Below, piece after piece: positions 1 to 64,000 of a stretch of DNA of 64,000 bases. Source of the DNA: an uncultured Flavobacteriales bacterium (GTDB taxonomy: Bacteria > Bacteroidota > Bacteroidia > Flavobacteriales_D > Parvicellaceae); NCBI GenBank assembly GCA_943787535.1, contig CALSMU010000004.1, positions 62,001-126,000 of the forward strand, given 5' to 3'. The translations under genes were made by a program, and so were the position numbers. Under the pieces are notes generated by a model. That model was not told the origin of the DNA. It made no database searches and saw only the letters and a program-made list of their open reading frames with translations. Position 1 is the first letter of the stretch; each line of letters opens with the position of its first letter.

Positions 1-501
1 TCCATTAATAACCGAAAAAAAAGCCGCCCCTAATGCTGATATTAGGGCTAAAATCATTGCTAAATAATAATCAGAAGAGGTATTTGCAATTATAGCTATT
101 CCTACAATAATTGTTATTCCCATTAATGATTCTTTAAAGTCATATTTACGTTTAAGTATTAGTGGTTCGATAAAAGAAGTGAATAACGCTGTGGTAGATA
201 AAAAAACTAAAGCCAGCGAAATGTTGGATAGCTGAATAGCTTTGAAGAAAGTGATCCAATGTGCGGCAATGATAAGGCCAGTTCCAAGTGTAGAAAATAA
301 GCCTTTTTTTGTGATTTGTATTTTATGTTTAAGGGTCTGAAGCACTACAAATAAACTAATCAAACCAATTAGCATTCTATAAAAAACGATTGTAACAGCT
401 GTTGTTTCTAGCAACCCAAGTTCTTTTCCAATAACACCAGTGAAGCCCCAAATTAATATTATAAGGTGAAGCCATAGATGATATTTGTATTTGCTTAACA
501 C
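1..501 (-). CDS. EamA/DMT-family permease (3' end outside window)
   Basis: Partial gene read leftward; the C-terminal part lies beyond base 1. The visible 167 residues are almost wholly hydrophobic, forming about five membrane spans. They include WLHLIILIWGFTGVIGKE near the N-terminus and AHWITFFKAIQLSNISLALV further on, typical of EamA-type (drug/metabolite transporter superfamily) inner-membrane permeases. The start is taken as GTG at 501 because the frame upstream has no ATG before a stop. A TAAGTTTG -7 box about 60 bases upstream agrees. Substrate cannot be told; family members move amino acids, nucleotides or other metabolites. Confidence 0.85.
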   Translation of the reverse strand, partial: MLSKYKYHLWLHLIILIWGFTGVIGKELGLLETTAVTIVFYRMLIGLISLFVVLQTLKHKIQITKKGLFSTLGTGLIIAAHWITFFKAIQLSNISLALVFLSTTALFTSFIEPLILKRKYDFKESLMGITIIVGIAIIANTSSDYYLAMILALISALGAAFFSVING

Positions 502-562
502 GTTATTAAACTGATTGTAAATAGGACGAATACCATGCTGTAATTGCTTTATTATTTTTGTG

Positions 563-570
563 CAAACTTA
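563..570 (-). promoter_or_regulatory. -7 box for the EamA gene
   Basis: On the minus strand these bases read TAAGTTTG, matching the Bacteroidota TAnnTTTG -7 element. The predicted start is about 55 bases before the GTG at 501. A TTG lies about 22 bases upstream as a possible -33 element. Confidence 0.5.
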
Positions 571-661
571 AGGACAAATGGCCAATATAGAACAACAGAT
601 CATGCAGGATGTTTATGGAATATTCATTCCGTGAAAATAGTTTTTTTATTAATTTTATAAT

Positions 662-1114
662 ATGTCTAAAGTTTCATTATTAAGTATTGAAGAATTAATA
701 GAAAAACTAAGTTATATTAATAGCGATTCTGTCCCAAAATGGGGTATAATGAATCCATCTCAAATGTTAAAACATTGTTCCATATTTATAGATTTATACT
801 CAGGTAAAATTACCGTTCCGTTTTGGTATAAATATTTTGGTGTTACAATTGGAAAATTATTTTTAAGATATATTTCTAAAACAAATCCATTAAAAACTCC
901 TAAAAATATCAGAACCGAAAAATCTATAAAAATATCAGATACTAGTTTAAATTTTCAACATGAAAAAGATGCATTAATTCAAAAACTAAGGAAACTAAAC
1001 ACACTTAAAGGTCAGATTAATCATCCTATATATGGAACAATGAAAAGTGAAAAAGTTATATTTTTAATCATTCATCATACAACACATCACTGCAATCAAT
1101 TTGGGTTAATATAG
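662..1114 (+). CDS. DUF1569 (DinB-like) protein
   Basis: A 150-residue cytosolic protein. The N-terminal PKWGIMNPSQMLKHC and C-terminal HHTTHHCNQFGL match the DUF1569 pattern, a member of the DinB/YfiT-like four-helix-bundle superfamily. Its conserved histidines (in LKHC and HHTTHH) usually bind a metal. No reaction is established for this family. It stands alone between the divergent EamA gene and the convergent glmS. The upstream AT-rich stretch holds only a weak TAnnTTT-type box. Confidence 0.7.
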   Translation: MSKVSLLSIEELIEKLSYINSDSVPKWGIMNPSQMLKHCSIFIDLYSGKITVPFWYKYFGVTIGKLFLRYISKTNPLKTPKNIRTEKSIKISDTSLNFQHEKDALIQKLRKLNTLKGQINHPIYGTMKSEKVIFLIIHHTTHHCNQFGLI

Positions 1115-1141
1115 TATAAATCAACCCGATATCCTTTGGGA

Positions 1142-2983
1142 TTACTCTACGGTAACGGATTTCGCCAAGTTTCTGGGCTGATCCACATTACATCCCCTCA
1201 TTACGGCAATATGATAACTTAACAATTGCATAGGAATGGTTGCAATAAGCGGAACCAACACATCATCTGTATGCGGGATTTCAATAACGTGATCTGCTAT
1301 TGCTTTTACCTCCGTATCTCCTTTGGTAACAATCGCAATCACTTTACCTTTTCTTGCTTTAACTTCTTGAATGTTACTAACAACTTTTTCGTAACTCGCG
1401 TCTTTGGTAGCAATTACAAAAATCGGCATCTCTTCATCGATCAATGCGATCGGTCCATGCTTCATTTCTGCAGCTGGATATCCTTCCGCGTGGATATAAG
1501 AGATTTCTTTTAGTTTAAGAGCTCCTTCTAGGGCAACAGGAAAATTAATCCCTCTACCCAAATACAAAGCATTTGAAGCATCTTTATAGATGTCAGAAAT
1601 AAAATTGATTTGTTTATCTGACTTTAAAACTTCCTCTACTTTTTCGGGAATCGAATTCAATTCAAACAATATTCTGTTAAATCTATTCGAAGGAATTGTT
1701 CCTTTTTTCTTGCCAATCATTAAAGCTAATAGGGTAAGAACGGTTACCTGAGCTGTAAATGCCTTGGTTGATGCGACTCCAATTTCTGGCCCTGCATGTG
1801 TGTAAGAGCCACAGTCTGTTAATCGCGAGATTGAACTCCCTACTACATTGCAAATACCAAGTATTGTAGCTCCTCTTTCTTTTGCCAAACTTATTGCAGC
1901 CAAAGTATCAGCTGTCTCTCCTGATTGTGATATACAAATTACAACATCGCCCTCATTGATGATAGGGTTTCTGTATCTAAATTCAGAAGCGTATTCAACT
2001 TCTACAGGTATTCTAGCTAACTCCTCTAATAAATATTCACCAACAATACCGGCATGCCAAGAGGTGCCACAAGCAACGATGATTAGGCGTTTAGCATTAA
2101 CGATCTTTTCTTCGTAATCTTTTATTCCGCCAAGTGCAACGGAACTATTTTTGAGGTTGAGTCGTCCCCGCATACAGTCCATAATTGAACGGGGTTGTTC
2201 AAATATTTCTTTGAGCATGAAATGTTCATATCCCCCTTTTTCGAGTGCTTCTAATTGAAGCTCTAGTTCTTGTATATAAGGGGTTTTTTCAACATTACTT
2301 ATTGTTTTGATTTTAAGACCTGAATCCAGACTTATACAGGCAATTTCTCCATCTTCTAAGTACACTACATTTTTCGTATACTCCACAATTGGAGTAGCGT
2401 CAGAAGCAACAAAAAACTCATCTTTTCCAATACCAACAACCAATGGACTACTTTTTCTAGCCGCGATTAGCTCTTGGTTGTTTTCTTTTGAGATAATAAC
2501 AATTGCATATGCTCCATGCACTTCGTTCAGAGCTTGACGAACTCCTTCTAATAGCGAAACGTTTTGCTTTTCTATAATTTCCTCAATCAAGTGCATAAGC
2601 ACTTCTGTATCTGTTTCACTTTTAAATTCGTGCCCCCTTGAAATTAATTCTTTTTTAAGAATAGCGTAGTTTTCAATTATGCCATTATGAACTAAAGCAA
2701 ATTTTCCATTACCAGATAGATGAGGGTGCGCGTTTACGTCATTTGGTGCTCCGTGGGTTGCCCATCGGGTGTGTCCAATTCCAACAGTACCACTTGTGTC
2801 AAATTCCTCAGCATACTTTTCCAGTTCAGCAACTTTCCCTTGTTTCTTCAAAAGGTTTAAATTAAGGTTATTATTGACTGCTATACCTGAGCTATCATAT
2901 CCACGATACTCTAGTCTTTTGAGACCTTTTAAAACTATTGGAAAGGCTTCTTGCTCACCAATATATGCAACTATTCCACACAT
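1142..2983 (-). CDS. glmS: Glutamine-fructose-6-phosphate aminotransferase
   Basis: A 613-residue, full-length GlmS. It makes glucosamine-6-phosphate from fructose-6-phosphate and glutamine, the first step to UDP-GlcNAc for peptidoglycan and LPS. The N-terminal MCGIVAYIG supplies the catalytic Cys2 of the class II glutamine amidotransferase domain (about residues 1-220). Two SIS sugar-isomerase domains follow (CGTSWHAG near 305 and the second from about 460), and the protein ends in the conserved DQPRNLAKSVTVE. It starts 2 bases after the DUF4270 gene, so it is probably the last gene of a leftward operon. No leader long enough for a glmS ribozyme is present. Confidence 0.97.
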   Translation of the reverse strand: MCGIVAYIGEQEAFPIVLKGLKRLEYRGYDSSGIAVNNNLNLNLLKKQGKVAELEKYAEEFDTSGTVGIGHTRWATHGAPNDVNAHPHLSGNGKFALVHNGIIENYAILKKELISRGHEFKSETDTEVLMHLIEEIIEKQNVSLLEGVRQALNEVHGAYAIVIISKENNQELIAARKSSPLVVGIGKDEFFVASDATPIVEYTKNVVYLEDGEIACISLDSGLKIKTISNVEKTPYIQELELQLEALEKGGYEHFMLKEIFEQPRSIMDCMRGRLNLKNSSVALGGIKDYEEKIVNAKRLIIVACGTSWHAGIVGEYLLEELARIPVEVEYASEFRYRNPIINEGDVVICISQSGETADTLAAISLAKERGATILGICNVVGSSISRLTDCGSYTHAGPEIGVASTKAFTAQVTVLTLLALMIGKKKGTIPSNRFNRILFELNSIPEKVEEVLKSDKQINFISDIYKDASNALYLGRGINFPVALEGALKLKEISYIHAEGYPAAEMKHGPIALIDEEMPIFVIATKDASYEKVVSNIQEVKARKGKVIAIVTKGDTEVKAIADHVIEIPHTDDVLVPLIATIPMQLLSYHIAVMRGCNVDQPRNLAKSVTVE

Positions 2984-2985
2984 CG

Positions 2986-4380
2986 TTAATATTTTGTATA
3001 TGTTAAAACTAACTTAGGTTTATCTTTATTAAGAGAATTTGCTCCATTTAGAATAACTCTATTCGCAGTTATTCCAGAACCACCAATAACTAGGGTTAGA
3101 TCTTCATTTTGGATCTCTCCAGCAAAAATGTTATTTATGTATCTGGTAATGTTAAATGTATAATTATTTGTGGTGAGGTCTAGTTGTCCGCCGTGACCAG
3201 ATTCATTTGCGTCAGGTAAAAAAGAGATATTTCCATTTTCATCAACTCGCGTTAAGAACAAATATTCCGATGGGGTGAAATTGTCTAATGAATTGTATTG
3301 TATAGGGAGAATTAGTTCAGCTTTATTTACCACTACCTTCCCACTGTCAATAAAATCCGTAAGGTTAGGAAAATGAATTTTCGCTTTTGTTCCACCTAGC
3401 GCTTGCAGGTAAAACACATCCATTCCAAAGGTTGAATCATTAATTTGTGCCCCAACAAACGTATTAGAATAATCGATGTCCACCGCATTGTAATGCGCGC
3501 AATTAGCATTGAAATTAAAATCAAAACTTAAAGTATCATGCTCCGAGGTTGTTCCGGATGTATCCCTATAAAATATGGTCACTTTTGAAAAGTCATTTAC
3601 CATATCAGCATAAAATATTCCACCATCGTTAACTCCTTGCATAGGATTATTTGCTTTAATCACTAAGCCCTTATACCAATCTAAAAACTCTCCAGTTCCA
3701 TCATTTCCAGAAAGAGCAGTGTTACCTGATTCATTAAACATCTTCCATCCAAACTCATTAATACTTAATGGAATATTTAGAATGGCGTATTCAGTTAATA
3801 ATCCTTCTACATAACCGACAGAAACAGGGTCAGGAGTGATAGGTCCACTAACTGCTAAATTTGGTCCCGTTGTGGCCATTAATTTATTCGTATAGTAGGT
3901 AGAATCAATGTCAATGTCTTCATCCATCTGATACACTTCAAAAGTTTGTGGGTCAAGGTTGCCAAATGACCCTTGTAAAGCTAGATACATAATAACTGAA
4001 TCAATAACTAAGCTATCTAATGAGCCACTTGCAGGAGTAAAATCGACTGATGCTTCCAACCTAATTTGAGAAACAATGGATGCTTCCATCTTTCCAAAAT
4101 ATGGATCAATGTAAGTTCCTAGCATACTAGGGCCATCTAATTCATCAGATTTTAACGAATCCTCTTTTATAGAATAGGTAATGATAGATGCAGTATCAAT
4201 TAAGTTTACGTTTAATTGATCGCCTTGTGGTTGAACATTTAAACCAATTCCATCCTCCTTCTTTTTACATCCAATTACTACGATTAGTCCTAAAAAAAAG
4301 ATAGCGGAAAGTTGAATTACTTTCCGCTTACTTATTAAGCTAATTATTTTACTGAAATTTTTAACCTGCCAACACTCCAT
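2986..4380 (-). CDS. DUF4270 lipoprotein
   Basis: A protein of about 464 residues with a lipoprotein signal: a hydrophobic stretch ends in GLIVVIGC followed by KKKEDG, so the Cys should be lipidated and the protein exported. The body (GIGLNVQPQGDQLNV, then many beta-strand segments and a C-terminal VILNGANSLNKDKPKLVLTY) matches DUF4270 of Bacteroidota. Function is unknown. The frame is open further up to an ATG at 4422. ATG 4380 is preferred because it cuts the overlap with the GT5 gene to 20 bases. Adjacent glmS and the GT5 domain make a conserved Flavobacteriia neighbourhood, suggesting an envelope role (inference). Confidence 0.8.
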   Translation of the reverse strand: MECWQVKNFSKIISLISKRKVIQLSAIFFLGLIVVIGCKKKEDGIGLNVQPQGDQLNVNLIDTASIITYSIKEDSLKSDELDGPSMLGTYIDPYFGKMEASIVSQIRLEASVDFTPASGSLDSLVIDSVIMYLALQGSFGNLDPQTFEVYQMDEDIDIDSTYYTNKLMATTGPNLAVSGPITPDPVSVGYVEGLLTEYAILNIPLSINEFGWKMFNESGNTALSGNDGTGEFLDWYKGLVIKANNPMQGVNDGGIFYADMVNDFSKVTIFYRDTSGTTSEHDTLSFDFNFNANCAHYNAVDIDYSNTFVGAQINDSTFGMDVFYLQALGGTKAKIHFPNLTDFIDSGKVVVNKAELILPIQYNSLDNFTPSEYLFLTRVDENGNISFLPDANESGHGGQLDLTTNNYTFNITRYINNIFAGEIQNEDLTLVIGGSGITANRVILNGANSLNKDKPKLVLTYTKY

Positions 4381-5188
4381 TCTCACTAAGTACTTTTCCA
4401 TAAAATTCTTGATGTGTATCAACCAAAGTTTCTTCGGTTTGATAATCTAAAACAGGTTTACCTGAATCCTTTATATAACTGATTAGGTCAGAATTTATTG
4501 TTTCACTTCCAATACTAATTGCATCCGCCCATTGCGCTCCCGTTTTATTTAGGTTTAATGCATTTGGAGTCTTCAAAAAATCTATGTCTTCGTTTGTGAT
4601 ATTATCAAAATTTAGTTTGTCCATTAATTTTGCATCTAAATTACCACTAAACTCGTCTGCATATGGCGTGTAAATAATTTTTGCATTGGAGAAATGCGGG
4701 TCATCTGCATACATTTTTTTCAGGTATAAAGGCAAAAAACCGGTCATCCAACCATGGCAATGAACAATGTCCGGCGTCCATCCTAATTTCTTTACTGTTT
4801 CAACAACGCCTCTGCAAAAGAATATTGCTCTCTCATCGTTGTCTTTAAAGAATTTTTCATCCTCATCTGTGTAAGTTCTTTTTCGTTTAAAGAACTCTTC
4901 ATTATCGATAAAATAGACTTGCATTCTTGCCTGTGGAACTGAGGCCACTTTAATAATTAGAGGGTGGTCTACATCATTGACGATAAGGTTCATTCCTGAT
5001 AATCTAATAACCTCATGAAGCTGATGTCTTCTTTCATTAATTACACCAAAACGCGGCATAAATATTCTGATTTCTTTGTCTCGTTCGTGGACGCCTTGTG
5101 CTAAAGTTCTTACTGTTGAAGAAATTTCGCTTTCTGGAAGAAAGGGAACGATTTCTTGTGTTATATAAAGTACTCTGGTCTTTTGCAT
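4361..5188 (-). CDS. Standalone GT5 glycogen/starch synthase N-terminal domain
   Basis: A 275-residue protein matching only the N-terminal Rossmann domain of GT5 glycogen/starch synthases: KTRVLYITQEIVPFLPESEIS at the start, DIVHCHGWMTGFLPLYLK near 150, and an ADAISIGSETINSDL end region. Full synthases are about 470-500 residues and need a second domain to bind ADP-glucose. That domain is absent and the DNA downstream is DUF4270, so the short form is complete here. The same short form is a known feature of Flavobacteriia. Whether it makes glycogen is doubtful; it may act on another nucleotide sugar or be regulatory. First gene of the leftward unit with DUF4270 and glmS. Confidence 0.85.
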   Translation of the reverse strand: MQKTRVLYITQEIVPFLPESEISSTVRTLAQGVHERDKEIRIFMPRFGVINERRHQLHEVIRLSGMNLIVNDVDHPLIIKVASVPQARMQVYFIDNEEFFKRKRTYTDEDEKFFKDNDERAIFFCRGVVETVKKLGWTPDIVHCHGWMTGFLPLYLKKMYADDPHFSNAKIIYTPYADEFSGNLDAKLMDKLNFDNITNEDIDFLKTPNALNLNKTGAQWADAISIGSETINSDLISYIKDSGKPVLDYQTEETLVDTHQEFYGKVLSENGVLAG

Positions 5189-5258
5189 AAACTTTGTTCT
5201 AAATTTTCTTGCGGGTACAAAAATATATAAAAAAAACCATTATTTCCAACATTTACAC

Positions 5259-5266
5259 TAGTTTTG
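5259..5266 (+). promoter_or_regulatory. -7 box for panC
   Basis: TAGTTTTG matches the Bacteroidota TAnnTTTG element and ends 17 bases before the preferred panC ATG at 5284. Its position supports that start over the longer frame opening at 5209, which would begin upstream of the promoter. Confidence 0.55.
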
Positions 5267-5283
5267 TTTACCATTATTGTCCA

Positions 5284-6123
5284 ATGATGAAGATATTTAA
5301 GACGCAAAGAACATTAAAAGAACACCTTAGTTCAATTAAAGGGAAATTTGAAGTTGGTTTCGCTCCAACAATGGGCTCATTGCATGAAGGACACTTATCC
5401 TTAATTCGAGAGTCAAAAAAACGATGTGATATTGTTGTGTGCAGTATTTTTGTTAATCCTACACAATTTAACACAGTTTCAGATTTTAAAAACTACCCTA
5501 AAAATTCTTCTGAAGATATCGAATTATTAAAATCTACTGGTTGCGATATTTTATTTCTGCCAAACGATGTCAATGAGGTTTATCAAAATGAAAAAAAAGT
5601 TTCCTTAGAACTGGGTAGTATTGTCAATGTTTTGGAGGGAGAACATAGGCCGGGTCATTTTGATGGGGTGATGCGTGTGGTAAAGCTTTTGTTTGATATT
5701 GTTCAGCCAGATAAAGCTTTTTTTGGATTGAAAGATTTTCAGCAATTTTTGGTTATCCAAAAAATGGCGAAGGTGTTGAATATGAAAATTGAAGTTCTTG
5801 GATGCGATATTGTCAGAGAAAAGAATGGATTGGCTATGAGTTCAAGAAACAAGAGACTTTCCAATATTGAATTAAAAAACGCTTTGGTTTTGCAAAAAGC
5901 TTTGAACCATTGCAAGAATAATTTTAGAAAAATGGATTTGCAAGCCTTGCAAGCTGAATGTTTTAGGATTTTACAAAAGGAAAGTAACCCCGAATATTTT
6001 GAAATTTGTGATGCGGAATCATTATCCCCAATTACAGAAATATCTGAAACAAAAAACATTAGAGCTTTTACTGCCGCTTCTATTGGTGAAATTCGTTTAA
6101 TTGACAATATGGAAATATTGTAA
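5284..6123 (+). CDS. panC: Pantothenate synthetase
   Basis: A 279-residue ATP-dependent ligase joining pantoate and beta-alanine to make pantothenate (vitamin B5, CoA precursor). It shows the HIGH-type nucleotide-binding motif PTMGSLHEGHLSLI, then FVNPTQFN, GLKDFQQFLVIQ, and the KMSKS-like MSSRNKRLS. The frame is open from 5209, but the ATG at 5284 gives the family's usual length and lies just after a TAGTTTTG box. Divergent from the GT5 gene. panD follows after 59 bases, so both genes of the beta-alanine to pantothenate step sit together. Confidence 0.95.
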   Translation: MMKIFKTQRTLKEHLSSIKGKFEVGFAPTMGSLHEGHLSLIRESKKRCDIVVCSIFVNPTQFNTVSDFKNYPKNSSEDIELLKSTGCDILFLPNDVNEVYQNEKKVSLELGSIVNVLEGEHRPGHFDGVMRVVKLLFDIVQPDKAFFGLKDFQQFLVIQKMAKVLNMKIEVLGCDIVREKNGLAMSSRNKRLSNIELKNALVLQKALNHCKNNFRKMDLQALQAECFRILQKESNPEYFEICDAESLSPITEISETKNIRAFTAASIGEIRLIDNMEIL

Positions 6124-6182
6124 TAAATGGAGCTAGAAGGTTTAATGGGTTATTGAAATAAATAACTAATTTCGCACTCGAA

Positions 6183-6536
6183 ATGCAAATAGAAATATTC
6201 AAATCTAAAATTCACCGGGTAACGGTAACAGAAGCAGACCTCAATTATATTGGGAGTATTACAATTGATGAGGATTTGTTGGATGCTGCTAACATGATTG
6301 AAGGAGAGAAAGTACAGATTGTTAATATTAATAATGGAGAGCGACTTGAAACCTATATAATTAAAGGACTTCGCGGTTCAGGAAATGTTTGTTTAAATGG
6401 CCCAGCTGCAAGAAGAGTGGCAGTGGGAGATGTCGTTATAATAATCTCCTACGCAACAATGGAATTTGAAGAAGCTAAATCTTTTAAGCCTACTATTGTT
6501 TTTCCAAACCCTGAAAACAATAAAATTGAGGGGTAA
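6183..6536 (+). CDS. panD: Aspartate 1-decarboxylase
   Basis: A 117-residue proenzyme that makes beta-alanine from aspartate for PanC. The YIGSITID segment holds the Gly-Ser bond (residues 24-25) whose self-cleavage creates the pyruvoyl cofactor on the new serine N-terminus. [20 protein letters not shown] is the conserved C-terminal half. Full length for the family. Downstream of panC and 27 bases ahead of the UPF0104-type gene, so likely co-transcribed with both. Confidence 0.96.
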
Positions 6537-6563
6537 GAGTTTAATAACGTTAAACCTACACTC

Positions 6564-7620
6564 TTGAAAAAGAAAATCTTTAATAGTCTTAAAATTTTAT
6601 TGCCGGTATTAATTGGGGTTTATATCTGTTGGTACTTTTGGACAAGTTTTGATGAGAAAGCAAAAGTCGCTTTTATTGATGTTTTTAAGGAAGCTAATTA
6701 TTTTATTCTTTTTATTTCTTTATTAATTGGATTGCTTAGCCATTTCAGTAGAGCTTATCGATGGAAATACATGCTTAGACCATTGGGCTTTGAACCCTCT
6801 CTCAAAAATTCTTACAATGCAATCATGATTGGATACATTGCTAATATGGTAGTTCCTCGTATGGGAGAAGCCTCTCGAGCAGCGGTGTTGAAAGGAACAG
6901 ATGATGTCCCTTTTGATAAGGGTTTTGGAACGATAGTAGCGGAAAGAGTAATTGATGTCTTGTGTTTAGGAATCGTGGCAGGCATAGCTGTATTAATTAA
7001 TTTCGATAACATGGATGATTTATTGCGTTTGGCTGAAGGAATTGACACTACATCAGCAACCGCTACACCGTCAACTCCATGGATTAAATATTCAATATTT
7101 GGCTTGATTGGTGCGGGGTTTTTAGGGTTCTTGTATTTGTATAGTAAGAAGCCTAATTTTAAAAAGAAGTTTTTGGGTTTTGTTAAAGGTTTTAATGATG
7201 GGATTAAAACCATATTTACGATGAAAGATAGGTGGGGGTATTTGATTACATACTCTTATTATTTGGGTTTGTTATGTAACTATGTTTTGGATTACATTTT
7301 ATGCATGGGAAGGAACAGAGAATATGCCTGTTGATGGAATATTATCGGCTTTTATTGCTGGCACAATCGGGTTTATTATCGTTCAAGGAGGTATTGGTAC
7401 TTACCCATTAATGGTGGGTGTTGTTCTCACTTTTTTCTTGGCTCCTGAATGGTTAATTGATGATCCAACAACTTTAGAATTGAATGACGGAAAAACAATG
7501 CCTGCGCATATTGGATTTGGTGCTTTAGTTTGGGCAACTCAAACGTTATTAATTGTCTTCTTAGGATTGTTGTCTTTAGGGATGGTTCAAGTTAATAAGA
7601 GAAGATTAAATTTATCTTGA
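6564..7620 (+). pseudogene. UPF0104/LPG synthase TM-type membrane protein, frameshifted
   Basis: Two overlapping frames together encode one inner-membrane protein of about 350 residues of the UPF0104 (lysylphosphatidylglycerol synthase TM region) family. Frame one runs from TTG 6564 (KKKIFNSLKILLPVLIGVY, then SHFSRAYRWKYML and NMVVPRMGEASRAAVL). It goes out of register near 7246-7260 and ends at 7334. The second frame is open from 7246 and carries the rest (MFWITFYAWEG, FIIVQGGIGTYPLMVGVV). One extra base around 7250 would restore TLIIWVCYVTMFW. Either a true mutation or an assembly indel. It follows panD in what looks like one transcription unit, a common order in Flavobacteriia. Lacks the C-terminal aminoacyl-transfer domain of MprF, as UPF0104 proteins do. 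Confidence 0.8.
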
Positions 7621-7649
7621 GTTTCTAACTTTTGCAATCACCAAACAGG

Positions 7650-7763
7650 TTAATATAGTTCATTACTTCTCCTATTAAATGACATTAGACATTTCTTAGA
7701 GGTTAAATTCGTGACTTTAATTAAGTGTCTTATGAATTTTCTTTTCAAATGGAGTTTTCTCAT
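7650..7763 (-). CDS. Small basic peptide, tandem paralogue 1 (37 aa)
   Basis: A 37-codon ORF beginning MRKLHLKRKFIRHLIK and ending in ELY. It is supported not by length but by a second copy at 7903-8001: the first 23 residues share 15 identities and the rest are mostly conservative. Several identical residues use different codons (for example CTC/CTA for Leu, AAT/AAC for Asn), as expected for selection on the protein. Strongly basic, with one Cys and no signal peptide or clear membrane span. A TTTG box lies about 18 bases upstream. I do not recognise the family. It could be a small nucleic-acid- or ribosome-binding protein, a peptide toxin, or a modified-peptide precursor. Confidence 0.5.
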   Translation of the reverse strand: MRKLHLKRKFIRHLIKVTNLTSKKCLMSFNRRSNELY

Positions 7764-7902
7764 TTTCTGCTATTTTTTTTACAAAGGTGTCTAGAATTTG
7801 TAGGGGTATGATTAAGCCCATGTTACAGATTTGTTAAAATTATACAGGTATACAGTGAGAGAAATGAAAGCAATATTGATAGTGATAATCTAAGTATTTA
7901 GA

Positions 7903-8001
7903 TTAGGCCGCTTTTTTGCTAATTTTTGAATACTTCGAAAGTTTGTTACTTGTCTTAACTAAGTGCCTCAAAACCTTTCTTTTAAGATGTAGTTTCTTCA
8001 T
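7903..8001 (-). CDS. Small basic peptide, tandem paralogue 2 (32 aa)
   Basis: A 32-codon ORF starting MKKLHLKRKVLRHLVK and ending KKAA; 11 of 32 residues are Lys. Paralogue of the ORF at 7650-7763 on the same strand, with the shared block at the N-terminus and a diverged tail. A TTTCG-containing AT-rich box about 19 bases before the ATG sits where the TTTG box of the other copy lies, so each copy may have its own promoter. Function unknown. It lies in the ~500-base gap between the UPF0104-type gene and aspS, where I see nothing else of note. Confidence 0.5.
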   Translation of the reverse strand: MKKLHLKRKVLRHLVKTSNKLSKYSKISKKAA

Positions 8002-8124
8002 TTCATTTTTTTTCGGGCCGCGAAATTGTAACTTATTTTTCGACTACCAAAGAAAAATGAAATAAATTTTTGTTAAGAATACTTTAAATAAGCGTAAACC
8101 TATATGAACATTGGCTTATAGAGG

Positions 8125-9885
8125 TTAAACTTTTTCTTCAATCTTTAAGCCTAAACTCAATTCTTTTAATTGACTTGAATCAATTGGAGAAGGAGCATCA
8201 ATCATCATGTCCCTTCCACTATTGTTTTTTGGGAAAGCGATAAAGTCTCTGATACTTTCTTGACCACCAAATAAAGAACAAAGTCTGTCAAAACCAAAAG
8301 CTAAACCACCATGAGGAGGGGCTCCATATTCAAAGGCATTCATTAAAAATCCAAATTGAGCCTCTGCTTCTTCTTTTGTAAACCCAAGAAGGTCAAACAT
8401 TCTTGATTGAATGTCTTTATCATGGATACGGATAGAACCTCCACCTACTTCAACCCCATTGATGGCTAAATCGTACGCATTTGCTCTAACTTCTCCAGGG
8501 GCAGAATCTAATTTGTCAAAATCTTCTTTCTTTGGTGATGTAAACGGGTGGTGCATTGCATGGAATCTTTCAGAATCTTCATCCCATTCTAGTAATGGGA
8601 AATCCATTACCCATAAAGGTTTAAATACATTTGTGTCTCTCAATTCAAGAGCATCCCCCATATGTAAACGTAATTCGTTCATTTGGCTTTGAACTTTTAG
8701 CTTATCTCCGCTAAGGACTAATAATAAATCTCCAGCTTTCGCTCCACATTTATCAGCCCAAGCTTTTAAATCCTCTTGCGAGTAAAATTTATCTACTGAT
8801 GATTTGAAAGAGCCATCTTCATTGCACTTAACATATACTAATCCTTTCGCTCCAATTTGCGGACGACGAACCCAATCTGTTAATTTGTCCAATTGCTTTC
8901 TCGAGTAATTTGCACAACCTGTTGCACAAATTCCTGTAACCAATTCAGCCGAATCAAATATTGCAAACCCTTTATTCTGAGTTAAAGCGTTTAAATTATT
9001 TAACTCCATTCCAAAGCGAATGTCTGGCTTGTCAGAACCATAACGTTCCATAGCATCAGCATATGTCATTCTTGGGAAATCTTCAGAAAAAGAGACGCCT
9101 TTCAATTCTTGAAATAGGTTTTTGATTAACCCTTCGAAAGTATTCAGAATATCCTCTTGGTCAACAAAAGCCATTTCACAATCTATTTGCGTAAACTCTG
9201 GTTGTCTATCGGCTCTTAAATCTTCGTCTCTAAAGCACTTTACTATCTGATAATAACGATCATAGCCACTAACCATTAAAAGTTGCTTAAAGGTTTGTGG
9301 AGATTGCGGTAATGCATAAAATTCACCTGGATTCATTCTGCTTGGAACAACAAAATCTCTTGCTCCTTCGGGAGTAGATTTAATCAAGTATGGTGTTTCA
9401 ACTTCAATAAAATCCAATGTGTCTAAATAGGTTCTAGCTGCTAATCCCATTTTATGCCGCAAAATCATATTGTTTTTCAATGGATTTCGTCTTAAATCTA
9501 AGAAGCGGTATTGCATTCTCAATTCTTCACCACCATCTGTTTCATCTTCAATTGTAAAAGGAGGAAGTTTAGCTTCCTTCAAAACGGTTAATTCAGAAAC
9601 ATTAATTTCAATCTCTCCAGTTGGAATATTTTTGTTCTTGCTACTTCTTTCAGTAACTATTCCTTTGGCTTGAATAACAAACTCACGTCCCAATTTTTTT
9701 GCTTGTTCACAAAGCTCAGCGCTAACATCGTTATTGAATGCTAATTGCGTTATGCCATATCGATCTCTTAAATCTACAAACGCCATTCCTCCTAAATCTT
9801 TCGATCGTTGAACCCACCCGCATAAGGTAACTTCTTGGTTTGCATTTTCAATTCTTAACTCTCCGTTCGTATGTGTTCTGTACAT
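8125..9885 (-). CDS. aspS: Aspartyl-tRNA synthetase
   Basis: A 586-residue class IIb synthetase that charges tRNA-Asp. N-terminal OB anticodon-binding domain ([20 protein letters not shown]), class II motif 2 ([19 protein letters not shown]), the bacterial GAD insertion (about 290-410), and motif 3 near the end ([10 protein letters not shown]). Length is normal for the bacterial type. It is a single-gene unit with its own promoter just upstream, and nothing suggests horizontal origin. Confidence 0.97.
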
Positions 9886-9904
9886 TCTATTTTTTTAAGG
9901 ACAG

Positions 9905-9912
9905 CAAATGTA
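9905..9912 (-). promoter_or_regulatory. -7 box for aspS
   Basis: The minus strand reads TACATTTG, a perfect TAnnTTTG element, 19 bases before the aspS ATG at 9885. The predicted 5' leader is about 15 bases. Confidence 0.55.
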
Positions 9913-10008
9913 CAAATTTCAATGCATTATGCATCTTCTATTCATTCTAGAAATTGAAGTGTCTTCAATAAATTTCTTATTATTGTAGTAATACTTAAAA
10001 AGAAAACT

Positions 10009-10254
10009 ATGAAAAAGAAGATATTAGGAATTTTAGTGTTTCTTATTGCCATGTTTGGGGTTATGTATTTTATGGGAGTTTTTGAAGCAGGAGAAGCAAC
10101 GGAAGCCGATAATAAAGTGGGAGATGAAATTGCAAATGATAAAGAATTAGAAGATGCCTTAGACAATGCAGTTGAAATGCCAGGGGAATCGGATGACACA
10201 ACAGAATTAGACCTGGGACTAGACGAAGAGTTTGATCCAGAATCAATGCTTTAA
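10009..10254 (+). CDS. Small membrane protein with acidic tail (81 aa)
   Basis: MKKKILGILVFLIAMFGVMYFMG gives a basic N-terminus and one membrane span. The remaining ~55 residues are strongly acidic (EIANDKELEDALDNA, ELDLGLDEEFDPE), predicted N-in with an exported acidic tail, or a retained signal. Not recognised. The next gene (10264-10533) has the same architecture and is only 9 bases away, so the two are probably co-transcribed and perhaps an old tandem duplication. Confidence 0.6.
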   Translation: MKKKILGILVFLIAMFGVMYFMGVFEAGEATEADNKVGDEIANDKELEDALDNAVEMPGESDDTTELDLGLDEEFDPESML

Positions 10255-10263
10255 TTTTTAGCT

Positions 10264-10533
10264 ATGACAAAGAAGAAAAAAATACTAAACGGAATAATAT
10301 TTTTAGTTGGACTGATTGTGTTTTTGTTTTATTACTTTGAAGATAATGCAGATATGGAAGCTAAAGAGCAGGAACAAGATGTAAGTGCTGAAAAATCGAC
10401 AGACAGCATCTTTGAAGTATTTGAAAAAGAGGAATTCGAAAACATTGAAACCGAACAAGATTCTGCAATGATGCAGAAGACTCTACTGCAGTTGATAGCA
10501 TATAACAGGATTTTAAATACAAAAACCCGATAA
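10264..10533 (+). CDS. Small membrane protein with acidic tail (89 aa)
   Basis: MTKKKKILNGIIFLVGLIVFLFYYF is a basic cap plus one membrane span, followed by a Glu/Asp-rich tail (FEVFEKEEFENIETEQDSA). The last ~20 residues lose this acidic character. A shift by one base near 10465 would instead give an acidic ending (DAEDSTAVDSI, then stop), so the 3' end may carry a frameshift. Same layout as the preceding gene. Function unknown. Confidence 0.5.
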   Translation: MTKKKKILNGIIFLVGLIVFLFYYFEDNADMEAKEQEQDVSAEKSTDSIFEVFEKEEFENIETEQDSAMMQKTLLQLIAYNRILNTKTR

Positions 10534-10598
10534 ATTCAATTATTAGCGGCTTTTTTCGATAAATTAGGATATTAATAACCCAATTTTGTTTTATCCAA

Positions 10599-11453
10599 TC
10601 ATGACTCTTTCATAACTTTCAAATAATGAACTTGGACATCATTTATTTTTAGTGCTATAAAGTAATGTCCAGGACGAATATTGGAATCAGGCCTCCATTC
10701 GGCTGTGTATTTTTCGGGTTTAAGATTTAATTCTTGCAAATCCGCGACTAATCTCCCTTGAATGTCAAATACTTGGAGGCTTACTTTTCCGTGCTGAAAA
10801 ACACCATAATTTATTTGAATAAAATCTGAAAATGGGTTTGGATATATTTTGTAAATCATACCCATAGACGCACGCATTTCTTCAATTCCAACGGGATCAC
10901 CTAATCCATCTATAACAATATCCCAAGTTGCTTCTTTTTGTCCCAAGCTGTTGGTTGTGACCGGCACAATTCGGTGGGTTGCATCATATGTGCCACTTGA
11001 AATAGAGGCTGCGGCGTCAGCCGGGATGTCTGAGTCACCTTGGAAATAAAGTTGTGTAGTTAAAATAGGGAAACCAGGAGGAGTAATTTTAAGATGGATA
11101 TGGGACGGACGATAAGCACTTCCGTTTAAATATTTTCCAGGGTATATTGTCTCAAAAAGATAAAAACCTTGACTATTACTGGTTACGATTCCTCTCAGAT
11201 TGAATCCTGTGTTATCGTATGCGCCTGCATCGTTTGCATGCCAAATATCAATAATAGCTCCAGCGATATATTCTGTGCAATCCAGGTTATGTACCCTACC
11301 ACTTATTATAAACCGAGTTCCAGGCTCACTTGCTGCAGCAAGTTGATTATTTACAATTGAGGGTGCATTAGCCGAATAAAAAGGACCTTGACCATAATAA
11401 TCTTGTGTCGTTGGATTGCAATTTGCTAGCAGGTTGACTGGAGTTTTCGTCAT
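10599..11453 (-). CDS. Intradiol ring-cleavage dioxygenase-like protein with T9SS-type C-terminal domain
   Basis: The N-terminal ~190 residues match the intradiol dioxygenase fold (catechol/protocatechuate 3,4-dioxygenase superfamily): AGAIIDIWHANDAGAYDNTG, then YPGKYLNGSAYRPSHIHLKI. This includes Tyr and His-x-His residues typical of the Fe(III) site. The last ~80 residues (YKIYPNPFSDFIQINY, then VFDIQGRLV and a final YLKVMKES) match the type A sorting domain that directs cargo through T9SS. As it stands the frame starts without a signal peptide. The missing N-terminus appears in other frames just upstream (11454-11543), so this is likely a damaged gene. Substrate unknown. Confidence 0.75.
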   Translation of the reverse strand: MTKTPVNLLANCNPTTQDYYGQGPFYSANAPSIVNNQLAAASEPGTRFIISGRVHNLDCTEYIAGAIIDIWHANDAGAYDNTGFNLRGIVTSNSQGFYLFETIYPGKYLNGSAYRPSHIHLKITPPGFPILTTQLYFQGDSDIPADAAASISSGTYDATHRIVPVTTNSLGQKEATWDIVIDGLGDPVGIEEMRASMGMIYKIYPNPFSDFIQINYGVFQHGKVSLQVFDIQGRLVADLQELNLKPEKYTAEWRPDSNIRPGHYFIALKINDVQVHYLKVMKES

Positions 11454-11543
11454 TGAATGCTCTGGCTAGACTCGGTAAAGTTACTGGTAGCTAATGCCAG
11501 TGCAGGATGTGTTTTTCAGAAATTGTCGTCTATCTTTTTTCAT
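11454..11543 (-). pseudogene. Out-of-frame Tat signal remnant of the dioxygenase gene
   Basis: Reading leftward from ATG 11543 gives MKKDRRQFLKNTS, a twin-arginine (RRQFLK) signal start, which soon hits a stop. Moving one frame over continues with PALALATSNFTESSQSIQ, a plausible hydrophobic core and cleavage region. A second shift then enters the dioxygenase frame at MTKTPV. Two indels within about 60 bases would therefore restore a Tat-exported precursor. This is an inference from order, strand and signal character. Confidence 0.45.
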
Positions 11544-11634
11544 TCATTTTTTTTTAAATGGATACAATGATTATCTATATACGTATAAAAATGAAAAAGA
11601 GATGGGGGCCTTTTTATAATTTGTGATTTAAAAT

Positions 11635-11662
11635 AATAAAGGCGCCATATGACCCCTTTATT
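11635..11662 (-). terminator. Stem-loop after the Cys-containing lipoprotein gene
   Basis: AATAAAGG (11635-11642) pairs perfectly with CCTTTATT (11655-11662) around a 12-base loop, and the leftward transcript continues into a T-rich stretch. It lies 26 bases past the stop of the gene at 11688-12041. Confidence 0.4.
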
Positions 11663-11687
11663 AGATATTAAAAGTGAGGTTACGATC

Positions 11688-12041
11688 TTACTGATCTCCC
11701 ATTCCATTCATCATCATTTCTCCCATTAGTCCTTGCATTTCTTTCATTGCTGGACAGTCTTCCAATTCTTTTTCCATTTCTTTTCCTTTAGCCTCTCTTT
11801 CTTCGTCGCTAAGTCCTTCCATTTCTTTTTCCATATTTTCTCCCATTTTCTCACAAGCTTCAATCTCAGATTTATACTTTTCTTCAATTTCTTTGATTTT
11901 AGCTTCATCTTGACCAGCTTCACTAGCTTCTTTCATCATTTCAACTGTTGTTGTCATACAATCACAAGGGGAGAGGGCACCGCCACAAGATGAAAGGAAC
12001 ATTGCAGAAACTACTCCTGCAGATACAAATAATTTTTTCAT
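11688..12041 (-). CDS. Small lipoprotein with Cys motifs (PCDC...CPAMKE)
   Basis: A 117-residue protein. MKKLFVSAGVVSAMFLSSCGG is a lipoprotein signal with lipobox LSSC. The mature part has SPCDCM near residue 25, a long charged helical region, an isolated Cys (EACEKM) and LEDCPAMKEM, then a Met-rich tail (GEMMMNGMGDQ). The same order of cysteines and the CPAMKE block recur in the lipoprotein at 25451-25771, so the two form a family. The cysteines could form disulfides or bind a metal; no function is known to me. Single-gene unit. Confidence 0.75.
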   Translation of the reverse strand: MKKLFVSAGVVSAMFLSSCGGALSPCDCMTTTVEMMKEASEAGQDEAKIKEIEEKYKSEIEACEKMGENMEKEMEGLSDEEREAKGKEMEKELEDCPAMKEMQGLMGEMMMNGMGDQ

Positions 12042-12108
12042 GTTTTTTTATTTTAATTAAAGTTTTGTTGGTAAATATATGCTTATTGTAGGGCTATTAA
12101 AATAATAA

Positions 12109-13776
12109 TCAGTTATTGTTTAATTCCTTGATTGCAAATTGCACGTCCTTGTCGAATGGAAGCGAAATAAAAAAACGCGCCTCCTCATCCCACAAGTAAG
12201 TTGCTAACTCTGATTTTAACTGGTTTTTAATTCGTTTTTTGGATGCATTTATTCCGAATAAATCCTTTGTGATACCGTGGTTTTTGGATGCATTTTCAAC
12301 AAAATCATTAAACATTTGTTCAGTGATAGAATATTGCGCGTTAAATGTTTTGGCGTCTTTATAGTTTAATTTTTTTCTATTCTTATCAACGTAGTCAAAG
12401 CAAAAATCTCTGTAAGCTGCAGAATAGGCTAGTGCAGATAAGTATAAGGATGACCCAGAGGTGTCAATAGGAATGAAAACATCAGGCATAATTCCACCAC
12501 CTCCGTATACAGTTCTACCTTCTGGAGTGATAAATTTTTCTGCATTTTCAAATATTATACTATCCAATTCTTGTAGTTCTCCGTTTTCATAACGGTTCAT
12601 AATATCATTGTAGTAATCTATCCCGCTGCCATAAGGTTTTTGAATACACCTTCCGGTCGGAGTATAATAACGAGAAACAGTAAGTCTCATTTCAGATCCA
12701 TCTTCTAAATTTATTGGTTGTTGTACTAATCCTTTTCCGAAAGTTCTACGCCCCATAATCAAACCCCTATCGTTGTCTTGAACAGCACCACTAACAATTT
12801 CACTTGCAGAAGCTGTTCCGCTATTTACAAGGATAACCAATTCATTGCTTTCAAAATTCCCATATCCAGAAGAAAAATATTCTTTCTTCTGTTGATGCGC
12901 TCCCTCAGTATAAACGATGGATTTTCCTGCAGCTAAAAACTCATCAGCAACACTTGTTGCTCCATGCAAATAACCACCTCCGTTGTTTCTTAAGTCAAAA
13001 ACCAGTTTAGTCATGCCTTCTGCTTTTAAATCAGCTACAGCATAAGCAAATTCTCTATCAGTATTGTTGGAAAAGTTTTTAAGCCTTATATATCCTATAT
13101 TACTGTTTACCATAAAGGAAGCGTCTATCGAAGGCAAAGGTATTGACCCTCTAGTAACTTCTATACCCTTTGGTTGCAAGTTGGATTTATTTAAGATTTT
13201 TAACTCAACTTTTGTTCCAAATTCTCCTTTCAAAAGACCATGAACATCTTCAATTTTCAATCCGGTTCCTGCTATTTTATCTCCATCAACTTCAAGTATT
13301 CTATCACCCGCTTTTAGACCCGCTATTTCCGAAGGTCCATTGGGAATAATATTGGTTATCATCAAGGTATCACGAAGAATAATAAACCGAATTCCTACAC
13401 CTCCAAAATGCCCTTGTAATTCTTCATTTTGCCTTTCTACGTCTTTAGCTGATATATAGGCGGAATGTGGGTCTAGTTTTCCGAGCATGCCAGAAATAGA
13501 TGTTTCAATTAATTCTTTTTTATCTACGGAGTCTACATATCGAGACTCAATTACATCCAATACATGATTTAATTTAACAACCTGTTCTTCTTGCGTTATT
13601 TTTTCTTGAGAACGAAATTGACCTGCGCCAATGAAATAGGTGAATGCAGAGCAAATTCCGATTAATAATGGCGTTAATATAAGTAGCCAATTGTTCGAAT
13701 TATCCTTCTTGTCTAGTGGGTCTTTTGAGAAAGAGATATAACTACTCCCTTTTATTTCTTTGTATTCTTCTTCCAT
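12109..13776 (-). CDS. C-terminal processing protease, S41 family
   Basis: A 555-residue CtpA/Prc-type serine protease. One membrane span near residues 30-52 anchors it facing the periplasm. A PDZ domain starts at GHFGGVGIRFI (about residue 126). The catalytic Ser lies in NSGTASASEIV and the Lys in RTFGKGLVQQP, the S41 Ser/Lys dyad. A C-terminal extension of ~150 residues follows, as in Bacteroidota members. It cleaves the C-termini of envelope proteins. Its ATG shares a base with the stop of the dCMP deaminase gene, so the two are translationally coupled. Confidence 0.93.
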   Translation of the reverse strand: MEEEYKEIKGSSYISFSKDPLDKKDNSNNWLLILTPLLIGICSAFTYFIGAGQFRSQEKITQEEQVVKLNHVLDVIESRYVDSVDKKELIETSISGMLGKLDPHSAYISAKDVERQNEELQGHFGGVGIRFIILRDTLMITNIIPNGPSEIAGLKAGDRILEVDGDKIAGTGLKIEDVHGLLKGEFGTKVELKILNKSNLQPKGIEVTRGSIPLPSIDASFMVNSNIGYIRLKNFSNNTDREFAYAVADLKAEGMTKLVFDLRNNGGGYLHGATSVADEFLAAGKSIVYTEGAHQQKKEYFSSGYGNFESNELVILVNSGTASASEIVSGAVQDNDRGLIMGRRTFGKGLVQQPINLEDGSEMRLTVSRYYTPTGRCIQKPYGSGIDYYNDIMNRYENGELQELDSIIFENAEKFITPEGRTVYGGGGIMPDVFIPIDTSGSSLYLSALAYSAAYRDFCFDYVDKNRKKLNYKDAKTFNAQYSITEQMFNDFVENASKNHGITKDLFGINASKKRIKNQLKSELATYLWDEEARFFISLPFDKDVQFAIKELNNN

Positions 13777-14225
13777 TAAAGATTTTCAATTTGAACAACT
13801 TCAACACCAGCTTTTTCTAAAAATTGTAGGCCTGAATTGTCTTTGTAGCCTTGCTTGTATACTAGCCTTTTAATCCCTGCCTGATGAACTAGTTTTGAAC
13901 ATTCTTTGCAAGGAGATAAAGTTAAATATAGTGTTGCTCCCTCACAACTATTTGTGCTATTGGCAACCTTTAAAATTGCATTAGCTTCTGCATGTAGAAC
14001 GTACCATTGTGTTTCTCCTGCTTCGTTTTCACAACAATTTTCAAAACCGGTAGGTGTTCCATTAAAGCCATCCGAAATAATCATTCGTCCTTTAACGATT
14101 ATAGCTCCTACCTGCTTGCGCTCACAATGCGATAATTTTGCCCACTCTGATGCCATTCGCAAATAAGCTTTGTCAAAGCGCTCCTGCTTTTTTTTGTTGT
14201 CTGATATTTTTTCTTGTAGCTTCAC
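13776..14225 (-). CDS. dCMP deaminase family protein
   Basis: A 149-residue cytidine/deoxycytidylate deaminase. The zinc site is seen in HAEANAI (His and catalytic Glu) and SPCKECS (two Cys), with the substrate loop SDGFNGTPTGFENCC before it. Such enzymes (ComEB-like) convert dCMP to dUMP for thymidylate synthesis. The exact substrate is assigned by family only. It lies in the leftward run between the glycosyltransferase and the S41 protease. Confidence 0.9.
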   Translation of the reverse strand: MKLQEKISDNKKKQERFDKAYLRMASEWAKLSHCERKQVGAIIVKGRMIISDGFNGTPTGFENCCENEAGETQWYVLHAEANAILKVANSTNSCEGATLYLTLSPCKECSKLVHQAGIKRLVYKQGYKDNSGLQFLEKAGVEVVQIENL

Positions 14226-14243
14226 AGCTACGAAAATAGATAA

Positions 14244-15395
14244 TTACTCAAATATGAGCTTATTTTTAGTTGTGATTTCTTCACTACATACATTTTTATT
14301 GTAAAAACGGACACAGCTATTTGACCAATTATTGTATGTTTCCTGATTCAAATTAACTGCCTGGTTGATAGAGTCTATCAGTGAAATAGGATCCTGCAAG
14401 TTAAAATTCCAACCAAGATTTTTATATTCTAAATCTCCCCATGGAGTTTGATCGCTTACTAAAACGGGGCAACCACTGTTCCAAGAATCAACTATAGAAT
14501 GCGAAAAGCTTTCCCCTTTTGTTGGAAACAACATGAAATGGTATTCAGCTTGCAATTTTATTTTTAGTTCTTTATTAGGGATAGGACCCTTATAATTCAC
14601 CTTAATGTTGCTCGGCAATTGCTTAATTTGTGTCTCAATTTTTCGCAAGTACTCCTGTTCTTCGGCGGCTCCAAAGATATCAAACAGAATTTCTCCTTTT
14701 GGTTTTAATTTTATAAAGCAATCCAATGCAAAAGAAATGTTTTTGTGCTCAGAAACTCTTCCAATAAAGAAGAATCTCGCTGCGCCAGGATATTTATTTA
14801 TTTTATTTCTTGATTCGAATTTTGCGGGTATCGAAATAGGTGCGCCAATGATTATTTTGGCTTTAGACCCAAATACTTTGGAAATAGTGTTTTTTTCATC
14901 TTCACTTGTTGCGTGCCATGTAATATTTTTAAAAAATTGAAAAAGTTGAGTTGTTTTAAGAAAAAGAGCTTTTTTTAATGACTTAGTTTGCAGGGCTCCT
15001 GCACCTAGCATGCCTCTTGGTGCAAGGACTGTTTTTAAATCAGGAAAGTGCTTGTTTCGGATGCGTAGAGGGGTAAGTGCATATTGAGACGAGTATAAGC
15101 TGTTGAGATACATCGCATCATAATTTCGTTCTCCAATTAATGTTTTGATTTTATCTTTCGAATAATTATCAGCACTCAAATAATATACATGAGCATTGTA
15201 TTTTGCAAGCCACTTGTTTGGGTCAATATTCTTATATGGCTCGTCATCTGATAAATCCGTATTCCTTGTGACAATAAAAAAGTCAAAATCCTCCGAAAGC
15301 GCGCGAACTATGTTTGCTACGGAACGAATTGGACCTCCAGCTTTGTAGCCAGGCAGAAACCAATCCATAAAAATGAGTATTTTTCTCTTTTTCAT
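14244..15395 (-). CDS. Glycosyltransferase, GT4-like
   Basis: A 383-residue GT-B glycosyltransferase. The N-terminal KRKILIFMDWFLPGYKAGGP is a GT4-type acceptor-side start. The C-terminal half has FFIGRVSEHKNISFAL (donor domain entry) and LLFPTKGESFSHSIVDSW, equivalent to the conserved E-x7-E nucleotide-sugar region. Probably adds a sugar to a cell-surface glycan; donor and acceptor are not deducible. It is isolated from other polysaccharide genes, sitting 3 bases after the amidohydrolase gene and 18 bases before the dCMP deaminase gene. Confidence 0.85.
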   Translation of the reverse strand: MKKRKILIFMDWFLPGYKAGGPIRSVANIVRALSEDFDFFIVTRNTDLSDDEPYKNIDPNKWLAKYNAHVYYLSADNYSKDKIKTLIGERNYDAMYLNSLYSSQYALTPLRIRNKHFPDLKTVLAPRGMLGAGALQTKSLKKALFLKTTQLFQFFKNITWHATSEDEKNTISKVFGSKAKIIIGAPISIPAKFESRNKINKYPGAARFFFIGRVSEHKNISFALDCFIKLKPKGEILFDIFGAAEEQEYLRKIETQIKQLPSNIKVNYKGPIPNKELKIKLQAEYHFMLFPTKGESFSHSIVDSWNSGCPVLVSDQTPWGDLEYKNLGWNFNLQDPISLIDSINQAVNLNQETYNNWSNSCVRFYNKNVCSEEITTKNKLIFE

Positions 15396-15398
15396 GTA

Positions 15399-18300
15399 TT
15401 AAGGGGCTATACTGCAACCACAATTACTCTTCATAAAGCTATTGGATTTTTGATGCCAATCAAAAGCGGCATTGTATTTAGAATTTTCCCAATAAAACTT
15501 TTTTCTAGTTTTCGGCTCGTTTCCGATTTCATTCATTGTTTCTGTGTCGTATAGTCTACCATTTATCATGGTGTAAATTATTGTGTTGGAATTCTGAATG
15601 TCATCCAATGGGTTTTTATCCATAATAACTAAATCGGCTAATTTACCTTCTTCCAATGATCCAATATCTTTCGACATCCCAATATAATCAGCTCCATTTA
15701 TTGTTGCAGCACGAAGAGCTTCCATATTTGTCATGCCTCCTTGTTGTAAGCTCCACAGTTCCCAATGCGCTCCAAGTCCTTGAAGTTGACCGTGGGCACC
15801 GAGGTTTACTTTTACTCCTGCATCACTTAGTTTTTTACATGTTTGAGAAACTAAAATATGTCCATTGTCATACTCCTCTTGTGGAATCATCATTCTATGA
15901 CGCGCTCTTGAAGCAATAATTTGACGTGGGTAGAATTGTAATAACTTTTTATTTTCATAAACATTGGTGTTTTGATACCAATAGAATTCAGCATTTAAGC
16001 CACCGTAATTTACAATTAGTGTTGGGGTGTAGCCTGTTTTACTTTTGCTCCATAATTCTATAATGTCCTTGTAAACTGGAGCAACTGGGATGTTGTGCTC
16101 TACACCGGTATGACCATCTAATATCATTGTCATGTTATGGTAAAAAGTTGACCCTCCCTCAGGAACTACAAATATGTTTTGTTCCCTTGCTGCTTGAATA
16201 ACTTGTTGTCTTTGGTCTCTTCTTGGTTGGTTATAGCTTTTAACCGATAATGCTCCAAATGCTTTGGTCCTTCTAATTGACGAGCGAGCATCATCCAAAT
16301 TATTGATGACAGCTTTGAAATCTCCATCTCCTCCATATAAAATAAAGCCGGTTGAATATAGTCTTGGGCCAACGAGCTCACCGCTTTTAACTAATTCAGA
16401 GAGTGCAAATACGGTTTCTGTGTTTGCAGACGGATCATGAGCTGTTGTCACTCCGTAGGCTAAATTGGCGTAAAATTGCCAATGTTTTTGCGTTGTTAGG
16501 CCATATCGAAATGCCCCAATGTGCGCATGAACATCTATAATTCCCGGCATGATGGTTTTGCCTTCCATTTCATATACTTTAGCATCTTTTGGAATGCTAA
16601 CTTCCTCAACTGTTCCTATCTTTGTAATTCGATTTTCGTTAATTACAATGGTTCCATTTTTAATTACTTTGTCACCTTCCATTGTAATAATTGTTGCTCC
16701 TTTAAAAACAATTTTACCATTGGGTTTATCTGTGTCTTGCACCAAGTTGATGCGAATTCCAGTTGTGTCAATGGGAGCTATTGAATCTGGAGAATTCGGC
16801 AGGTAAGTAAATCGCTGATCAATATCGTTTTCGAAGTATTCTTCCCCCAATGTCCATCGGATTTTTTTTGAATCAGCAGACCAATGTAAATTAATCCCTG
16901 CGTCTCTTGCTACTTGCGAAACAGGTACAGAATTCGTTTTATTATCAAGGTTTAACGGTTTCCCTGTATGCGGAATTGGCGCAATATATACCTTATGCAA
17001 ATGAGAAAAAGCGACCCATTTGTTGTCAGGGCTAGGCACTAATCTGTTTGCATATTTTGAAGTTATATGTGTTTTTTCATCAACCCCATTTAGATCAACA
17101 CTATGTAGCTCCTTAGTTAGTTGACCAAAGTAGGTTCCTCCAGTTTGGAAAAATACCCGTTTTTGATCTTTAGTAAAAGTCGGATATTGCCCTTGCTCTG
17201 CAACTAAGTATGGATTTGTTCCGCCAGCATCCATAATATATATGCCAGCATTTTTTGCAAATGAATGCCCTTGCTCATTGTTTCCAGACTCCTTTAAGTA
17301 AACAATTTTTGATCCATCTGAACAATAAGAAGGAGTTCTAAATATTCCTTTCTCTGAACTTAACTTAACAGGATCACCTCCCTTATAGGGAATTGAATAA
17401 ATTGCTCCTAACTCTTTGTCGTTCCATGTAACATAAACGATTGTTTTGCCATCGGGAGAAAAACTGGGTTCAAACTCAAAGTCTGTGCTTTCAGTTATTC
17501 GTTTTGGTTTGCCATTCGGTAATTGTTTTTTCCATAAATATCCGAGAGCATTAAAAACTAAAGTTTTTCCATCTGGCGAAGTCACGGCATGCCTTATCAC
17601 TTTTGCGGTAAACTCGTCTGGTGATACTGGGTTTTCAAACTCCAATGTTTCTGCTATTTTTAAATGCACATCTGCAGAGAAGGGAATTTCTGTAATGGTC
17701 AGAGATTCTATATTGATACTGTTGATTTTTCCGCCAGACCAAATCACAATACTTTTATTGTCAGGCATCCAGTTAAACCCGGTATACACCCCAAAGATAG
17801 CCCAAGCTTCTTGTTGGTCTTTATTTAATTTATCGTAAACAGGCCATTCTTCACCAGTGGCCAAGTCATGGATGTATAGTACAGATTTAGCATCTATTCT
17901 TTTAATAAAAGCAAGTAGTTTTCCATCTCTAGAAAGTTGTGGTCGAGCAGCTCCACCTGGACCTCCGGTAATGGTTTTAATCTCTCCATCCTCAAACGCA
18001 TATCTTTTGATTACATAAATCTGTTTATTTGGATCTTTGTTATATTGAAAAAATCCGCCAGGATACATATCTTCACTATAATACAGGTATTTTCCATCCG
18101 GGGAAATACAGGGTTCATTCACATCTTGTTGCTCATTTTTCTTTTTGGTTAACTGTAACCCACTTCCTCCAGTAATGTGATACATCCACATTTCACCAGC
18201 ACCTGCAGATCTCTCAGATGTAAAGTGCTTGCGCACAATTAATGAATTGCCATCACTTGTCCAAACAGCATTGTTTACTAATCTAAAATCTTCTTTTGTA

Positions 18301-18680
18301 ATTTGTTTGGCTTCAGAACCATCAATGTTCATTACCCAAATATTGTCTCCCCCTCCCGCATCACTTGTAAAAGAAATCTTCTTACCGTCAGGGCTAAATC
18401 TTGGTTGGATTTCGAAAGGAATTCCTGCCCGTAACACTTTTGCTTTTCCTCCCGTTATAGGCATGATGTAGATGTCTCCAACCATATCAAAAACAATATT
18501 TTTGCCATCTGGACTTACGTCTAAATTCATCCACGTCCCTTCATCTGTGGTAAATTTCAAGTCCTTATAATTCCAGTCTCCTTTTGGATTAGAGACATCC
18601 CACTTCTCTTTGTCTTTTTTATTTTGAGCTGTTCCCACAAGGGTTAACCCGATAAATAATGAGAATAATGCGTTTTTCAT
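15399..18680 (-). CDS. TolB-like beta-propeller/amidohydrolase fusion
   Basis: A secreted two-domain protein of about 1,093 residues. MKNALFSLFIGLTLVGTAQ is a Sec signal; I take this ATG (18680) over the one at 18731, which would bury the signal. From about 40 to 640 there are repeated SPDGKxIxF motifs (WD40-like/PD40 blades as in TolB). The C-terminal ~400 residues are an amidohydrolase: PGIIDVHAHIG gives the metal-binding His-x-His, with further candidates in SVKSYN, GVEHN and GAHGQLQGLGAHWEL. It ends in CGCSIAP. Likely a periplasmic metal-dependent hydrolase such as a peptidase; substrate unknown. This fusion type is widespread in Bacteroidota. Confidence 0.9.
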   Translation of the reverse strand: MKNALFSLFIGLTLVGTAQNKKDKEKWDVSNPKGDWNYKDLKFTTDEGTWMNLDVSPDGKNIVFDMVGDIYIMPITGGKAKVLRAGIPFEIQPRFSPDGKKISFTSDAGGGDNIWVMNIDGSEAKQITKEDFRLVNNAVWTSDGNSLIVRKHFTSERSAGAGEMWMYHITGGSGLQLTKKKNEQQDVNEPCISPDGKYLYYSEDMYPGGFFQYNKDPNKQIYVIKRYAFEDGEIKTITGGPGGAARPQLSRDGKLLAFIKRIDAKSVLYIHDLATGEEWPVYDKLNKDQQEAWAIFGVYTGFNWMPDNKSIVIWSGGKINSINIESLTITEIPFSADVHLKIAETLEFENPVSPDEFTAKVIRHAVTSPDGKTLVFNALGYLWKKQLPNGKPKRITESTDFEFEPSFSPDGKTIVYVTWNDKELGAIYSIPYKGGDPVKLSSEKGIFRTPSYCSDGSKIVYLKESGNNEQGHSFAKNAGIYIMDAGGTNPYLVAEQGQYPTFTKDQKRVFFQTGGTYFGQLTKELHSVDLNGVDEKTHITSKYANRLVPSPDNKWVAFSHLHKVYIAPIPHTGKPLNLDNKTNSVPVSQVARDAGINLHWSADSKKIRWTLGEEYFENDIDQRFTYLPNSPDSIAPIDTTGIRINLVQDTDKPNGKIVFKGATIITMEGDKVIKNGTIVINENRITKIGTVEEVSIPKDAKVYEMEGKTIMPGIIDVHAHIGAFRYGLTTQKHWQFYANLAYGVTTAHDPSANTETVFALSELVKSGELVGPRLYSTGFILYGGDGDFKAVINNLDDARSSIRRTKAFGALSVKSYNQPRRDQRQQVIQAAREQNIFVVPEGGSTFYHNMTMILDGHTGVEHNIPVAPVYKDIIELWSKSKTGYTPTLIVNYGGLNAEFYWYQNTNVYENKKLLQFYPRQIIASRARHRMMIPQEEYDNGHILVSQTCKKLSDAGVKVNLGAHGQLQGLGAHWELWSLQQGGMTNMEALRAATINGADYIGMSKDIGSLEEGKLADLVIMDKNPLDDIQNSNTIIYTMINGRLYDTETMNEIGNEPKTRKKFYWENSKYNAAFDWHQKSNSFMKSNCGCSIAP

Positions 18681-18749
18681 ATACCTAATTTGGATTGCTA
18701 ATTTACTATTTTTTAAGAAGGGAACGACCAATAGTGGGCAAGGTCCTGT

Positions 18750-19826
18750 TTATTGTAATTCCACTTCAGCGATCCTACCAAAGCTTCCAACTGCAACCCC
18801 ATGCAAATCTGGATTAATCAGTATTGCGTTAAAACCAATAGAATCTAGTAATGTCCAAGATTTTCCACCATTATATGATATGTCAGTTCCAGAGGTTCCG
18901 GTCGATATATAGGTGTCATCTTTGACATAGGTTACGCAGCTTCTAAAATCTTGAATTCCTTCTGATATATGCCACGTTTCCCCCCCGTTATTGGTATAAA
19001 CTTTAGAACTATCACAATCCAGAGTTTCCCAGTTTCCACCAACCGCAACACCATTCAACTCGTCTTTAAAAGCTATAGAATAGATTCCTTTTGACCCAGA
19101 ACCATCAAGTAATGGGGTTTCAACAGCGCTCCAACTATCGCCATAGTCTTTACTAATTAGCACTCTGGCTTTATCTCCTCCAAGGCCGATATATGCGATG
19201 CCATTTTCCTTGCAGACGATTCCTGTTCCACTTGCTGCAAAACCAGCTTCTATTTCCAGATTTTCTGGCATGTTTTCTTGTGGTATACGACTCCAATTTT
19301 CTCCACCGTCTATTGTTTTTAGAATAAAATGAAATCCACTTAATGGGTCGCCATAAACAAGCCCAACGGAGTCATTCCAAAAATCCATTCCATCCATAAA
19401 AACCAAAGAATCCATGTTGGAATAGACTTTACGCCATGCTTTTTCTCCCTTTTTAATTTTCCAGATATGACCAGGAGAGGCTATGCCCATTACTAAAATA
19501 GAACTGTCACTCAAAACATGAATATCTCTAAGGTCTGTATATTTTGCCTGGAAGAGTTCAATTTGTTCCAACTGAAATGTTTTGATTAAAATCTTTCCCT
19601 CGGTTCCACTAATAAAAAAAGCATTTCCAAGTTGATGTAATCCTCTGTAATGAACTAACGTATCGTTTGTATTTAATGATTTCACGAACAATGAAAAGCT
19701 ATCCGGAGTTACTTCAATACCTGGCTTTGTGAGGTTATAATCGACCTCGGAGACAGAGCTTTGGTTTTCCGCACAAGAAATAAACAAAACCGATAGTAAG
19801 AAGATTAAATAATTACTTTTTTTCAT
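18750..19826 (-). CDS. BNR/YCF48-like beta-propeller lipoprotein
   Basis: About 358 residues. MKKSNYLIFLLSVLFISCAEN is a lipoprotein signal (lipobox FISC). The mature part has repeated Asp-box/BNR-type blades, each with a G-G/D-x-W core: GGENWSRIP, YGDSWSAVE, GGETWHIS, GGKSWTLLD. This points to a beta-propeller like the YCF48/oxidoreductase-annotated proteins of Bacteroidota. No catalytic residues can be assigned. ATG 19826 is preferred; it follows the fumC stop by one base, so the two are in one operon. Confidence 0.85.
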   Translation of the reverse strand: MKKSNYLIFLLSVLFISCAENQSSVSEVDYNLTKPGIEVTPDSFSLFVKSLNTNDTLVHYRGLHQLGNAFFISGTEGKILIKTFQLEQIELFQAKYTDLRDIHVLSDSSILVMGIASPGHIWKIKKGEKAWRKVYSNMDSLVFMDGMDFWNDSVGLVYGDPLSGFHFILKTIDGGENWSRIPQENMPENLEIEAGFAASGTGIVCKENGIAYIGLGGDKARVLISKDYGDSWSAVETPLLDGSGSKGIYSIAFKDELNGVAVGGNWETLDCDSSKVYTNNGGETWHISEGIQDFRSCVTYVKDDTYISTGTSGTDISYNGGKSWTLLDSIGFNAILINPDLHGVAVGSFGRIAEVELQ

Positions 19827-19827
19827 T

Positions 19828-21222
19828 TTACAACGATCCAATCATTTTCTTTGGGTCAACCCAGTTGTCATATTCTTCTTCGGGCACATACCCTAAACGA
19901 ATCGCTTCTTCTCTTAAGGTAGTCCCATTTGCATGAGCAGTATTTGCAATTTCAGCAGCTTTGTAATAACCAATTTTAGTATTTAATGCAGTAACTAACA
20001 TCAATGAATTGTTTAACAATTCATCTATTCGCGTTTGGTTGGGCTCTATTCCAGCAGCGCAATTCTCTTCAAATGAAGCACAAGCATCTCCGATTAATTC
20101 AGCACTTTGCAATAGGTTATAAGCCATCATAGGCTTGAATACGTTCAGCTCGTAATGTCCTTGCGTACCTCCAATAGTTACAGCAACATCATTCCCCATT
20201 ACTTGAGCACAAACCATTGTTATTGCTTCCGCTTGCGTAGGATTCACTTTCCCCGGCATAATTGAAGACCCAGGCTCGTTCGCTGGAATAATAATTTCGC
20301 CAATTCCTGATCGAGGACCAGAAGCCATCATTCGAATATCATTGGCAATTTTATTTAACGAAACTGCTATTTGTTTCAATGCCCCATGTGTTTCCACAAT
20401 AGCATCATGTGCTGCTAATGCTTCAAATTTGTTTTCCGCAGTGATAAAAGGCAAACCTGTAAATTCTGCTATTTTTTTAGCTACCAAAACATCATATCCA
20501 GCAGGGGTATTTAAGCCTGTTCCTACAGCAGTTCCTCCTAGCGCTAATTCAGAAAGGTGCGCCAATGTGTTTTTTAAAGCTTTTAATCCATGGTCTAGTT
20601 GAGATACATATCCAGAAAATTCTTGACCTAATGTTAAAGGCGTAGCATCCATTAAATGTGTTCTTCCAATTTTTACAACATCCTTAAATGCTTCTGATTT
20701 AGCCTTTAGAGTATCCCTCAGTTGTTCAATTCCTGGAATTGTTTTTTCAGAAATCATTTTATAACATGCTATATGCATTCCGGTAGGAAATGTATCATTA
20801 CTGGATTGTGATTTGTTTACATCATCATTTGGAGAAAGCGTTTTTTCCCCCTCTCCAATTTTTTTTCCTGCCAATTCATGACCTCTGTGTGCAACAACCT
20901 CATTAACATTCATGTTACTTTGTGTTCCTGAACCTGTTTGCCATATTACTAATGGAAATTGATCATTTAATTTACCAGCAATGATTTCTTCACAAGCTGC
21001 AGAAATTAAATCTCTTTTCTCTTCTGGTAAAACACCTAAGTCACAATTTGCATGAGCTGCTGCTTTCTTTAAATAGGCAAAAGCATGCACTATTTCAATT
21101 GGCATAGAGGCAGATGGACCTATTTTAAAGTTATTTCGAGACCTCTCGGTCTGTGCTCCCCAATATTTATCGCTTGGAACTTTTACCTCTCCAATCGTAT
21201 CTTTTTCGATTCTATAATCCAT
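19828..21222 (-). CDS. fumC: Fumarate hydratase, class II
   Basis: A 464-residue fumarase that interconverts fumarate and malate in the TCA cycle, without an iron-sulfur cluster. The superfamily signature [13 protein letters not shown] and the motifs [11 protein letters not shown] and [16 protein letters not shown] are intact. The start is taken at ATG 21222 ([16 protein letters not shown]), which matches the family. An upstream in-frame ATG would add 13 unmatched residues. First gene of the leftward unit through to the S41 protease. Confidence 0.96.
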
Positions 21223-21258
21223 ATTTGTAAAATTTATTTTAACTTCGCCTAAAGATTT

Positions 21259-21266
21259 CAAAATTA
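21259..21266 (-). promoter_or_regulatory. -7 box for fumC
   Basis: The minus strand reads TAATTTTG, a TAnnTTTG match, with TTG about 22 bases further up as a weak -33. It lies 36 bases before ATG 21222 and supports that shorter start. Confidence 0.45.
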
Positions 21267-21272
21267 CAAGTT

Positions 21273-21428
21273 ATGTTCATAGGTAGTGCAATATTTATCT
21301 GTTTTTTCGGTTTGGCATTTTGGCCATTACTTTTTGTAATGGGATTTGTCGGAGTTTGGGCGCATTGGGGTGCAATGGAAATGGCAAAAGCAAAATTCGC
21401 AAAAAGAGGATTTGACGAGGAGGTTTAA
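21273..21428 (+). CDS. Small membrane protein (51 aa)
   Basis: A 51-codon ORF: MFIGSAIFICFFGLAFWPLL, then FVMGFVGVWAHWG and a charged tail MAKAKFAKRGFDEEV. One long or two short membrane spans are followed by a cytosolic basic/acidic tail. It is divergent from fumC and followed after 23 bases by a perfect rho-independent terminator, which makes a real transcript likely. No family recognised. Confidence 0.6.
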   Translation: MFIGSAIFICFFGLAFWPLLFVMGFVGVWAHWGAMEMAKAKFAKRGFDEEV

Positions 21429-21451
21429 AACATCCGCTTTATTATATTATG

Positions 21452-21480
21452 AAGGCTTACTAATTGGTAAGCCTTTTTTG
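21452..21480 (+). terminator. Rho-independent terminator after the 51-aa gene
   Basis: AAGGCTTAC (21452-21460) and GTAAGCCTT (21467-21475) form a perfect 9-bp stem with loop TAATTG, followed by a run of T. Confidence 0.8.
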
Positions 21481-21489
21481 TTTCAAAAA

Positions 21490-21518
21490 AAAGAAGTTAA
21501 TCCATGTCTAACTTCTTT
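21490..21518. repeat. Inverted repeat (hairpin 2)
   Basis: AAAGAAGTTA (21490-21499) pairs with TAACTTCTTT (21509-21518) around a 9-base loop. It comes right after the terminator above and may be a second termination or RNA-end element; A-rich and T-rich flanks allow either direction. Confidence 0.5.
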
Positions 21519-21582
21519 AATTGGGTTTAAAAAAAATCGCTTGAAAAGTTTAAGAGTAGATTTTTTAAAAGTGCTAATAAAT

Positions 21583-21614
21583 AAACCCTCAAATAGAATT
21601 CTATTTGAGGGTTT
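21583..21614. repeat. Perfect 32-bp palindrome
   Basis: Arms AAACCCTCAAATAG (21583-21596) and CTATTTGAGGGTTT (21601-21614) flank AATT, giving a perfect palindrome flanked by A and T runs. It could be a bidirectional terminator or a protein-binding site. The rest of 21615-21896 up to the TerC gene holds no ORF or RNA I can support, apart from a TAATTTAG box about 20 bases before the TerC ATG. Confidence 0.65.
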
Positions 21615-21896
21615 TAACTTTTGTTTGATTTGTAATACGCAGGCAACGCTCCTGTACATCCTGCAGTCAGACTCACATGCCAAATATTACACCTGTAATA
21701 CTGTATTAACTCTATAAAGACGTTTTTTATTTTGTGATGGTTGTTTGCACTAGTGAAGAATCCCACCAATGGATGATTTTGCAGGTTTAACGGAGATTAA
21801 TTACAAAGAAAAGGGGAAATAAGGAACAATCATTAAGGCAGAAATAGATTTAAATTACAAGCAAAGTATTAATTTAGCCATCTAAAGTTACATTAA

Positions 21897-22631
21897 ATGG
21901 ATATATTTCTTGACCCACAAGCCTGGTTATCTATTCTGACCCTTACCTTATTAGAAATAGTATTAGGAATCGATAATATTATTTTTATTTCAATTGTAAC
22001 GGATGAATTACCTGAAAAAGAGCAGCCTAGAGTAAGGAACATAGGGTTGTTGCTGGCTATGGGTTTTCGTATAGGGTTGTTGTTAATTATCAATGTAATT
22101 CTTGGATTAACCGCTACATTATTTACTGTAATGGAAATTGAAATTAGTGGTAAAGACCTAATCCTTTTGGGCGGAGGGTTATTTTTAATGGGGAAAAGTG
22201 TTCTCGAAATTCATGAAAAAATAAGAGGACACAAAGATTCGAAAAATAAAAAGAAAAAGGCTTCTATTGGTTCTATTCTGGTGCAAATAATAATGCTTGA
22301 TTTAATATTTTCGTTTGATTCAATATTAACCGCAGTTGGAATTGCTTACAAACAAGAGGTTGTATTGATGATAATAGCGGTTGTAATTTCAATTGTTGTA
22401 ATGATGATTTTTGCAGGAGCAATTAGCCGATTCATTCACAAATACCCTACTATGCAAGTTTTAGCTTTGGCATTTTTAATTTTAATTGGCTTTATGCTGA
22501 TGCTAGAAGGTTTGGGTGAAGAAATAAATAAAGGGTACATCTATTTTGCAGTATTATTCTCGTTAATTGTTGAGGTAGTCAATATTAATATTCGAAAGAA
22601 AAGAGGGGTAGAAAAAGAAATAGTAGATTAA
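21897..22631 (+). CDS. TerC family integral membrane protein
   Basis: A 244-residue inner-membrane protein with about seven spans. The TerC hallmarks are the acidic membrane motifs LLEIVLGIDNIIFISI near residue 25 and LDLIFSFDSILTAVG near 140, whose Glu/Asp residues are thought to bind Mn2+ or Ca2+. TerC proteins export metal ions and help metalate secreted proteins; here the assignment is by family only. Monocistronic, just upstream of tRNA-Arg. Confidence 0.9.
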   Translation: MDIFLDPQAWLSILTLTLLEIVLGIDNIIFISIVTDELPEKEQPRVRNIGLLLAMGFRIGLLLIINVILGLTATLFTVMEIEISGKDLILLGGGLFLMGKSVLEIHEKIRGHKDSKNKKKKASIGSILVQIIMLDLIFSFDSILTAVGIAYKQEVVLMIIAVVISIVVMMIFAGAISRFIHKYPTMQVLALAFLILIGFMLMLEGLGEEINKGYIYFAVLFSLIVEVVNINIRKKRGVEKEIVD

Positions 22632-22685
22632 TTTATCAGTTCTTTTATTTTATTTGGGTTCATAAGAAACTTAACTTTGTATTTT

Positions 22686-22758
22686 GCTTCCATAGTTCAA
22701 CAGGATAGAATAGTCGCCTCCTAAGCAACAGATCTGGGTTCGAGTCCCGGTGGAAGTA
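22686..22758 (+). tRNA. tRNA-Arg (anticodon CCT)
   Basis: A cloverleaf can be drawn by hand. Acceptor GCTTCCA (22686-22692) pairs with TGGAAGT (22751-22757), discriminator A. D stem GTTC/GAAT. Anticodon stem GTCGC/GCAAC has one C-A mismatch and loop CTCCTAA, so the anticodon is CCT. T arm CTGGG-TTCGAGT-CCCGG. CCA is not encoded. tRNA-Arg(CCT) genes are frequent integration sites, and the accessory region begins right after this one. Confidence 0.93.
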
Positions 22759-22814
22759 CTAATTGAAATCATAAAATACTGTTATTGAAGTATTTGTGGT
22801 TTTTGTATTTGTTT

Positions 22815-22834
22815 TTGTCAAACTATTGTCAAAC
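22815..22834. repeat. Direct repeat TTGTCAAAC x2
   Basis: TTGTCAAAC occurs at 22815-22823 and 22826-22834, an 11-base period (one helical turn), about 57 bases past the tRNA 3' end. The spacing and position resemble integrase arm-type sites beside an attachment core, but no integrase gene is present. The remaining bases 22835-22977 hold nothing I can assign. Confidence 0.4.
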
Positions 22835-22977
22835 AATTTCAAATATCCAATACCTTTTCCAGCATCTACTTACCCCACTTTCTTCTCCATTTATATTTCT
22901 CATACTTCCACGATGTAGGACGAGAGAATAGGCAAATGAATAGTAGTTCAATGTATTTTACTTGGTAAATATAAACA

Positions 22978-23029
22978 TTGGATTGAAAAATTATTACCTT
23001 TCACTCGCTTAGGCACTTAAAATTGAATT
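22978..23029 (+). promoter_or_regulatory. Repeated promoter-leader cassette, copy 1
   Basis: From TTGGATTGAAAAATTATTAC to the ATG at 23030. It is nearly identical to 24003-24059, and its first ~25 bases match 23510-23535. It contains TACCTTTC (22995-23002), a TAnnTTTG-like -7 box. The shared part also includes TTTCACTCGCTTAGG and AAAATTGAATT just before the start codon, so a transcription start and a common 5' leader were duplicated together. Confidence 0.65.
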
Positions 23030-23464
23030 ATGAAAAGATTATTCTATTTAGGAGTTGTACTGATTTTTGGTTCTTGTGGAGAGAATGAATCAGAAAGTGG
23101 TTCATTAACAGTGAATGTGGACGGAAGAGAGGTTTCAACCATTAAAATAGGTAATTTAGAAGTGATGACCGAAGATTTAGGAGCGATGGATTGGGATGAA
23201 GCAAGCAAGGCTTGTTCAGCCTTAGGAGATGGATGGCGATTACCTGCAAAAGATGAATTAAATATCTTATATGAACAAAAGGATAAAGTTTGCGGCTTTG
23301 ACAATTACGATACAACGTCTTATGTTTCACCGCTTTACGCCACCTATTGGAGTTCGACAGAGTACGATGACTTCAATGCGTGGCTACAGAATTTCGGCAG
23401 GGGTTACCAGATAGCCACGAATAAGATCGACGCAAACTATGTTCGCGCTGTTCGGGATTTTTAA
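23030..23464 (+). CDS. DUF1566 (C-type-lectin-like) lipoprotein
   Basis: A 144-residue lipoprotein (MKRLFYLGVVLIFGSCGEN, lipobox FGSC) with a C-terminal DUF1566/Lcl-type domain: DWDEASKACSALGDGWRLP, KDELNILYE, then YWSSTEY and YVRAVRDF. The domain is a small C-type-lectin-like fold in which the last ~40 residues carry the exposed ligand-binding loops. Those loops differ from the paralogue at 24384-24935 in a way that suggests targeted diversification, and the 3' end is clearly more GC-rich than the rest of the gene. A linker of about 20 residues joins lipid anchor and domain. Ligand unknown. Confidence 0.85.
   Translation: MKRLFYLGVVLIFGSCGENESESGSLTVNVDGREVSTIKIGNLEVMTEDLGAMDWDEASKACSALGDGWRLPAKDELNILYEQKDKVCGFDNYDTTSYVSPLYATYWSSTEYDDFNAWLQNFGRGYQIATNKIDANYVRAVRDF
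23345..23461 (+). other. Candidate diversity-generating retroelement variable region (copy 1)
   Basis: Codons 106-144 of the DUF1566 gene. Aligned with 24813-24932, the middle codons differ mainly at positions 1 and 2 while ending in the same C or T (TAC/GAC, GAC/GCC, TTC/AAC, GGC/ACC, TAC/TCC, ATC/CTC, GAC/ACC, GAT/GCT). This is what adenine mutagenesis of AAC/AAT codons produces. The flanking framework codons show ordinary third-position changes. No template repeat or reverse transcriptase is in the window. Confidence 0.5.
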
Positions 23465-23509
23465 CCATTTATCTATTTAACAGTTTTAATGGTTTTGTGT
23501 TTACCCCCG

Positions 23510-23540
23510 TTGGATTGAAAAATATATTAACTTTCGTTAA
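23510..23540 (+). promoter_or_regulatory. Repeated promoter-leader cassette, copy 3 (partial)
   Basis: TTGGATTGAAAAATATATTAAC then TTTCG; it contains TAACTTTC (23528-23535) at the same offset as the boxes of the other copies. The repeat decays after that. It lies about 50 bases before the lipoprotein gene at 23591. Confidence 0.5.
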
Positions 23541-23590
23541 GTGAACAATAACGTTCTTTTATCAAGATTAATGAATAAAATAATAGAAGT

Positions 23591-23917
23591 ATGAGAGAAT
23601 TAGTTTTTGTGTTTATGGTTTTCTTTGGTTTATCTTCTTGTAATCAAGAGGAAATAGAGAATTTAAATAATAAGGTAGAACTTCTCGACCAAGAGAACGA
23701 AGAACTTAATTCTCATTTAGAACAAATGAATTATAGGCTTTCTGAGTCCATAAAAGAGGGTGTGTCAATAGAGTCTTTACAATATGAACTTAAGGCTTGT
23801 AAAGAGGAGTATAATGAATATAGATACGGGAGTCACTGTTGTTTAACAAGGGGAGGGCATAAAGTCTGTGGAGCAGACAATGTGATTGACTTTTTAAACG
23901 ACCATTATAAACCATAG
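23591..23917 (+). CDS. Small coiled-coil lipoprotein
   Basis: A 108-residue protein. MRELVFVFMVFFGLSSCNQ gives a lipobox (LSSC). Residues ~20-65 (EEIENLNNKVELLDQENEELN and on) form a coiled coil. The C-terminal ~40 residues hold four cysteines (LKAC, HCC, KVC) and end GADNVIDFLNDHYKP. The Cys cluster could bind metal or make disulfides. Not recognised. It is followed after one base by the hsdR-like remnant. Confidence 0.65.
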   Translation: MRELVFVFMVFFGLSSCNQEEIENLNNKVELLDQENEELNSHLEQMNYRLSESIKEGVSIESLQYELKACKEEYNEYRYGSHCCLTRGGHKVCGADNVIDFLNDHYKP

Positions 23918-23918
23918 T

Positions 23919-24011
23919 ATGGGAGGAGAATACACAGAAGACAAGATAATCGAGCAAATGTGCATTGATATTTTTCAAAAGGAATTAGATTGGGAAACAG
24001 TATTGGATTGA
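23919..24011 (+). pseudogene. Type I restriction HsdR N-terminal remnant
   Basis: A 30-codon ORF. GEYTEDKIIEQMCIDIFQKE and DWETVLD resemble the first residues of type I restriction endonuclease R subunits (YTEDKLIEQ...F.ELGWE pattern). The frame stops where the repeated leader cassette begins (TTGGATTGA supplies the TGA), so recombination at the repeat appears to have removed the rest. No hsdS or hsdM is present in the window. The match is short, so the call is tentative. Confidence 0.5.
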
Positions 24012-24059
24012 AAAATTATTATCTTTCACTCGCTTAGGCTATTAACTTAAAATTGAATT
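24003..24059 (+). promoter_or_regulatory. Repeated promoter-leader cassette, copy 2
   Basis: From TTGGATTGAAAAATTATTAT to the ATG at 24060, near-identical to 22978-23029 with small indels after TCGCTTAGG. It contains TATCTTTC (24020-24027) as the -7-like box. Confidence 0.65.
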
Positions 24060-24350
24060 ATGAAAAGATTATTATTCATCACCCCATTACTATTTTTACT
24101 TTCTTGCTCAGAAAGTGTTACAAAAGAAGAACAATCAAATGCTCAGCAAAACGTTGAAATACAGTTAATAGATGAACATTGGGCTAAGTTGTGTAAGGCA
24201 GCGGAGGAAGGTGATAAAAGTAAATTTTCATTAGCCATCAATTCATTCAAATCCGTAGAAATGGCTATTGAAGAAACGGATTCTAAAGCATACCTTCTTT
24301 CATTGAAGTTTAAACTTGACTCCTTAGAAGGAGTTCTAAATAATCATTAA
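24060..24350 (+). CDS. Small lipoprotein (96 aa)
   Basis: MKRLLFITPLLFLLSCSES is a lipoprotein signal (lipobox LLSC). The mature ~80 residues are helical and charged, with no motif I recognise (EHWAKLCKAAEEGDKSKFS, SLKFKLDSLEGVLNNH). It shares its promoter-leader and first four residues with the DUF1566 gene at 23030, so the cassette has been reused with a different body. Followed by the second DUF1566 gene after 33 bases, probably co-transcribed. Confidence 0.65.
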   Translation: MKRLLFITPLLFLLSCSESVTKEEQSNAQQNVEIQLIDEHWAKLCKAAEEGDKSKFSLAINSFKSVEMAIEETDSKAYLLSLKFKLDSLEGVLNNH

Positions 24351-24383
24351 GGACTGAAGCTGGAGATGATTTAAAACGAAATT

Positions 24384-24935
24384 ATGAAAAAGTTACTCTA
24401 TTTAGGAATTATATTAATACTTGGTTCTTGTGGACCGAATAGAGAGGAGATTAAAGAGGAAGAAAGAATAAGGATGGAGGTGAAAGAAGAGTTGGAAAAA
24501 GAGAAGAGATTGGAGAAAGAGAAGAGATTGGAGGAAGAAAAGAGGTTGGAAGAAGAAAAGAGGTTGGAAGAGGAAAAGAGGATTGAAGAAGAGAAGAGGT
24601 TGGAGGAAGAGCAACGAATTAATCGATATATATCATCGATCATCAAAATCGGTAATTTAGAAGTGATGACAGAAGATTTGGGAGAAATGAATTGGGCCGA
24701 TGCAATGAAGGCTTGTGCTGATTTAGGAGATGGATGGAGATTACCAACAAAAGATGAATTAAATATTTTGTATGAAAACCGAGATAAAATTGGCGGTTTT
24801 GCTAGTGCCTCCTATTGGAGTTCTACGGAGGACGATGCCAACTATGCGTGGTTTCAGAGTTTCACCGATGGTTCCCAGAGCAACTGCTACTTTAAGCTCA
24901 CCACAAATTACGTGCGTGCTGTTCGGGCTTTTTAA
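24384..24935 (+). CDS. DUF1566 lipoprotein with long charged stalk
   Basis: A 183-residue paralogue of the protein at 23030-23464. The lipoprotein signal is MKKLLYLGIILILGSCGPN. Residues ~20-85 are an uninterrupted Glu/Lys/Arg helix containing seven six-residue repeats (E-E/K-x-K-R-L-E type), predicted as a rigid single helix or coiled-coil stalk. The head, from KIGNLEVMTEDLGEMNWADA to YVRAVRAF, is a DUF1566/Lcl-type domain with GDGWRLPTKDEL and YWSSTED. It looks like a binding head held away from the membrane on a length-variable stalk. Ligand unknown. Confidence 0.85.
   Translation: MKKLLYLGIILILGSCGPNREEIKEEERIRMEVKEELEKEKRLEKEKRLEEEKRLEEEKRLEEEKRIEEEKRLEEEQRINRYISSIIKIGNLEVMTEDLGEMNWADAMKACADLGDGWRLPTKDELNILYENRDKIGGFASASYWSSTEDDANYAWFQSFTDGSQSNCYFKLTTNYVRAVRAF
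24498..24623 (+). repeat. 18-bp tandem repeat, 7 units, in frame
   Basis: Seven 18-base units (126 bases) encode residues 39-80 of the stalk: KEKRLE x2, EEKRLE x2, EEKRIE, EEKRLE, EEQRIN. A unit length divisible by three means unit gain or loss changes stalk length without breaking the gene. Confidence 0.85.
24813..24932 (+). other. Candidate diversity-generating retroelement variable region (copy 2)
   Basis: Last 40 codons of the second DUF1566 gene, one codon longer than copy 1. Rich in NNC codons (GAC, GCC, AAC, ACC, TCC, AGC, TGC, TAC, CTC) and more GC-rich than the rest of the gene. A short GC hairpin follows at 24973-24985. Confidence 0.5.
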
Positions 24936-24972
24936 CAATTTACCCATTCATCTATTTAACAATTTTATAAAT

Positions 24973-24985
24973 ACCGCGAAGCGGT
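24973..24985. repeat. Short GC hairpin downstream of variable region copy 2
   Basis: ACCGC-GAA-GCGGT, a 5-bp stem, in otherwise AT-rich DNA 37 bases after the stop codon. Diversity-generating retroelements often need a hairpin at this place, but it could equally be a weak terminator. Confidence 0.35.
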
Positions 24986-25058
24986 CGTTTCTTGTTATGT
25001 AGGTTTATCTCTACCGTATAGCATTTAGTATTTCGTGTATTGATAGATTGTCAGCTTG

Positions 25059-25340
25059 TCAAGTCCCCCAACTAGTTGTATAAACCTTTGGTTCGCTTTT
25101 TTCGAAGATTTTAGACTCTACCAATTTATACTTAGGTAGTACAAACGCACTCATCTTTAACATTAGGTCTAATGCTTTTGCAGGGTCTTGTTTTCCTACT
25201 TCATCAAACCATTCTTGGAGCTTGTCCTTGTTGTTGTGTAGTAGTTCAGAATAAACCTCTCTAATCTCATTAATTTGCTTGCTAGAGCCTCGTTTACTTT
25301 TCTTACCAGCTGATGCTCCTGTGTCTTTATCAAATGCCAT
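25059..25340 (-). CDS. Phage-like small protein (possible small terminase-type)
   Basis: A 93-residue protein with a basic N-terminus (GKKSKRGSSKQINEIREVY), a helical middle (LQEWFDEVGKQDPAKALDLMLKMSAFVLPKYK) and a loose tail. The layout (basic start, ...L.P/DP-x-KALDL..K...F-x-LPK) resembles small phage proteins of Bacteroidota annotated as terminase small subunit-like; the match is from memory and weak. It sits alone, without a large terminase, in the accessory region. The promoter side carries an inverted pair of 9-base elements. Confidence 0.55.
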   Translation of the reverse strand: MAFDKDTGASAGKKSKRGSSKQINEIREVYSELLHNNKDKLQEWFDEVGKQDPAKALDLMLKMSAFVLPKYKLVESKIFEKSEPKVYTTSWGT

Positions 25341-25349
25341 ACGTTAGAT

Positions 25350-25419
25350 TTACGTTACTTCTATCTATTGTATAAAAGTTTGAAAGTTGTATGTTAAATT
25401 CTTACATTACGTAACGTAA
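25350..25419. promoter_or_regulatory. Operator-like inverted elements TTACGTTAC / GTAACGTAA
   Basis: TTACGTTAC at 25350-25358 and its exact reverse complement at 25411-25419 lie in the divergent gap between genes at 25340 (-) and 25451 (+). The second site is itself within the inverted repeat TTACG-TAA-CGTAA (25407-25419). This fits a dimeric regulator controlling one or both genes. Confidence 0.4.
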
Positions 25420-25450
25420 ATTAACCTCTAATAAAAAACTATCTTGCAAT

Positions 25451-25771
25451 ATGAGAAAAGCAATCTTAATAACAACATTATTCATATCAGTCCTCTTTCT
25501 TAATTCTTGTGGAGAAAAACAAATTGAAACACCGTGTGATTGTGCAGGATTTTTTCTTGAAAATTGGAGTTCTGATAGGTCAGAAACGGAAAGAGATGAA
25601 TTTAAAGAAGAACACAAAGAAGTTCTTGAAAAATGCGAAATCTTAATGAAAGATATGGTTCCAACAGAAGAAACATTGCTCAAGGAGGAGTGTCCAGCAA
25701 TGAAAGAGTTAATAAATAAAACAAAAATAATGTTTGAGGAAATGGAGCGAGATGGCTTGTTGGAGCAATAA
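25451..25771 (+). CDS. Small lipoprotein with Cys motifs, paralogue of 11688-12041
   Basis: A 106-residue lipoprotein (MRKAILITTLFISVLFLNSCG, lipobox LNSC). It has TPCDCAGFF near residue 30, a charged helical middle, a single Cys (LEKCEIL) and KEECPAMKELI. The spacing of these cysteines and the CPAMKE block match the lipoprotein 13.5 kb upstream, although the intervening helices have diverged. Function unknown. Confidence 0.7.
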   Translation: MRKAILITTLFISVLFLNSCGEKQIETPCDCAGFFLENWSSDRSETERDEFKEEHKEVLEKCEILMKDMVPTEETLLKEECPAMKELINKTKIMFEEMERDGLLEQ

Positions 25772-25832
25772 GGCTCTTTGTCTACACCCCATAATGAATT
25801 GCAAGTATGTTATTGGCTCTATTCGAACCTTT

Positions 25833-25847
25833 GTACTTCCACCGGGA
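25833..25847 (-). repeat. 15-base copy of the tRNA-Arg 3' end, inverted orientation
   Basis: The minus strand reads TCCCGGTGGAAGTAC, identical to 22745-22759 of tRNA-Arg(CCT) and its first downstream base. Such copies normally mark attachment-site duplicates, but this one points the opposite way to the tRNA. The rest of the copy's surroundings do not form a tRNA. Confidence 0.55.
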
Positions 25848-25901
25848 GTACATAGCATTCATGAAAGTAGTTTTTTTCCGAGGTGTTTTATTTTTTACAG
25901 T

Positions 25902-26186
25902 CTACTCTATTACAAATTTCTTAGACGTGCCATTGAATTGAATAAAATAGGTTCCTTTATTAAGTTTAGAGCAGTCAATGAACTGTCCATTTCCTTTCGA
26001 AATAAATTTTCCTGTTGAATCATAAACAGAATAGTTAGTTGAAGATGGTAGTTCGAATATCTTCTTTGAAGCTTCTCCTTTTTTAGGTAGCATCTTTAAT
26101 GGTGGCATAGCTTTCGGAGTTTCCGTTTGAGTATGCCCCAAACATGAAAAACCTACTAATAAAATGCAAAGCGTAAATAATTTCAT
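25902..26186 (-). CDS. Small secreted protein with T9SS sorting-like tail
   Basis: About 94 residues from ATG 26186 (MKLFTLCILLVGFSCLGHTQ, a signal peptide). The C-terminal half, NYSVYDSTGKFISKGNG then LNKGTYFIQFNGTSKKFVIE, has the pattern of the T9SS type A sorting domain (V-x-D-x-x-G-K, then L-x-x-G-x-Y-F/I-x). The mature protein would be little more than this domain, so it may be a remnant of larger cargo or a minimal protein. The frame extends 5 codons upstream to 26201. Confidence 0.6.
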   Translation of the reverse strand: MKLFTLCILLVGFSCLGHTQTETPKAMPPLKMLPKKGEASKKIFELPSSTNYSVYDSTGKFISKGNGQFIDCSKLNKGTYFIQFNGTSKKFVIE

Positions 26187-26416
26187 AGGGTTATTTTTCA
26201 TTAATGCAGTAACGATAAAAGATAAAAAATATTGCTTTTACAATTAATGAAGCTAGGTTTTTTAATGTAATCATTCCAACTACAAAAGTTCTGTTACAGA
26301 GCTTTGTAAGGTTTTTTTTATATTGGATAGCAATAATTCCTTTCCTAAACCGTTGAAAAGAAAACTAAATTCAAATAGCGTATAGGCATATCTACTATTC
26401 ATAAAAAACTCTAAAA

Positions 26417-27055
26417 ATGATAAAGTTATGCTCGTTTATTGTCGCCTCTATAGTCTCAGTATGTTGCTATTCACAGTCAAACGATTCTAATGAAAAGGAA
26501 TCATTAATCATAACGATTACACCTAATTTAGGTTTTAATATGGGAGGTGATTATTCACTCGTAAAGAATTACTCTTGTATTGATTCCTTTGCAAAATATC
26601 CAACAACAGTCTATAATGCTCCTGGTTTTAGAATAGGGGTTTTCGGAGAGCTTAAAATCCAAGAAAGATTTACACTTATTTCGAGGGCTGAACTATCAAT
26701 TAACTTTACTAACGTTGAGCAAAATGGAAAGATCTTAAAGCTTGACCCCTTCAACCTTGATTTCATGCTTCACGCTAAATGGAATTTCAGTAAAAGAGAT
26801 TCAAAAGTAAACCCATACTGTTATTTAGGACCAGGACTAAGGGTCCCTTTCAGTAGTAATTCTGAAGATAATTTTGACACCAGACGAGCATTGTCTGGAG
26901 ATATTTCATTGGGTCTAGATATAGACTTAAAGTGGTTTTACTTGTCTCCCGAGATTAGGTATAGCCATGGTTTAAAAAATATAAAGACTGAAAATTCTTG
27001 GGAGAAACTTAGAGGTTCCTATTCAGCTTTTATCCTAAATTTTACCGGAAAGTAA
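26417..27055 (+). CDS. Outer-membrane beta-barrel protein
   Basis: A 212-residue protein with a signal peptide (MIKLCSFIVASIVSVCCYSQ) and alternating hydrophobic beta-strands (ITITPNLGFNMGG, FRIGVFGELKIQERFTLISRAELSIN, PYCYLGPGLRVPF, ISLGLDIDLKWFYLSPEIRYSHG) ending in an aromatic strand. Matches the general outer-membrane beta-barrel (PorT-like) pattern of Bacteroidota, an eight-strand barrel. Specific role unknown. Single-gene unit at the edge of the accessory region. Confidence 0.75.
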   Translation: MIKLCSFIVASIVSVCCYSQSNDSNEKESLIITITPNLGFNMGGDYSLVKNYSCIDSFAKYPTTVYNAPGFRIGVFGELKIQERFTLISRAELSINFTNVEQNGKILKLDPFNLDFMLHAKWNFSKRDSKVNPYCYLGPGLRVPFSSNSEDNFDTRRALSGDISLGLDIDLKWFYLSPEIRYSHGLKNIKTENSWEKLRGSYSAFILNFTGK

Positions 27056-27166
27056 ATTAATCGGGTTGGTATCGATAATACAATTATCTCCTTTCATAGA
27101 GCCTATTTCATTGTGCCTATATGCGGCGTATTGCAAAATAGAGAAGCACAGATCAAGATTAATCGA

Positions 27167-27817
27167 CTAATTACTTTGCTCTTTTATTTCTTTTGGACTC
27201 ATATAATTTTTTTTCTTGTAGTTAATGTATTCGGTGGGAGCGATACTGTTATTGTGAACATACAAGGCAAAATCATAACATTGCCAGAGTAAACCATGAT
27301 TAATTGTTCTTAAATCTGTAGCTCGTTCAAATTGAGCCCTGAACTTTTTGTTCAAATAGGAAAGCCCTGTATACAATATTTTAAATGATGAGATATTCTC
27401 ATAATCAACTAAATGAGCTAATTCGTGACCAATAACTCCTATTTGCGCATTGAAAGAAACACTGTCTGGAGATATTTTAGCCGTAGGGAAATCATTTATG
27501 TATATAATATAATGTCTTTTCCCTTTACCTCTAAAAACATTCATTCCTTTTGGTCTTGCAACCATAGTGGTTTTTAGTTTTCTTCTTCTAAAACTGATTT
27601 TGGTGTTTTTTAATTCAGGATAAAAGGACAGTGCAACAAGGGTTTGAAGTTCATATTTTTCATAAAAAAACTTATTATAATTGAATTGCGATCGCAATGT
27701 GTCTATTTGCTGAGACATAATTAAATCACTCAATAGTCTTGGAGCTTGCTGTTGAGCAAAATTATTGCCTGCGAAAAATAGAAGTAATAGGAGTATGAAA
27801 GTTCTAGTCCAAATCAT
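27167..27817 (-). CDS. Secreted zinc metallopeptidase-like protein (HELAH)
   Basis: A 216-residue protein with a signal peptide ending in NNFAQ. The zinc motif is GVIGHELAHLVDYE (HExxH, residues ~131-135). Downstream FERATDLRTINHGL may supply the third metal ligand, as in conserved Bacteroidota proteins of this length. Probably a periplasmic or surface peptidase; substrate unknown. It overlaps arfB by 14 bases and is read after it in the same transcript. Confidence 0.8.
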   Translation of the reverse strand: MIWTRTFILLLLLFFAGNNFAQQQAPRLLSDLIMSQQIDTLRSQFNYNKFFYEKYELQTLVALSFYPELKNTKISFRRRKLKTTMVARPKGMNVFRGKGKRHYIIYINDFPTAKISPDSVSFNAQIGVIGHELAHLVDYENISSFKILYTGLSYLNKKFRAQFERATDLRTINHGLLWQCYDFALYVHNNSIAPTEYINYKKKNYMSPKEIKEQSN

Positions 27818-28217
27818 TTTTTCTAATCCTCTTTCGGTTCTTTTTAATGTCGGCTTTTTTTGATTTGCTTTCCAATCTTTTTTGAACCGAACTTCTAGTC
27901 GGCTTTGTAGGCTTCCTTTTTTTTGGAATAATGAGCTCCTTTTTAATTAATACAAAAAACCGCTGAATGGCAATTTCTTTATTTCTTATTTGACTTCTTG
28001 TATCAGACACTACAATTCTTAACTCTCCATCTTCTGTTAGCTTGGAACGTAATTTTTTTTGCAATACTATTTTTTGCTGCATGGAAAGCGCTTTCGAATA
28101 TCGGACATTGAAAAATAACTCAACCCTTGTTTCTGTTTTGTTGACGTGTTGACCTCCTGCCCCTCCGCTCCGGGAGGTTTTAAATGTCAATTCTAATTGT
28201 ATTTTTTCGTCAATCAT
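27804..28217 (-). CDS. arfB: Alternative ribosome-rescue factor / peptidyl-tRNA hydrolase ArfB
   Basis: A 137-residue ICT1/YaeJ-type protein. SRSGGAGGQHVNKTETRVEL holds the GGQ motif that releases peptides from tRNA. The C-terminal tail (KKRKPTKPTRSSVQKRLESK, then KKNRKRIRKN) is strongly basic, as needed to enter the empty mRNA channel of stalled ribosomes. Length normal. Co-transcribed with the metallopeptidase gene. Confidence 0.92.
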   Translation of the reverse strand: MIDEKIQLELTFKTSRSGGAGGQHVNKTETRVELFFNVRYSKALSMQQKIVLQKKLRSKLTEDGELRIVVSDTRSQIRNKEIAIQRFFVLIKKELIIPKKRKPTKPTRSSVQKRLESKSKKADIKKNRKRIRKNDLD

Positions 28218-28397
28218 TTATGGGGATTTTGGTAAAAGCAGCCTTCCAAGCTATAAATGTAAGTTTAATTGTTAGTATTTTCAATTCAAATTGTAGGGGC
28301 TTTAATCTTGCTAAGGTAAATTGGTCGAAAAAGAATTAAAGTAAATTAGTGTTCATTATCTCAATAAATAATTCAAATTTGTGGTTCAATAAGCAAA

Positions 28398-29093
28398 ATG
28401 TCAAGACTTGCGGCCCTAATTATAGTTTACTTTTTACTAGCAATTGCTGAAATTATTGGAACACATTTCGATTACCTGCCATTAATATTTGCCACTAAAC
28501 CGTTGTTGATGGTTACATTGTTTGTGTGGTTTTACATACAAACAAAGGAAAGCGCTAATAATAAGTTTAGAAACTATTTGTTATTATCAATTGTTTTTGC
28601 TTTTGGTGGAGATACATTTTTAATGTTTTTACCCTTTAATGAAATTTTCTTTTTACTGGGATTAGGCTCATTTTTGGTAGGGCAATTGTTTTATGTTTTT
28701 GCCTTTTCAAACTCTATAATAACTGCGAAAAAACCATTTAATAAGCCTTTAGGAATAGCATTGCTAATTATCTTTTTAGGTTACTATGGAATATTGATGT
28801 TCTCATTATTTCCTTATTTAGAAGACTTTTTGATACCTGTTTTAGTTTATGGTATTGCTGTTTGTGCCATGGGTGTTTCAGCGGGATGGAGATTAAATAA
28901 GGTTTCAAGGCAATCATTTACACTTGTTTTTGTTGGGGCAATGTTGTTCGTTCTTTCTGATACTATAATTGCAGTGAATCAATTCCTATTTAAAGGCAAT
29001 CTATTAAATGCTCAAGTATTTATTATGATTACGTATGTTTTAGCACAGTATTTAATAGCAAAGGGGAGTATTAAATATCTAAAAGAAAATTAA
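28398..29093 (+). CDS. YhhN family protein (lysoplasmalogenase-like)
   Basis: A 231-residue integral membrane protein with about eight spans. FAFGGDTFLMF (about residue 70) and LFVLSDTIIAVNQF near 195 carry the conserved aspartates of the YhhN/TMEM86 family, whose animal members hydrolyse the vinyl ether bond of lysoplasmalogens. Activity in this organism is inferred only from family. Monocistronic. Confidence 0.85.
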   Translation: MSRLAALIIVYFLLAIAEIIGTHFDYLPLIFATKPLLMVTLFVWFYIQTKESANNKFRNYLLLSIVFAFGGDTFLMFLPFNEIFFLLGLGSFLVGQLFYVFAFSNSIITAKKPFNKPLGIALLIIFLGYYGILMFSLFPYLEDFLIPVLVYGIAVCAMGVSAGWRLNKVSRQSFTLVFVGAMLFVLSDTIIAVNQFLFKGNLLNAQVFIMITYVLAQYLIAKGSIKYLKEN

Positions 29094-29139
29094 TTTAAAC
29101 AAGAGTAAAAGCGATTGGATTTAAATCAGTTGATTCAAA

Positions 29140-29171
29140 TTTGCACAATTAGTTTGAAAAAGATACATTTG
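29140..29171 (+). promoter_or_regulatory. Promoter for hppA
   Basis: TTTG (29140-29143), 20-base spacer, TACATTTG (29164-29171): a full match to the Bacteroidota -33/-7 consensus, 33 bases before the hppA ATG. Confidence 0.7.
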
Positions 29172-29204
29172 CCGACCTAAAAATTAGAAACAAAGAAGAA
29201 CACT

Positions 29205-31502
29205 ATGGAAAATTTAATATACATCTTACCAGTATTTGGTTTAATCGGATTAGCTTATATGGGCTACTTATATGGTTGGGTAAAGAAACAAGACGCAGGT
29301 AATGATAGAATGAAACAACTCGCTAATTATATTAGCACAGGGGCTTTGGCTTTCTTAAAAGCTGAATATAGAATGTTATTATGGTTTGTCGTTATTGCCG
29401 GTGGAGCATTAGCTTATGTTTCAACGCTGGTTGAATCAACACACATTTTTATAGTAGTAGCATTTGTTATTGGAGCTGTATTTTCTGCAGTAGCTGGTAA
29501 TATTGGAATGAGAGTAGCAACGGATGCTAACGTAAGAACTACACAAGCTGCAAGAACTAGTTTGTCCAAAGCATTACAAGTTGCTTTTAAAGGTGGTACA
29601 GTAATGGGTCTTGGTGTAGCTGGTTTAGCTGTTTTTGGTTTAAGCGTATTGTTTATAGTTTTATGTTCAATGTTTCTTGGGAACGATGACCATACATTTC
29701 ATTATAATATGACAATGGTGTTAGAAACACTTGCAGGGTTCTCTTTAGGGGCTGAGTGTATTGCATTGTTTGCTAGAGTTGGAGGAGGTATTTATACGAA
29801 AGCTGCCGATGTTGGAGCAGATTTAGTAGGTAAAGTTGAAGCGGGAATTCCAGAAGATGATCCACGTAACCCAGCTACAATTGCGGATAACGTTGGAGAT
29901 AATGTTGGAGATGTTGCAGGAATGGGAGCAGATTTATTTGGTTCTTATGTTGCCACTATGCTTGCAGCAATGGTATTGGGAAACTATGCAATTGGAGCAA
30001 TGGCAGGTCAAGATGCATTGGATGATGCTTTTATGGGAATGGGGCCAATTTTATTGCCAATTTTAATTGCGGGACTAGGTGTGGTATTCTCAATAGTTGG
30101 GACTTTCTTTATTAAAATAAAGGATGATAATAGCTTAAAAGAAAAACATGTACAACGTGCATTTAATGTTGGTAACTGGGGTTCAATTATCTTGACAGGT
30201 ATTGCATCTTTCTTTGTTATTGATTGGATGTTACCCTCTAAAATGAGGTTTACTCAAATTGAAGAAGGATTAGGTCACTTAACTGGAGATGATAGATATT
30301 TCACTTCTATCAATGTTTTTATTGCTGTAATTATCGGTTTAGCTGTTGGAGGTATTATTTCATTTTTAACAGAATACTATACTGGTACAGGGAAAAAACC
30401 AGTGAATAGCATTATTCAAAATTCATCTACAGGTGCTGCAACAAACATTATTGCAGGGTTGTCTTTAGGGATGATGTCAACATTTGCACCAATCATCTTA
30501 TTTGCTGGCGCAATATGGGGAGCATATGCAGCAGCAGGTTTCTACGGAATTGCTATTGCATCTTCGGCAATGATGGCTACTACAGCTATGCAATTGGCAA
30601 TTGATGCTTTCGGACCGATTGCGGATAACGCAGGGGGTATTGCTGAAATGGCTGAATTACCAAAAGAGGTTCGTGAAAGAACAGATATTTTAGATTCAGT
30701 AGGTAACACAACTGCTGCTGTAGGTAAAGGATTTGCAATTGCATCTGCTGCACTTACATCTCTAGCATTATTTGCTGCTTATGTTACATTTACGGGAATT
30801 GATGGTATTAATATCTTTAAAGCACCCGTATTAGCAATGTTATTTGTTGGCGCAATGATTCCAGTTGTATTCTCTGCGATGGCGATGAGTTCTGTTGGTA
30901 AGGCAGCAATGGCAATGGTAAAAGAAGTTCGTCGTCAGTTCAAAACGATTCCTGGAATAATGAAAGGAGAGAATGAACCAGAATACGATAAATGCGTTGA
31001 AATATCTACGAATGCAGCATTGAAAGAAATGATGTTACCGGGAATATTAACAATCATTACACCTTTAATAGTAGTAGGGATTCCTTTGTTCTTTGGATAC
31101 GACAAATTGGATGCAGCTGAGATGTTAGGAGCTTATATGGCGGGTGTAACAGTTTCCGGTGTTATGTGGGCAATTTTCCAGAACAACGCCGGTGGTGCTT
31201 GGGATAATGCAAAGAAATCATTCGAAGCAGGTGTAAAAATTGATGGAAAAATGACGTATAAAGGTTCTGATGCGCATAAAGCTGCGGTAACTGGAGATAC
31301 AGTTGGAGATCCATTTAAAGATACTTCTGGGCCTTCAATGAATATCTTAATCAAATTAACGTGTTTAATCGGTTTAGTGATTGCTCCAATATTAGGAGAT
31401 CATGGGGCAGCAGAGGTCACGCCAGTTGAAGAAAACACAATAGAGGTTGAAGCGAGTGAAGAAGCTCCAGTTGAAAACGCTATAGATTTAGAAGTAGAGT
31501 AA
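29205..31502 (+). CDS. hppA: Membrane-bound ion-pumping pyrophosphatase
   Basis: A 765-residue protein with about 16 spans that couples PPi hydrolysis to H+ and/or Na+ export. Substrate motifs: [20 protein letters not shown] (acidic Mg-PPi site), [16 protein letters not shown], and the C-terminal [19 protein letters not shown]. The segment [13 protein letters not shown] carries Ala at the position that distinguishes K+-dependent enzymes from K+-independent ones (Lys there), so K+ dependence is predicted. An acidic C-terminal tail of ~40 residues is extra. Own promoter and terminator. Confidence 0.95.
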
Positions 31503-31523
31503 CTCTCTCTTAATATAAGATTA

Positions 31524-31552
31524 AAAATTCCGACTTGTTCGGAATTTTTTGT
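31524..31552 (+). terminator. Rho-independent terminator after hppA
   Basis: AAAAATTCCGA (31524-31534) pairs with TCGGAATTTTT (31540-31550), loop CTTGT, then T-rich DNA. Confidence 0.8.
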
Positions 31553-31573
31553 TTTTAGATAAAACAAGTTAAC

Positions 31574-31581
31574 TAACTTTG
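31574..31581 (+). promoter_or_regulatory. -7 box for the YceI gene, adjacent to its start
   Basis: TAACTTTG ends 4 bases before the ATG at 31586. With transcription starting ~5 bases after the box, the message would be leaderless. Confidence 0.5.
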
Positions 31582-31585
31582 TTGG

Positions 31586-32272
31586 ATGAGTAAATTATTA
31601 AAAATAGGATTGGCTTTAGCCGCTGTTGGTTTAATTGCGATTGGAGTTGTGTTCATCATCCCATGGGGTAACGCGGAAAGTGTAGTAGAAAAATCAGCGA
31701 TTGGCCCATCTGCTGAAAAAGTTGAAACCGCTAACGATATTGTTCTAAACGATATGTCAGAAATTACAGGAAACTGGGTTTCTCAAGAGAATGTAGATAA
31801 AGTTACTTCAGAAATTATGTTCCATATAACTGGTCCTCAAGATGCAAGAGGTTCTTTTAAAAAGTTTGCAATTAACTTTAACTCGGGTTCGGACTATACA
31901 CAGGCCTCAATTTCGGTTGTAATCGATCCGCTTTCTGTTTATACTGCTAACAAAATGAGGGATAAGGCAATAAAAGGAGATGGGTTTTTTGAGTCTGCGG
32001 ATTTCCCTGAAATACTATTTAATTCAAGCCAAATTTCGATTGGAGACACATCTTATACAACAACCGGAAAATTACTTATGTTAGGTGTTGAAAAAGAAAT
32101 TCAGGTGAATTTCACATATGAAGGAAAAGGGGAAAATGAGGAAGGAAAGGACATTATTATATTTCAAGGGGAGTTTACCTTGGACAGAACGGAGCATGGA
32201 ATGATCGAAACTACCGGAATTGGGAATAATGTTGAAGTTTCTTTCTACACGGAGTTGGTCGAAACGGAATGA
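31586..32272 (+). CDS. YceI family protein
   Basis: A 228-residue protein with an N-terminal membrane segment (LLKIGLALAAVGLIAIGVVF) that acts as signal or anchor. A YceI domain (about residues 50-225) follows: GNWVSQENVDKVTSEIMFHI, FFESADFPEILFNSSQI, GKLLMLGVEKEIQVNFTY. It is a lipocalin-like beta-barrel that binds isoprenoid-type lipids in characterised members. Ligand here unknown. Its end overlaps coaX by 4 bases. Confidence 0.88.
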   Translation: MSKLLKIGLALAAVGLIAIGVVFIIPWGNAESVVEKSAIGPSAEKVETANDIVLNDMSEITGNWVSQENVDKVTSEIMFHITGPQDARGSFKKFAINFNSGSDYTQASISVVIDPLSVYTANKMRDKAIKGDGFFESADFPEILFNSSQISIGDTSYTTTGKLLMLGVEKEIQVNFTYEGKGENEEGKDIIIFQGEFTLDRTEHGMIETTGIGNNVEVSFYTELVETE

Positions 32273-32997
32273 ATTTAGTGGTTGACATAGGTAATACTTT
32301 CATTAAAGTTGCGCAATTTGAACAAGGGAATTGCAGAAACATCGAAAGATTCAAAGATCAAAGGTTGTTTTTAAAATATGTCTCCTCAATCTCCTCTGCT
32401 GAGAATGTTATTATTAGCTCTGTAAGGGATGTTAGTTTTACAAATGAGGTGGTCAATCTTTTTCCCGAATCTCTGCTTTTAACAACGAAGGCCCATTTAC
32501 CAATAACCAATTCCTATGAAACACCTGAAACGCTTGGAAATGACAGATTAGCAAACGCCGTTAGTGCTTTTACTACCTTTCCAAATCAAAATACTTTAAC
32601 GATAGATGTTGGAACTTGTGTTAAATTCGATTTTATAAATGCCAATAATGAATACCTTGGAGGTAGTATTTCTCCTGGATTAAAAATGCGATTTAATGCG
32701 TTACATACTTTAACAGATAATTTACCGTTGATTGATGATGTTGAAATAAATCAACTTATCGGAACAGATACAGCAGGCTCAATTCAGGTTGGGGTATACC
32801 AAGGAATCATTGCAGAAATAACCAATATGATTAGTCAATATGAAAAAAAATACGACAAATTAAACATCATCTTAACGGGTGGTGATTTGCGCAGGTTTTT
32901 GGATATTGAAATGTCACAAAAAAATAGCATATTTGCAGACGAATTTCACACTTTGAAAGGATTGAATACAATTTTAAATTATAATGTACAGAAATAA
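32269..32997 (+). CDS. coaX: Type III pantothenate kinase
   Basis: A 242-residue ASKHA-fold kinase that phosphorylates pantothenate, the product of the PanCD pathway encoded at 5.3-6.5 kb. Motifs: VVDIGNTFIKVAQF (phosphate 1), TIDVGTCVKFDFI (phosphate 2), GGSISPGLKMR (pantothenate/adenosine site). Full length. It overlaps yceI by 4 bases and the next gene by 14, so it is tightly coupled. Confidence 0.94.
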   Translation: MNLVVDIGNTFIKVAQFEQGNCRNIERFKDQRLFLKYVSSISSAENVIISSVRDVSFTNEVVNLFPESLLLTTKAHLPITNSYETPETLGNDRLANAVSAFTTFPNQNTLTIDVGTCVKFDFINANNEYLGGSISPGLKMRFNALHTLTDNLPLIDDVEINQLIGTDTAGSIQVGVYQGIIAEITNMISQYEKKYDKLNIILTGGDLRRFLDIEMSQKNSIFADEFHTLKGLNTILNYNVQK

Positions 32998-34306
32998 ATT
33001 AATAGCATTTATACTTGCAATTACGCTTGCTCAAGCCTCTTTTGGACAAATGCTTAATAATTCTCCTTATACACGCTATGGTTTAGGTGAAATAATGGGT
33101 ACATCTACAGCTCCGTTTTCTGGGTTTGGTGGATTATCGACTCCAATTGCGAATTTCAGATTTGTTAATGTATCTAACCCTGCTACCTATTCATCTTTAG
33201 CTCGTTATAATCCAGTTTTTGACGTAGCAGTATATGGTAAATCATCGACTTTAAATACGGAAAATGAAAGTGTTAGAAATTCAACTTTCGTGTTGCGTAA
33301 TTTTACGTTAGCCCTTCCTATTGCTAAAAAGTGGGGTGCAGCCTTTGGATTAATGCCTTATTCCACAACTGGATATAATATTACGGATTATCAAGTTTTA
33401 GATGGAGATTCAATTGCCAACAATTATAGCGGAGATGGAAGCATTAACCGAGTGTTTATTGGCGCGGGTTGTAACATGATAAACAAAGGTGATACCTTAA
33501 AGCTGTCGGTTGGAGTAAATGCATCCTATTTATTTGGAACATTAGAAAGAGAAAGAAATGCTGTATTTTCTAATAGTACTTTTTATAATACAAAAGTACA
33601 ACAGAAGAATGTCCTTCGGGGGGTGTCATTTGATGGTGGAATACACTTTTATCAAAAAATGTCAGCAGACTTATCATGGCAATTTGGCGCGACCTATTCA
33701 TTTGGTTCAGATCTAAAAACATCTCAAGATTTTTATGCTTATACCTACAAATACCAATTAGGTGTTGTTGAAGATGAAAAAGACACGATTGATTATTATG
33801 ATAATGTAGAAGGACTTACTACTCTTCCAACCGGGTTTTCTACTGGTGTTGCAGTGAATTATAAAAACTGGATGTTTGGAGGGCAGTATGAATATAAAAA
33901 CTGGCAGCAGTTTAAAGAGGTGGTTAATACCATTGATTTGACCGAACAACCATTAAAACAAAGCAATAAGTTTACGTTGGGATTTGAGTATAAACCATCC
34001 GCAGCTTATGGAGATAAAAATAAAAGTATTTTTAAGAAAGCAGTTTATAGACTGGGATTCCATTATAGTAATGCACCAATCGAAATTGATAGTACTCAGT
34101 TAACCAATTTCGGCATGAATCTTGGTATTTCTGTTCCCTTAATAAGTTCTCGTTCTCTATCAATGATGAATATGGGGATTGGACTTGGAAAAATGGGCAC
34201 AACGGATAATGGTCTTATTCAAGAAAACTATTTTAAAATATTCTTTGGCTTCTCAATGGGGCCATCCAATTATGATAAGTGGTTTAGAAAAAGAAAATAC
34301 GATTAA
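32984..34306 (+). CDS. Conserved outer-membrane beta-barrel protein
   Basis: A 440-residue protein with a signal peptide (YRNKLIAFILAITLAQASFG). It then has NNSPYTRYGLGEIMG and many amphipathic strands (WGAAFGLMPYSTTGYN, GVSFDGGIHFY, WMFGGQYEYKNW) consistent with a large outer-membrane barrel, loosely FadL-like. The position between coaX and a TPR protein plus lptC is conserved in Flavobacteriia, hinting at envelope biogenesis. No specific function known. Confidence 0.75.
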   Translation: MYRNKLIAFILAITLAQASFGQMLNNSPYTRYGLGEIMGTSTAPFSGFGGLSTPIANFRFVNVSNPATYSSLARYNPVFDVAVYGKSSTLNTENESVRNSTFVLRNFTLALPIAKKWGAAFGLMPYSTTGYNITDYQVLDGDSIANNYSGDGSINRVFIGAGCNMINKGDTLKLSVGVNASYLFGTLERERNAVFSNSTFYNTKVQQKNVLRGVSFDGGIHFYQKMSADLSWQFGATYSFGSDLKTSQDFYAYTYKYQLGVVEDEKDTIDYYDNVEGLTTLPTGFSTGVAVNYKNWMFGGQYEYKNWQQFKEVVNTIDLTEQPLKQSNKFTLGFEYKPSAAYGDKNKSIFKKAVYRLGFHYSNAPIEIDSTQLTNFGMNLGISVPLISSRSLSMMNMGIGLGKMGTTDNGLIQENYFKIFFGFSMGPSNYDKWFRKRKYD

Positions 34307-34321
34307 TAGAAACCTAATACA

Positions 34322-35608
34322 ATGAAAAAAATATTTACACTAATAGCAGTAATACTTGTTGGCTTAACCAACGGACAAGAATGTGCAACACAAGCAGAAG
34401 ATAATTTTGGAGCAGATGTAGAAACAAGCAGAAAATATATTTCTCTTTATTCTAGTTATTTGGGTCAAAAAGATTACCAGGAAGCGGCAAACTTTTGGTG
34501 GCAAGCTCAATCTGCAGCTCCTAATTATAAGCCTAACCTTTACAAAAATGGTGTTGCTATATACCAACGACTTACAAAAGCTGCAAAAAAGGAAGGTGAT
34601 AAGGTGAAAATGGCTGCTTGCGCAGATACTTTGTTTCAAGTTTATGACCTTTGGATTACCACTTATGGTGATTGCTTCGAGATAAAAATGAAATATGCGA
34701 ACGATCGAGTTACGTATTTCCCAAATGATTTCGAAGTTTCTTACGAAAAATATAAAGCTGCTTTTGCTGAGTATCCAGAAGAAAAAATAAAATCTTCTTG
34801 GGTACAAAAATACTTTACAACTGCTTATATGAAAGTAGTAAAAGCTAAAACAGCTGAGTGCGTTATATTGTTAGAACTTTACGATTACCTTTCTGGTATT
34901 TGTGATAGAAAAGTAAAAGCAGGTGATTCAAAATTTGCTACAGCTCAAAAAACACTTGATAAATATGTAGCTCCTTGTGCTAGTTGTGACAAATTAGAAG
35001 AATTATTTAAACCTAAATTTGAAGCTACTCCAGATGATGTAAGATTAATGGAGAAAATTGTAGGTATGATGGGAGGAAGAAAATGTACCGACAGTGAATT
35101 TTATATTTTGGTTGTAGAGAAAATATATGGTCTTACACCAAGTTATAAATCTGCAAGAGGACTGGCTCTTTATTACTATAATAAAAAGGAATATAATAAG
35201 GCAGCTAAATTTTTTGAAGAAGCTTTAACTCTTACTGAGGATGAAACTGAAAAGTCAAAGTTATATTCTCCTTTAGTTAATATTTATGCCAGTACAGGTA
35301 ATTGCTCAAAACGTATTCAGTATGCATCAATGATTGGCAGTAATGAGAAAAATGCAGCAATTGCTAATTGCATTGCTGGCAAAGCACCTTCTTGTGGAAA
35401 TACCAAAGTTTTGAGAAGTTTCGGTTATTGTTTAGCACTTGACTATGCTGAAAAATCAGGAGGTAAAGTTTCTTCTGCTCAAATTAAAGCATGGAAAAAA
35501 AGTTTGCCGACATCTCAGGAATTATTTTTTGACGGGTTTGAGGTTGGGCAATCCGTGCCGGTGCCATGTTGGAAAGGAGAGCAAACAAAAGTTCGTGTAC
35601 AGAACTAG
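34322..35608 (+). CDS. Periplasmic TPR protein
   Basis: A 428-residue protein with a short signal peptide (KKIFTLIAVILVGLTNGQ). TPR-like helical repeats follow; the clearest is ALYYYNKKEYNKAAKFFEEALTL near residue 285. Ten or more cysteines occur in pairs (APCASCDKL, GNCSKR), suggesting disulfides in the periplasm. Next to the OMP and lptC genes; probably a protein-interaction scaffold for the envelope (inference). Confidence 0.75.
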   Translation: MKKIFTLIAVILVGLTNGQECATQAEDNFGADVETSRKYISLYSSYLGQKDYQEAANFWWQAQSAAPNYKPNLYKNGVAIYQRLTKAAKKEGDKVKMAACADTLFQVYDLWITTYGDCFEIKMKYANDRVTYFPNDFEVSYEKYKAAFAEYPEEKIKSSWVQKYFTTAYMKVVKAKTAECVILLELYDYLSGICDRKVKAGDSKFATAQKTLDKYVAPCASCDKLEELFKPKFEATPDDVRLMEKIVGMMGGRKCTDSEFYILVVEKIYGLTPSYKSARGLALYYYNKKEYNKAAKFFEEALTLTEDETEKSKLYSPLVNIYASTGNCSKRIQYASMIGSNEKNAAIANCIAGKAPSCGNTKVLRSFGYCLALDYAEKSGGKVSSAQIKAWKKSLPTSQELFFDGFEVGQSVPVPCWKGEQTKVRVQN

Positions 35609-36179
35609 AAACAGATATAAAATAGTAAGCAAAAGTATCATTCCGGCCCTCTTTGCCGGAATGCTTTTTTCATGTAGTAATAATTTAGAAGAGATTAAAG
35701 AGGTGACATCGAAGTCTGATGGACCTGATGAAATAACGGAAGAGGTTATTATGCTGTTTACGGACATGGGGAAATCTAAATTAAAATTGGAAAGCCCGCT
35801 TGTTTATCGTTTTTTGGATTTGGAAAAAATGAAAATCGAATGTCCAAAAGGGATGAAGGTTACTTTTTATGATACGCTAGAAAACATCGAATCTGTTCTA
35901 ACCGCAAATTATGGTTTGCTTTTGTCTGAAGAGCAATATTTGAAAGTTCAGGATAGTGTTGTTTTTCAAAACAATAAAAAAGATCGTTTGGATACGGAAT
36001 TGTTAAATATCTTTTTCGAAAAAGACAGTATTTACACAGATAAGTTTGTAAAAGTTTCGACAGAAACTGGAGTGATTTCAGGAACAGGTTTAGTTTCAAA
36101 TAGTAATTTTACCAAGTATGAACTGTTAAACATAAGAGACAGTCATTATAATGTAAATGAAAAGAAGGAAGATGAATAA
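35595..36179 (+). CDS. lptC: LPS export component LptC
   Basis: About 194 residues from GTG 35595, which overlaps the TPR gene by 14 bases. The frame is open further upstream, but that part lies inside the TPR gene. A hydrophobic N-terminus SIIPALFAGMLFSCS with lipobox-like FSC precedes the LptC domain (EVIMLFTDMGKSKLKLESPLV, PKGMKVTFYD, and SNSNFTKYELLNI near the end), the beta-jellyroll that relays LPS from LptBFG to LptA. Sequence divergence is normal for this family in Bacteroidota. Assignment rests on these patterns and on gene order. Confidence 0.75.
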   Translation: MYRTRNRYKIVSKSIIPALFAGMLFSCSNNLEEIKEVTSKSDGPDEITEEVIMLFTDMGKSKLKLESPLVYRFLDLEKMKIECPKGMKVTFYDTLENIESVLTANYGLLLSEEQYLKVQDSVVFQNNKKDRLDTELLNIFFEKDSIYTDKFVKVSTETGVISGTGLVSNSNFTKYELLNIRDSHYNVNEKKEDE

Positions 36180-36387
36180 AATGAATAATATTCTGGAAAA
36201 GTTTTGGTTAGTGGTTGCTTCAATTTCAACTGTATTTACAATTGTCATTGGAATTATCGATAGTTTCAAAGGAATTGCCATTTTTTTAATGGTCTGCGGT
36301 TTGGCCTGGGGTCTCTATTTCATAAGAAGAGGTTTAAGAAAGAGGTTAGAAAAAATAGATAAATCATCGTCAAAACAGAAGAAATAA
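36172..36387 (+). CDS. Small two-span membrane protein
   Basis: About 71 residues from ATG 36172 (ATG 36181 is equally possible; the frame opens at 36157). Two hydrophobic segments (FWLVVASISTVFTIVIGII and IAIFLMVCGLAWGLYFI) are followed by a very basic tail (RRGLRKRLEKIDKSSSKQKK). It overlaps lptC by 8 bases and precedes the CorC-type gene, so it is co-transcribed. Family not recognised. Confidence 0.7.
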   Translation: MNKMNNILEKFWLVVASISTVFTIVIGIIDSFKGIAIFLMVCGLAWGLYFIRRGLRKRLEKIDKSSSKQKK

Positions 36388-36424
36388 TTATTATTTTGGT
36401 GTTCAATATTGCAAATAACGAATC

Positions 36425-37705
36425 ATGGATGCCGTAATTATTTTAATTTCTATAATTATTACTCTTGCATTTTCTGCATTCTTTTCTGGAATGGAGATTG
36501 CATTTATTTCAGCAAATCGTTTAAAAATAGCTTTAGATAACAAGCAAGGGGGAGTTAAAGCAAAGATATTAGCTTATTTTGCAAAAAATCCTGCTTCCTT
36601 TATCGGTACAATGCTGTTGGGTAATAATACGGCTATTGTCGTTTATAGTATGTTTATGGCTATGGCTATAGACGATCCATTAACAGAGTTGATTGGGATG
36701 ACTTGGCTCGTGTTGTTGATTCAAACAATAATTACAACTATCCTGGTTTTAATTTTTGCCGAATTTTTACCAAAAGCTATCTTTCGAATTAATCCGAATA
36801 GAGCGCTATCCATGCTTGCGTTTCCCCTGGTAATTATATACGGTATCCTTTGGTTGCCTACATTTTTGATTATTGGTTTGGCTGAATTGATATTAAAAAT
36901 ATTTATTCGAGATAAAGGAGATAATTCACAAATAGTATTTGAAAAGGTAGATTTAGATAATTATCTTGAAGAGTACACGACGGACACTGAAAATAGTAAT
37001 GGGTTGGACCATGAAGTCAAGATATTTCACAACGCATTAAATTTTGCGGATGTAATTGCCCGTGACTGCATGGTGCCAAGAAATGAAATTATTGCTTTTG
37101 AAATAGAGGAAGACTTAGTGGGTTTAAGGGAGAAATTTATTGAAACAGGTTTGTCAAAAATTTTGATTTACCGCGAAACTGTAGATAATATTATCGGGTA
37201 TATTCATTCTTACGAGCTTTTTAAAAGTCCAGAAACTATTAAATCTATGCTGCTTCCTGTAAGTATTATACCTGAAACAATAAATGCAAACAAAATTTTG
37301 GAAGAATTAATAAATAAGAATAGGAGTATTGCTCTCGTTGTCGATGAATATGGGGGTACAGCTGGAATGGTTACAATGGAGGATGTGATTGAAGAAATAT
37401 TTGGAGAGATACAGGATGAACATGATTTAAGTGATGTTTCCAACAAGAGAATTAATTCAAAGGAATTCGAATTAAATGGCCGCGCAGAAATTGACTTTTT
37501 GAATGAGGAGTTTCGTCTAAACTTGCCCTTAAGTGAGGAGTATGAAACATTGGGGGGATTTATTATAAGTGAAATTCAAAATATTCCGCAACAAGGAGAA
37601 GTGATCCGAATAGGAAACTTTGTAATAACAATTAAAGAAGTGTCGAACACTAAAATCGAAATGGTTCGAGTTTTGTTAATAGAAGAGAGCAGTAAATCTA
37701 GTTGA
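36425..37705 (+). CDS. CNNM/CorC-type (hemolysin-like) membrane protein
   Basis: A 426-residue protein. It has an N-terminal CNNM transmembrane domain of about four spans (SAFFSGMEIAFISANRLKI), two CBS domains (~200-330: RDCMVPRNEIIAFE, and SIALVVDEYGGTAGMVTMEDV), and a C-terminal CorC_HlyC domain (LNGRAEIDFLNEEF to the end). Members transport Mg2+/Co2+ or regulate that transport; the hemolysin name is historical. It overlaps the convergent permease gene by 8 bases. Confidence 0.92.
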   Translation: MDAVIILISIIITLAFSAFFSGMEIAFISANRLKIALDNKQGGVKAKILAYFAKNPASFIGTMLLGNNTAIVVYSMFMAMAIDDPLTELIGMTWLVLLIQTIITTILVLIFAEFLPKAIFRINPNRALSMLAFPLVIIYGILWLPTFLIIGLAELILKIFIRDKGDNSQIVFEKVDLDNYLEEYTTDTENSNGLDHEVKIFHNALNFADVIARDCMVPRNEIIAFEIEEDLVGLREKFIETGLSKILIYRETVDNIIGYIHSYELFKSPETIKSMLLPVSIIPETINANKILEELINKNRSIALVVDEYGGTAGMVTMEDVIEEIFGEIQDEHDLSDVSNKRINSKEFELNGRAEIDFLNEEFRLNLPLSEEYETLGGFIISEIQNIPQQGEVIRIGNFVITIKEVSNTKIEMVRVLLIEESSKSS

Positions 37706-38921
37706 ATTGTTTTTTAAAGTGTCTCTTTATCAGATATTTAACCGGAACATAAGATGATCCAATTCCAATAACAGCTACAGTTACAAAAACCATGAAAACA
37801 TCTACAAAATGTATTGATACGGGCCAATATGTGATTACAGAGTTTTCTAAAGTAACGAAGTGAAATGCCGATTGCAACCAGGCGATTAATAGACCAACAG
37901 AGATGCCAATTATTCCTCCTAATAGGTTAATAAATACACCTTCTAAGAAAAACACTTTTAGAATAAATTGTCTTGTTGCTCCCATGCTAATTAATGTTTC
38001 AATATCTTTTTTCTTGTCTAAAATCAGCATTGTTAGAGAAGCTATAATATTAAAAGTAGAAAGCAAAAGGATGAAGCCTAGGATTAAAAAGACCATCCAT
38101 TTTTCAGTTTCATTCGTTTTAAATATAAGTTCATTTTGTTCATACCTTGTTTTTACTTGAAACCTATCGCCAACAAGCTTTTGTATTTCTTTTTTTACTT
38201 GTTTATTCGTAAATCCACTTTTCACACTAATCTCATATGCAGTAATATCATTTTCGTATTCTAATAGGTTTTTTGCAAATTGTATTGGCACTAAAAAATA
38301 GGTGTTGTCAAATTCTGGGTTGATGGCAAATACACCTCCAACACTAATCATTTTGGGTTTAAAAGCCTCTGTATTGGTTTTTGAAATTTTTTCATCTCGC
38401 AGTAGTCCATATACAGTGAGGTAATCATGATAACGAGGGTCGCTGGTAACCTGCACTTTGTTTTGGAGACCAATCCCAATTATAGCTTTGTTAAATCCAT
38501 CATCTTGCAACTTGGCTTCTCCTTCTGTTAGCACACTGTCCAAGAGACAGATAGACAAATAGCTGTCTTCGACTCCTTTCATTGTGGCGGTTATCCATCT
38601 ATCCTCATGCTTTATCATGGTGATTTCTTCAATTACCTCGGTTATAGCATTTACACCTTCCAGTTTTAAAATTTCTTCTTTTGAAATTTCATGAAAATCA
38701 AAAGTTTTTCCTTCCGTTTTAGTAATTCTAATATCTGCATCAAATGAACTATATAGTTTTTCAACAAGTTCTTCAATACCATTGAACCCGCTTAAAACTA
38801 TTACCATAGCACACGTACTAATGAAAATTCCAAAAACAGATATTCCAGATATTATATTGATAATGTTTTTCGATTTTTTCGAAAACAAATACCGCTTCGC
38901 TATGTAAAAAGGGACTTTCAA
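37698..38921 (-). CDS. LolC/FtsX-type ABC transporter permease
   Basis: A 407-residue inner-membrane protein. One N-terminal span (IINIISGISVFGIFISTCAMV) is followed by a large periplasmic MacB-like domain (~50-260). Three C-terminal FtsX-type spans follow, preceded by the coupling helix LDKKKDIETLISMGATRQFI. This is the architecture of LolC/LolE lipoprotein-release permeases. No ATPase gene lies nearby. Read after dprA with a gap of 48 bases. Confidence 0.88.
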   Translation of the reverse strand: MKVPFYIAKRYLFSKKSKNIINIISGISVFGIFISTCAMVIVLSGFNGIEELVEKLYSSFDADIRITKTEGKTFDFHEISKEEILKLEGVNAITEVIEEITMIKHEDRWITATMKGVEDSYLSICLLDSVLTEGEAKLQDDGFNKAIIGIGLQNKVQVTSDPRYHDYLTVYGLLRDEKISKTNTEAFKPKMISVGGVFAINPEFDNTYFLVPIQFAKNLLEYENDITAYEISVKSGFTNKQVKKEIQKLVGDRFQVKTRYEQNELIFKTNETEKWMVFLILGFILLLSTFNIIASLTMLILDKKKDIETLISMGATRQFILKVFFLEGVFINLLGGIIGISVGLLIAWLQSAFHFVTLENSVITYWPVSIHFVDVFMVFVTVAVIGIGSSYVPVKYLIKRHFKKQFN

Positions 38922-38969
38922 CTAGTAGTGGATTACTGTAGCAAAAATATGATATTAATCGAAGCACTT

Positions 38970-40073
38970 TTATACAACTTTATACTTTTTACCGGGAAGC
39001 TGTTTTACAACTCCTTTAAACTCTAGAAGAAGCAATTGAGTTGATACAATACTCATGGGAAGATTTGCTTTAATAGCTATTTCATCAATGCTTATATTTG
39101 TTTCGTTAAGAAGCGTCTTCATTATACTTTTTTCCTCTGGATTAAGGTCGATAAAAATTTGTCTTTGTACAGGTTTTGGTTTTTTCATTTTTAAATCCCA
39201 ACCAAGAAGATAGGTAATGTCTTTAGTAGATTGCAAGAGATGAGCTTTATTGATTTTTATTAGATGATTACAGCCTTCTGATTGTTTATTTCCAATCCTT
39301 CCAGGTATAGCAAAAACATCACGATTGTAATTATTAGCAATATTAGCAGTTATCATCGAACCACCACGAATTGCAGATTCTATTACAATCGTAGCGTCAC
39401 TCAATCCGGCAACAATTCTATTTCTTTTTGGGAAATTTCTCCTCTCTGGAGTAGTTCCTAATCTATTTTCTGTAAGAAGTCCTCCTTCCTCCATCATTTT
39501 ATTTGCAATAGCTGCATGTTCCTTCGGGTATATTCTGTCAAGTCCATGCGCTAATACTCCGATAGTTGGAAGGCTATTGTTTATGGATGCGCTGTGTGCT
39601 TGAACATCTATCCCGTAAGCAAGCCCGCTTATTATTACCGCATTGTGAACAGAAAGTTCTTTTACAATGGAGCTGCAAATTTCTTTTCCGTAGGCAGTTG
39701 CTGCTCTTGTTCCAACAATTGATATTACTTTGGGATTGTTTAATAGTTCATTCCCTTTGTAGTAAATTATAATAGGTGCATCAGAGCACTGTTTTAAACG
39801 TTTAGGGTAGTTATCATTAGAAATACTCAGAACTTGAATGTTATTTCTTTCACAATAAGTAAGTTCTTTCTCGGCATCCATAAACAGACCGTTATCACTT
39901 TTTGCTGAAATCAGCTGTGGGCCAACAGTTTTTAAACTATGTAGTACATTATTCGGCTGGTTAAAGATTTCTTTAGCTGACCCAAAATGCTCTAACAATT
40001 GTCTTGCAATAGTAACTCCTATACCTTCTATTTCTAGCAAGACCATTTGATATTGTATTTCTTCGTAATCCAT
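38970..40073 (-). CDS. dprA: DNA-processing protein DprA
   Basis: A 367-residue protein that loads RecA on incoming single-stranded DNA during natural transformation. The N-terminal HhH-like domain has EGIGVTIARQLLEHFGS. The Rossmann-like DprA core shows ISIVGTRAATAYG, ISGLAYGIDVQAH, GVLAHGLDRIYPKEH and ESAIRGGSMITA. A C-terminal winged-helix (NISIDEIAIKANLPMSIVS) completes it. Full length, suggesting competence ability. Confidence 0.95.
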   Translation of the reverse strand: MDYEEIQYQMVLLEIEGIGVTIARQLLEHFGSAKEIFNQPNNVLHSLKTVGPQLISAKSDNGLFMDAEKELTYCERNNIQVLSISNDNYPKRLKQCSDAPIIIYYKGNELLNNPKVISIVGTRAATAYGKEICSSIVKELSVHNAVIISGLAYGIDVQAHSASINNSLPTIGVLAHGLDRIYPKEHAAIANKMMEEGGLLTENRLGTTPERRNFPKRNRIVAGLSDATIVIESAIRGGSMITANIANNYNRDVFAIPGRIGNKQSEGCNHLIKINKAHLLQSTKDITYLLGWDLKMKKPKPVQRQIFIDLNPEEKSIMKTLLNETNISIDEIAIKANLPMSIVSTQLLLLEFKGVVKQLPGKKYKVV

Positions 40074-40145
40074 AAGATTTTACAAATGAATAATAGCAGA
40101 ACGTAATTTATTCACGTTGTAAAAAACTTAAAACAGCTACTAGGG

Positions 40146-40176
40146 TTTGGATAGTATTAAAAAATAGCTATATTTG
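40146..40176 (+). promoter_or_regulatory. Promoter for rimP-nusA-infB
   Basis: TTTG (40146-40149), 19-base spacer, TATATTTG (40169-40176), a perfect consensus Bacteroidota promoter. Predicted start near 40181, giving a ~50-base leader. Confidence 0.75.
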
Positions 40177-40200
40177 CACCGCAATAACGCAAAAAAGATT

Positions 40201-40228
40201 AAGAGGGGACGATAGTCCCCTCTTTTTA
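40201..40228 (+). promoter_or_regulatory. Terminator-like hairpin in the rimP leader
   Basis: AAGAGGGGAC (40201-40210) pairs perfectly with GTCCCCTCTT (40215-40224), loop GATA, followed by TTTA and the rimP ATG 5 bases later. Sitting between promoter and first gene, it resembles an attenuator that could be relieved or bound by a product of the operon (NusA or RimP). No antiterminator pairing is obvious. Confidence 0.6.
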
Positions 40229-40232
40229 TACC

Positions 40233-40706
40233 ATGATTGAACGAAAAAGAATAATAGAGTTAGCCCAAGAAAGAATTGATGAGCTGGACAAGGGTTTGTA
40301 CATAGTTGATGCAAATGTTTCACCTTCAAATACAATTAATGTAGAAATTGATTGTTTGGAAGGAGGAGTTGCAATCATTGATTGCATGTCTATTAGTCGA
40401 AATATTGAGCATAACCAAGAAGAAGACGTGGAGTTTGAGTTGTTGGTGTCGTCGCCTGGTTTAGACAAGCCATTTAAAGTTCAACAACAATACATTAAGA
40501 ATATTGGGAAGGATGTAACCGTTATTTTTAAGGAGCATGGTTCTATAACGGGTACTTTGAGGGAAGTTGATGACAACAAAATTTTAGTTGAAACATCTTC
40601 GAAAGAAAGATTAGAAGGAAAAAAGAAAAAGGTATTAGTAGTTAAGCAGAACGAAATACCTTTTAGTCAAATAAAAGAAACAAGAGTAGTAATTTCATTC
40701 AAATAA
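40233..40706 (+). CDS. rimP: Ribosome maturation factor RimP
   Basis: A 157-residue protein needed for 30S subunit maturation. The N-terminal alpha/beta domain (DKGLYIVDANVSPSNTINVE, VEFELLVSSPGLDKPFK) and the C-terminal Sm-like barrel (GKDVTVIFKEHGSITGTLRE) are as in the family. First gene of the classic rimP-nusA-infB operon, 7 bases before nusA. Confidence 0.93.
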   Translation: MIERKRIIELAQERIDELDKGLYIVDANVSPSNTINVEIDCLEGGVAIIDCMSISRNIEHNQEEDVEFELLVSSPGLDKPFKVQQQYIKNIGKDVTVIFKEHGSITGTLREVDDNKILVETSSKERLEGKKKKVLVVKQNEIPFSQIKETRVVISFK

Positions 40707-40713
40707 AAACCAA

Positions 40714-41955
40714 ATGGATGCATTAAATTTAATAGAGTCTTTTTCAGAGTTTAAAGACATGAAGAATATCGATCGTGTAACAATGATGCGTATTGTAGAA
40801 GATGTTTTTAGAGCAACGCTCAAAAAGAAATACGGAACGGATGACCATGTCGATGTTATTATAAATCCTGACAAGGGAGATTTAGAAATATGGCTAAACC
40901 GTGAAATCGTTTTAGACGGGGAGGTAGAAGACCCAAATACACAAATCTCTCATGCAAGTGCTATTAAGATTGAACCAGATTTTGAAGTTGGCGAGGAAGT
41001 TTCGGAAGAGATTAAAATGGTAGACTTTGGAAGAAGAAATATTTTAGCACTGCGCCAAAACCTTGTGGCGCGAATAATGGAAATGGAAAAAGATAATGTT
41101 TACAAAATCTACAAAGATAGAATAGGAGACATTATTACTGGTGAGGTTTATCAAATATGGAAAAGAGAAATACTTGTATTGGATGATGATGGCAATGAAT
41201 TAATTTTACCAAAATTAGAGCAAATACCATCGGATTATTTCAAAAAAGGGGATTCAATTAGAGCGGTAGTTTCTAGAGTGGAGCTAAAGAACAATTCACC
41301 TATAATTATATTATCTAGAACCGATACAGCTTTCTTAGAAAGGTTGTTTGAATTAGAAGTTCCTGAAGTGTTTGATGGACTAATTACCATTAAAAGAATA
41401 GTTCGTGAACCGGGAGAAAGAGCAAAAGTAGCTGTTGAATCTTATGATGATAGAATTGACCCGGTTGGAGCCTGTGTCGGAATGAAAGGATCTCGTATTC
41501 ATGGAATTGTTCGTGAGTTGAAAAATGAAAATATTGACGTCATCAATTGGACAGAAAATATGCAACTTCTTATTCAAAGAGCTTTAAGCCCAGCGAAAGT
41601 AGTGTCAATGGAACTGATTGAAGAGGATGAAAGAAAACAAGCGAACGTCTATCTAAGACCTGACCAAGTTTCCTTAGCAATCGGAAAAGGCGGACATAAT
41701 ATTAAGTTAGCATCGAAGTTAGCAGGGTATGAAATTGATGTTTACCGTGAAGGAGCTGAAGACATTGATGATGTTGATTTAGATGAGTTTACGGATGAAA
41801 TTGATGATTGGATTTTGAATGAACTAAAGAGCATAGGTTGTGATTCGGCGAAGTCAGTTTTAGATATTTCAAAAGAAGACTTGGTGAAAAGAACGGATTT
41901 AGAGGAAGAAACAGTAGATGAAATTATGAAAATTCTAAGTTCAGAATTTGAATAG
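40714..41955 (+). CDS. nusA: Transcription termination/antitermination factor NusA
   Basis: A 413-residue protein: N-terminal RNA-polymerase-binding domain, S1 domain (~130-200, DIITGEVYQIWKREILVL), KH1 (GACVGMKGSRIHGIVREL), KH2 (LAIGKGGHNIKLASKLAGYE), and a short helical end. It lacks the acidic repeat domains of E. coli NusA, which is normal for Bacteroidota. NusA controls pausing and termination and could act on the leader hairpin of its own operon. Confidence 0.95.
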   Translation: MDALNLIESFSEFKDMKNIDRVTMMRIVEDVFRATLKKKYGTDDHVDVIINPDKGDLEIWLNREIVLDGEVEDPNTQISHASAIKIEPDFEVGEEVSEEIKMVDFGRRNILALRQNLVARIMEMEKDNVYKIYKDRIGDIITGEVYQIWKREILVLDDDGNELILPKLEQIPSDYFKKGDSIRAVVSRVELKNNSPIIILSRTDTAFLERLFELEVPEVFDGLITIKRIVREPGERAKVAVESYDDRIDPVGACVGMKGSRIHGIVRELKNENIDVINWTENMQLLIQRALSPAKVVSMELIEEDERKQANVYLRPDQVSLAIGKGGHNIKLASKLAGYEIDVYREGAEDIDDVDLDEFTDEIDDWILNELKSIGCDSAKSVLDISKEDLVKRTDLEEETVDEIMKILSSEFE

Positions 41956-42064
41956 AGATATGGACTTCATGAGTAATCAAAAACGAGGTATAAATATCTA
42001 ACTAAAGGGTTTGAATACAAGTAAAATATAATGATTAAACTTGTAAAAGTAATTATTACTTAAA

Positions 42065-44701
42065 ATGGCAGGAGTAAAAAGACTAAGTAAAGTAGCAAGA
42101 GAGCTAAATGTAGGAATTTCGACAATAGTGGAATTTCTTGCGGCGCAAGGCAATGAGATAGATGGTAGCCCAAATACAAAAATAGACGAAAGTGTATTTG
42201 AAATATTGTTGGCGGAATTTGACAGTGCCCGCTCGGAAAAGCTGAAGGTGGATAAAACCCGAAAAGTGAATGAAGAGAAACTAGCTGCAGCTAATAGTGA
42301 AGAGGAAAATAAAGCTCCAGATGCTCTAACGCCTGCTAAAGAAGCAGAAAAGAAACCTGAAGTATTGATAAAAGCTAAGCCTGCTAAGTTATCAGGCCCG
42401 TCGGTGGTTGGAAAGGTTACTTTAGACGAGCCAAAAAAAACTACTAAGAAAGCTGAAGAAAAATCGAAGCCAAAAGAAGCGAAAATTGAGTCTGAGGAAA
42501 AGATTAAAAAACAAGATAAAGAGGGGGTAAAGATATCGCAGGAAAAAGAAGCTTCTGAAGTAGAGGAGCCTAAGTCAGTGGAAACAATTAAGGCAGGGGG
42601 AAAAAAACTGTCTGGTCCAGTGGTTTTGGGTAAAATTGATTTGCCTGCAGAGAAAAAGAAGGCGCCGTCTGAACCTAGTAATGATAAACGAAAGAGAAAA
42701 CGGATTAAGAAGGTTGTTAATGTTGAAAAAGCAGGTAAAAAAGCAACACAAGAACATACTAAGTCCAGAGGGAAAACTGTCAAAAAAGCAGAGCCTTCTC
42801 CGGATGAGATTAAAAAACAAATTCAAGAGACGCTCAGTCGTTTAAGCAACAAAGGTAAAAGTAAAGGATCTAAATTCCGTAAAGAGAAGAGAGATGCCCA
42901 AAGTGCAAAGCGTGAGGAAGAAGAATTCATAGCAGAAATGGATTCACGTGTGTTGCAGCTTACAGAATTTGTAACTGTTTCTGAATTAGCTGTAATGGTT
43001 GATAAGTCGCCAACTGAAATTATCGGAACATTGATGTCAGTTGGGATTTTTGCATCAATAAATCAAAGGTTGGATGCGGAAACTCTTACTATGGTGGCAG
43101 AAGAATATGGGTTTGAAGTAACATTTGTTAGTGCTGAGGTTTCAGAATCTATATCAGAAGAAGAAGATTCTCCGGAGTCGCTTGAACCACGGCCACCAAT
43201 TGTTACTGTAATGGGGCACGTTGATCATGGTAAAACTTCATTGTTAGATTACATCAGAAATTCTGAAGTAACCGAGGGAGAGGCCGGTGGTATTACGCAG
43301 CACATCGGAGCTTATAGCGTTCGGCATAATGATAAACTTATCTCATTTTTAGATACGCCAGGTCACGAGGCCTTTACCGCAATGCGGGCGCGTGGAGCTC
43401 AAGTAACAGATGTTGCTATAATCATAATTGCTGCGGATGATGATGTAATGCCCCAGACAAAAGAGGCTATAAATCATGCTCAAGCTGCCGGTGTTCCTAT
43501 GGTCTTTGCTATTAATAAGGTGGATAAAGATGGGGCAAATCCTGACAGAGTAAAAGAACAGCTTTCAGCTATGAATATCCTTGTTGAAGATTGGGGAGGA
43601 AAATTTCAGTGCCAAGAAATTTCTGCAAAGAAAGGAACTGGAATCGAGGAGCTATTAGAAAAAGTGTTGCTGGAAGCAGAAATGCTTGAGTTAAAAGCCA
43701 ATCCAAATAAAAATGCAGTTGGTACTGTAATTGAAGCAACTTTAGATAAAGGAAGGGGATACGTAACAACATTAATTGTCGAGTCTGGAACATTAAAAGT
43801 AGGGGATGTTATTTTGGCTGGTACCCAGTATGGAAGAATAAAGGTAATGCATGATGAACACGGTGTGGAGGTATCAGCTGCAGGTCCTTCAAAACCTGTG
43901 TCTATGCTTGGAATGAATGGTGCCTCTGCGGCAGGTGATAGATTTAACGTTTTTGCTGATGAAAAAGAAGCAAAACAGATATCTACCAAACGTCAACAAT
44001 TACAGCGAGAGCAAGGATTAAGAACAACCAAGCATATTACTCTTGATGAGATAGGAAGAAGACTTGCTTTGGGAGACTTCCAAGAGTTAAACATTATTGT
44101 TAAAGGTGATGTTGATGGGTCAATTGAGGCGTTATCAGATTCATTGCAAAAACTTTCTGAGGAATCGATACAAGTAAATATTATTCATAAAGCGGTAGGC
44201 CAGATTTCTGAATCAGATGTTTTATTGGCGTCTGCTTCTGATGCTATTATTGTTGGGTTTCAAGTGAGACCTTCTATGAGCGCTCGTAAGCTTGCGGAAC
44301 AAGAAGAAATTGATATTCGATTATATTCTGTAATTTACAAGGCAATTGATGAAGTTAGAGAAGCGATGGAAGGAATGCTTTCTCCTGAGTTGAAAGAAGA
44401 TATACTTGGATATGCTGAAATTAGAGAGACATTTAAAATAACTAAAGTTGGCACAATTGCAGGTTGCTTTGTAACTGAAGGAAAGATTCTCAGAAACAAT
44501 AAAATTAGAGTTATAAGGGAAGGTGTTGTGATTTATTCCGGAGAATTAGGTCAGTTGAAACGATTTAAGGATGACGTAAAAGAAGTTTCTAAAGGCTACG
44601 AATGTGGTTTGAACGTAGATAAGTTTAACGACATTAAAGTAGGTGATCAAATTGAGTCATACATGGAAGTTGAAGTTGCCAGGTCATTAAAAAAGAAATA
44701 G
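42065..44701 (+). CDS. infB: Translation initiation factor IF-2
   Basis: An 878-residue GTPase that delivers initiator tRNA. IF2_N motifs at the N-terminus ([20 protein letters not shown]), a long charged Lys/Glu-rich linker (~80-290), then the G domain: [10 protein letters not shown] (G1), DTPGHEAF (G3), NKVD (G4). C-terminal beta-barrels and fMet-tRNA-binding domain end in [13 protein letters not shown]. The 109-base gap after nusA shows no clear signal, so it is most likely co-transcribed. Confidence 0.96.
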
Positions 44702-44723
44702 GATTCTTATTCCAAGCTACAGT

Positions 44724-44755
44724 AAAAAGAACGATAACTATCGTTCTTTTTTGTT
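44724..44755. terminator. Terminator after infB, possibly bidirectional
   Basis: AAAAAGAACGA (44724-44734) pairs with TCGTTCTTTTT (44741-44751) around a 6-base loop, with A and T tracts on both sides. It separates infB from the convergent SPOR gene. Confidence 0.8.
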
Positions 44756-44761
44756 TTTATA

Positions 44762-45280
44762 TTACTTGTTGTTTTCTTTTTTATCGATACGTTTCAATGC
44801 CGGCAAACTTAGCTTCTTTTTGACGACAAGCGCATCTGGGAAATTAGCTTTAATTTCATGTTTGAATTTATAAGCACTGTTTTTATCATAAAACCTTCCT
44901 GCATACAAATATGTGTTGGGTTGGTCATACTCTTCATCAAGTGAGATTTCCGGGTTGTTTCTGATAAACAAGGATCTTGAATCGCGGATAATAGATTTTT
45001 GTTGACTTACTTCAATTTGAATTGTATAGCCGTTAATAAACGGTTTCTTCCCTATTTTACTTGTTAATGAATCAATTTTAGAATCTTGATATATGATAAC
45101 GTCACCTTGTTTTTCGTTATAATTGAGTTCTTTTTTAGCTGTGTCTTTTTGTTGTATTTCCGAGCTATTTGTTGTGTTGGATGGTTTTTTATAGGTTCTC
45201 CAGTCCGTATCTTGCGCGAAGGCAACAGAAGAGCTTAAAACGATAAGCAAATAAACTAATTTAACTTTGAAAATGTTCAT
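44762..45280 (-). CDS. SPOR domain protein
   Basis: A 172-residue protein with a signal peptide (FKVKLVYLLIVLSSSVAFAQ). A polar linker leads to a SPOR domain (~95-165: NGYTIQIEVSQQKSIIR, TYLYAGRFYDKNSAYKFKHE), which binds glycan strands lacking stem peptides at division sites. Probably a periplasmic peptidoglycan-binding protein. Monocistronic. Confidence 0.8.
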   Translation of the reverse strand: MNIFKVKLVYLLIVLSSSVAFAQDTDWRTYKKPSNTTNSSEIQQKDTAKKELNYNEKQGDVIIYQDSKIDSLTSKIGKKPFINGYTIQIEVSQQKSIIRDSRSLFIRNNPEISLDEEYDQPNTYLYAGRFYDKNSAYKFKHEIKANFPDALVVKKKLSLPALKRIDKKENNK

Positions 45281-45525
45281 AATGATGAATTTGTTCCTAC
45301 AAAATTAAACCAATTAAGTAGACATTCATTGCACAGCGATGTAAAAATTATGCCATAATTAACCTTTTATTCTTGCAATAACTGCATGTTTCTAAATCAG
45401 ATAGCGGTTTATTGTGTCTCTACAACTTTCTTTTCCGATATTTCCCCTTATTTAGAATCATTATAAACTACTAACGATGCTGACACTTTCGTGACAAAAC
45501 CTTAGGTGAAAAACCCTTCAAATGT

Positions 45526-45533
45526 TAGTTTTG
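45526..45533 (+). promoter_or_regulatory. -7 box for the act-cox operon
   Basis: TAGTTTTG, 34 bases before the actA ATG; no clear -33 TTG at the usual distance. The rest of the 287-base gap 45281-45567 is AT-rich with no ORF I can support. Confidence 0.5.
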
Positions 45534-45567
45534 CATGTGTTAAAAAAGCTTAAAAAAGCTAATTTAA

Positions 45568-46911
45568 ATGGAAAACAAAATGAAATTTCATTGGACAAAT
45601 AGGCTGAGGGTAGCCACTTTTATTACTGTTTTAACCTTCTTAGCTGCAATACCAGTAAAGGCTCAAGACGGTAAGTCGTTATTTAAAGCAAACTGTGCTT
45701 CCTGTCACAAGGCATTGAAAAATTCAACTGGTCCCATGCTGCAAGGAGCAAAGGCTAGATGGACCGACGCAGGTGAAGCGGATAATATTTATAAATGGGT
45801 CAAAGATCCAGTTGGCCTAGCAAATAGCGGAACTTCTCCTTATGCGGTTCAAATATCTGAATACAGTCCTACAGCCATGACTGCTCAGGGTCATTTAACG
45901 AATGAAGAGATTGATGCAATTTTGGATTATGCTGACAATGTCAAGCCTGTGGCTAAGACAGCAGTTGCATCCTCCGATGTTGACGGTAAAGACGGACAAG
46001 AAGAAGGAGGAGCTCTACTTTGGATTATACTTCTGATTGTTGTATTTAGTGTGGTGATATTTGCTGCAAGAGGAGTCAGAAAGCAATTAGCTTATGTTGT
46101 GGCGGAAAAAGAGGGTGAAGAGATTGAGCTAAACAAATCAATTAAAGAAAAGCTAGGTGAATGGATAGTTAGAAACTGGAAATTCACCACTATTGCCTTC
46201 GTTCTGCTTGCGGTTACAGGTGGTGCTGACTTAATGAAAAGAGGTTTTCAAGTAGGTGTTTATGCAGATTATAAGCCTTCGCAACCAATCAATTATTCGC
46301 ACAAGCTGCATGCAGGTGAAATGGGTATTGATTGTAAATACTGTCATAACTCAGCGGAAAAATCAAAACATGCTGGAATACCAACAGTAAATGTTTGTAT
46401 GAATTGTCATGAAAATGTTGTTGAAAGCGACTACAGGTTGGGTAGTACAGAGAACATTGCTAAGATTCATGCTGCTGCCGGCTATGATTCTGAAACTAGA
46501 AAGTATACAGGAAATACCTCTCCAATCGTTTGGAATAAAGCACATAATTTACCTGATCATGTTTTCTTTAGTCACTCGCAGCACGTCAACACAAAAACAG
46601 GTAACATTGATTGTAAGCAATGTCATGGTAACGTTCCTACTTATGGATTGGGTCGTGTTTCCACTACTGAAGAGATTAATCAATTGGCAGGTACTGATGG
46701 TATCATTCCACTTACAAAACCTTTGCTTACTATGGGATGGTGTTTGGAGTGTCACAACGAAAAAGCAGTTGACTTGACGAAATCAGACTACTATAAGGAA
46801 TTGCATGGCAGGCTTAAATCTCGTCCCGATTTCTTAAGAAAAATATCAGAAGACGACAAGATTACAGTTCGGGAGTTAGGGGGATGGGAATGTGCTAAAT
46901 GTCACTACTAA
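45568..46911 (+). CDS. actA: Alternative complex III subunit ActA, fused to a monoheme domain
   Basis: A 447-residue cytochrome c with six CxxCH hemes. After the signal peptide (ends PVKAQ) a monoheme domain has CASCHK (residue 43) and a likely Met ligand further on. Two membrane segments follow (ALLWIILLIVVFSVVIF ~150 and WKFTTIAFVLLAVTGG ~200). The pentaheme ActA part has CKYCHN, CMNCHE, CKQCHG, CLECHN and CAKCHY. ActA passes electrons from the iron-sulfur subunit ActB to acceptors. Classical ActA has five hemes; the N-terminal sixth is an added domain. First gene of the act-cox operon. Confidence 0.92.
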   Translation: MENKMKFHWTNRLRVATFITVLTFLAAIPVKAQDGKSLFKANCASCHKALKNSTGPMLQGAKARWTDAGEADNIYKWVKDPVGLANSGTSPYAVQISEYSPTAMTAQGHLTNEEIDAILDYADNVKPVAKTAVASSDVDGKDGQEEGGALLWIILLIVVFSVVIFAARGVRKQLAYVVAEKEGEEIELNKSIKEKLGEWIVRNWKFTTIAFVLLAVTGGADLMKRGFQVGVYADYKPSQPINYSHKLHAGEMGIDCKYCHNSAEKSKHAGIPTVNVCMNCHENVVESDYRLGSTENIAKIHAAAGYDSETRKYTGNTSPIVWNKAHNLPDHVFFSHSQHVNTKTGNIDCKQCHGNVPTYGLGRVSTTEEINQLAGTDGIIPLTKPLLTMGWCLECHNEKAVDLTKSDYYKELHGRLKSRPDFLRKISEDDKITVRELGGWECAKCHY

Positions 46912-46944
46912 GAATAATTTGAATTGAATCACAAAAACATGAGC

Positions 46945-49900
46945 ATGAAGAAAACATACTGGAAAGGGCTTGATGAGAAAGATCAATCACCTGAGTTTGT
47001 GCAAAATAGTAATAAAGAATTTCGTGAAGACTTATCTGTTGATGAGTTTATTGGAAGTGAGGCAATTGGAGATTTTCAAACAGGAAGAAGAGACTTTTTA
47101 AAGTTTTTAGGTTTTGGAGTAGCCGCTGCTACATTGGCTTCGTGTGAGACACCTGTAATTAAATCTATTCCTTATGTTAACAAACCTGAGGATGTTACTC
47201 CTGGTGTAGCCAATTGGTATGCAAGTACTTTTTATGACGGTAACGATTATTCAAACATACTTGTCAAAGCGCGTGAAGGTAGGCCAATATGGGTAAAAGG
47301 AAATAAGGATTTTGGCTTAACAAAAGGTGGAATTACTCCTAGGGTAGGAGCTTCGGTTTTAAATTTATATAACAGTGATAGATTAAGAGGTCCAGTTAGC
47401 TCTGGTTCTTCTGTTTCTTGGAGCGAAGTCGATGCGGATATTAAAGCTAAATTGAAAGCGGTAGCTGATAGAGGAGGTAAAGTAAGAATTCTTTCAAATA
47501 CGATTATAAGTCCTTCTACAGAGTTGGTAATTAATGATTTCATTAGTTCGTTAGGTGGAGAAGTTGCCGAAATGGACTCTTCTGAAGTTGCACCAATAGT
47601 TTCTGATTCTATAGATGCTATTGTGACTCCTATTGTTTCTGATGTTACAGGGGTGGATGTTGAATCTGAGCCTGTGAGTAATGCTGATGTGAAACATATT
47701 CAGTACGATGCTGTTTCTTATTCTGCAATGCGCAAAGCAAACGAAGAATCTTTTGGAAAAGCAGTTGTTCCTGCATACGATTTTTCAAGAGCAAAAGCTG
47801 TGGTAAGTATCGATGCTGATTTTATGGCAAACTGGTTAATGCATACAAAATACAATGTTGATTACGCGGAAACTAGAAATCCAGAAAAAAGAGCTGATGG
47901 AGATCAATGGATGTCTAAACATTTTCATTTTGAATCAGTAATGAGTTTAACTGGGGCAAATGCAGATTCGCGTTGCCCAATTAAACCATCTGAACAAGGT
48001 GCGGTGGCAGCAGCAATTTTGAAGCACATAGGTGGGAAAAACTTAGGCATTGCAGTTTCTGATGAAATTGATGCTTATGCAGCAAAAGCTGCGGAAAAAT
48101 TAAAAAAGCATAAAGGAGAGTCTCTTGTGGTTGCAGGAGCAAACGATAAAGGAGTTCAAGTAATTGTAAATGCAATTAATAACGAACTAAATAATTACGG
48201 AAAGACAATTGATTTAGATAACGAAGTATATCTTAAACAAGCAGATGATTCTAAAGTCGAAGAATTGGTAAATGAGGTTATTTCGGGTGACGTAGGTGCA
48301 TTAATAATTTACGGAACGAATCCAGTTTATACATTGCCAAACGGAGCTGCTTTTGGAGAAGCTTTATCAAATGACAAAATGCTCTCAGTTTCGTTTTCAG
48401 AATTTGCGGATGAAACGGCTTCAAAATGCACCTATATATGTCCGGATCATAATTACCTAGAATCGTGGAATGATTATAAACCCCAAGTTGGGCAATATTC
48501 TATTCAACAGCCGGTGATCAGACCACTGTTTGATTCTCGTCAGGCACAGGAGTCTTTATTGGTTTGGGGTGGTAAAGCCGAAAGAGGAGATAAGGAAAGT
48601 AAAACGTATTACAACTTTATACGAAATAGTTGGGAGAAATTAGGTTTTCCTCGACAATCAGAATATTTAACATTTGATGAATATTGGAATTGGTCAGTTC
48701 ACAACGGAAGTTCTGCGCCGACTCCAATGCCATCTACTTCTGTTTCATTTACTGATACTACATCAGAATCCTCTTCCTCAATGAATAGCTCAGATGCTGC
48801 TTGGGAAGTTGTTGCTTACCAAAAATCAGGAATAGGGGAAGGCCAATATACAGCAAATCCTTGGTTACAAGAGTTGCCTGATGCCATCACCAAAGTATGT
48901 TGGGACAACTATGTAACAATGGCACCAGCTGATTGTTATGACTTATTCAATATTACAGGGAATGAGAAAGGTAAATGGGATGGCTTATATATAGAACAAG
49001 AAACCCCAGTAAACATGGTAAATGTTACGGTTGGAGAACAAGTTCTTAAGTTACCAGTTTATCCATTGCCAGGACAAGCTAGAGGAACAATTGGTGTTGC
49101 TTTAGGATACGGAAGGGCAGAAAATCAAGAAGCGATTGGTTCGGCTGCATTTCAAATAAAATTAGATCAAACAGGAGATTACGATTTAGATGCTGATGGC
49201 AATAAAAAACCAATTGGCGCAAACGCATATAAGTTTACTTCTTTTGAAAACAATTCAATTAAATATTATGCTGATGCTGAGGTAGCAGATGCAAACGAAA
49301 AGTATTTCTTAGCTTGTACACAAACTCACCATACAATTATGGGGAGAACTTCAATATTAAGAGAAACGAATCTTGAATCTATAATAAGTGGGCATAAAGA
49401 TGATTACAATCCTTCTCATGAATTGCATGTACACACGAAAGGGCATGGAGAGCATGTAAATGCAACGGATGTGTCGCTTTGGGATGAACATCCCGTAGAA
49501 TTTGTTGGTCATAGATGGGGGATGTCGGTTGATTTAACAGCTTGTAATGGGTGTGGTGTATGTATAGTTGCGTGTCACTCAGAAAATAATGTTCCTGTTG
49601 TAGGTAAAGATGAAATTAGAAGAGCGAGAGATCTACATTGGTTGAGAATGGATAGATACTTTTCTTCTATAGACGATGATGCAAGAGCAAGATGGGAAAA
49701 GGATAAAAGAGCTGAAGGGAATGATTGGTCTTATGCTAATCTTGAGGTACCAGAAGATAATCCTTCGGTGGTTTTTATGCCTATGATGTGCCATCACTGT
49801 AATCACGCTCCTTGCGAAACAGTTTGTCCAGTTGCTGCAACTACACACAGTAATGAAGGGTTAAATATGATGGCTTATAACCGTTGTATTGGAACAAGGT

Positions 49901-50370
49901 ATTGTGGAAATAACTGCCCTTATAAAGTAAGACGCTTCAATTGGTTTAATTACCGAGATTATAGAAAGTTCAAACATGTTAATAATTCTCAAGATGAAAT
50001 GGCAAGAATGGTGTTAAATCCAGATGTCACAGTTCGTTCAAGAGGTGTTATGGAAAAATGTAGTTTCTGTGTACAACGTATACAAGAAGGTAAATTAAAT
50101 GCGAAAGCGGAGTCAAGAGCGGTAGCGGATGGAGATGTTGTAACAGCTTGTGCGGATTCTTGTCCAAACGGAGCAATTGTTTTTGGAGATTGGAATGATG
50201 AAGAGTCGTTAGTTCGATCTAAAACTTCCGGAGATAGAGCTTATCAGGCACTAGAAGAGATTGGAGTTAAGCCAAATCTTTGGTACCAAGTGAAAGTTAG
50301 AAATGTTGAAGAAGCAGCAGAATTAGCTCATGTTGATACTGCAGACGAACCTCATAATGAAGAACATTAA
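46945..50370 (+). CDS. actB: Alternative complex III subunit ActB (molybdopterin-like + Fe-S)
   Basis: About 1,141 residues. A Tat signal, TGRRDFLKFLGFGVAAATLA ending in a lipobox-like LASC, sends the folded protein across the membrane. The first ~750 residues resemble a molybdopterin oxidoreductase (VANWYASTFYDGNDYSNILV), but in ActB this part binds no cofactor. The C-terminal part has four cysteine clusters: CNGCGVCIVACHSENN, CHHCNHAPCETVCPVAA, CIGTRYCGNNCPY, and CSFC with CADSCPNGA, giving three 4Fe-4S and one 3Fe-4S in characterised complexes. ATG 46945 is preferred; ATG 46939 and TTG 46924 are alternatives. Confidence 0.94.
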   Translation: MKKTYWKGLDEKDQSPEFVQNSNKEFREDLSVDEFIGSEAIGDFQTGRRDFLKFLGFGVAAATLASCETPVIKSIPYVNKPEDVTPGVANWYASTFYDGNDYSNILVKAREGRPIWVKGNKDFGLTKGGITPRVGASVLNLYNSDRLRGPVSSGSSVSWSEVDADIKAKLKAVADRGGKVRILSNTIISPSTELVINDFISSLGGEVAEMDSSEVAPIVSDSIDAIVTPIVSDVTGVDVESEPVSNADVKHIQYDAVSYSAMRKANEESFGKAVVPAYDFSRAKAVVSIDADFMANWLMHTKYNVDYAETRNPEKRADGDQWMSKHFHFESVMSLTGANADSRCPIKPSEQGAVAAAILKHIGGKNLGIAVSDEIDAYAAKAAEKLKKHKGESLVVAGANDKGVQVIVNAINNELNNYGKTIDLDNEVYLKQADDSKVEELVNEVISGDVGALIIYGTNPVYTLPNGAAFGEALSNDKMLSVSFSEFADETASKCTYICPDHNYLESWNDYKPQVGQYSIQQPVIRPLFDSRQAQESLLVWGGKAERGDKESKTYYNFIRNSWEKLGFPRQSEYLTFDEYWNWSVHNGSSAPTPMPSTSVSFTDTTSESSSSMNSSDAAWEVVAYQKSGIGEGQYTANPWLQELPDAITKVCWDNYVTMAPADCYDLFNITGNEKGKWDGLYIEQETPVNMVNVTVGEQVLKLPVYPLPGQARGTIGVALGYGRAENQEAIGSAAFQIKLDQTGDYDLDADGNKKPIGANAYKFTSFENNSIKYYADAEVADANEKYFLACTQTHHTIMGRTSILRETNLESIISGHKDDYNPSHELHVHTKGHGEHVNATDVSLWDEHPVEFVGHRWGMSVDLTACNGCGVCIVACHSENNVPVVGKDEIRRARDLHWLRMDRYFSSIDDDARARWEKDKRAEGNDWSYANLEVPEDNPSVVFMPMMCHHCNHAPCETVCPVAATTHSNEGLNMMAYNRCIGTRYCGNNCPYKVRRFNWFNYRDYRKFKHVNNSQDEMARMVLNPDVTVRSRGVMEKCSFCVQRIQEGKLNAKAESRAVADGDVVTACADSCPNGAIVFGDWNDEESLVRSKTSGDRAYQALEEIGVKPNLWYQVKVRNVEEAAELAHVDTADEPHNEEH

Positions 50371-50399
50371 TAAATTAATTGGAATAAAAACGTATATAG

Positions 50400-51812
50400 A
50401 TGCATAAAGAGTCAGACATCAGGATTCCCTTAATTTTAGGAGACAAAAATTACAAAGATATTACGGATGATGTTATTCGTCCTATTGAAAGTAAAGCTCC
50501 TAAAGGTTGGTACATTCTAATTTCCATTTTCGGAATCTTCGCCCTTTGGGGTGTTGGTTGTATCGTTTACTTGTTAGGTACAGGTGTCGGTGTTTGGGGA
50601 TTGAACAAAACAGTAGAATGGGCTTGGGACATTACTAACTTTGTATGGTGGGTAGGAATTGGTCACGCAGGAACACTTATTTCTGCTGTACTATTACTCT
50701 TCCGTCAAAAATGGAGAATGGCAATTAACCGTGCATCTGAAGCAATGACAATATTTGCCGTTATGATGGCAGGATTGTTCCCTTTAATTCACATGGGTCG
50801 GTTATGGGTTGGATATTGGGTGTTCCCTTTGCCAAATCAATTTGGATCAATGTGGGTAAATGTCAACTCCCCCTTGTTCTGGGATGTATTTGCGATTTCC
50901 ACCTATTTTTCAGTAGGAATGGTGTTTTGGTATATTGGGTTGATTCCTGATTTTGCTACAATTAGAGATAGGGTTACAAAACCGCTTGCCAAAAGAGCTT
51001 ATGGAATATTAAGTTTTGGTTGGACTGGAAATGCGAAAGCATGGAACCGTTTTGAAATAGTATCGTTAGTTTTAGCTGGACTGGCTACACCTCTTGTATT
51101 CTCAGTGCACTCGATTGTATCTTTTGATTTTGCTACATCAGTTATTCCAGGTTGGCATACAACGATTTTTCCTCCCTACTTTGTTTCTGGAGCAGTATTC
51201 TCTGGTTTTGCCATGGTGCAAACGCTAATGCTTGTATTAAGAAAGGCTTTCAAATTAGAAGCTTACTTGCATACTAAGCATATTGAGTATATGAATATTA
51301 TAATTCTTACAACAGGTTCCATCGTTGGAGTCGCTTATATTACAGAGTTATTTATCTCTTGGTATTCCGGTGTTGAATATGAAGCGTATGCATTTTTGAA
51401 CAGAGCTACTGGACCCTATTGGTGGTCTTACGCAGCCATGATGACGTGTAATGTGGTTTCTCCACAATTAATGTGGTCTAAAAAGCTAAGGACAAATTTA
51501 ACGTTTACATTCATCTTAGCAGCTGTTGTAAATGTTGGGATGTGGTTCGAAAGATTTGTTATTATCGTTACTTCTATTCATAGGGATTATGTGCCATCTG
51601 CATGGTCATATTTCCACCCAACTTGGGTAGATATAGGGATTTATGTCGGAACTCTTGGGATTTTCTTTGTTTTGTACTTGCTTTTTGCGAGATACTTTCC
51701 AGTATTGCCAATAGCAGAACTGAAAACAATTTTGAAATCTTCAGGAGAGAATTACAAGAAAGGGTTTGGACATGGTGAGGGCTATTATGATTCTCATATA
51801 GAAAAGCATTAA
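50400..51812 (+). CDS. actC: Alternative complex III subunit ActC (NrfD-like)
   Basis: A 470-residue integral membrane protein of the NrfD/PsrC family with about ten spans (for example WYILISIFGIFALWGVGCIV, GIGHAGTLISAVLLLFRQKW, HMGRLWVGYWVFPLP). It is thought to hold the menaquinol site and, with ActF, a proton path. Conserved His and Asp residues inside the spans support this. It follows actB after 29 bases. Confidence 0.94.
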   Translation: MHKESDIRIPLILGDKNYKDITDDVIRPIESKAPKGWYILISIFGIFALWGVGCIVYLLGTGVGVWGLNKTVEWAWDITNFVWWVGIGHAGTLISAVLLLFRQKWRMAINRASEAMTIFAVMMAGLFPLIHMGRLWVGYWVFPLPNQFGSMWVNVNSPLFWDVFAISTYFSVGMVFWYIGLIPDFATIRDRVTKPLAKRAYGILSFGWTGNAKAWNRFEIVSLVLAGLATPLVFSVHSIVSFDFATSVIPGWHTTIFPPYFVSGAVFSGFAMVQTLMLVLRKAFKLEAYLHTKHIEYMNIIILTTGSIVGVAYITELFISWYSGVEYEAYAFLNRATGPYWWSYAAMMTCNVVSPQLMWSKKLRTNLTFTFILAAVVNVGMWFERFVIIVTSIHRDYVPSAWSYFHPTWVDIGIYVGTLGIFFVLYLLFARYFPVLPIAELKTILKSSGENYKKGFGHGEGYYDSHIEKH

Positions 51813-51835
51813 AGAAAGAAATTAAAAATTACAGT

Positions 51836-52375
51836 ATGACAGATAAAGTTATATATGCAATGTACGATGATGATGATGTTACGAAAGAAGCATGTCAATC
51901 ATTGGTGGATAATGGAGTTCATGTTGCTGACGTATTTTCACCGTTCCCTATTCATGGAATTGATCCAATAATTGGTATTAAACATACGCGTTTAGGTATT
52001 GCCGCATTTATGTATGGAATAACCGGACTTCTCTTGGCAATTATTGCTACTCGATATTTCATGGTTTCTGATTGGCATGGAATAAATATCGGCGGTAAAC
52101 CGAATTTTAGCTATTTAGAAAATATACCATCTTTTGTTCCTATTTTATTTGAATTTACAGTTTTATGTGCCGCTCATGGAATGGCCTTGACATATTTTTT
52201 AAGAAATAAAACTTTACCTGGGATGCCTGCTAGAAATCCTGATCCTAGAACTACCGACGATAGATTTGTGGTAGAGGTAAGGTTAGCAGAAAACAGTAAT
52301 TTTTCTTTGGACCAGTTAAACGATATGATTAAAGAAACAGGAATTGTTGAAATTGACGAAAAAACGATTAAGTAA
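51836..52375 (+). CDS. actD: Alternative complex III subunit ActD (DUF3341)
   Basis: A 179-residue protein with a cytosolic N-terminus (DKVIYAMYDDDDVTKEACQS, DVFSPFPIHGID) and two membrane spans (AAFMYGITGLLLAIIATRYF and PILFEFTVLCAAHGMALTYF), matching DUF3341. In the known structures ActD flanks the membrane core. Full length. Confidence 0.93.
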   Translation: MTDKVIYAMYDDDDVTKEACQSLVDNGVHVADVFSPFPIHGIDPIIGIKHTRLGIAAFMYGITGLLLAIIATRYFMVSDWHGINIGGKPNFSYLENIPSFVPILFEFTVLCAAHGMALTYFLRNKTLPGMPARNPDPRTTDDRFVVEVRLAENSNFSLDQLNDMIKETGIVEIDEKTIK

Positions 52376-52396
52376 TTAACGAATTAAAACGTTAGA

Positions 52397-53098
52397 ATGA
52401 AGCTTACATTAAAATATATAGCAGTAATACTAATAGGTGGAATTACATTGTCATCTTGCAGTAAGCATCCAGATAGTCCAGGATATGAGTATATGCCAGA
52501 CATGTATAGATCACAAGCAATTGAAGCATATGTGGATTATGGAATGGTTGGAGATGAAGAACGAGATGAAACTAGCAGTCGACTGAAAAATACGCAATCT
52601 GCTAGGACACCAGCTGAAGGCTCAATTTCTTTCAATTCTAATAGGGCTCAAGCTGAAATGATGATGCCTTTTAAGTATGGTAAAGATGATTTGGATTCAG
52701 CCTCTGCCAACTTTAAAATTCCTTCCTCTTTTTTGGAGGACATTGATGGAAATGTAAAAGAAGGAAAAAGATTGTATGAAATTATGTGTATGCACTGTCA
52801 CGGAAAGACAGGTCAGGGTGATGGAGGAGTCGTGGTTGTTGGTGAGTATAATCCACCAAGCCCGTATAATGGAGCTTACAAAGAAAGAAGCCTGGGTGGT
52901 ATCTTTCATGTTATCACATACGGGAAAGGAGCAATGGGGCCTCATGCATCTCAATTGAATAAATTGGAACGATGGAAAGTGGCAATGTACGTGAGAACAT
53001 TACAACATGGTGATTTTAATTTAGGTGGTTTAACGGGAAAAGTCGAAGCAGATTCGACTGTTTTACCTTCTGAAGGGCCTGCAGTGGATGCGGGGTGA
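52397..53098 (+). CDS. actE: Alternative complex III subunit ActE, monoheme cytochrome c lipoprotein
   Basis: A 233-residue lipoprotein (LKYIAVILIGGITLSSCSKH). A conserved HPDSPGYEYMPDMYRSQA region is followed by a c-type heme motif IMCMHCHGKTGQGDGG (~residues 127-142) and a likely Met ligand in GKGAMGPHASQL. It transfers electrons from ActA towards cytochrome oxidase. Part of the operon between actD and actF. Confidence 0.93.
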   Translation: MKLTLKYIAVILIGGITLSSCSKHPDSPGYEYMPDMYRSQAIEAYVDYGMVGDEERDETSSRLKNTQSARTPAEGSISFNSNRAQAEMMMPFKYGKDDLDSASANFKIPSSFLEDIDGNVKEGKRLYEIMCMHCHGKTGQGDGGVVVVGEYNPPSPYNGAYKERSLGGIFHVITYGKGAMGPHASQLNKLERWKVAMYVRTLQHGDFNLGGLTGKVEADSTVLPSEGPAVDAG

Positions 53099-53147
53099 GT
53101 AAATTAAGAATATTAAGAACTAACTATTAATAGAAATAAATAGCCAA

Positions 53148-54704
53148 ATGGAATTTCAAATTTCAAATAAAGCAAAAAAAGTAACACTTGGGTTAATGGG
53201 GGTAGGATTACTGCTGTTAATTGTTGGATTTTTCTTTCAAAAAGAATATCTCTTTCCTACTGTACTAAGTGATCACGAAGTATATGTTGAATACTGGGGT
53301 GAGCAGGGAGAAAAGGAAAGCGATGTGAAGGCAGAAGCTCAAGAAGCTATGGCTGCTTTGGGTTATCAACTTGATTTTGGCGATGAAGGTGAAGAACATC
53401 AAAATCATGGACATGATGCTGCTGAAGAACACGGTGAAGAGCATAGTGAAGAGGCACATGCTCATCAATCGCCAACTTTTGACTGGCATATTCATATTAA
53501 ACATTTAGAAGCAGAAGGTCACGATGCTCATGCTGCTCATGGTCACGGGCATGATTCAGCGCCATCGGAAAGTTTAGCGGCAATGTTTACGAATGGCGAT
53601 ATTTCAATGTCAGATTCCCATTTTAGAAGATTTTGGTCAAACTTATTGGTAAATGGATTCTTCTTTTTTGGAATTGCCTTAGGAGCACTTTTCTACCTTG
53701 CATTGCATTATGCTACGGAGTCAGGTTGGGGAGTTGTCTTACTAAGAATTATGGAAGCAATTATGTCTGCATTACCTTTAGGTATGATTATTTTAGTTGT
53801 CGTTTTTATTGCTGCAACATTAGGATTAAATCATATTTATCCATGGATGGATAGCGATGTGGTTGCTCACGATGATTTGATTTGGGGCAAAGTTGCATAT
53901 TTGAATAAGCCGTTCTTTTGGATAAGAATTATATGCTATTTTGGTGTATTTGCTTACTTCATGAATTGGTTTAGAAAAACCTCAAGAAATCAAGATAGCG
54001 AAGATGTTGAAAAAGCAACAGCCTCACATTTCTTAATGTACAGAAGAGGAGCATTATTCTTGGTATTCTTCGCGGTGTTTTCTTCTACAATGTCTTGGGA
54101 TATTATCATGTCAATTGATACACACTGGTTCAGTACATTATTCGGCTGGTACACATTCTCCGGCATTTGGTTAAGCGCAATGATTATGATTATGATGGTA
54201 ACATTATACTTGAAACATAAAGGAAACTTAGAGTTTGTTAATAGCTCTCACATACACGATGTAGGAAAATGGATGTTTGCTTTAAGCTTCTTGTGGAGTT
54301 ACTTATGGTTCTCGCAATTTATGCTTATTTGGTATTCCAATATTCCAGAGGAAGTAATCTATTTTGTTACCCGTATTGAAAGTTATAAATTTATATTCTT
54401 TGCAATGTTTGTTGTCAACTTTGTTCTTCCAATGATTTTCTTAATGTCAGCAGACACTAAAAAGTCTTGGCCCTACTTAATATTTATTGGATTGGTAATA
54501 TTTATTGGTCATTGGTTTGATGTATTTTGTATGGTTATGCCAGGTACATTATTCGAAGAATGGAACTTTGGATTATTGGAAATAGGCATGTTTATGACAT
54601 TCTTAGGAACGTTTGTGTTTTTGGTACTGAAAGCTCTTGGAAAATCATCTCTGGTTCAAAATAATCATCCATTTTTGGAAGAGAGTAAACATCATCACGG
54701 ATAA
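53148..54704 (+). CDS. actF: Alternative complex III subunit ActF with His-rich insertion
   Basis: A 518-residue membrane protein, homologous in fold to ActC, with about ten spans (HFRRFWSNLLVNGFFFFGIA, WDIIMSIDTHWFSTLFGWY). After the first span, residues ~80-145 are a His/Glu/Ala-rich stretch (EEHQNHGHDAAEEHGEEH, EGHDAHAAHGHGHD) outside the conserved fold. It could bind Cu2+ or Zn2+ and help load the neighbouring Cu oxidase (speculation). Quinol-linked proton translocation is the role suggested for ActF. Confidence 0.93.
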   Translation: MEFQISNKAKKVTLGLMGVGLLLLIVGFFFQKEYLFPTVLSDHEVYVEYWGEQGEKESDVKAEAQEAMAALGYQLDFGDEGEEHQNHGHDAAEEHGEEHSEEAHAHQSPTFDWHIHIKHLEAEGHDAHAAHGHGHDSAPSESLAAMFTNGDISMSDSHFRRFWSNLLVNGFFFFGIALGALFYLALHYATESGWGVVLLRIMEAIMSALPLGMIILVVVFIAATLGLNHIYPWMDSDVVAHDDLIWGKVAYLNKPFFWIRIICYFGVFAYFMNWFRKTSRNQDSEDVEKATASHFLMYRRGALFLVFFAVFSSTMSWDIIMSIDTHWFSTLFGWYTFSGIWLSAMIMIMMVTLYLKHKGNLEFVNSSHIHDVGKWMFALSFLWSYLWFSQFMLIWYSNIPEEVIYFVTRIESYKFIFFAMFVVNFVLPMIFLMSADTKKSWPYLIFIGLVIFIGHWFDVFCMVMPGTLFEEWNFGLLEIGMFMTFLGTFVFLVLKALGKSSLVQNNHPFLEESKHHHG

Positions 54705-54731
54705 AATTATAGGATTAGATAAATTTATAAA

Positions 54732-56060
54732 ATGGAAAATAAGTTTTTAATATTTATAGTAGTTGTTTTAGGAGTTTTAGCTCTTATACAGTTGGTGAAG
54801 GTGTATGAAATTACATCTAAAGTTACCGGAAACAAAAGTCAGGAAAATATTACTCCCGGAGAAAACCTATCACAAGCGAGTCTATTCCTTGTGTTTATGT
54901 TCGCGTTTTTTGGCGGAACGATATACTTAATGCTGGAATATGGTAACGGTGGTCTTGGTACGGCTGCAACAGAACACGGGGTTATGATTGATGATTTATT
55001 GGTGTTTAATTGGTGGATTATACTTCCTGTGTTTTTTATTACAAATGGGATTCTATTTATTTTTGCATTTATCTATAGGAGAGACCCCAACAGAAAACCA
55101 AATTATTTGGTTCACAACAATAAATTGGAATTGATTTGGACTGTAGTTCCTGCTGTTGTCCTTGCGGGTATTATTATCTATGGATTGAGAACATGGAATT
55201 TTATTATGAACCCTGAAGATGAAGGTACTGTTATTGAGTTATATGCAAAGCAGTTTGACTGGACTGCTAGATATTCTGGAGAGGACAACAAGTTGGGAAA
55301 AGCAAATTTTAAATTAGTCACAGGAACGAATCCATTAGGAGTTATTACAACTGAAGGAATCGCTGAATCTTTCGAAACGATAGATACAGAAATTGATAGA
55401 TTGGATTCTGTTTTGTTGGCTAATAGTATTGAAAAATATATTGACAACAAAAAGACTACAGATTACTTATTGCCAGATGGTAAAGTTGCTGAAATGTCTG
55501 AAAAAATTGAAAGATTAAAAAGGCAGAAGTATAGAATTAAGTCTGGTTTGGAAACAGGAAGAAATGCTGCTTCTGACGATGCTATGGCAGCTGATGATGT
55601 TGTTGTTAAAGGAGAGATGCATCTGATAGTAGGTAAAACATATACTTTTTACTTTCGCTCTCAAGATGTGCTCCATTGTGCATGGTTTCCTCATTTCAGG
55701 GCTCAAATGAACTGTGTTCCGGGTATGACTACCTCTTTTACGATTAAGCCAACTATCACAACTAAAGATATGCGTTTAGATGAGTTCGTTATTGATCATT
55801 ATAAGAATATTAACACTATTCACAACGAACGCAAAAGACGAATTGGAGAAGAAGAAGAAGTAGTTGAATTCGACTATGTTTTAATGTGTAATAAAATTTG
55901 TGGAGCGAGTCACTCCAACATGCAAATGAAAGTGGTTGTAGAAACCGAAGCAGAATACAAAAACTGGATTGAATCTCAAAAAAGATTTGATGGTGGAGCT
56001 GTTTCGTATACAATTGGAGCTGCGGCTACTGAAGAGTTAGCTCAGGAAATTGAAGATTAA
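54732..56060 (+). CDS. coxB: Cytochrome c oxidase subunit II
   Basis: A 442-residue subunit. Three hydrophobic segments occur near the N-terminus (1-22, ~50-70, ~93-113). The CuA domain has the first His ligand region VLHCAWFPHFRAQM and the binuclear copper loop CNKICGASHSNMQM (Cys-x3-Cys-x3-His-x2-Met). About 100 extra residues (~195-295, with a helical segment) lie between the first strands of the CuA fold. Subunits of this size with the insertion occur in Bacteroidota. It takes electrons from ActA/ActE. Confidence 0.94.
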   Translation: MENKFLIFIVVVLGVLALIQLVKVYEITSKVTGNKSQENITPGENLSQASLFLVFMFAFFGGTIYLMLEYGNGGLGTAATEHGVMIDDLLVFNWWIILPVFFITNGILFIFAFIYRRDPNRKPNYLVHNNKLELIWTVVPAVVLAGIIIYGLRTWNFIMNPEDEGTVIELYAKQFDWTARYSGEDNKLGKANFKLVTGTNPLGVITTEGIAESFETIDTEIDRLDSVLLANSIEKYIDNKKTTDYLLPDGKVAEMSEKIERLKRQKYRIKSGLETGRNAASDDAMAADDVVVKGEMHLIVGKTYTFYFRSQDVLHCAWFPHFRAQMNCVPGMTTSFTIKPTITTKDMRLDEFVIDHYKNINTIHNERKRRIGEEEEVVEFDYVLMCNKICGASHSNMQMKVVVETEAEYKNWIESQKRFDGGAVSYTIGAAATEELAQEIED

Positions 56061-56090
56061 GAAATTAGAAATTAGAAAAAAGATAAGAGT

Positions 56091-57860
56091 ATGTCAGATC
56101 ACGGTCACGCAGCACATCATCATAAAGAAAGTTTCTTTACTAAGTACGTGTTTAGTCAAGATCATAAAATGATTGCTAAACAGTATTTACTAACAGCCAT
56201 AGTTATGGGTATTGTTGGTATTGCACTTTCGGCATTATTTAGATTGAAATTAGGATGGCCGGACGAAAAGTTTGGCATTATGGAAACTTTGTTAGGCTCT
56301 GAATGGGCCCCTGATGGTTTGTTGGATAGTAATATGTACCTCGGTCTTGTTACATTACACGGAACTATTATGGTGTTTATGGTTCTTACCGGTGGTTTGT
56401 CTGGGACTTTTTCAAATTTACTTATTCCACTTCAAATTGGAGCAAGAGATATGGCATCAGGATTATTAAATATGATATCCTACTGGCTATTTTTCTTATC
56501 GAGTTCGATAATGTTAGCCTCTCTTTTTATTGAAACTGGACCTGCAATGGCAGGATGGACGATATATCCACCATTAAGTGTGCTGGAAGAAACGCAACCA
56601 GGATCTGGATTGGGTATGACGATGTGGTTGTTGTCGATATCAGTATTTATTGCGTCTGCATTATTGGGAGGTATTAATTATATCGTTACTGTTATTAATC
56701 TGCGTACGAAAGGAATGAGAATGACTCGATTACCATTATCGATTTGGACATTCTTCGTAACAGCTATTCTGGGATTATTATCTTTTCCTGTTCTACTGTC
56801 TTCAGCTGTATTACTTATTATGGATAGACACATGGGGACGAGTTTCTTTTTAAGTGATATTACAACTTCTAATGGGGCACTTGACCAGACAGGAGGTTCG
56901 CCGGTATTATTCGAACACTTATTTTGGTTTTTAGGACACCCAGAGGTGTATATAATATTACTGCCTGCATTAGGTATATCATCAGAAGTAATCGCTACTA
57001 ACTCTAGAAAACCAATATTTGGATATAGAGCAATGATTGGTTCGATCTTGGCGATTGGATTTCTTTCGTTTATTGTCTGGGGTCATCATATGTTCCTTAC
57101 AGGAATGAACCCATTCTTAGGCGGAGTATTTGTTTTTACTACCTTATTAATTGCAATACCATCCGCGGTAAAAGTATTTAACTACATAACTACTTTGTGG
57201 AAAGGTAACCTTGTGTTTACACCAGCAATGTTGTTTTCAATTGGAATGGTCTCTACTTTCATCAGCGGTGGTGTTACAGGGATAATATTAGCCGATGCAG
57301 CATTGGATATTAGTCAACACGATACTTACTTTGTGGTTGGACACTTCCATATTGTAATGGGGATGTCTGCTATTTTGGCGATGTTTGCTGGAGTTTATCA
57401 TTGGTTTCCTAAAATGTATGGAAGGATGATGAATAAAAAACTAGGGTTTATTCACTTCTGGATAACGATTACTTGCGGGTATGGAGTTTTTATTCCTATG
57501 CACTTCTTAGGAGAAGGTGGTATGCCAAGAAGGTATTATGAAAACACTAATTTTCCAATGTTTGATCATTTCTTAGACTTAAATGTTGTAATTAGTATTT
57601 TCGCAACTGTAGGAGTGCTTTCTCAGTTACTATTCTTCTGGAACTTTTTCTATAGTGCCTTAAGAGGACCAAAAGCTTCTCAAAACCCATGGAGATCAAA
57701 TACACTAGAGTGGACTTCGCCAGTTGAGCATATTCATGGAAACTGGCATGGCGATTTACCTGTTGTGCATAGATGGCCTTATGATTATAACAAACCAGGA
57801 CAACCAGAAGATTTTGTTATGCAAAATGTGCCACTAGAACCAGGTGAAGAAGAACATTAG
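56091..57860 (+). CDS. coxA: Cytochrome c oxidase subunit I
   Basis: A 589-residue heme-copper oxidase core with 12 or more spans. Low-spin heme ligand in VTLHGTIMVFMV. CuB ligands in FLGHPEVYIILLPALG (His and cross-linked Tyr) and IVWGHHMFLTGM. High-spin heme and second low-spin ligand in DTYFVVGHFHIVMGM. The HPEVY Tyr marks an A-type oxidase. Subunits III and IV are not encoded next to it, so the operon ends here at a terminator. Confidence 0.96.
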   Translation: MSDHGHAAHHHKESFFTKYVFSQDHKMIAKQYLLTAIVMGIVGIALSALFRLKLGWPDEKFGIMETLLGSEWAPDGLLDSNMYLGLVTLHGTIMVFMVLTGGLSGTFSNLLIPLQIGARDMASGLLNMISYWLFFLSSSIMLASLFIETGPAMAGWTIYPPLSVLEETQPGSGLGMTMWLLSISVFIASALLGGINYIVTVINLRTKGMRMTRLPLSIWTFFVTAILGLLSFPVLLSSAVLLIMDRHMGTSFFLSDITTSNGALDQTGGSPVLFEHLFWFLGHPEVYIILLPALGISSEVIATNSRKPIFGYRAMIGSILAIGFLSFIVWGHHMFLTGMNPFLGGVFVFTTLLIAIPSAVKVFNYITTLWKGNLVFTPAMLFSIGMVSTFISGGVTGIILADAALDISQHDTYFVVGHFHIVMGMSAILAMFAGVYHWFPKMYGRMMNKKLGFIHFWITITCGYGVFIPMHFLGEGGMPRRYYENTNFPMFDHFLDLNVVISIFATVGVLSQLLFFWNFFYSALRGPKASQNPWRSNTLEWTSPVEHIHGNWHGDLPVVHRWPYDYNKPGQPEDFVMQNVPLEPGEEEH

Positions 57861-57869
57861 CGTTTTATA

Positions 57870-57919
57870 TTGAATTAATATATTGAAGTCCGTACCTTTG
57901 TTAGGTGCGGACTTTTTTT
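57870..57919 (+). terminator. Terminator of the act-cox operon with embedded promoter
   Basis: AAGTCCGTACC (57886-57896) pairs with GGTGCGGACTT (57904-57914, one G-U) around TTTGTTA, followed by Ts: a strong terminator. TTG (57870-57872), 20-base spacer and TACCTTTG (57893-57900) form a promoter across the same hairpin, pointing at the next gene's GTG at 57905. Confidence 0.7.
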
Positions 57920-58519
57920 ATATCAATACTTTCTTTTTTCATTTTATCAATTCAAGGGCACGCACAACTTTTTGACTCTATTCGAACAAGCTTTGACTAT
58001 AAACCAAAGTTTTTAGTCAAGTTTGATACACGAAATTCTTTTATTTCAAACCAGTATGCAAAAATACATGGTATTAAAGTTGGTCTCTCATTTAACAAGA
58101 CAACTAATATTGGTGTTGGTTATCATTGGATGCCAAAGCGACTTATTGAACCTACTCTTCCTAATTCAAATAATGTAGATTTAAAGTTTGGCTATGCCGT
58201 GGTGTTCTTTGAGTATAACTTTTATAAATCTAAATATTGGAGTGCAGAAATTCCGGTGCAAATTGGTTTAGGGAAAGCGCAATATGATGATGTAGACCTC
58301 GATATCACAAAAGATAGTTCATGGATAGTCATTTATGAGCCCGCCATGACTATTGAATACAAATTCTTGAGGTACTTTGGAATAGGCGGTGGTGTTGGAT
58401 ATAGATTGGCAATAAAATCGAACCGGAAAATAAAAGAATCATTTACAGCTCCAGAGTATATTTTAAGAGTTAAAATATACTTTGGGGATATTTATAAAGA
58501 ACAGATATTAAAAGAATAA
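57905..58519 (+). CDS. Outer-membrane beta-barrel protein
   Basis: A 204-residue protein from GTG 57905. RTFFISILSFFILSIQGHAQ is a good signal peptide and supports this unusual start inside the terminator stem. The mature part has about eight amphipathic strands (FLVKFDTRNSFISNQYAK, IKVGLSFNKTTNIGVGYHW, YWSAEIPVQIGLGKAQY, YILRVKIYFGD). Small outer-membrane barrel, function unknown. Confidence 0.65.
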   Translation: MRTFFISILSFFILSIQGHAQLFDSIRTSFDYKPKFLVKFDTRNSFISNQYAKIHGIKVGLSFNKTTNIGVGYHWMPKRLIEPTLPNSNNVDLKFGYAVVFFEYNFYKSKYWSAEIPVQIGLGKAQYDDVDLDITKDSSWIVIYEPAMTIEYKFLRYFGIGGGVGYRLAIKSNRKIKESFTAPEYILRVKIYFGDIYKEQILKE

Positions 58520-58529
58520 TTTGCTTTGT

Positions 58530-58537
58530 TATCTTTG
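58530..58537 (+). promoter_or_regulatory. -7 box for ruvB
   Basis: TATCTTTG ends 7 bases before the GTG at 58545, predicting a leader of only one to three bases. Confidence 0.5.
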
Positions 58538-58544
58538 TTAAAGA

Positions 58545-59567
58545 GTGATAGAAGAATACAATATACACGCCGATGGATCAGATGGCTCTGACAAAGAAAT
58601 GGAACAGGTGTTACGCCCTAAATTATTTGACGATTTTGCTGGGCAAAGGCATGTTACAGATAATTTACAAGTCTTTGTAAAAGCCGCTATTTTAAGAAAC
58701 GAACCTTTAGATCACGTATTGTTGCATGGTCCACCTGGTCTTGGTAAAACAACATTGGCAAATATTATAGCCAACGAAATGAGTGTTGGTTTTAAAGTTA
58801 CTTCTGGCCCTGTTTTGGATAAACCAGGTGACTTAGCGGGATTATTAACAAACTTAGAAGAAGGGGATGTTTTGTTTATTGATGAAATTCACCGACTAAG
58901 TCCAGTTATTGAGGAATATTTATATTCAGCAATGGAAGATTATAAAATTGATATCCTTATCGATTCTGGGCCGAATGCAAGGACGGTTCAAATAGAATTA
59001 AGTCCATTCACTTTAATTGGAGCAACAACACGTTCAGGTATGCTTACGGCCCCTTTAAGAGCGCGGTTTGGTATTAGTAGTCGTTTGCAATATTATGAGA
59101 CTAAAATTCTAACAGACATCGTAGAGCGCTCTTCTGGAATTCTAGATATCCCCATTGATTATGAAGCTGCTTTTGAAATTTCTGGAAGAAGTAGAGGGAC
59201 CCCGAGAATAGCGAATGCTCTTTTAAGAAGAGTTAGGGATTTTGCCCAAATAAAAGGTGATGGAACTATAAATACTGCTATTACTGCTACTGCATTAGAG
59301 GCTCTGCATGTAGATAAACATGGTTTGGACGAAATGGATAACCGAATATTATCGGTAATGATTGAAAAATTTGGCGGTGGCCCCGTCGGGTTAACAACCA
59401 TTGCAACTGCAGTAGGAGAACAAGCTGGAACAATAGAAGAAGTTTATGAGCCCTTTTTAATTCAAGAAGGATATATTGCAAGAACACCACGCGGAAGAAT
59501 GGTTACGGAATTGTCATATAAGCACCTAGGAAAAGAACGAGGAACAACTCAAGGCGGCTTGTTTTAA
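58545..59567 (+). CDS. ruvB: Holliday junction branch-migration ATPase RuvB
   Basis: A 340-residue AAA+ motor. Walker [14 protein letters not shown], Walker [11 protein letters not shown], sensor GATTRSGML, arginine finger region [11 protein letters not shown]-terminal winged helix with [17 protein letters not shown]. It drives branch migration with RuvA. Start GTG 58545 gives the usual length. Followed after 10 bases by a small membrane protein gene. Confidence 0.96.
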
Positions 59568-59577
59568 GCAATTTACA

Positions 59578-59883
59578 ATGAAGAAACTAATGCTATTTGT
59601 AATGTTTATTAGTGTTGTAAATCTAAATTTTGCAGCAAACATAGATTCTATAAACGAAGATGTTAACGTTATTTTACAGCAGGAAAAGTCAGATTCGGAA
59701 ATTGACATTACACCGGAAGCACTTTCGATTAATAAGGAAATTGGTCAACAGCAAATTCACCCTTCAGAAAAATCCCTTCAAAAACAAGCGGAAGAAATTC
59801 CCATTGTATTTGGTCAATGGTGGTTTTGGGTTGGACTTTTCGTTGTAATCTTGTTTTTAAAATTGGTTATCTTTAAGAAGTAA
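59578..59883 (+). CDS. Small membrane protein (101 aa)
   Basis: A signal peptide (KKLMLFVMFISVVNLNFA), a polar, Gln/Glu-rich exported region (~20-78), then IVFGQWWFWVGLFVVILFLKLVIFKK, a C-terminal membrane span with a short basic cytosolic end. The orientation is thus periplasmic with a C-terminal anchor. Family not recognised; it lies between ruvB and queG, 15 bases before the latter. Confidence 0.7.
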   Translation: MKKLMLFVMFISVVNLNFAANIDSINEDVNVILQQEKSDSEIDITPEALSINKEIGQQQIHPSEKSLQKQAEEIPIVFGQWWFWVGLFVVILFLKLVIFKK

Positions 59884-59898
59884 CTAATTTTTAAATCC

Positions 59899-60822
59899 AT
59901 GCCTAAATTTAAGAATACACAATTAATTAAAGAAGAAGCGCATCGATTGGGCTTTTCGTTTGTCGGGTTTTCCAAGGCTGATTTTTTAGAAGAGGAGGCA
60001 CCTCGTTTAGAGAAATGGCTAAAAGAGAAACAACATGGAGAGATGTCTTATATGGAGAATAATTTTGATAAACGATTAGATCCTCGATTATTGGTGGAAG
60101 GTTCAAAATCGGTTATTTCTTTATTATATAACTACTATTCAGATCAAAAACAAAGCGATCCAACAGCACCGAAAATTTCTACTTATGCTTATGGAGAGGA
60201 TTATCATTTCGTGATAAAGCGCAAGCTTAAGTCCTTACTTCATTTCATTCAAGATAATGTAGGACAAGTAGATGCAAGAGTCTTTACTGACTCTGCACCG
60301 GTATTAGATCGAGCTTGGGCAAAAAAAGCCGGTTTAGGTTGGATTGGAAAAAATGCTAATCTTATAAATAAAAATCAAGGCTCATATTTTTTCATTGCTG
60401 AAATAATACTTGACTTAGACTTAATCTATGATTCACCGGTTCAGGATTACTGTGGAAGTTGTACAAAATGTATTGATGCTTGTCCTACAGGAGCAATAAT
60501 CCAACCCTATGTCGTTGACGGTAGTAAGTGTATCTCCTATTTTACTATTGAGCTTAAAGAAGCAATACCTCAAGAAGTTAAAGGTAAAATGGATAATTGG
60601 ATGTTTGGATGTGACATTTGCCAACAAGTTTGTCCTTGGAACAGCTTCTCGCTGCAGCACAATGAACCTGCATTTAACCCACATCCTGATTTGCTGTCAA
60701 TGACCAAAGGTGACTGGGAAGATTTGCAGGAAGATACTTTTAAAGAATTGTTTCGAAAATCAGCTGTTAAAAGAACTAAGTTTTCGGGTTTAAAAAGAAA
60801 CATAACCTTTTTAAAGAGTTAG
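59899..60822 (+). CDS. queG: Epoxyqueuosine reductase
   Basis: A 307-residue cobalamin- and iron-sulfur-dependent enzyme, final step of queuosine synthesis in t[23 protein letters not shown] contains the catalytic Asp region. Two 4Fe-4S sites are [16 protein letters not shown] and [11 protein letters not shown] with the shared cysteines. It lacks the C-terminal HEAT domain of longer homologues, common in Bacteroidota. Confidence 0.94.
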
Positions 60823-60855
60823 AATTTTGCATAAAAAAAAGTAGCTGAAAAGCTC

Positions 60856-61068
60856 CTATAATATAAGCTGTTTATTTTTCTGGACAGAATCAAACACCTC
60901 TAGAATTACATCATTATACATGGCAAAGGAGGCGAGACACCATGCTTTTAATGAAGGAACTTCATCTTTCTTTAACCAACTTATAGCTTTAACTAACTCC
61001 TTGTGAAATAAGGATCTATCAAAACTTACTTTTTCCAATACCTTCTTGCTTAATTCTAGCATATTCAA
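60856..61068 (-). CDS. Conserved small protein of Bacteroidota (70 aa)
   Basis: A 70-residue cytosolic protein: LELSKKVLEKVSFDRSLFHK, ELVKAISWLKKDEVPSLKAW, then CLASFAMYNDVILEV. The F-D-x-x-L-F-x-K-E-L-x-K-A pattern is one I associate with short uncharacterised proteins conserved across the phylum. All-helical. No known function. Convergent with queG. Confidence 0.65.
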   Translation of the reverse strand: MNMLELSKKVLEKVSFDRSLFHKELVKAISWLKKDEVPSLKAWCLASFAMYNDVILEVFDSVQKNKQLIL

Positions 61069-61329
61069 TGGGTTTTTTCGATGAGTGAGCTATAAATATA
61101 GACAAAATAACTTAATTAACCAACAAAGTTATTAACACTTTAGACTAAAGATACATTCATTATAAATACGATTAAAAGAGAAACAATATTGCAGTCTATT
61201 AAATGTTTAACAGATTTTCACAAAATTAACTTTTACATTATGGATACTCTTGTTTTAGCGCTTGAGCTAAAATTAAAGGTTTAACTAACTAAGATGTTTT
61301 AGATAGGTAGACCTTTATTGACAAGAAAA
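61069..61329. other. Intergenic stretch, 261 bases
   Basis: AT-rich DNA between the 70-aa gene and ctaA. TTTTAGC (61253-61259) and GCTAAAA (61266-61272) form a 7-bp hairpin with a 6-base loop but no T tract. AAAGGT and ACCTTT near 61275-61316 could form a long-loop stem after ctaA. No ORF is supported. Confidence 0.3.
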
Positions 61330-62349
61330 TTAAATAGGTTTAATACTTAATATTCTACTTCTAAAAACAATCATTGTCAGTATTCCGAAAATAATGGTTG
61401 CAAATATTAAGTGGCTTGTTTGAACTAGTCCGGGAGTTTCAAAGTGAGCTAATAAAACTCCTGACAAAAGTTCTACAATTAAAAAAAAGGATACAAAGCG
61501 TATAGAAATATATTTATTCTTTTGTTCATTTTTCCATGCGACAAAGGACAGTAATAGTAGAACTAGCCAAGAAAAACTTCGATGAATGTAAAAACTTAAA
61601 CCAAGCTCGGCTGTCCATTGATCTCTAGTTATTCCTGAAGCAGTTAATTCGTCTATAGATTCTCTTACTTGTGTTCCCAGAAACATTTGATAAAAAGTAA
61701 CCCCCAGGCAGATCCAAACAAGGTAGAATTCCAATTTAGATTGCGGCAAAGTTTTACTTTGTATTGGACTTATCTCTTTGATAAAAAAGATTTGCAATGC
61801 TATAATTAATAGAGCTAAAAGCATGTGAATTGTAATTGTCCATGGTACTAGGTTAGAAGCTACAACAATAGATCCGAACCAAGCTTGAAAACCCATCAGA
61901 ATTAGATTGCTTCCTGTCAATAAAATCAATTTTCTTTTTCTGTATTTAAAAATTAACCAAAGAAAACTCACAAGCATTGCATTTCCTGCAAAAAAACCAA
62001 AAAGTCGATTCACGTATTCTATCCACGTTTTTTTCATGTTAAAACCTTGTTCAACTTTCAAATTGGGGTCGTTTTTGAGCTGGTCAGAAGTTTCCTTAAG
62101 TCCTATTTTTTGGAGAATTACAGCAAATTTTTCAATTTTAGCTGTTCTTTTTTCGATATAAGCATCTTTGTAGTTTTCTGGTAATTCTATTTCAGAAGTC
62201 GGAGGTATCCATTGGCCGAAACACTTTGGCCAATCAGGGCAGCCCATTCCTGAGCCTGTTATTCTTACAAAGCTTCCCGCGACAACAACTAAATAAATTA
62301 AGACAAGTGTTAGCCAATTAAATCGGATATATTTCTTCGAAAACTTCAT
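61330..62349 (-). CDS. ctaA: Heme A synthase (CtaA/COX15)
   Basis: A 339-residue membrane protein with about eight spans. It oxidises heme O to heme A for the cytochrome oxidase encoded at 54.7-57.9 kb. RITGSGMGCPDWPKCFGQWIP near the N-terminus is the family signature with a Cys pair. Heme-ligand histidines lie in TIHMLLALLI, YIHRSFSWLV and ETPGLVQTSHLIFA. The ctaB (heme O synthase) gene is not in the window. Confidence 0.92.
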   Translation of the reverse strand: MKFSKKYIRFNWLTLVLIYLVVVAGSFVRITGSGMGCPDWPKCFGQWIPPTSEIELPENYKDAYIEKRTAKIEKFAVILQKIGLKETSDQLKNDPNLKVEQGFNMKKTWIEYVNRLFGFFAGNAMLVSFLWLIFKYRKRKLILLTGSNLILMGFQAWFGSIVVASNLVPWTITIHMLLALLIIALQIFFIKEISPIQSKTLPQSKLEFYLVWICLGVTFYQMFLGTQVRESIDELTASGITRDQWTAELGLSFYIHRSFSWLVLLLLSFVAWKNEQKNKYISIRFVSFFLIVELLSGVLLAHFETPGLVQTSHLIFATIIFGILTMIVFRSRILSIKPI

Positions 62350-62555
62350 CCTTCAAAGATAGCTATTATTAAAGAATTAATTAGTTATGAGAAGATCTGG
62401 ATTTTTAATTTTAGGAGATAAAAGAGGTCTTTAGGGTAAGCGGGTTATTCTTTTATTCAAAAGTATTTACACTGTATTTACTATTACAAGAGTTTTAGAG
62501 TTATCACAATTGTTTTGCAAGTATAATAGTTGCTAATAATTGAGTTTGTATTGAT

Positions 62556-62563
62556 TATATTTG
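62556..62563 (+). promoter_or_regulatory. -7 box adjacent to the start of the 62568 gene
   Basis: TATATTTG ends 4 bases before the ATG at 62568, so the message is predicted to be leaderless. The remaining gap 62350-62555, between divergent genes, is AT-rich with nothing else I can assign. Confidence 0.5.
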
Positions 62564-62567
62564 CGCA

Positions 62568-63122
62568 ATGGTAAAATGGATTAGTATAATTTTTTTCTTT
62601 TGTTGTTCTTGCCAAATTGAAGATGCAGAGCCGGAAATGCTTATTTCTACTTTAGATGGAGCAGAATATGTTGCCGATATGAAAGGTGAAATGAATGCTC
62701 GAAAAGCAACTCATTTAATTTTACTAGGAAAAGGAGATAGCATAAACTATACATATATACAAGCTATTTCTGACAGTTTACAAACCCAAGATCCTTCATG
62801 GCGGATAAAATATTTTGAAGCGTTAAATACTTTATTACCAGAAATGGATAGTATAAAATGTCGCTATCTAGGGGTTAATGCGTTTTCTTATTTTTTACAT
62901 AATCCGAATGAATTGCTCAACCAATTAAATACTGTTGCTTTTGATAATTCGGAATTTTGGTTGAGAATATTGTCTTTAGAATATAATTCCCGTGTTCTAC
63001 CAGAAGATATTACTATTAATAGTGTAATTAACCTAGCGCATAAATATTGTGCCAATTGCTCTGACGACAAAAAAGAATCAATTATTGAATTTATACAGGC
63101 ATTGGCAGTATACGAAGATTAA
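62568..63122 (+). CDS. Hypothetical lipoprotein
   Basis: A 184-residue protein. VKWISIIFFFCCSCQIED is a short lipoprotein-like signal (Cys cluster, likely lipidation at the SC Cys). The rest is helical (AISDSLQTQDPSWRIKYFEA, VINLAHKYCANCSDDKKESI) with a C-terminal Cys-x2-Cys. I do not recognise it. It ends directly against the convergent porX stop. Confidence 0.65.
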   Translation: MVKWISIIFFFCCSCQIEDAEPEMLISTLDGAEYVADMKGEMNARKATHLILLGKGDSINYTYIQAISDSLQTQDPSWRIKYFEALNTLLPEMDSIKCRYLGVNAFSYFLHNPNELLNQLNTVAFDNSEFWLRILSLEYNSRVLPEDITINSVINLAHKYCANCSDDKKESIIEFIQALAVYED

Positions 63123-64000
63123 TTACCTTTTATATCTATCATATTTGTCATTCTTGGGCGTTTCCTTTTTCTTAGTACTTTTTGAACGCATTTTTATTAT
63201 TGGAATAATGACCTCCTCTAAGCTAATTCCCCCGTGCTGAAATGTGTCTTTATAATAATTCATGTAATGATTATAATTATTTGGGTAGACAAAAAACTTA
63301 GTGTCTTTGGCGAATACGTAGGTGCTACTCACATTTAATTGTGGTAAAAATGCTTCTCCAGGTCTCTTAACTTCAAAGACATCTCTTTTTTCATAGCTCA
63401 AGTTTTTGCCTTGTTTGTATCTTAAGTTGGTGTTTGTGTTCCTATCGCCAACAATCTTGCTTGGCTCATCTACTCTAACCGTTCCGTGGTCTGTAGTAAT
63501 AACAACATCACAACCATTGTCTGCAATGAGTTTAAATATATCCAGTAAGGAAGAGTGTTCAAACCAGCTCAGTGTTAATGATCGATATGCAGCTTCATCA
63601 CTAGCTAGTTCTCTAATTACTTCCATGTCGGTCCTAGCATGTGAGAGCATATCTACAAAATTATAAACGATTGCATTAAAATCATTTTGTAATAAATTTG
63701 AAAAATTATCTACTAATTTTTTCCCAGTGCTTAAGTTCGTTATCTTGTTATATGAAAATTTTCCAGTAATTCCATTTCTAATTAAATTTCCTTCTAGAAA
63801 GTCTTTTTCAAATAAATTCTTCCCTCCTTCATCATCATCGTTTTTCCATTTTTTCGGATATTTTTTCGCAATTTCTGTTGGCATTAATCCAGCAAAAAGC
63901 GCATTTCTTGCATATTGAGTAGCGGTTGGGAGAATCCCATAGTAATTATCTTCTTCCTCAACTGTAAAGTATTCGGAAAGTACGGGTTGTAAAACTTTCC
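63123..64000 (-). CDS. porX: PorX, T9SS response regulator/PglZ phosphatase (5' end outside window)
   Basis: The C-terminal ~290 residues of PorX. The frame continues upstream past 64000, where the response-regulator receiver domain should lie. The visible part is the PglZ (alkaline-phosphatase superfamily) domain: LPTATQYARNALFAGLMPTEI (split by the upstream coding), NAIVYNFVDMLSHARTD, DVVITTDHGTVRV and FQHGGISLEEVIIPI, with the Asp and His metal ligands typical of the fold. With sensor PorY, PorX regulates type IX secretion genes and motility. This agrees with T9SS-type cargo domains in this window. Confidence 0.85.
   Translation of the reverse strand, partial: KVLQPVLSEYFTVEEEDNYYGILPTATQYARNALFAGLMPTEIAKKYPKKWKNDDDEGGKNLFEKDFLEGNLIRNGITGKFSYNKITNLSTGKKLVDNFSNLLQNDFNAIVYNFVDMLSHARTDMEVIRELASDEAAYRSLTLSWFEHSSLLDIFKLIADNGCDVVITTDHGTVRVDEPSKIVGDRNTNTNLRYKQGKNLSYEKRDVFEVKRPGEAFLPQLNVSSTYVFAKDTKFFVYPNNYNHYMNYYKDTFQHGGISLEEVIIPIIKMRSKSTKKKETPKNDKYDRYKR

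What the first reader, a model, noticed from the sequence alone, without database searches (positions are those of the whole stretch)
23345..24932. Two lipoprotein lectin-like heads carry the footprint of a diversity-generating retroelement
The DUF1566 proteins at 23030-23464 and 24384-24935 are paralogues. In their last ~40 codons nearly all differences are at codon positions 1 and 2, with the third base kept as C or T: TAC/GAC, GAC/GCC, TTC/AAC, AAT/TAT, AAT/AGT, GGC/ACC, TAC/TCC, AAT/TTT, ATC/CTC, GAC/ACC, GAT/GCT. Framework codons in between (TGG, GCG, CAG, GGT, AAG) are identical, and the flanks show ordinary synonymous changes. Random drift would favour third positions. Adenine-specific mutagenesis of AAC/AAT codons, the mechanism of diversity-generating retroelements (DGRs), gives exactly this pattern. 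DGR variable regions typically sit at the 3' end of genes encoding C-type-lectin-like folds, and known targets include lipoproteins such as the Legionella one. The reverse transcriptase and template repeat must then lie elsewhere in the genome.
Basis: partly seen in the sequence, partly recalled or inferred. Interest (0 to 1): 0.85.

Follow-up and report, generated by a model that had tools for sequence, protein, structure and literature searches.

The report
Retroelement-written lectin genes missing their writer
Two predicted lipoprotein genes in a Flavobacteriales genome end in lectin-like tips, one of which matches a mutation template found in another bacterium at nearly every base except the template's adenines, so they were very likely written by a diversity-generating retroelement, yet the enzyme and template of that system are not found in this genome assembly.

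Summary
The footprint is real. The window alone gives only weak evidence (codon-position skew p 0.015; third-base retention p 0.16), but relatives settle it. DGR loci in other Flavobacteriales carry, beside a DGR-type reverse transcriptase (RT), an A-rich template repeat (TR) of these variable regions (VRs). Copy 2 (24792-24926) differs from one such TR at 26 of 53 adenines and 1 of 79 other bases (p 8e-12), as cleanly as that DGR's own VR (29/53, 2/79). Copy 1 fits less well (19/46, 6/65).

A same-genus genome keeps half of a DGR-like RT.

Beyond the finding: this VR/TR type occurs in 71 named species genomes; 50 hold a VR but no hit to the DGR-RT profile, five of them named strains. A DNA hairpin lies just behind 29 of 89 VRs but 1 of 16 TRs; the window's only one is at 24973-24985, behind copy 2. 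Best reading: relict or orphan DGR targets.

The parts
23030..23464 (+). Copy 1: predicted lipoprotein gene, 144 aa, Lcl_C domain residues 51-142 (about 23180-23455)
   Evidence: ORF; Pfam; lipoprotein signal judged by eye from MKRLFYLGVVLIFGSC (recalled motif, no tool)
23345..23455 (+). VR of copy 1
   Evidence: 19/46 mismatches at TR A, 6/65 at other bases against TR of L074
24384..24935 (+). Copy 2: predicted lipoprotein gene, 183 aa; long helix residues 20-84 (about 24441-24635), Lcl_C domain residues 100-181 (about 24681-24926)
   Evidence: ORF; Pfam; model pLDDT 90.3
24792..24926 (+). VR of copy 2
   Evidence: 26/53 mismatches at TR A, 1/79 at other bases against the G404 TR, with a one-codon gap
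24973..24985 (+). Hairpin ACCGC-GAA-GCGGT, 46 nt behind the VR of copy 2; proposed DGR target hairpin, could also be a terminator
   Evidence: only such hairpin in the 64-kb window; behind 29 of 89 VRs elsewhere
24657..25395 (+). Segment repeated at the third copy (G000:C4 near 236.7 kb), 88.4% over 741 columns; downstream of the stop codon 97-100% in most blocks

Best explanation
The lectin-like tips of the two genes match template repeats of Flavobacteriales DGRs except mainly at the template's adenines, and are therefore very likely variable regions written by such a DGR, whose RT and template this lineage has probably lost, leaving them as relict targets. How it would have worked (established for BPP-1, inferred here): the RT copies the TR RNA, misreads adenines, and the cDNA replaces the VR at the gene's 3' end, helped by a hairpin just downstream, which changes the binding face of a predicted surface lectin. 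Shown: the adenine-biased differences, the hairpin behind copy 2, no RT or TR found in the assembly, half of a DGR-like RT in a same-genus genome. Inferred: that the writing happened in this lineage and has stopped, and that later change is ordinary mutation and recombination between copies.
For: TR matches: copy 2 26/53 at A, 1/79 elsewhere, 0 of 20000 permutations reach it; cognate pairs 29/53 and 2/79 (G404), 23/52 and 0/80 (G461). Copies 1 and 3: 19/46 and 6/65, 19/46 and 7/65. TR, RT, target gene and hairpin together in G404 and G461. Lcl_C / C-type-lectin fold. Hairpin. Loss of the writer; 213-aa RT fragment in G003 inside a 1.95-Mb contig; in the own genome the neighbouring oxidase gene is present but homology stops where the fragment would start. 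Frozen state: the representative P0121 keeps the VR of copy 1 unchanged behind another N-terminus; copies 1 and 3 share bases at 38 of 45 TR-A positions, against 21 and 22 of 45 for the pairs with copy 2, so copy 3 inherited a copy-1-like VR.
Against: Copy 2 has hardly drifted (1/79), which would also fit a recent or present writer. The G002 counterpart of copy 2 has an identical 61-bp 3' flank and 88.8% identity over 125 bp upstream, but a different, frameshifted VR of the other TR type, so rewriting or exchange went on within the genus. The assembly is incomplete. Copy 1 has six off-template bases and no hairpin. The same VR type without an RT hit in 50 of 71 genomes could mean that cassettes travel rather than that each lineage lost its RT.
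Confidence: 0.7

Rival explanations
1. The VRs arrived already written: Lcl_C-VR cassettes move between genomes and phages by recombination, and this lineage need not have had its own active RT.
For: 50 of 71 genomes with this type have a VR but no RT-profile hit; viral contigs carry such VRs; the non-A bases of copy 2 match the G404 TR at 78 of 79, while the fumarase region is 68% identical to G461 and finds no match in G404; copy 3 is a mosaic.
Against: The lipoprotein-type genes are found mainly in close relatives, and G003 keeps an RT fragment. No mobility gene or boundary was identified. TR frameworks may simply be strongly conserved. No tree was made.
Confidence: 0.15
2. An RT and TR exist in the part of the genome missing from the assembly or on an unbinned plasmid or phage, and the genes are live remote targets.
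For: Completeness 94%; copy 2 is nearly drift-free; a VR-only phage pair shows live-looking variation.
Against: None of the five family genomes holding this VR DNA has an RT-profile hit; copy 1's VR is unchanged in P0121; copy 3 is frameshifted.
Confidence: 0.12
3. Ordinary diversifying selection on a lectin face, no retroelement.
For: The window alone is weak: p 0.015 and p 0.16.
Against: Selection does not know which bases are A in a non-coding template of another genome: 26 of 27 differences of copy 2 fall there.
Confidence: 0.02

Closest known systems
Treponema denticola target genes in isolates lacking RT and TR (PMC4891356, passages read)
   Same: VR-bearing, mostly lipoprotein target genes left without the core DGR, differing from a TR of other isolates mostly at adenines; the authors also name acquisition alone as an alternative.
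   Different: There the TR comes from the same species; here from other families, and the VR type is spread over several phyla and viral contigs.
DGRs with DUF1566 targets (PMC4159848 and PMC6642488, passages read)
   Same: Same domain family, VR at the 3' end of the gene.
   Different: Those were found through RT and TR; here both are missing from the genome.
Thiohalocapsa PB-PSB1 targets diversified in trans (PMC10907252, passages read)
   Different: There RT and TR lie in the same genome.
BPP-1 target hairpin (PMC3240598, passages read)
   Same: Inverted repeat just behind the VR; in BPP-1 required for efficient homing.
   Different: Published phage stems are 7-10 bp with GRNA loops; here mostly 5 bp with GNA or GNAA loops, function untested.

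Membership tests
DGR variable (target) gene | differences from a TR concentrated at the TR's adenines | tested here: met
   copy 2 26/53 against 1/79; copy 1 19/46 against 6/65; TRs are from other genomes
DGR variable (target) gene | VR at the 3' end of a gene for a C-type-lectin-like fold | tested here: met
   predicted model for copy 2 only
DGR variable (target) gene | hairpin just downstream of the VR (BPP-1 type) | tested here: inconclusive
   present behind copy 2 and copy 3, absent behind copy 1, stem shorter than published
DGR variable (target) gene | ongoing variation at TR-A positions | tested here: inconclusive
   copy 1 VR unchanged in P0121; G002 counterpart of copy 2 rewritten; no strain reads available
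complete DGR | DGR-type RT in the same genome | tested here: not met
   assembly 94% complete
complete DGR | TR in the same genome | tested here: not met
   only the three VRs
complete DGR | accessory protein (Avd or HRDC type) | not tested
   not searched

The most novel reading that the evidence does not exclude
A split, communal DGR: writer (RT and TR) and targets live in different genomes. VR cassettes with a conserved hairpin spread without their writer through bacteria and phages, and are rewritten in trans whenever a cell or phage with the RT shares the cytoplasm. Two viral contigs whose names point to one sample, neither record with an RT hit, carry a VR gene that differs at 17/45 TR-A and 0/66 other VR bases, with 6/197 differences upstream and 0/60 downstream.
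Probability: 0.2. Interest if true: 0.85.

Novelty: new variant of a known kind. Interest (0 to 1): 0.62.

Why it matters
DGR surveys usually start from the RT; one large survey says that it would not detect targets that are not next to it (PMC8144416). Here 50 of 71 genomes with this VR/TR type show no RT hit, so the reach of DGR diversification may be underestimated. It makes testable whether VRs are written once and then inherited or traded, or are written in trans from other replicons.

Tried and rejected
An ungapped TR/VR scan inside ten relatives' loci gave one irrelevant hit. The RTs of G001 and G023 looked promising but match phrog_2825 best, not phrog_1423 like the G003 fragment. Ordinary selection was rejected. 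Print was searched for RT-less VRs (listings); passages of PMC4891356, PMC8144416, PMC3521204, PMC8867640 and PMC10907252 were read. T. denticola is the precedent found. I found no DGR locus whose own target is the small IGNLEVMTEDLG lipoprotein type: the 3 loci of that type picked out of the 96 VR sites lie in genomes without an RT hit, so who writes that subtype is open. No tree of VR cassettes against species was made.

Rows dropped and limits: of 20 TR-like sites, L109, L165 and L173 were left out of the TR set as out of register, leaving 17, of which 16 distinct. The 96 VR sites include one counted twice (L091/L115). The TR was the best of 16 and the gap place the best of 30, so p 8e-12 is optimistic by up to about 500-fold. 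Over all 96 VRs the mismatch rate is 2015/4376 at TR-A and 400/6277 elsewhere, but the search pattern itself fixes 24 bases in loci found with it, so I do not lean on it. The orphan/RT-genome comparison used labels set before (L174 and L172 wrong) and is not used. The entropy row used a pattern that fixes the framework and is not used; of six proteins there, P0057 and P0081 were left out of the pairwise counts. In one search five gene pairings were compared; the one quoted is the cleanest. The other four give 24-37/200 differences upstream, 15-30/45 at TR-A, 1-7/66 at other VR bases and 0-2/60 downstream.

Full report
What is there. The two ORFs exist as described and carry Lcl_C domains. From the window alone the claim would stay open.

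The template. An RT fragment found in G003 was used to look for DGR-like RTs in a sample of the order: 20 of 399 genomes match at E 1e-20 or better. Beside four of these RT loci (L072, L073, L074, L079) the first look already showed an A-rich copy of the segment seen in the window. A framework pattern then found 83 stretches in named species genomes and 12 in viral contigs; over all loci held, 116 distinct sites could be read, 20 TR-like and 96 VR-like. The 12 aligned RTs share GLPIGN and YVDD motifs; that these fit DGR RTs is recalled, though the G003 fragment also matches the phage RT family phrog_1423. In G404 and G461 the target gene with its VR, a hairpin, the TR and the RT follow each other.

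The test. Copy 2 differs from the G404 TR at 26 of 53 adenines and 1 of 79 other bases (p 8e-12; 0 of 20000 permutations), like the cognate pairs (29/53 and 2/79 in G404; 23/52 and 0/80 in G461). The TR was the best of 16 and the gap place the best of 30. Copy 1 gives 19/46 and 6/65, copy 3 gives 19/46 and 7/65 against their best TRs. Two of copy 1's six off-template bases (23413, 23419) lie in a 12-nt stretch where copies 1 and 3 can be aligned with offsetting indels; I read this as later drift.

The missing writer. The own genome has no RVT_1 match (the control genomes rang in 3 of 14), no match to the G003-type RT or to the RT profile, and only three VRs for a TR query. Of 39 genomes of the family, five hold this VR DNA: G000, G002, G013, G017 and G023; none of the five has an RT-profile hit. 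G023 does have an RVT_1 gene, but of the phrog_2825 kind. G003 of the same genus has a 213-aa RT fragment 3.7 kb from a 455-aa gene with a weak Lcl_C match. In the own genome the fragment's neighbour, an oxidase-like gene, is present, and homology stops where the fragment would begin.

How wide. Of these 71, 21 have a hit to the RT profile, some of them weak and perhaps other RT kinds, and 50 have none. Each of the 50 has a VR-like site. Among the 50 are five records titled as named strains: Psychroserpens jangbogonensis, Flavivirga jejuensis, Polaribacter filamentus, Lacinutrix jangbogonensis and Aquirufa antheringensis; one named strain, Psychroserpens burtonensis, has an RT. Incomplete MAGs therefore do not explain it all. 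G406, G431 and G465 keep a TR with at most a scrap of RT. None of 12 viral records has an RT hit, nor do 53 further viral stretches of up to 16.8 kb; such records may be fragments.

The hairpin. A GC-rich stem of at least 5 bp with a 3-4 nt loop lies within 150 nt behind 29 of 89 VRs and 1 of 16 TRs, against 0.0046 expected per 150 nt from the rest of the same loci; a narrower pattern gives 29 of 94 and 1 of 20. The VRs are related, so the computed p (2.5e-45) is not a true probability. Stems vary on both sides (ACCGC/GCGGT, GTCGC/GCGAC, CCCGC/GCGGG, TCCGC/GCGGA), which speaks for structure; 7 of 29 have a G-T closing pair. About two thirds of the VRs lack it in this form, copy 1 among them. 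The window has one, at 24973-24985. A T-rich stretch often follows, so it could also be a terminator. In BPP-1 such a hairpin is needed for efficient homing (PMC3240598).

Hypervariation in relatives. P0045, P0059 and P0074 are identical over residues 1-91 and differ pairwise at 18-24 of the last 42; with P0046 the numbers are 2 and 16-20. In one gene of two viral contigs 17/45 TR-A bases and 0/66 other VR bases differ (the other pairings are less clean, see Tried and rejected). So the family is likely diversified somewhere today. In the own lineage signs are mixed: the VR of copy 1 is unchanged in P0121, a representative of 6 sequences on 12 contigs of which I saw only the one, whose N-terminus differs; copy 3 has a copy-1-like VR in a copy-2-like downstream context; but the G002 counterpart of copy 2 has another VR between near-identical flanks, although housekeeping DNA of the two genomes is 90% identical.

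Fold. The copy 2 model (pLDDT 90.3, pTM 0.62) matches the Legionella Lcl C-terminal domain best (E 1.7e-8, 34% identity), then C-type lectins; the profile finds the same chain by sequence. That the varied residues form a ligand face, the lipoprotein signals and surface exposure are inferred.

Verdict. DGR-written target genes without a detectable writer: authorship very likely, loss of the writer likely, split or traded systems possible.

Noticed in passing
22977-23043 and 24002-24073: Near-identical repeats (92% over 72 columns) in front of two lipoprotein-like genes (23030 and 24060); a third short piece lies near 23510. P0121 joins the N-terminus of the 24060 type to the Lcl_C domain of copy 1, so N-termini seem to be exchanged here.
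   Followed up: partly
22686-22759: tRNA-Arg (CCT) just upstream of the gene cluster; whether the cluster is an island was not tested.
   Followed up: no
L070 about 8690-9300 (G000:C4 near 237 kb): The third VR copy follows, out of frame, a 201-aa ORF that resembles an aspartyl protease by eye (resemblance recalled).
   Followed up: no
25059-25340: A 93-aa ORF on the minus strand behind copy 2 is repeated almost unchanged behind copy 3, and pieces of it occur in G003; no phage family matched.
   Followed up: partly
L178 5752-6780 and L180 2881-4010: Viral contigs with three VR-lectin genes in tandem, about 344 nt apart, each with a different VR.
   Followed up: partly
L144, L150, L174: Genomes with a TR but an RT reduced to a scrap or absent (G406, G431, G465): stages of DGR decay.
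   Followed up: partly
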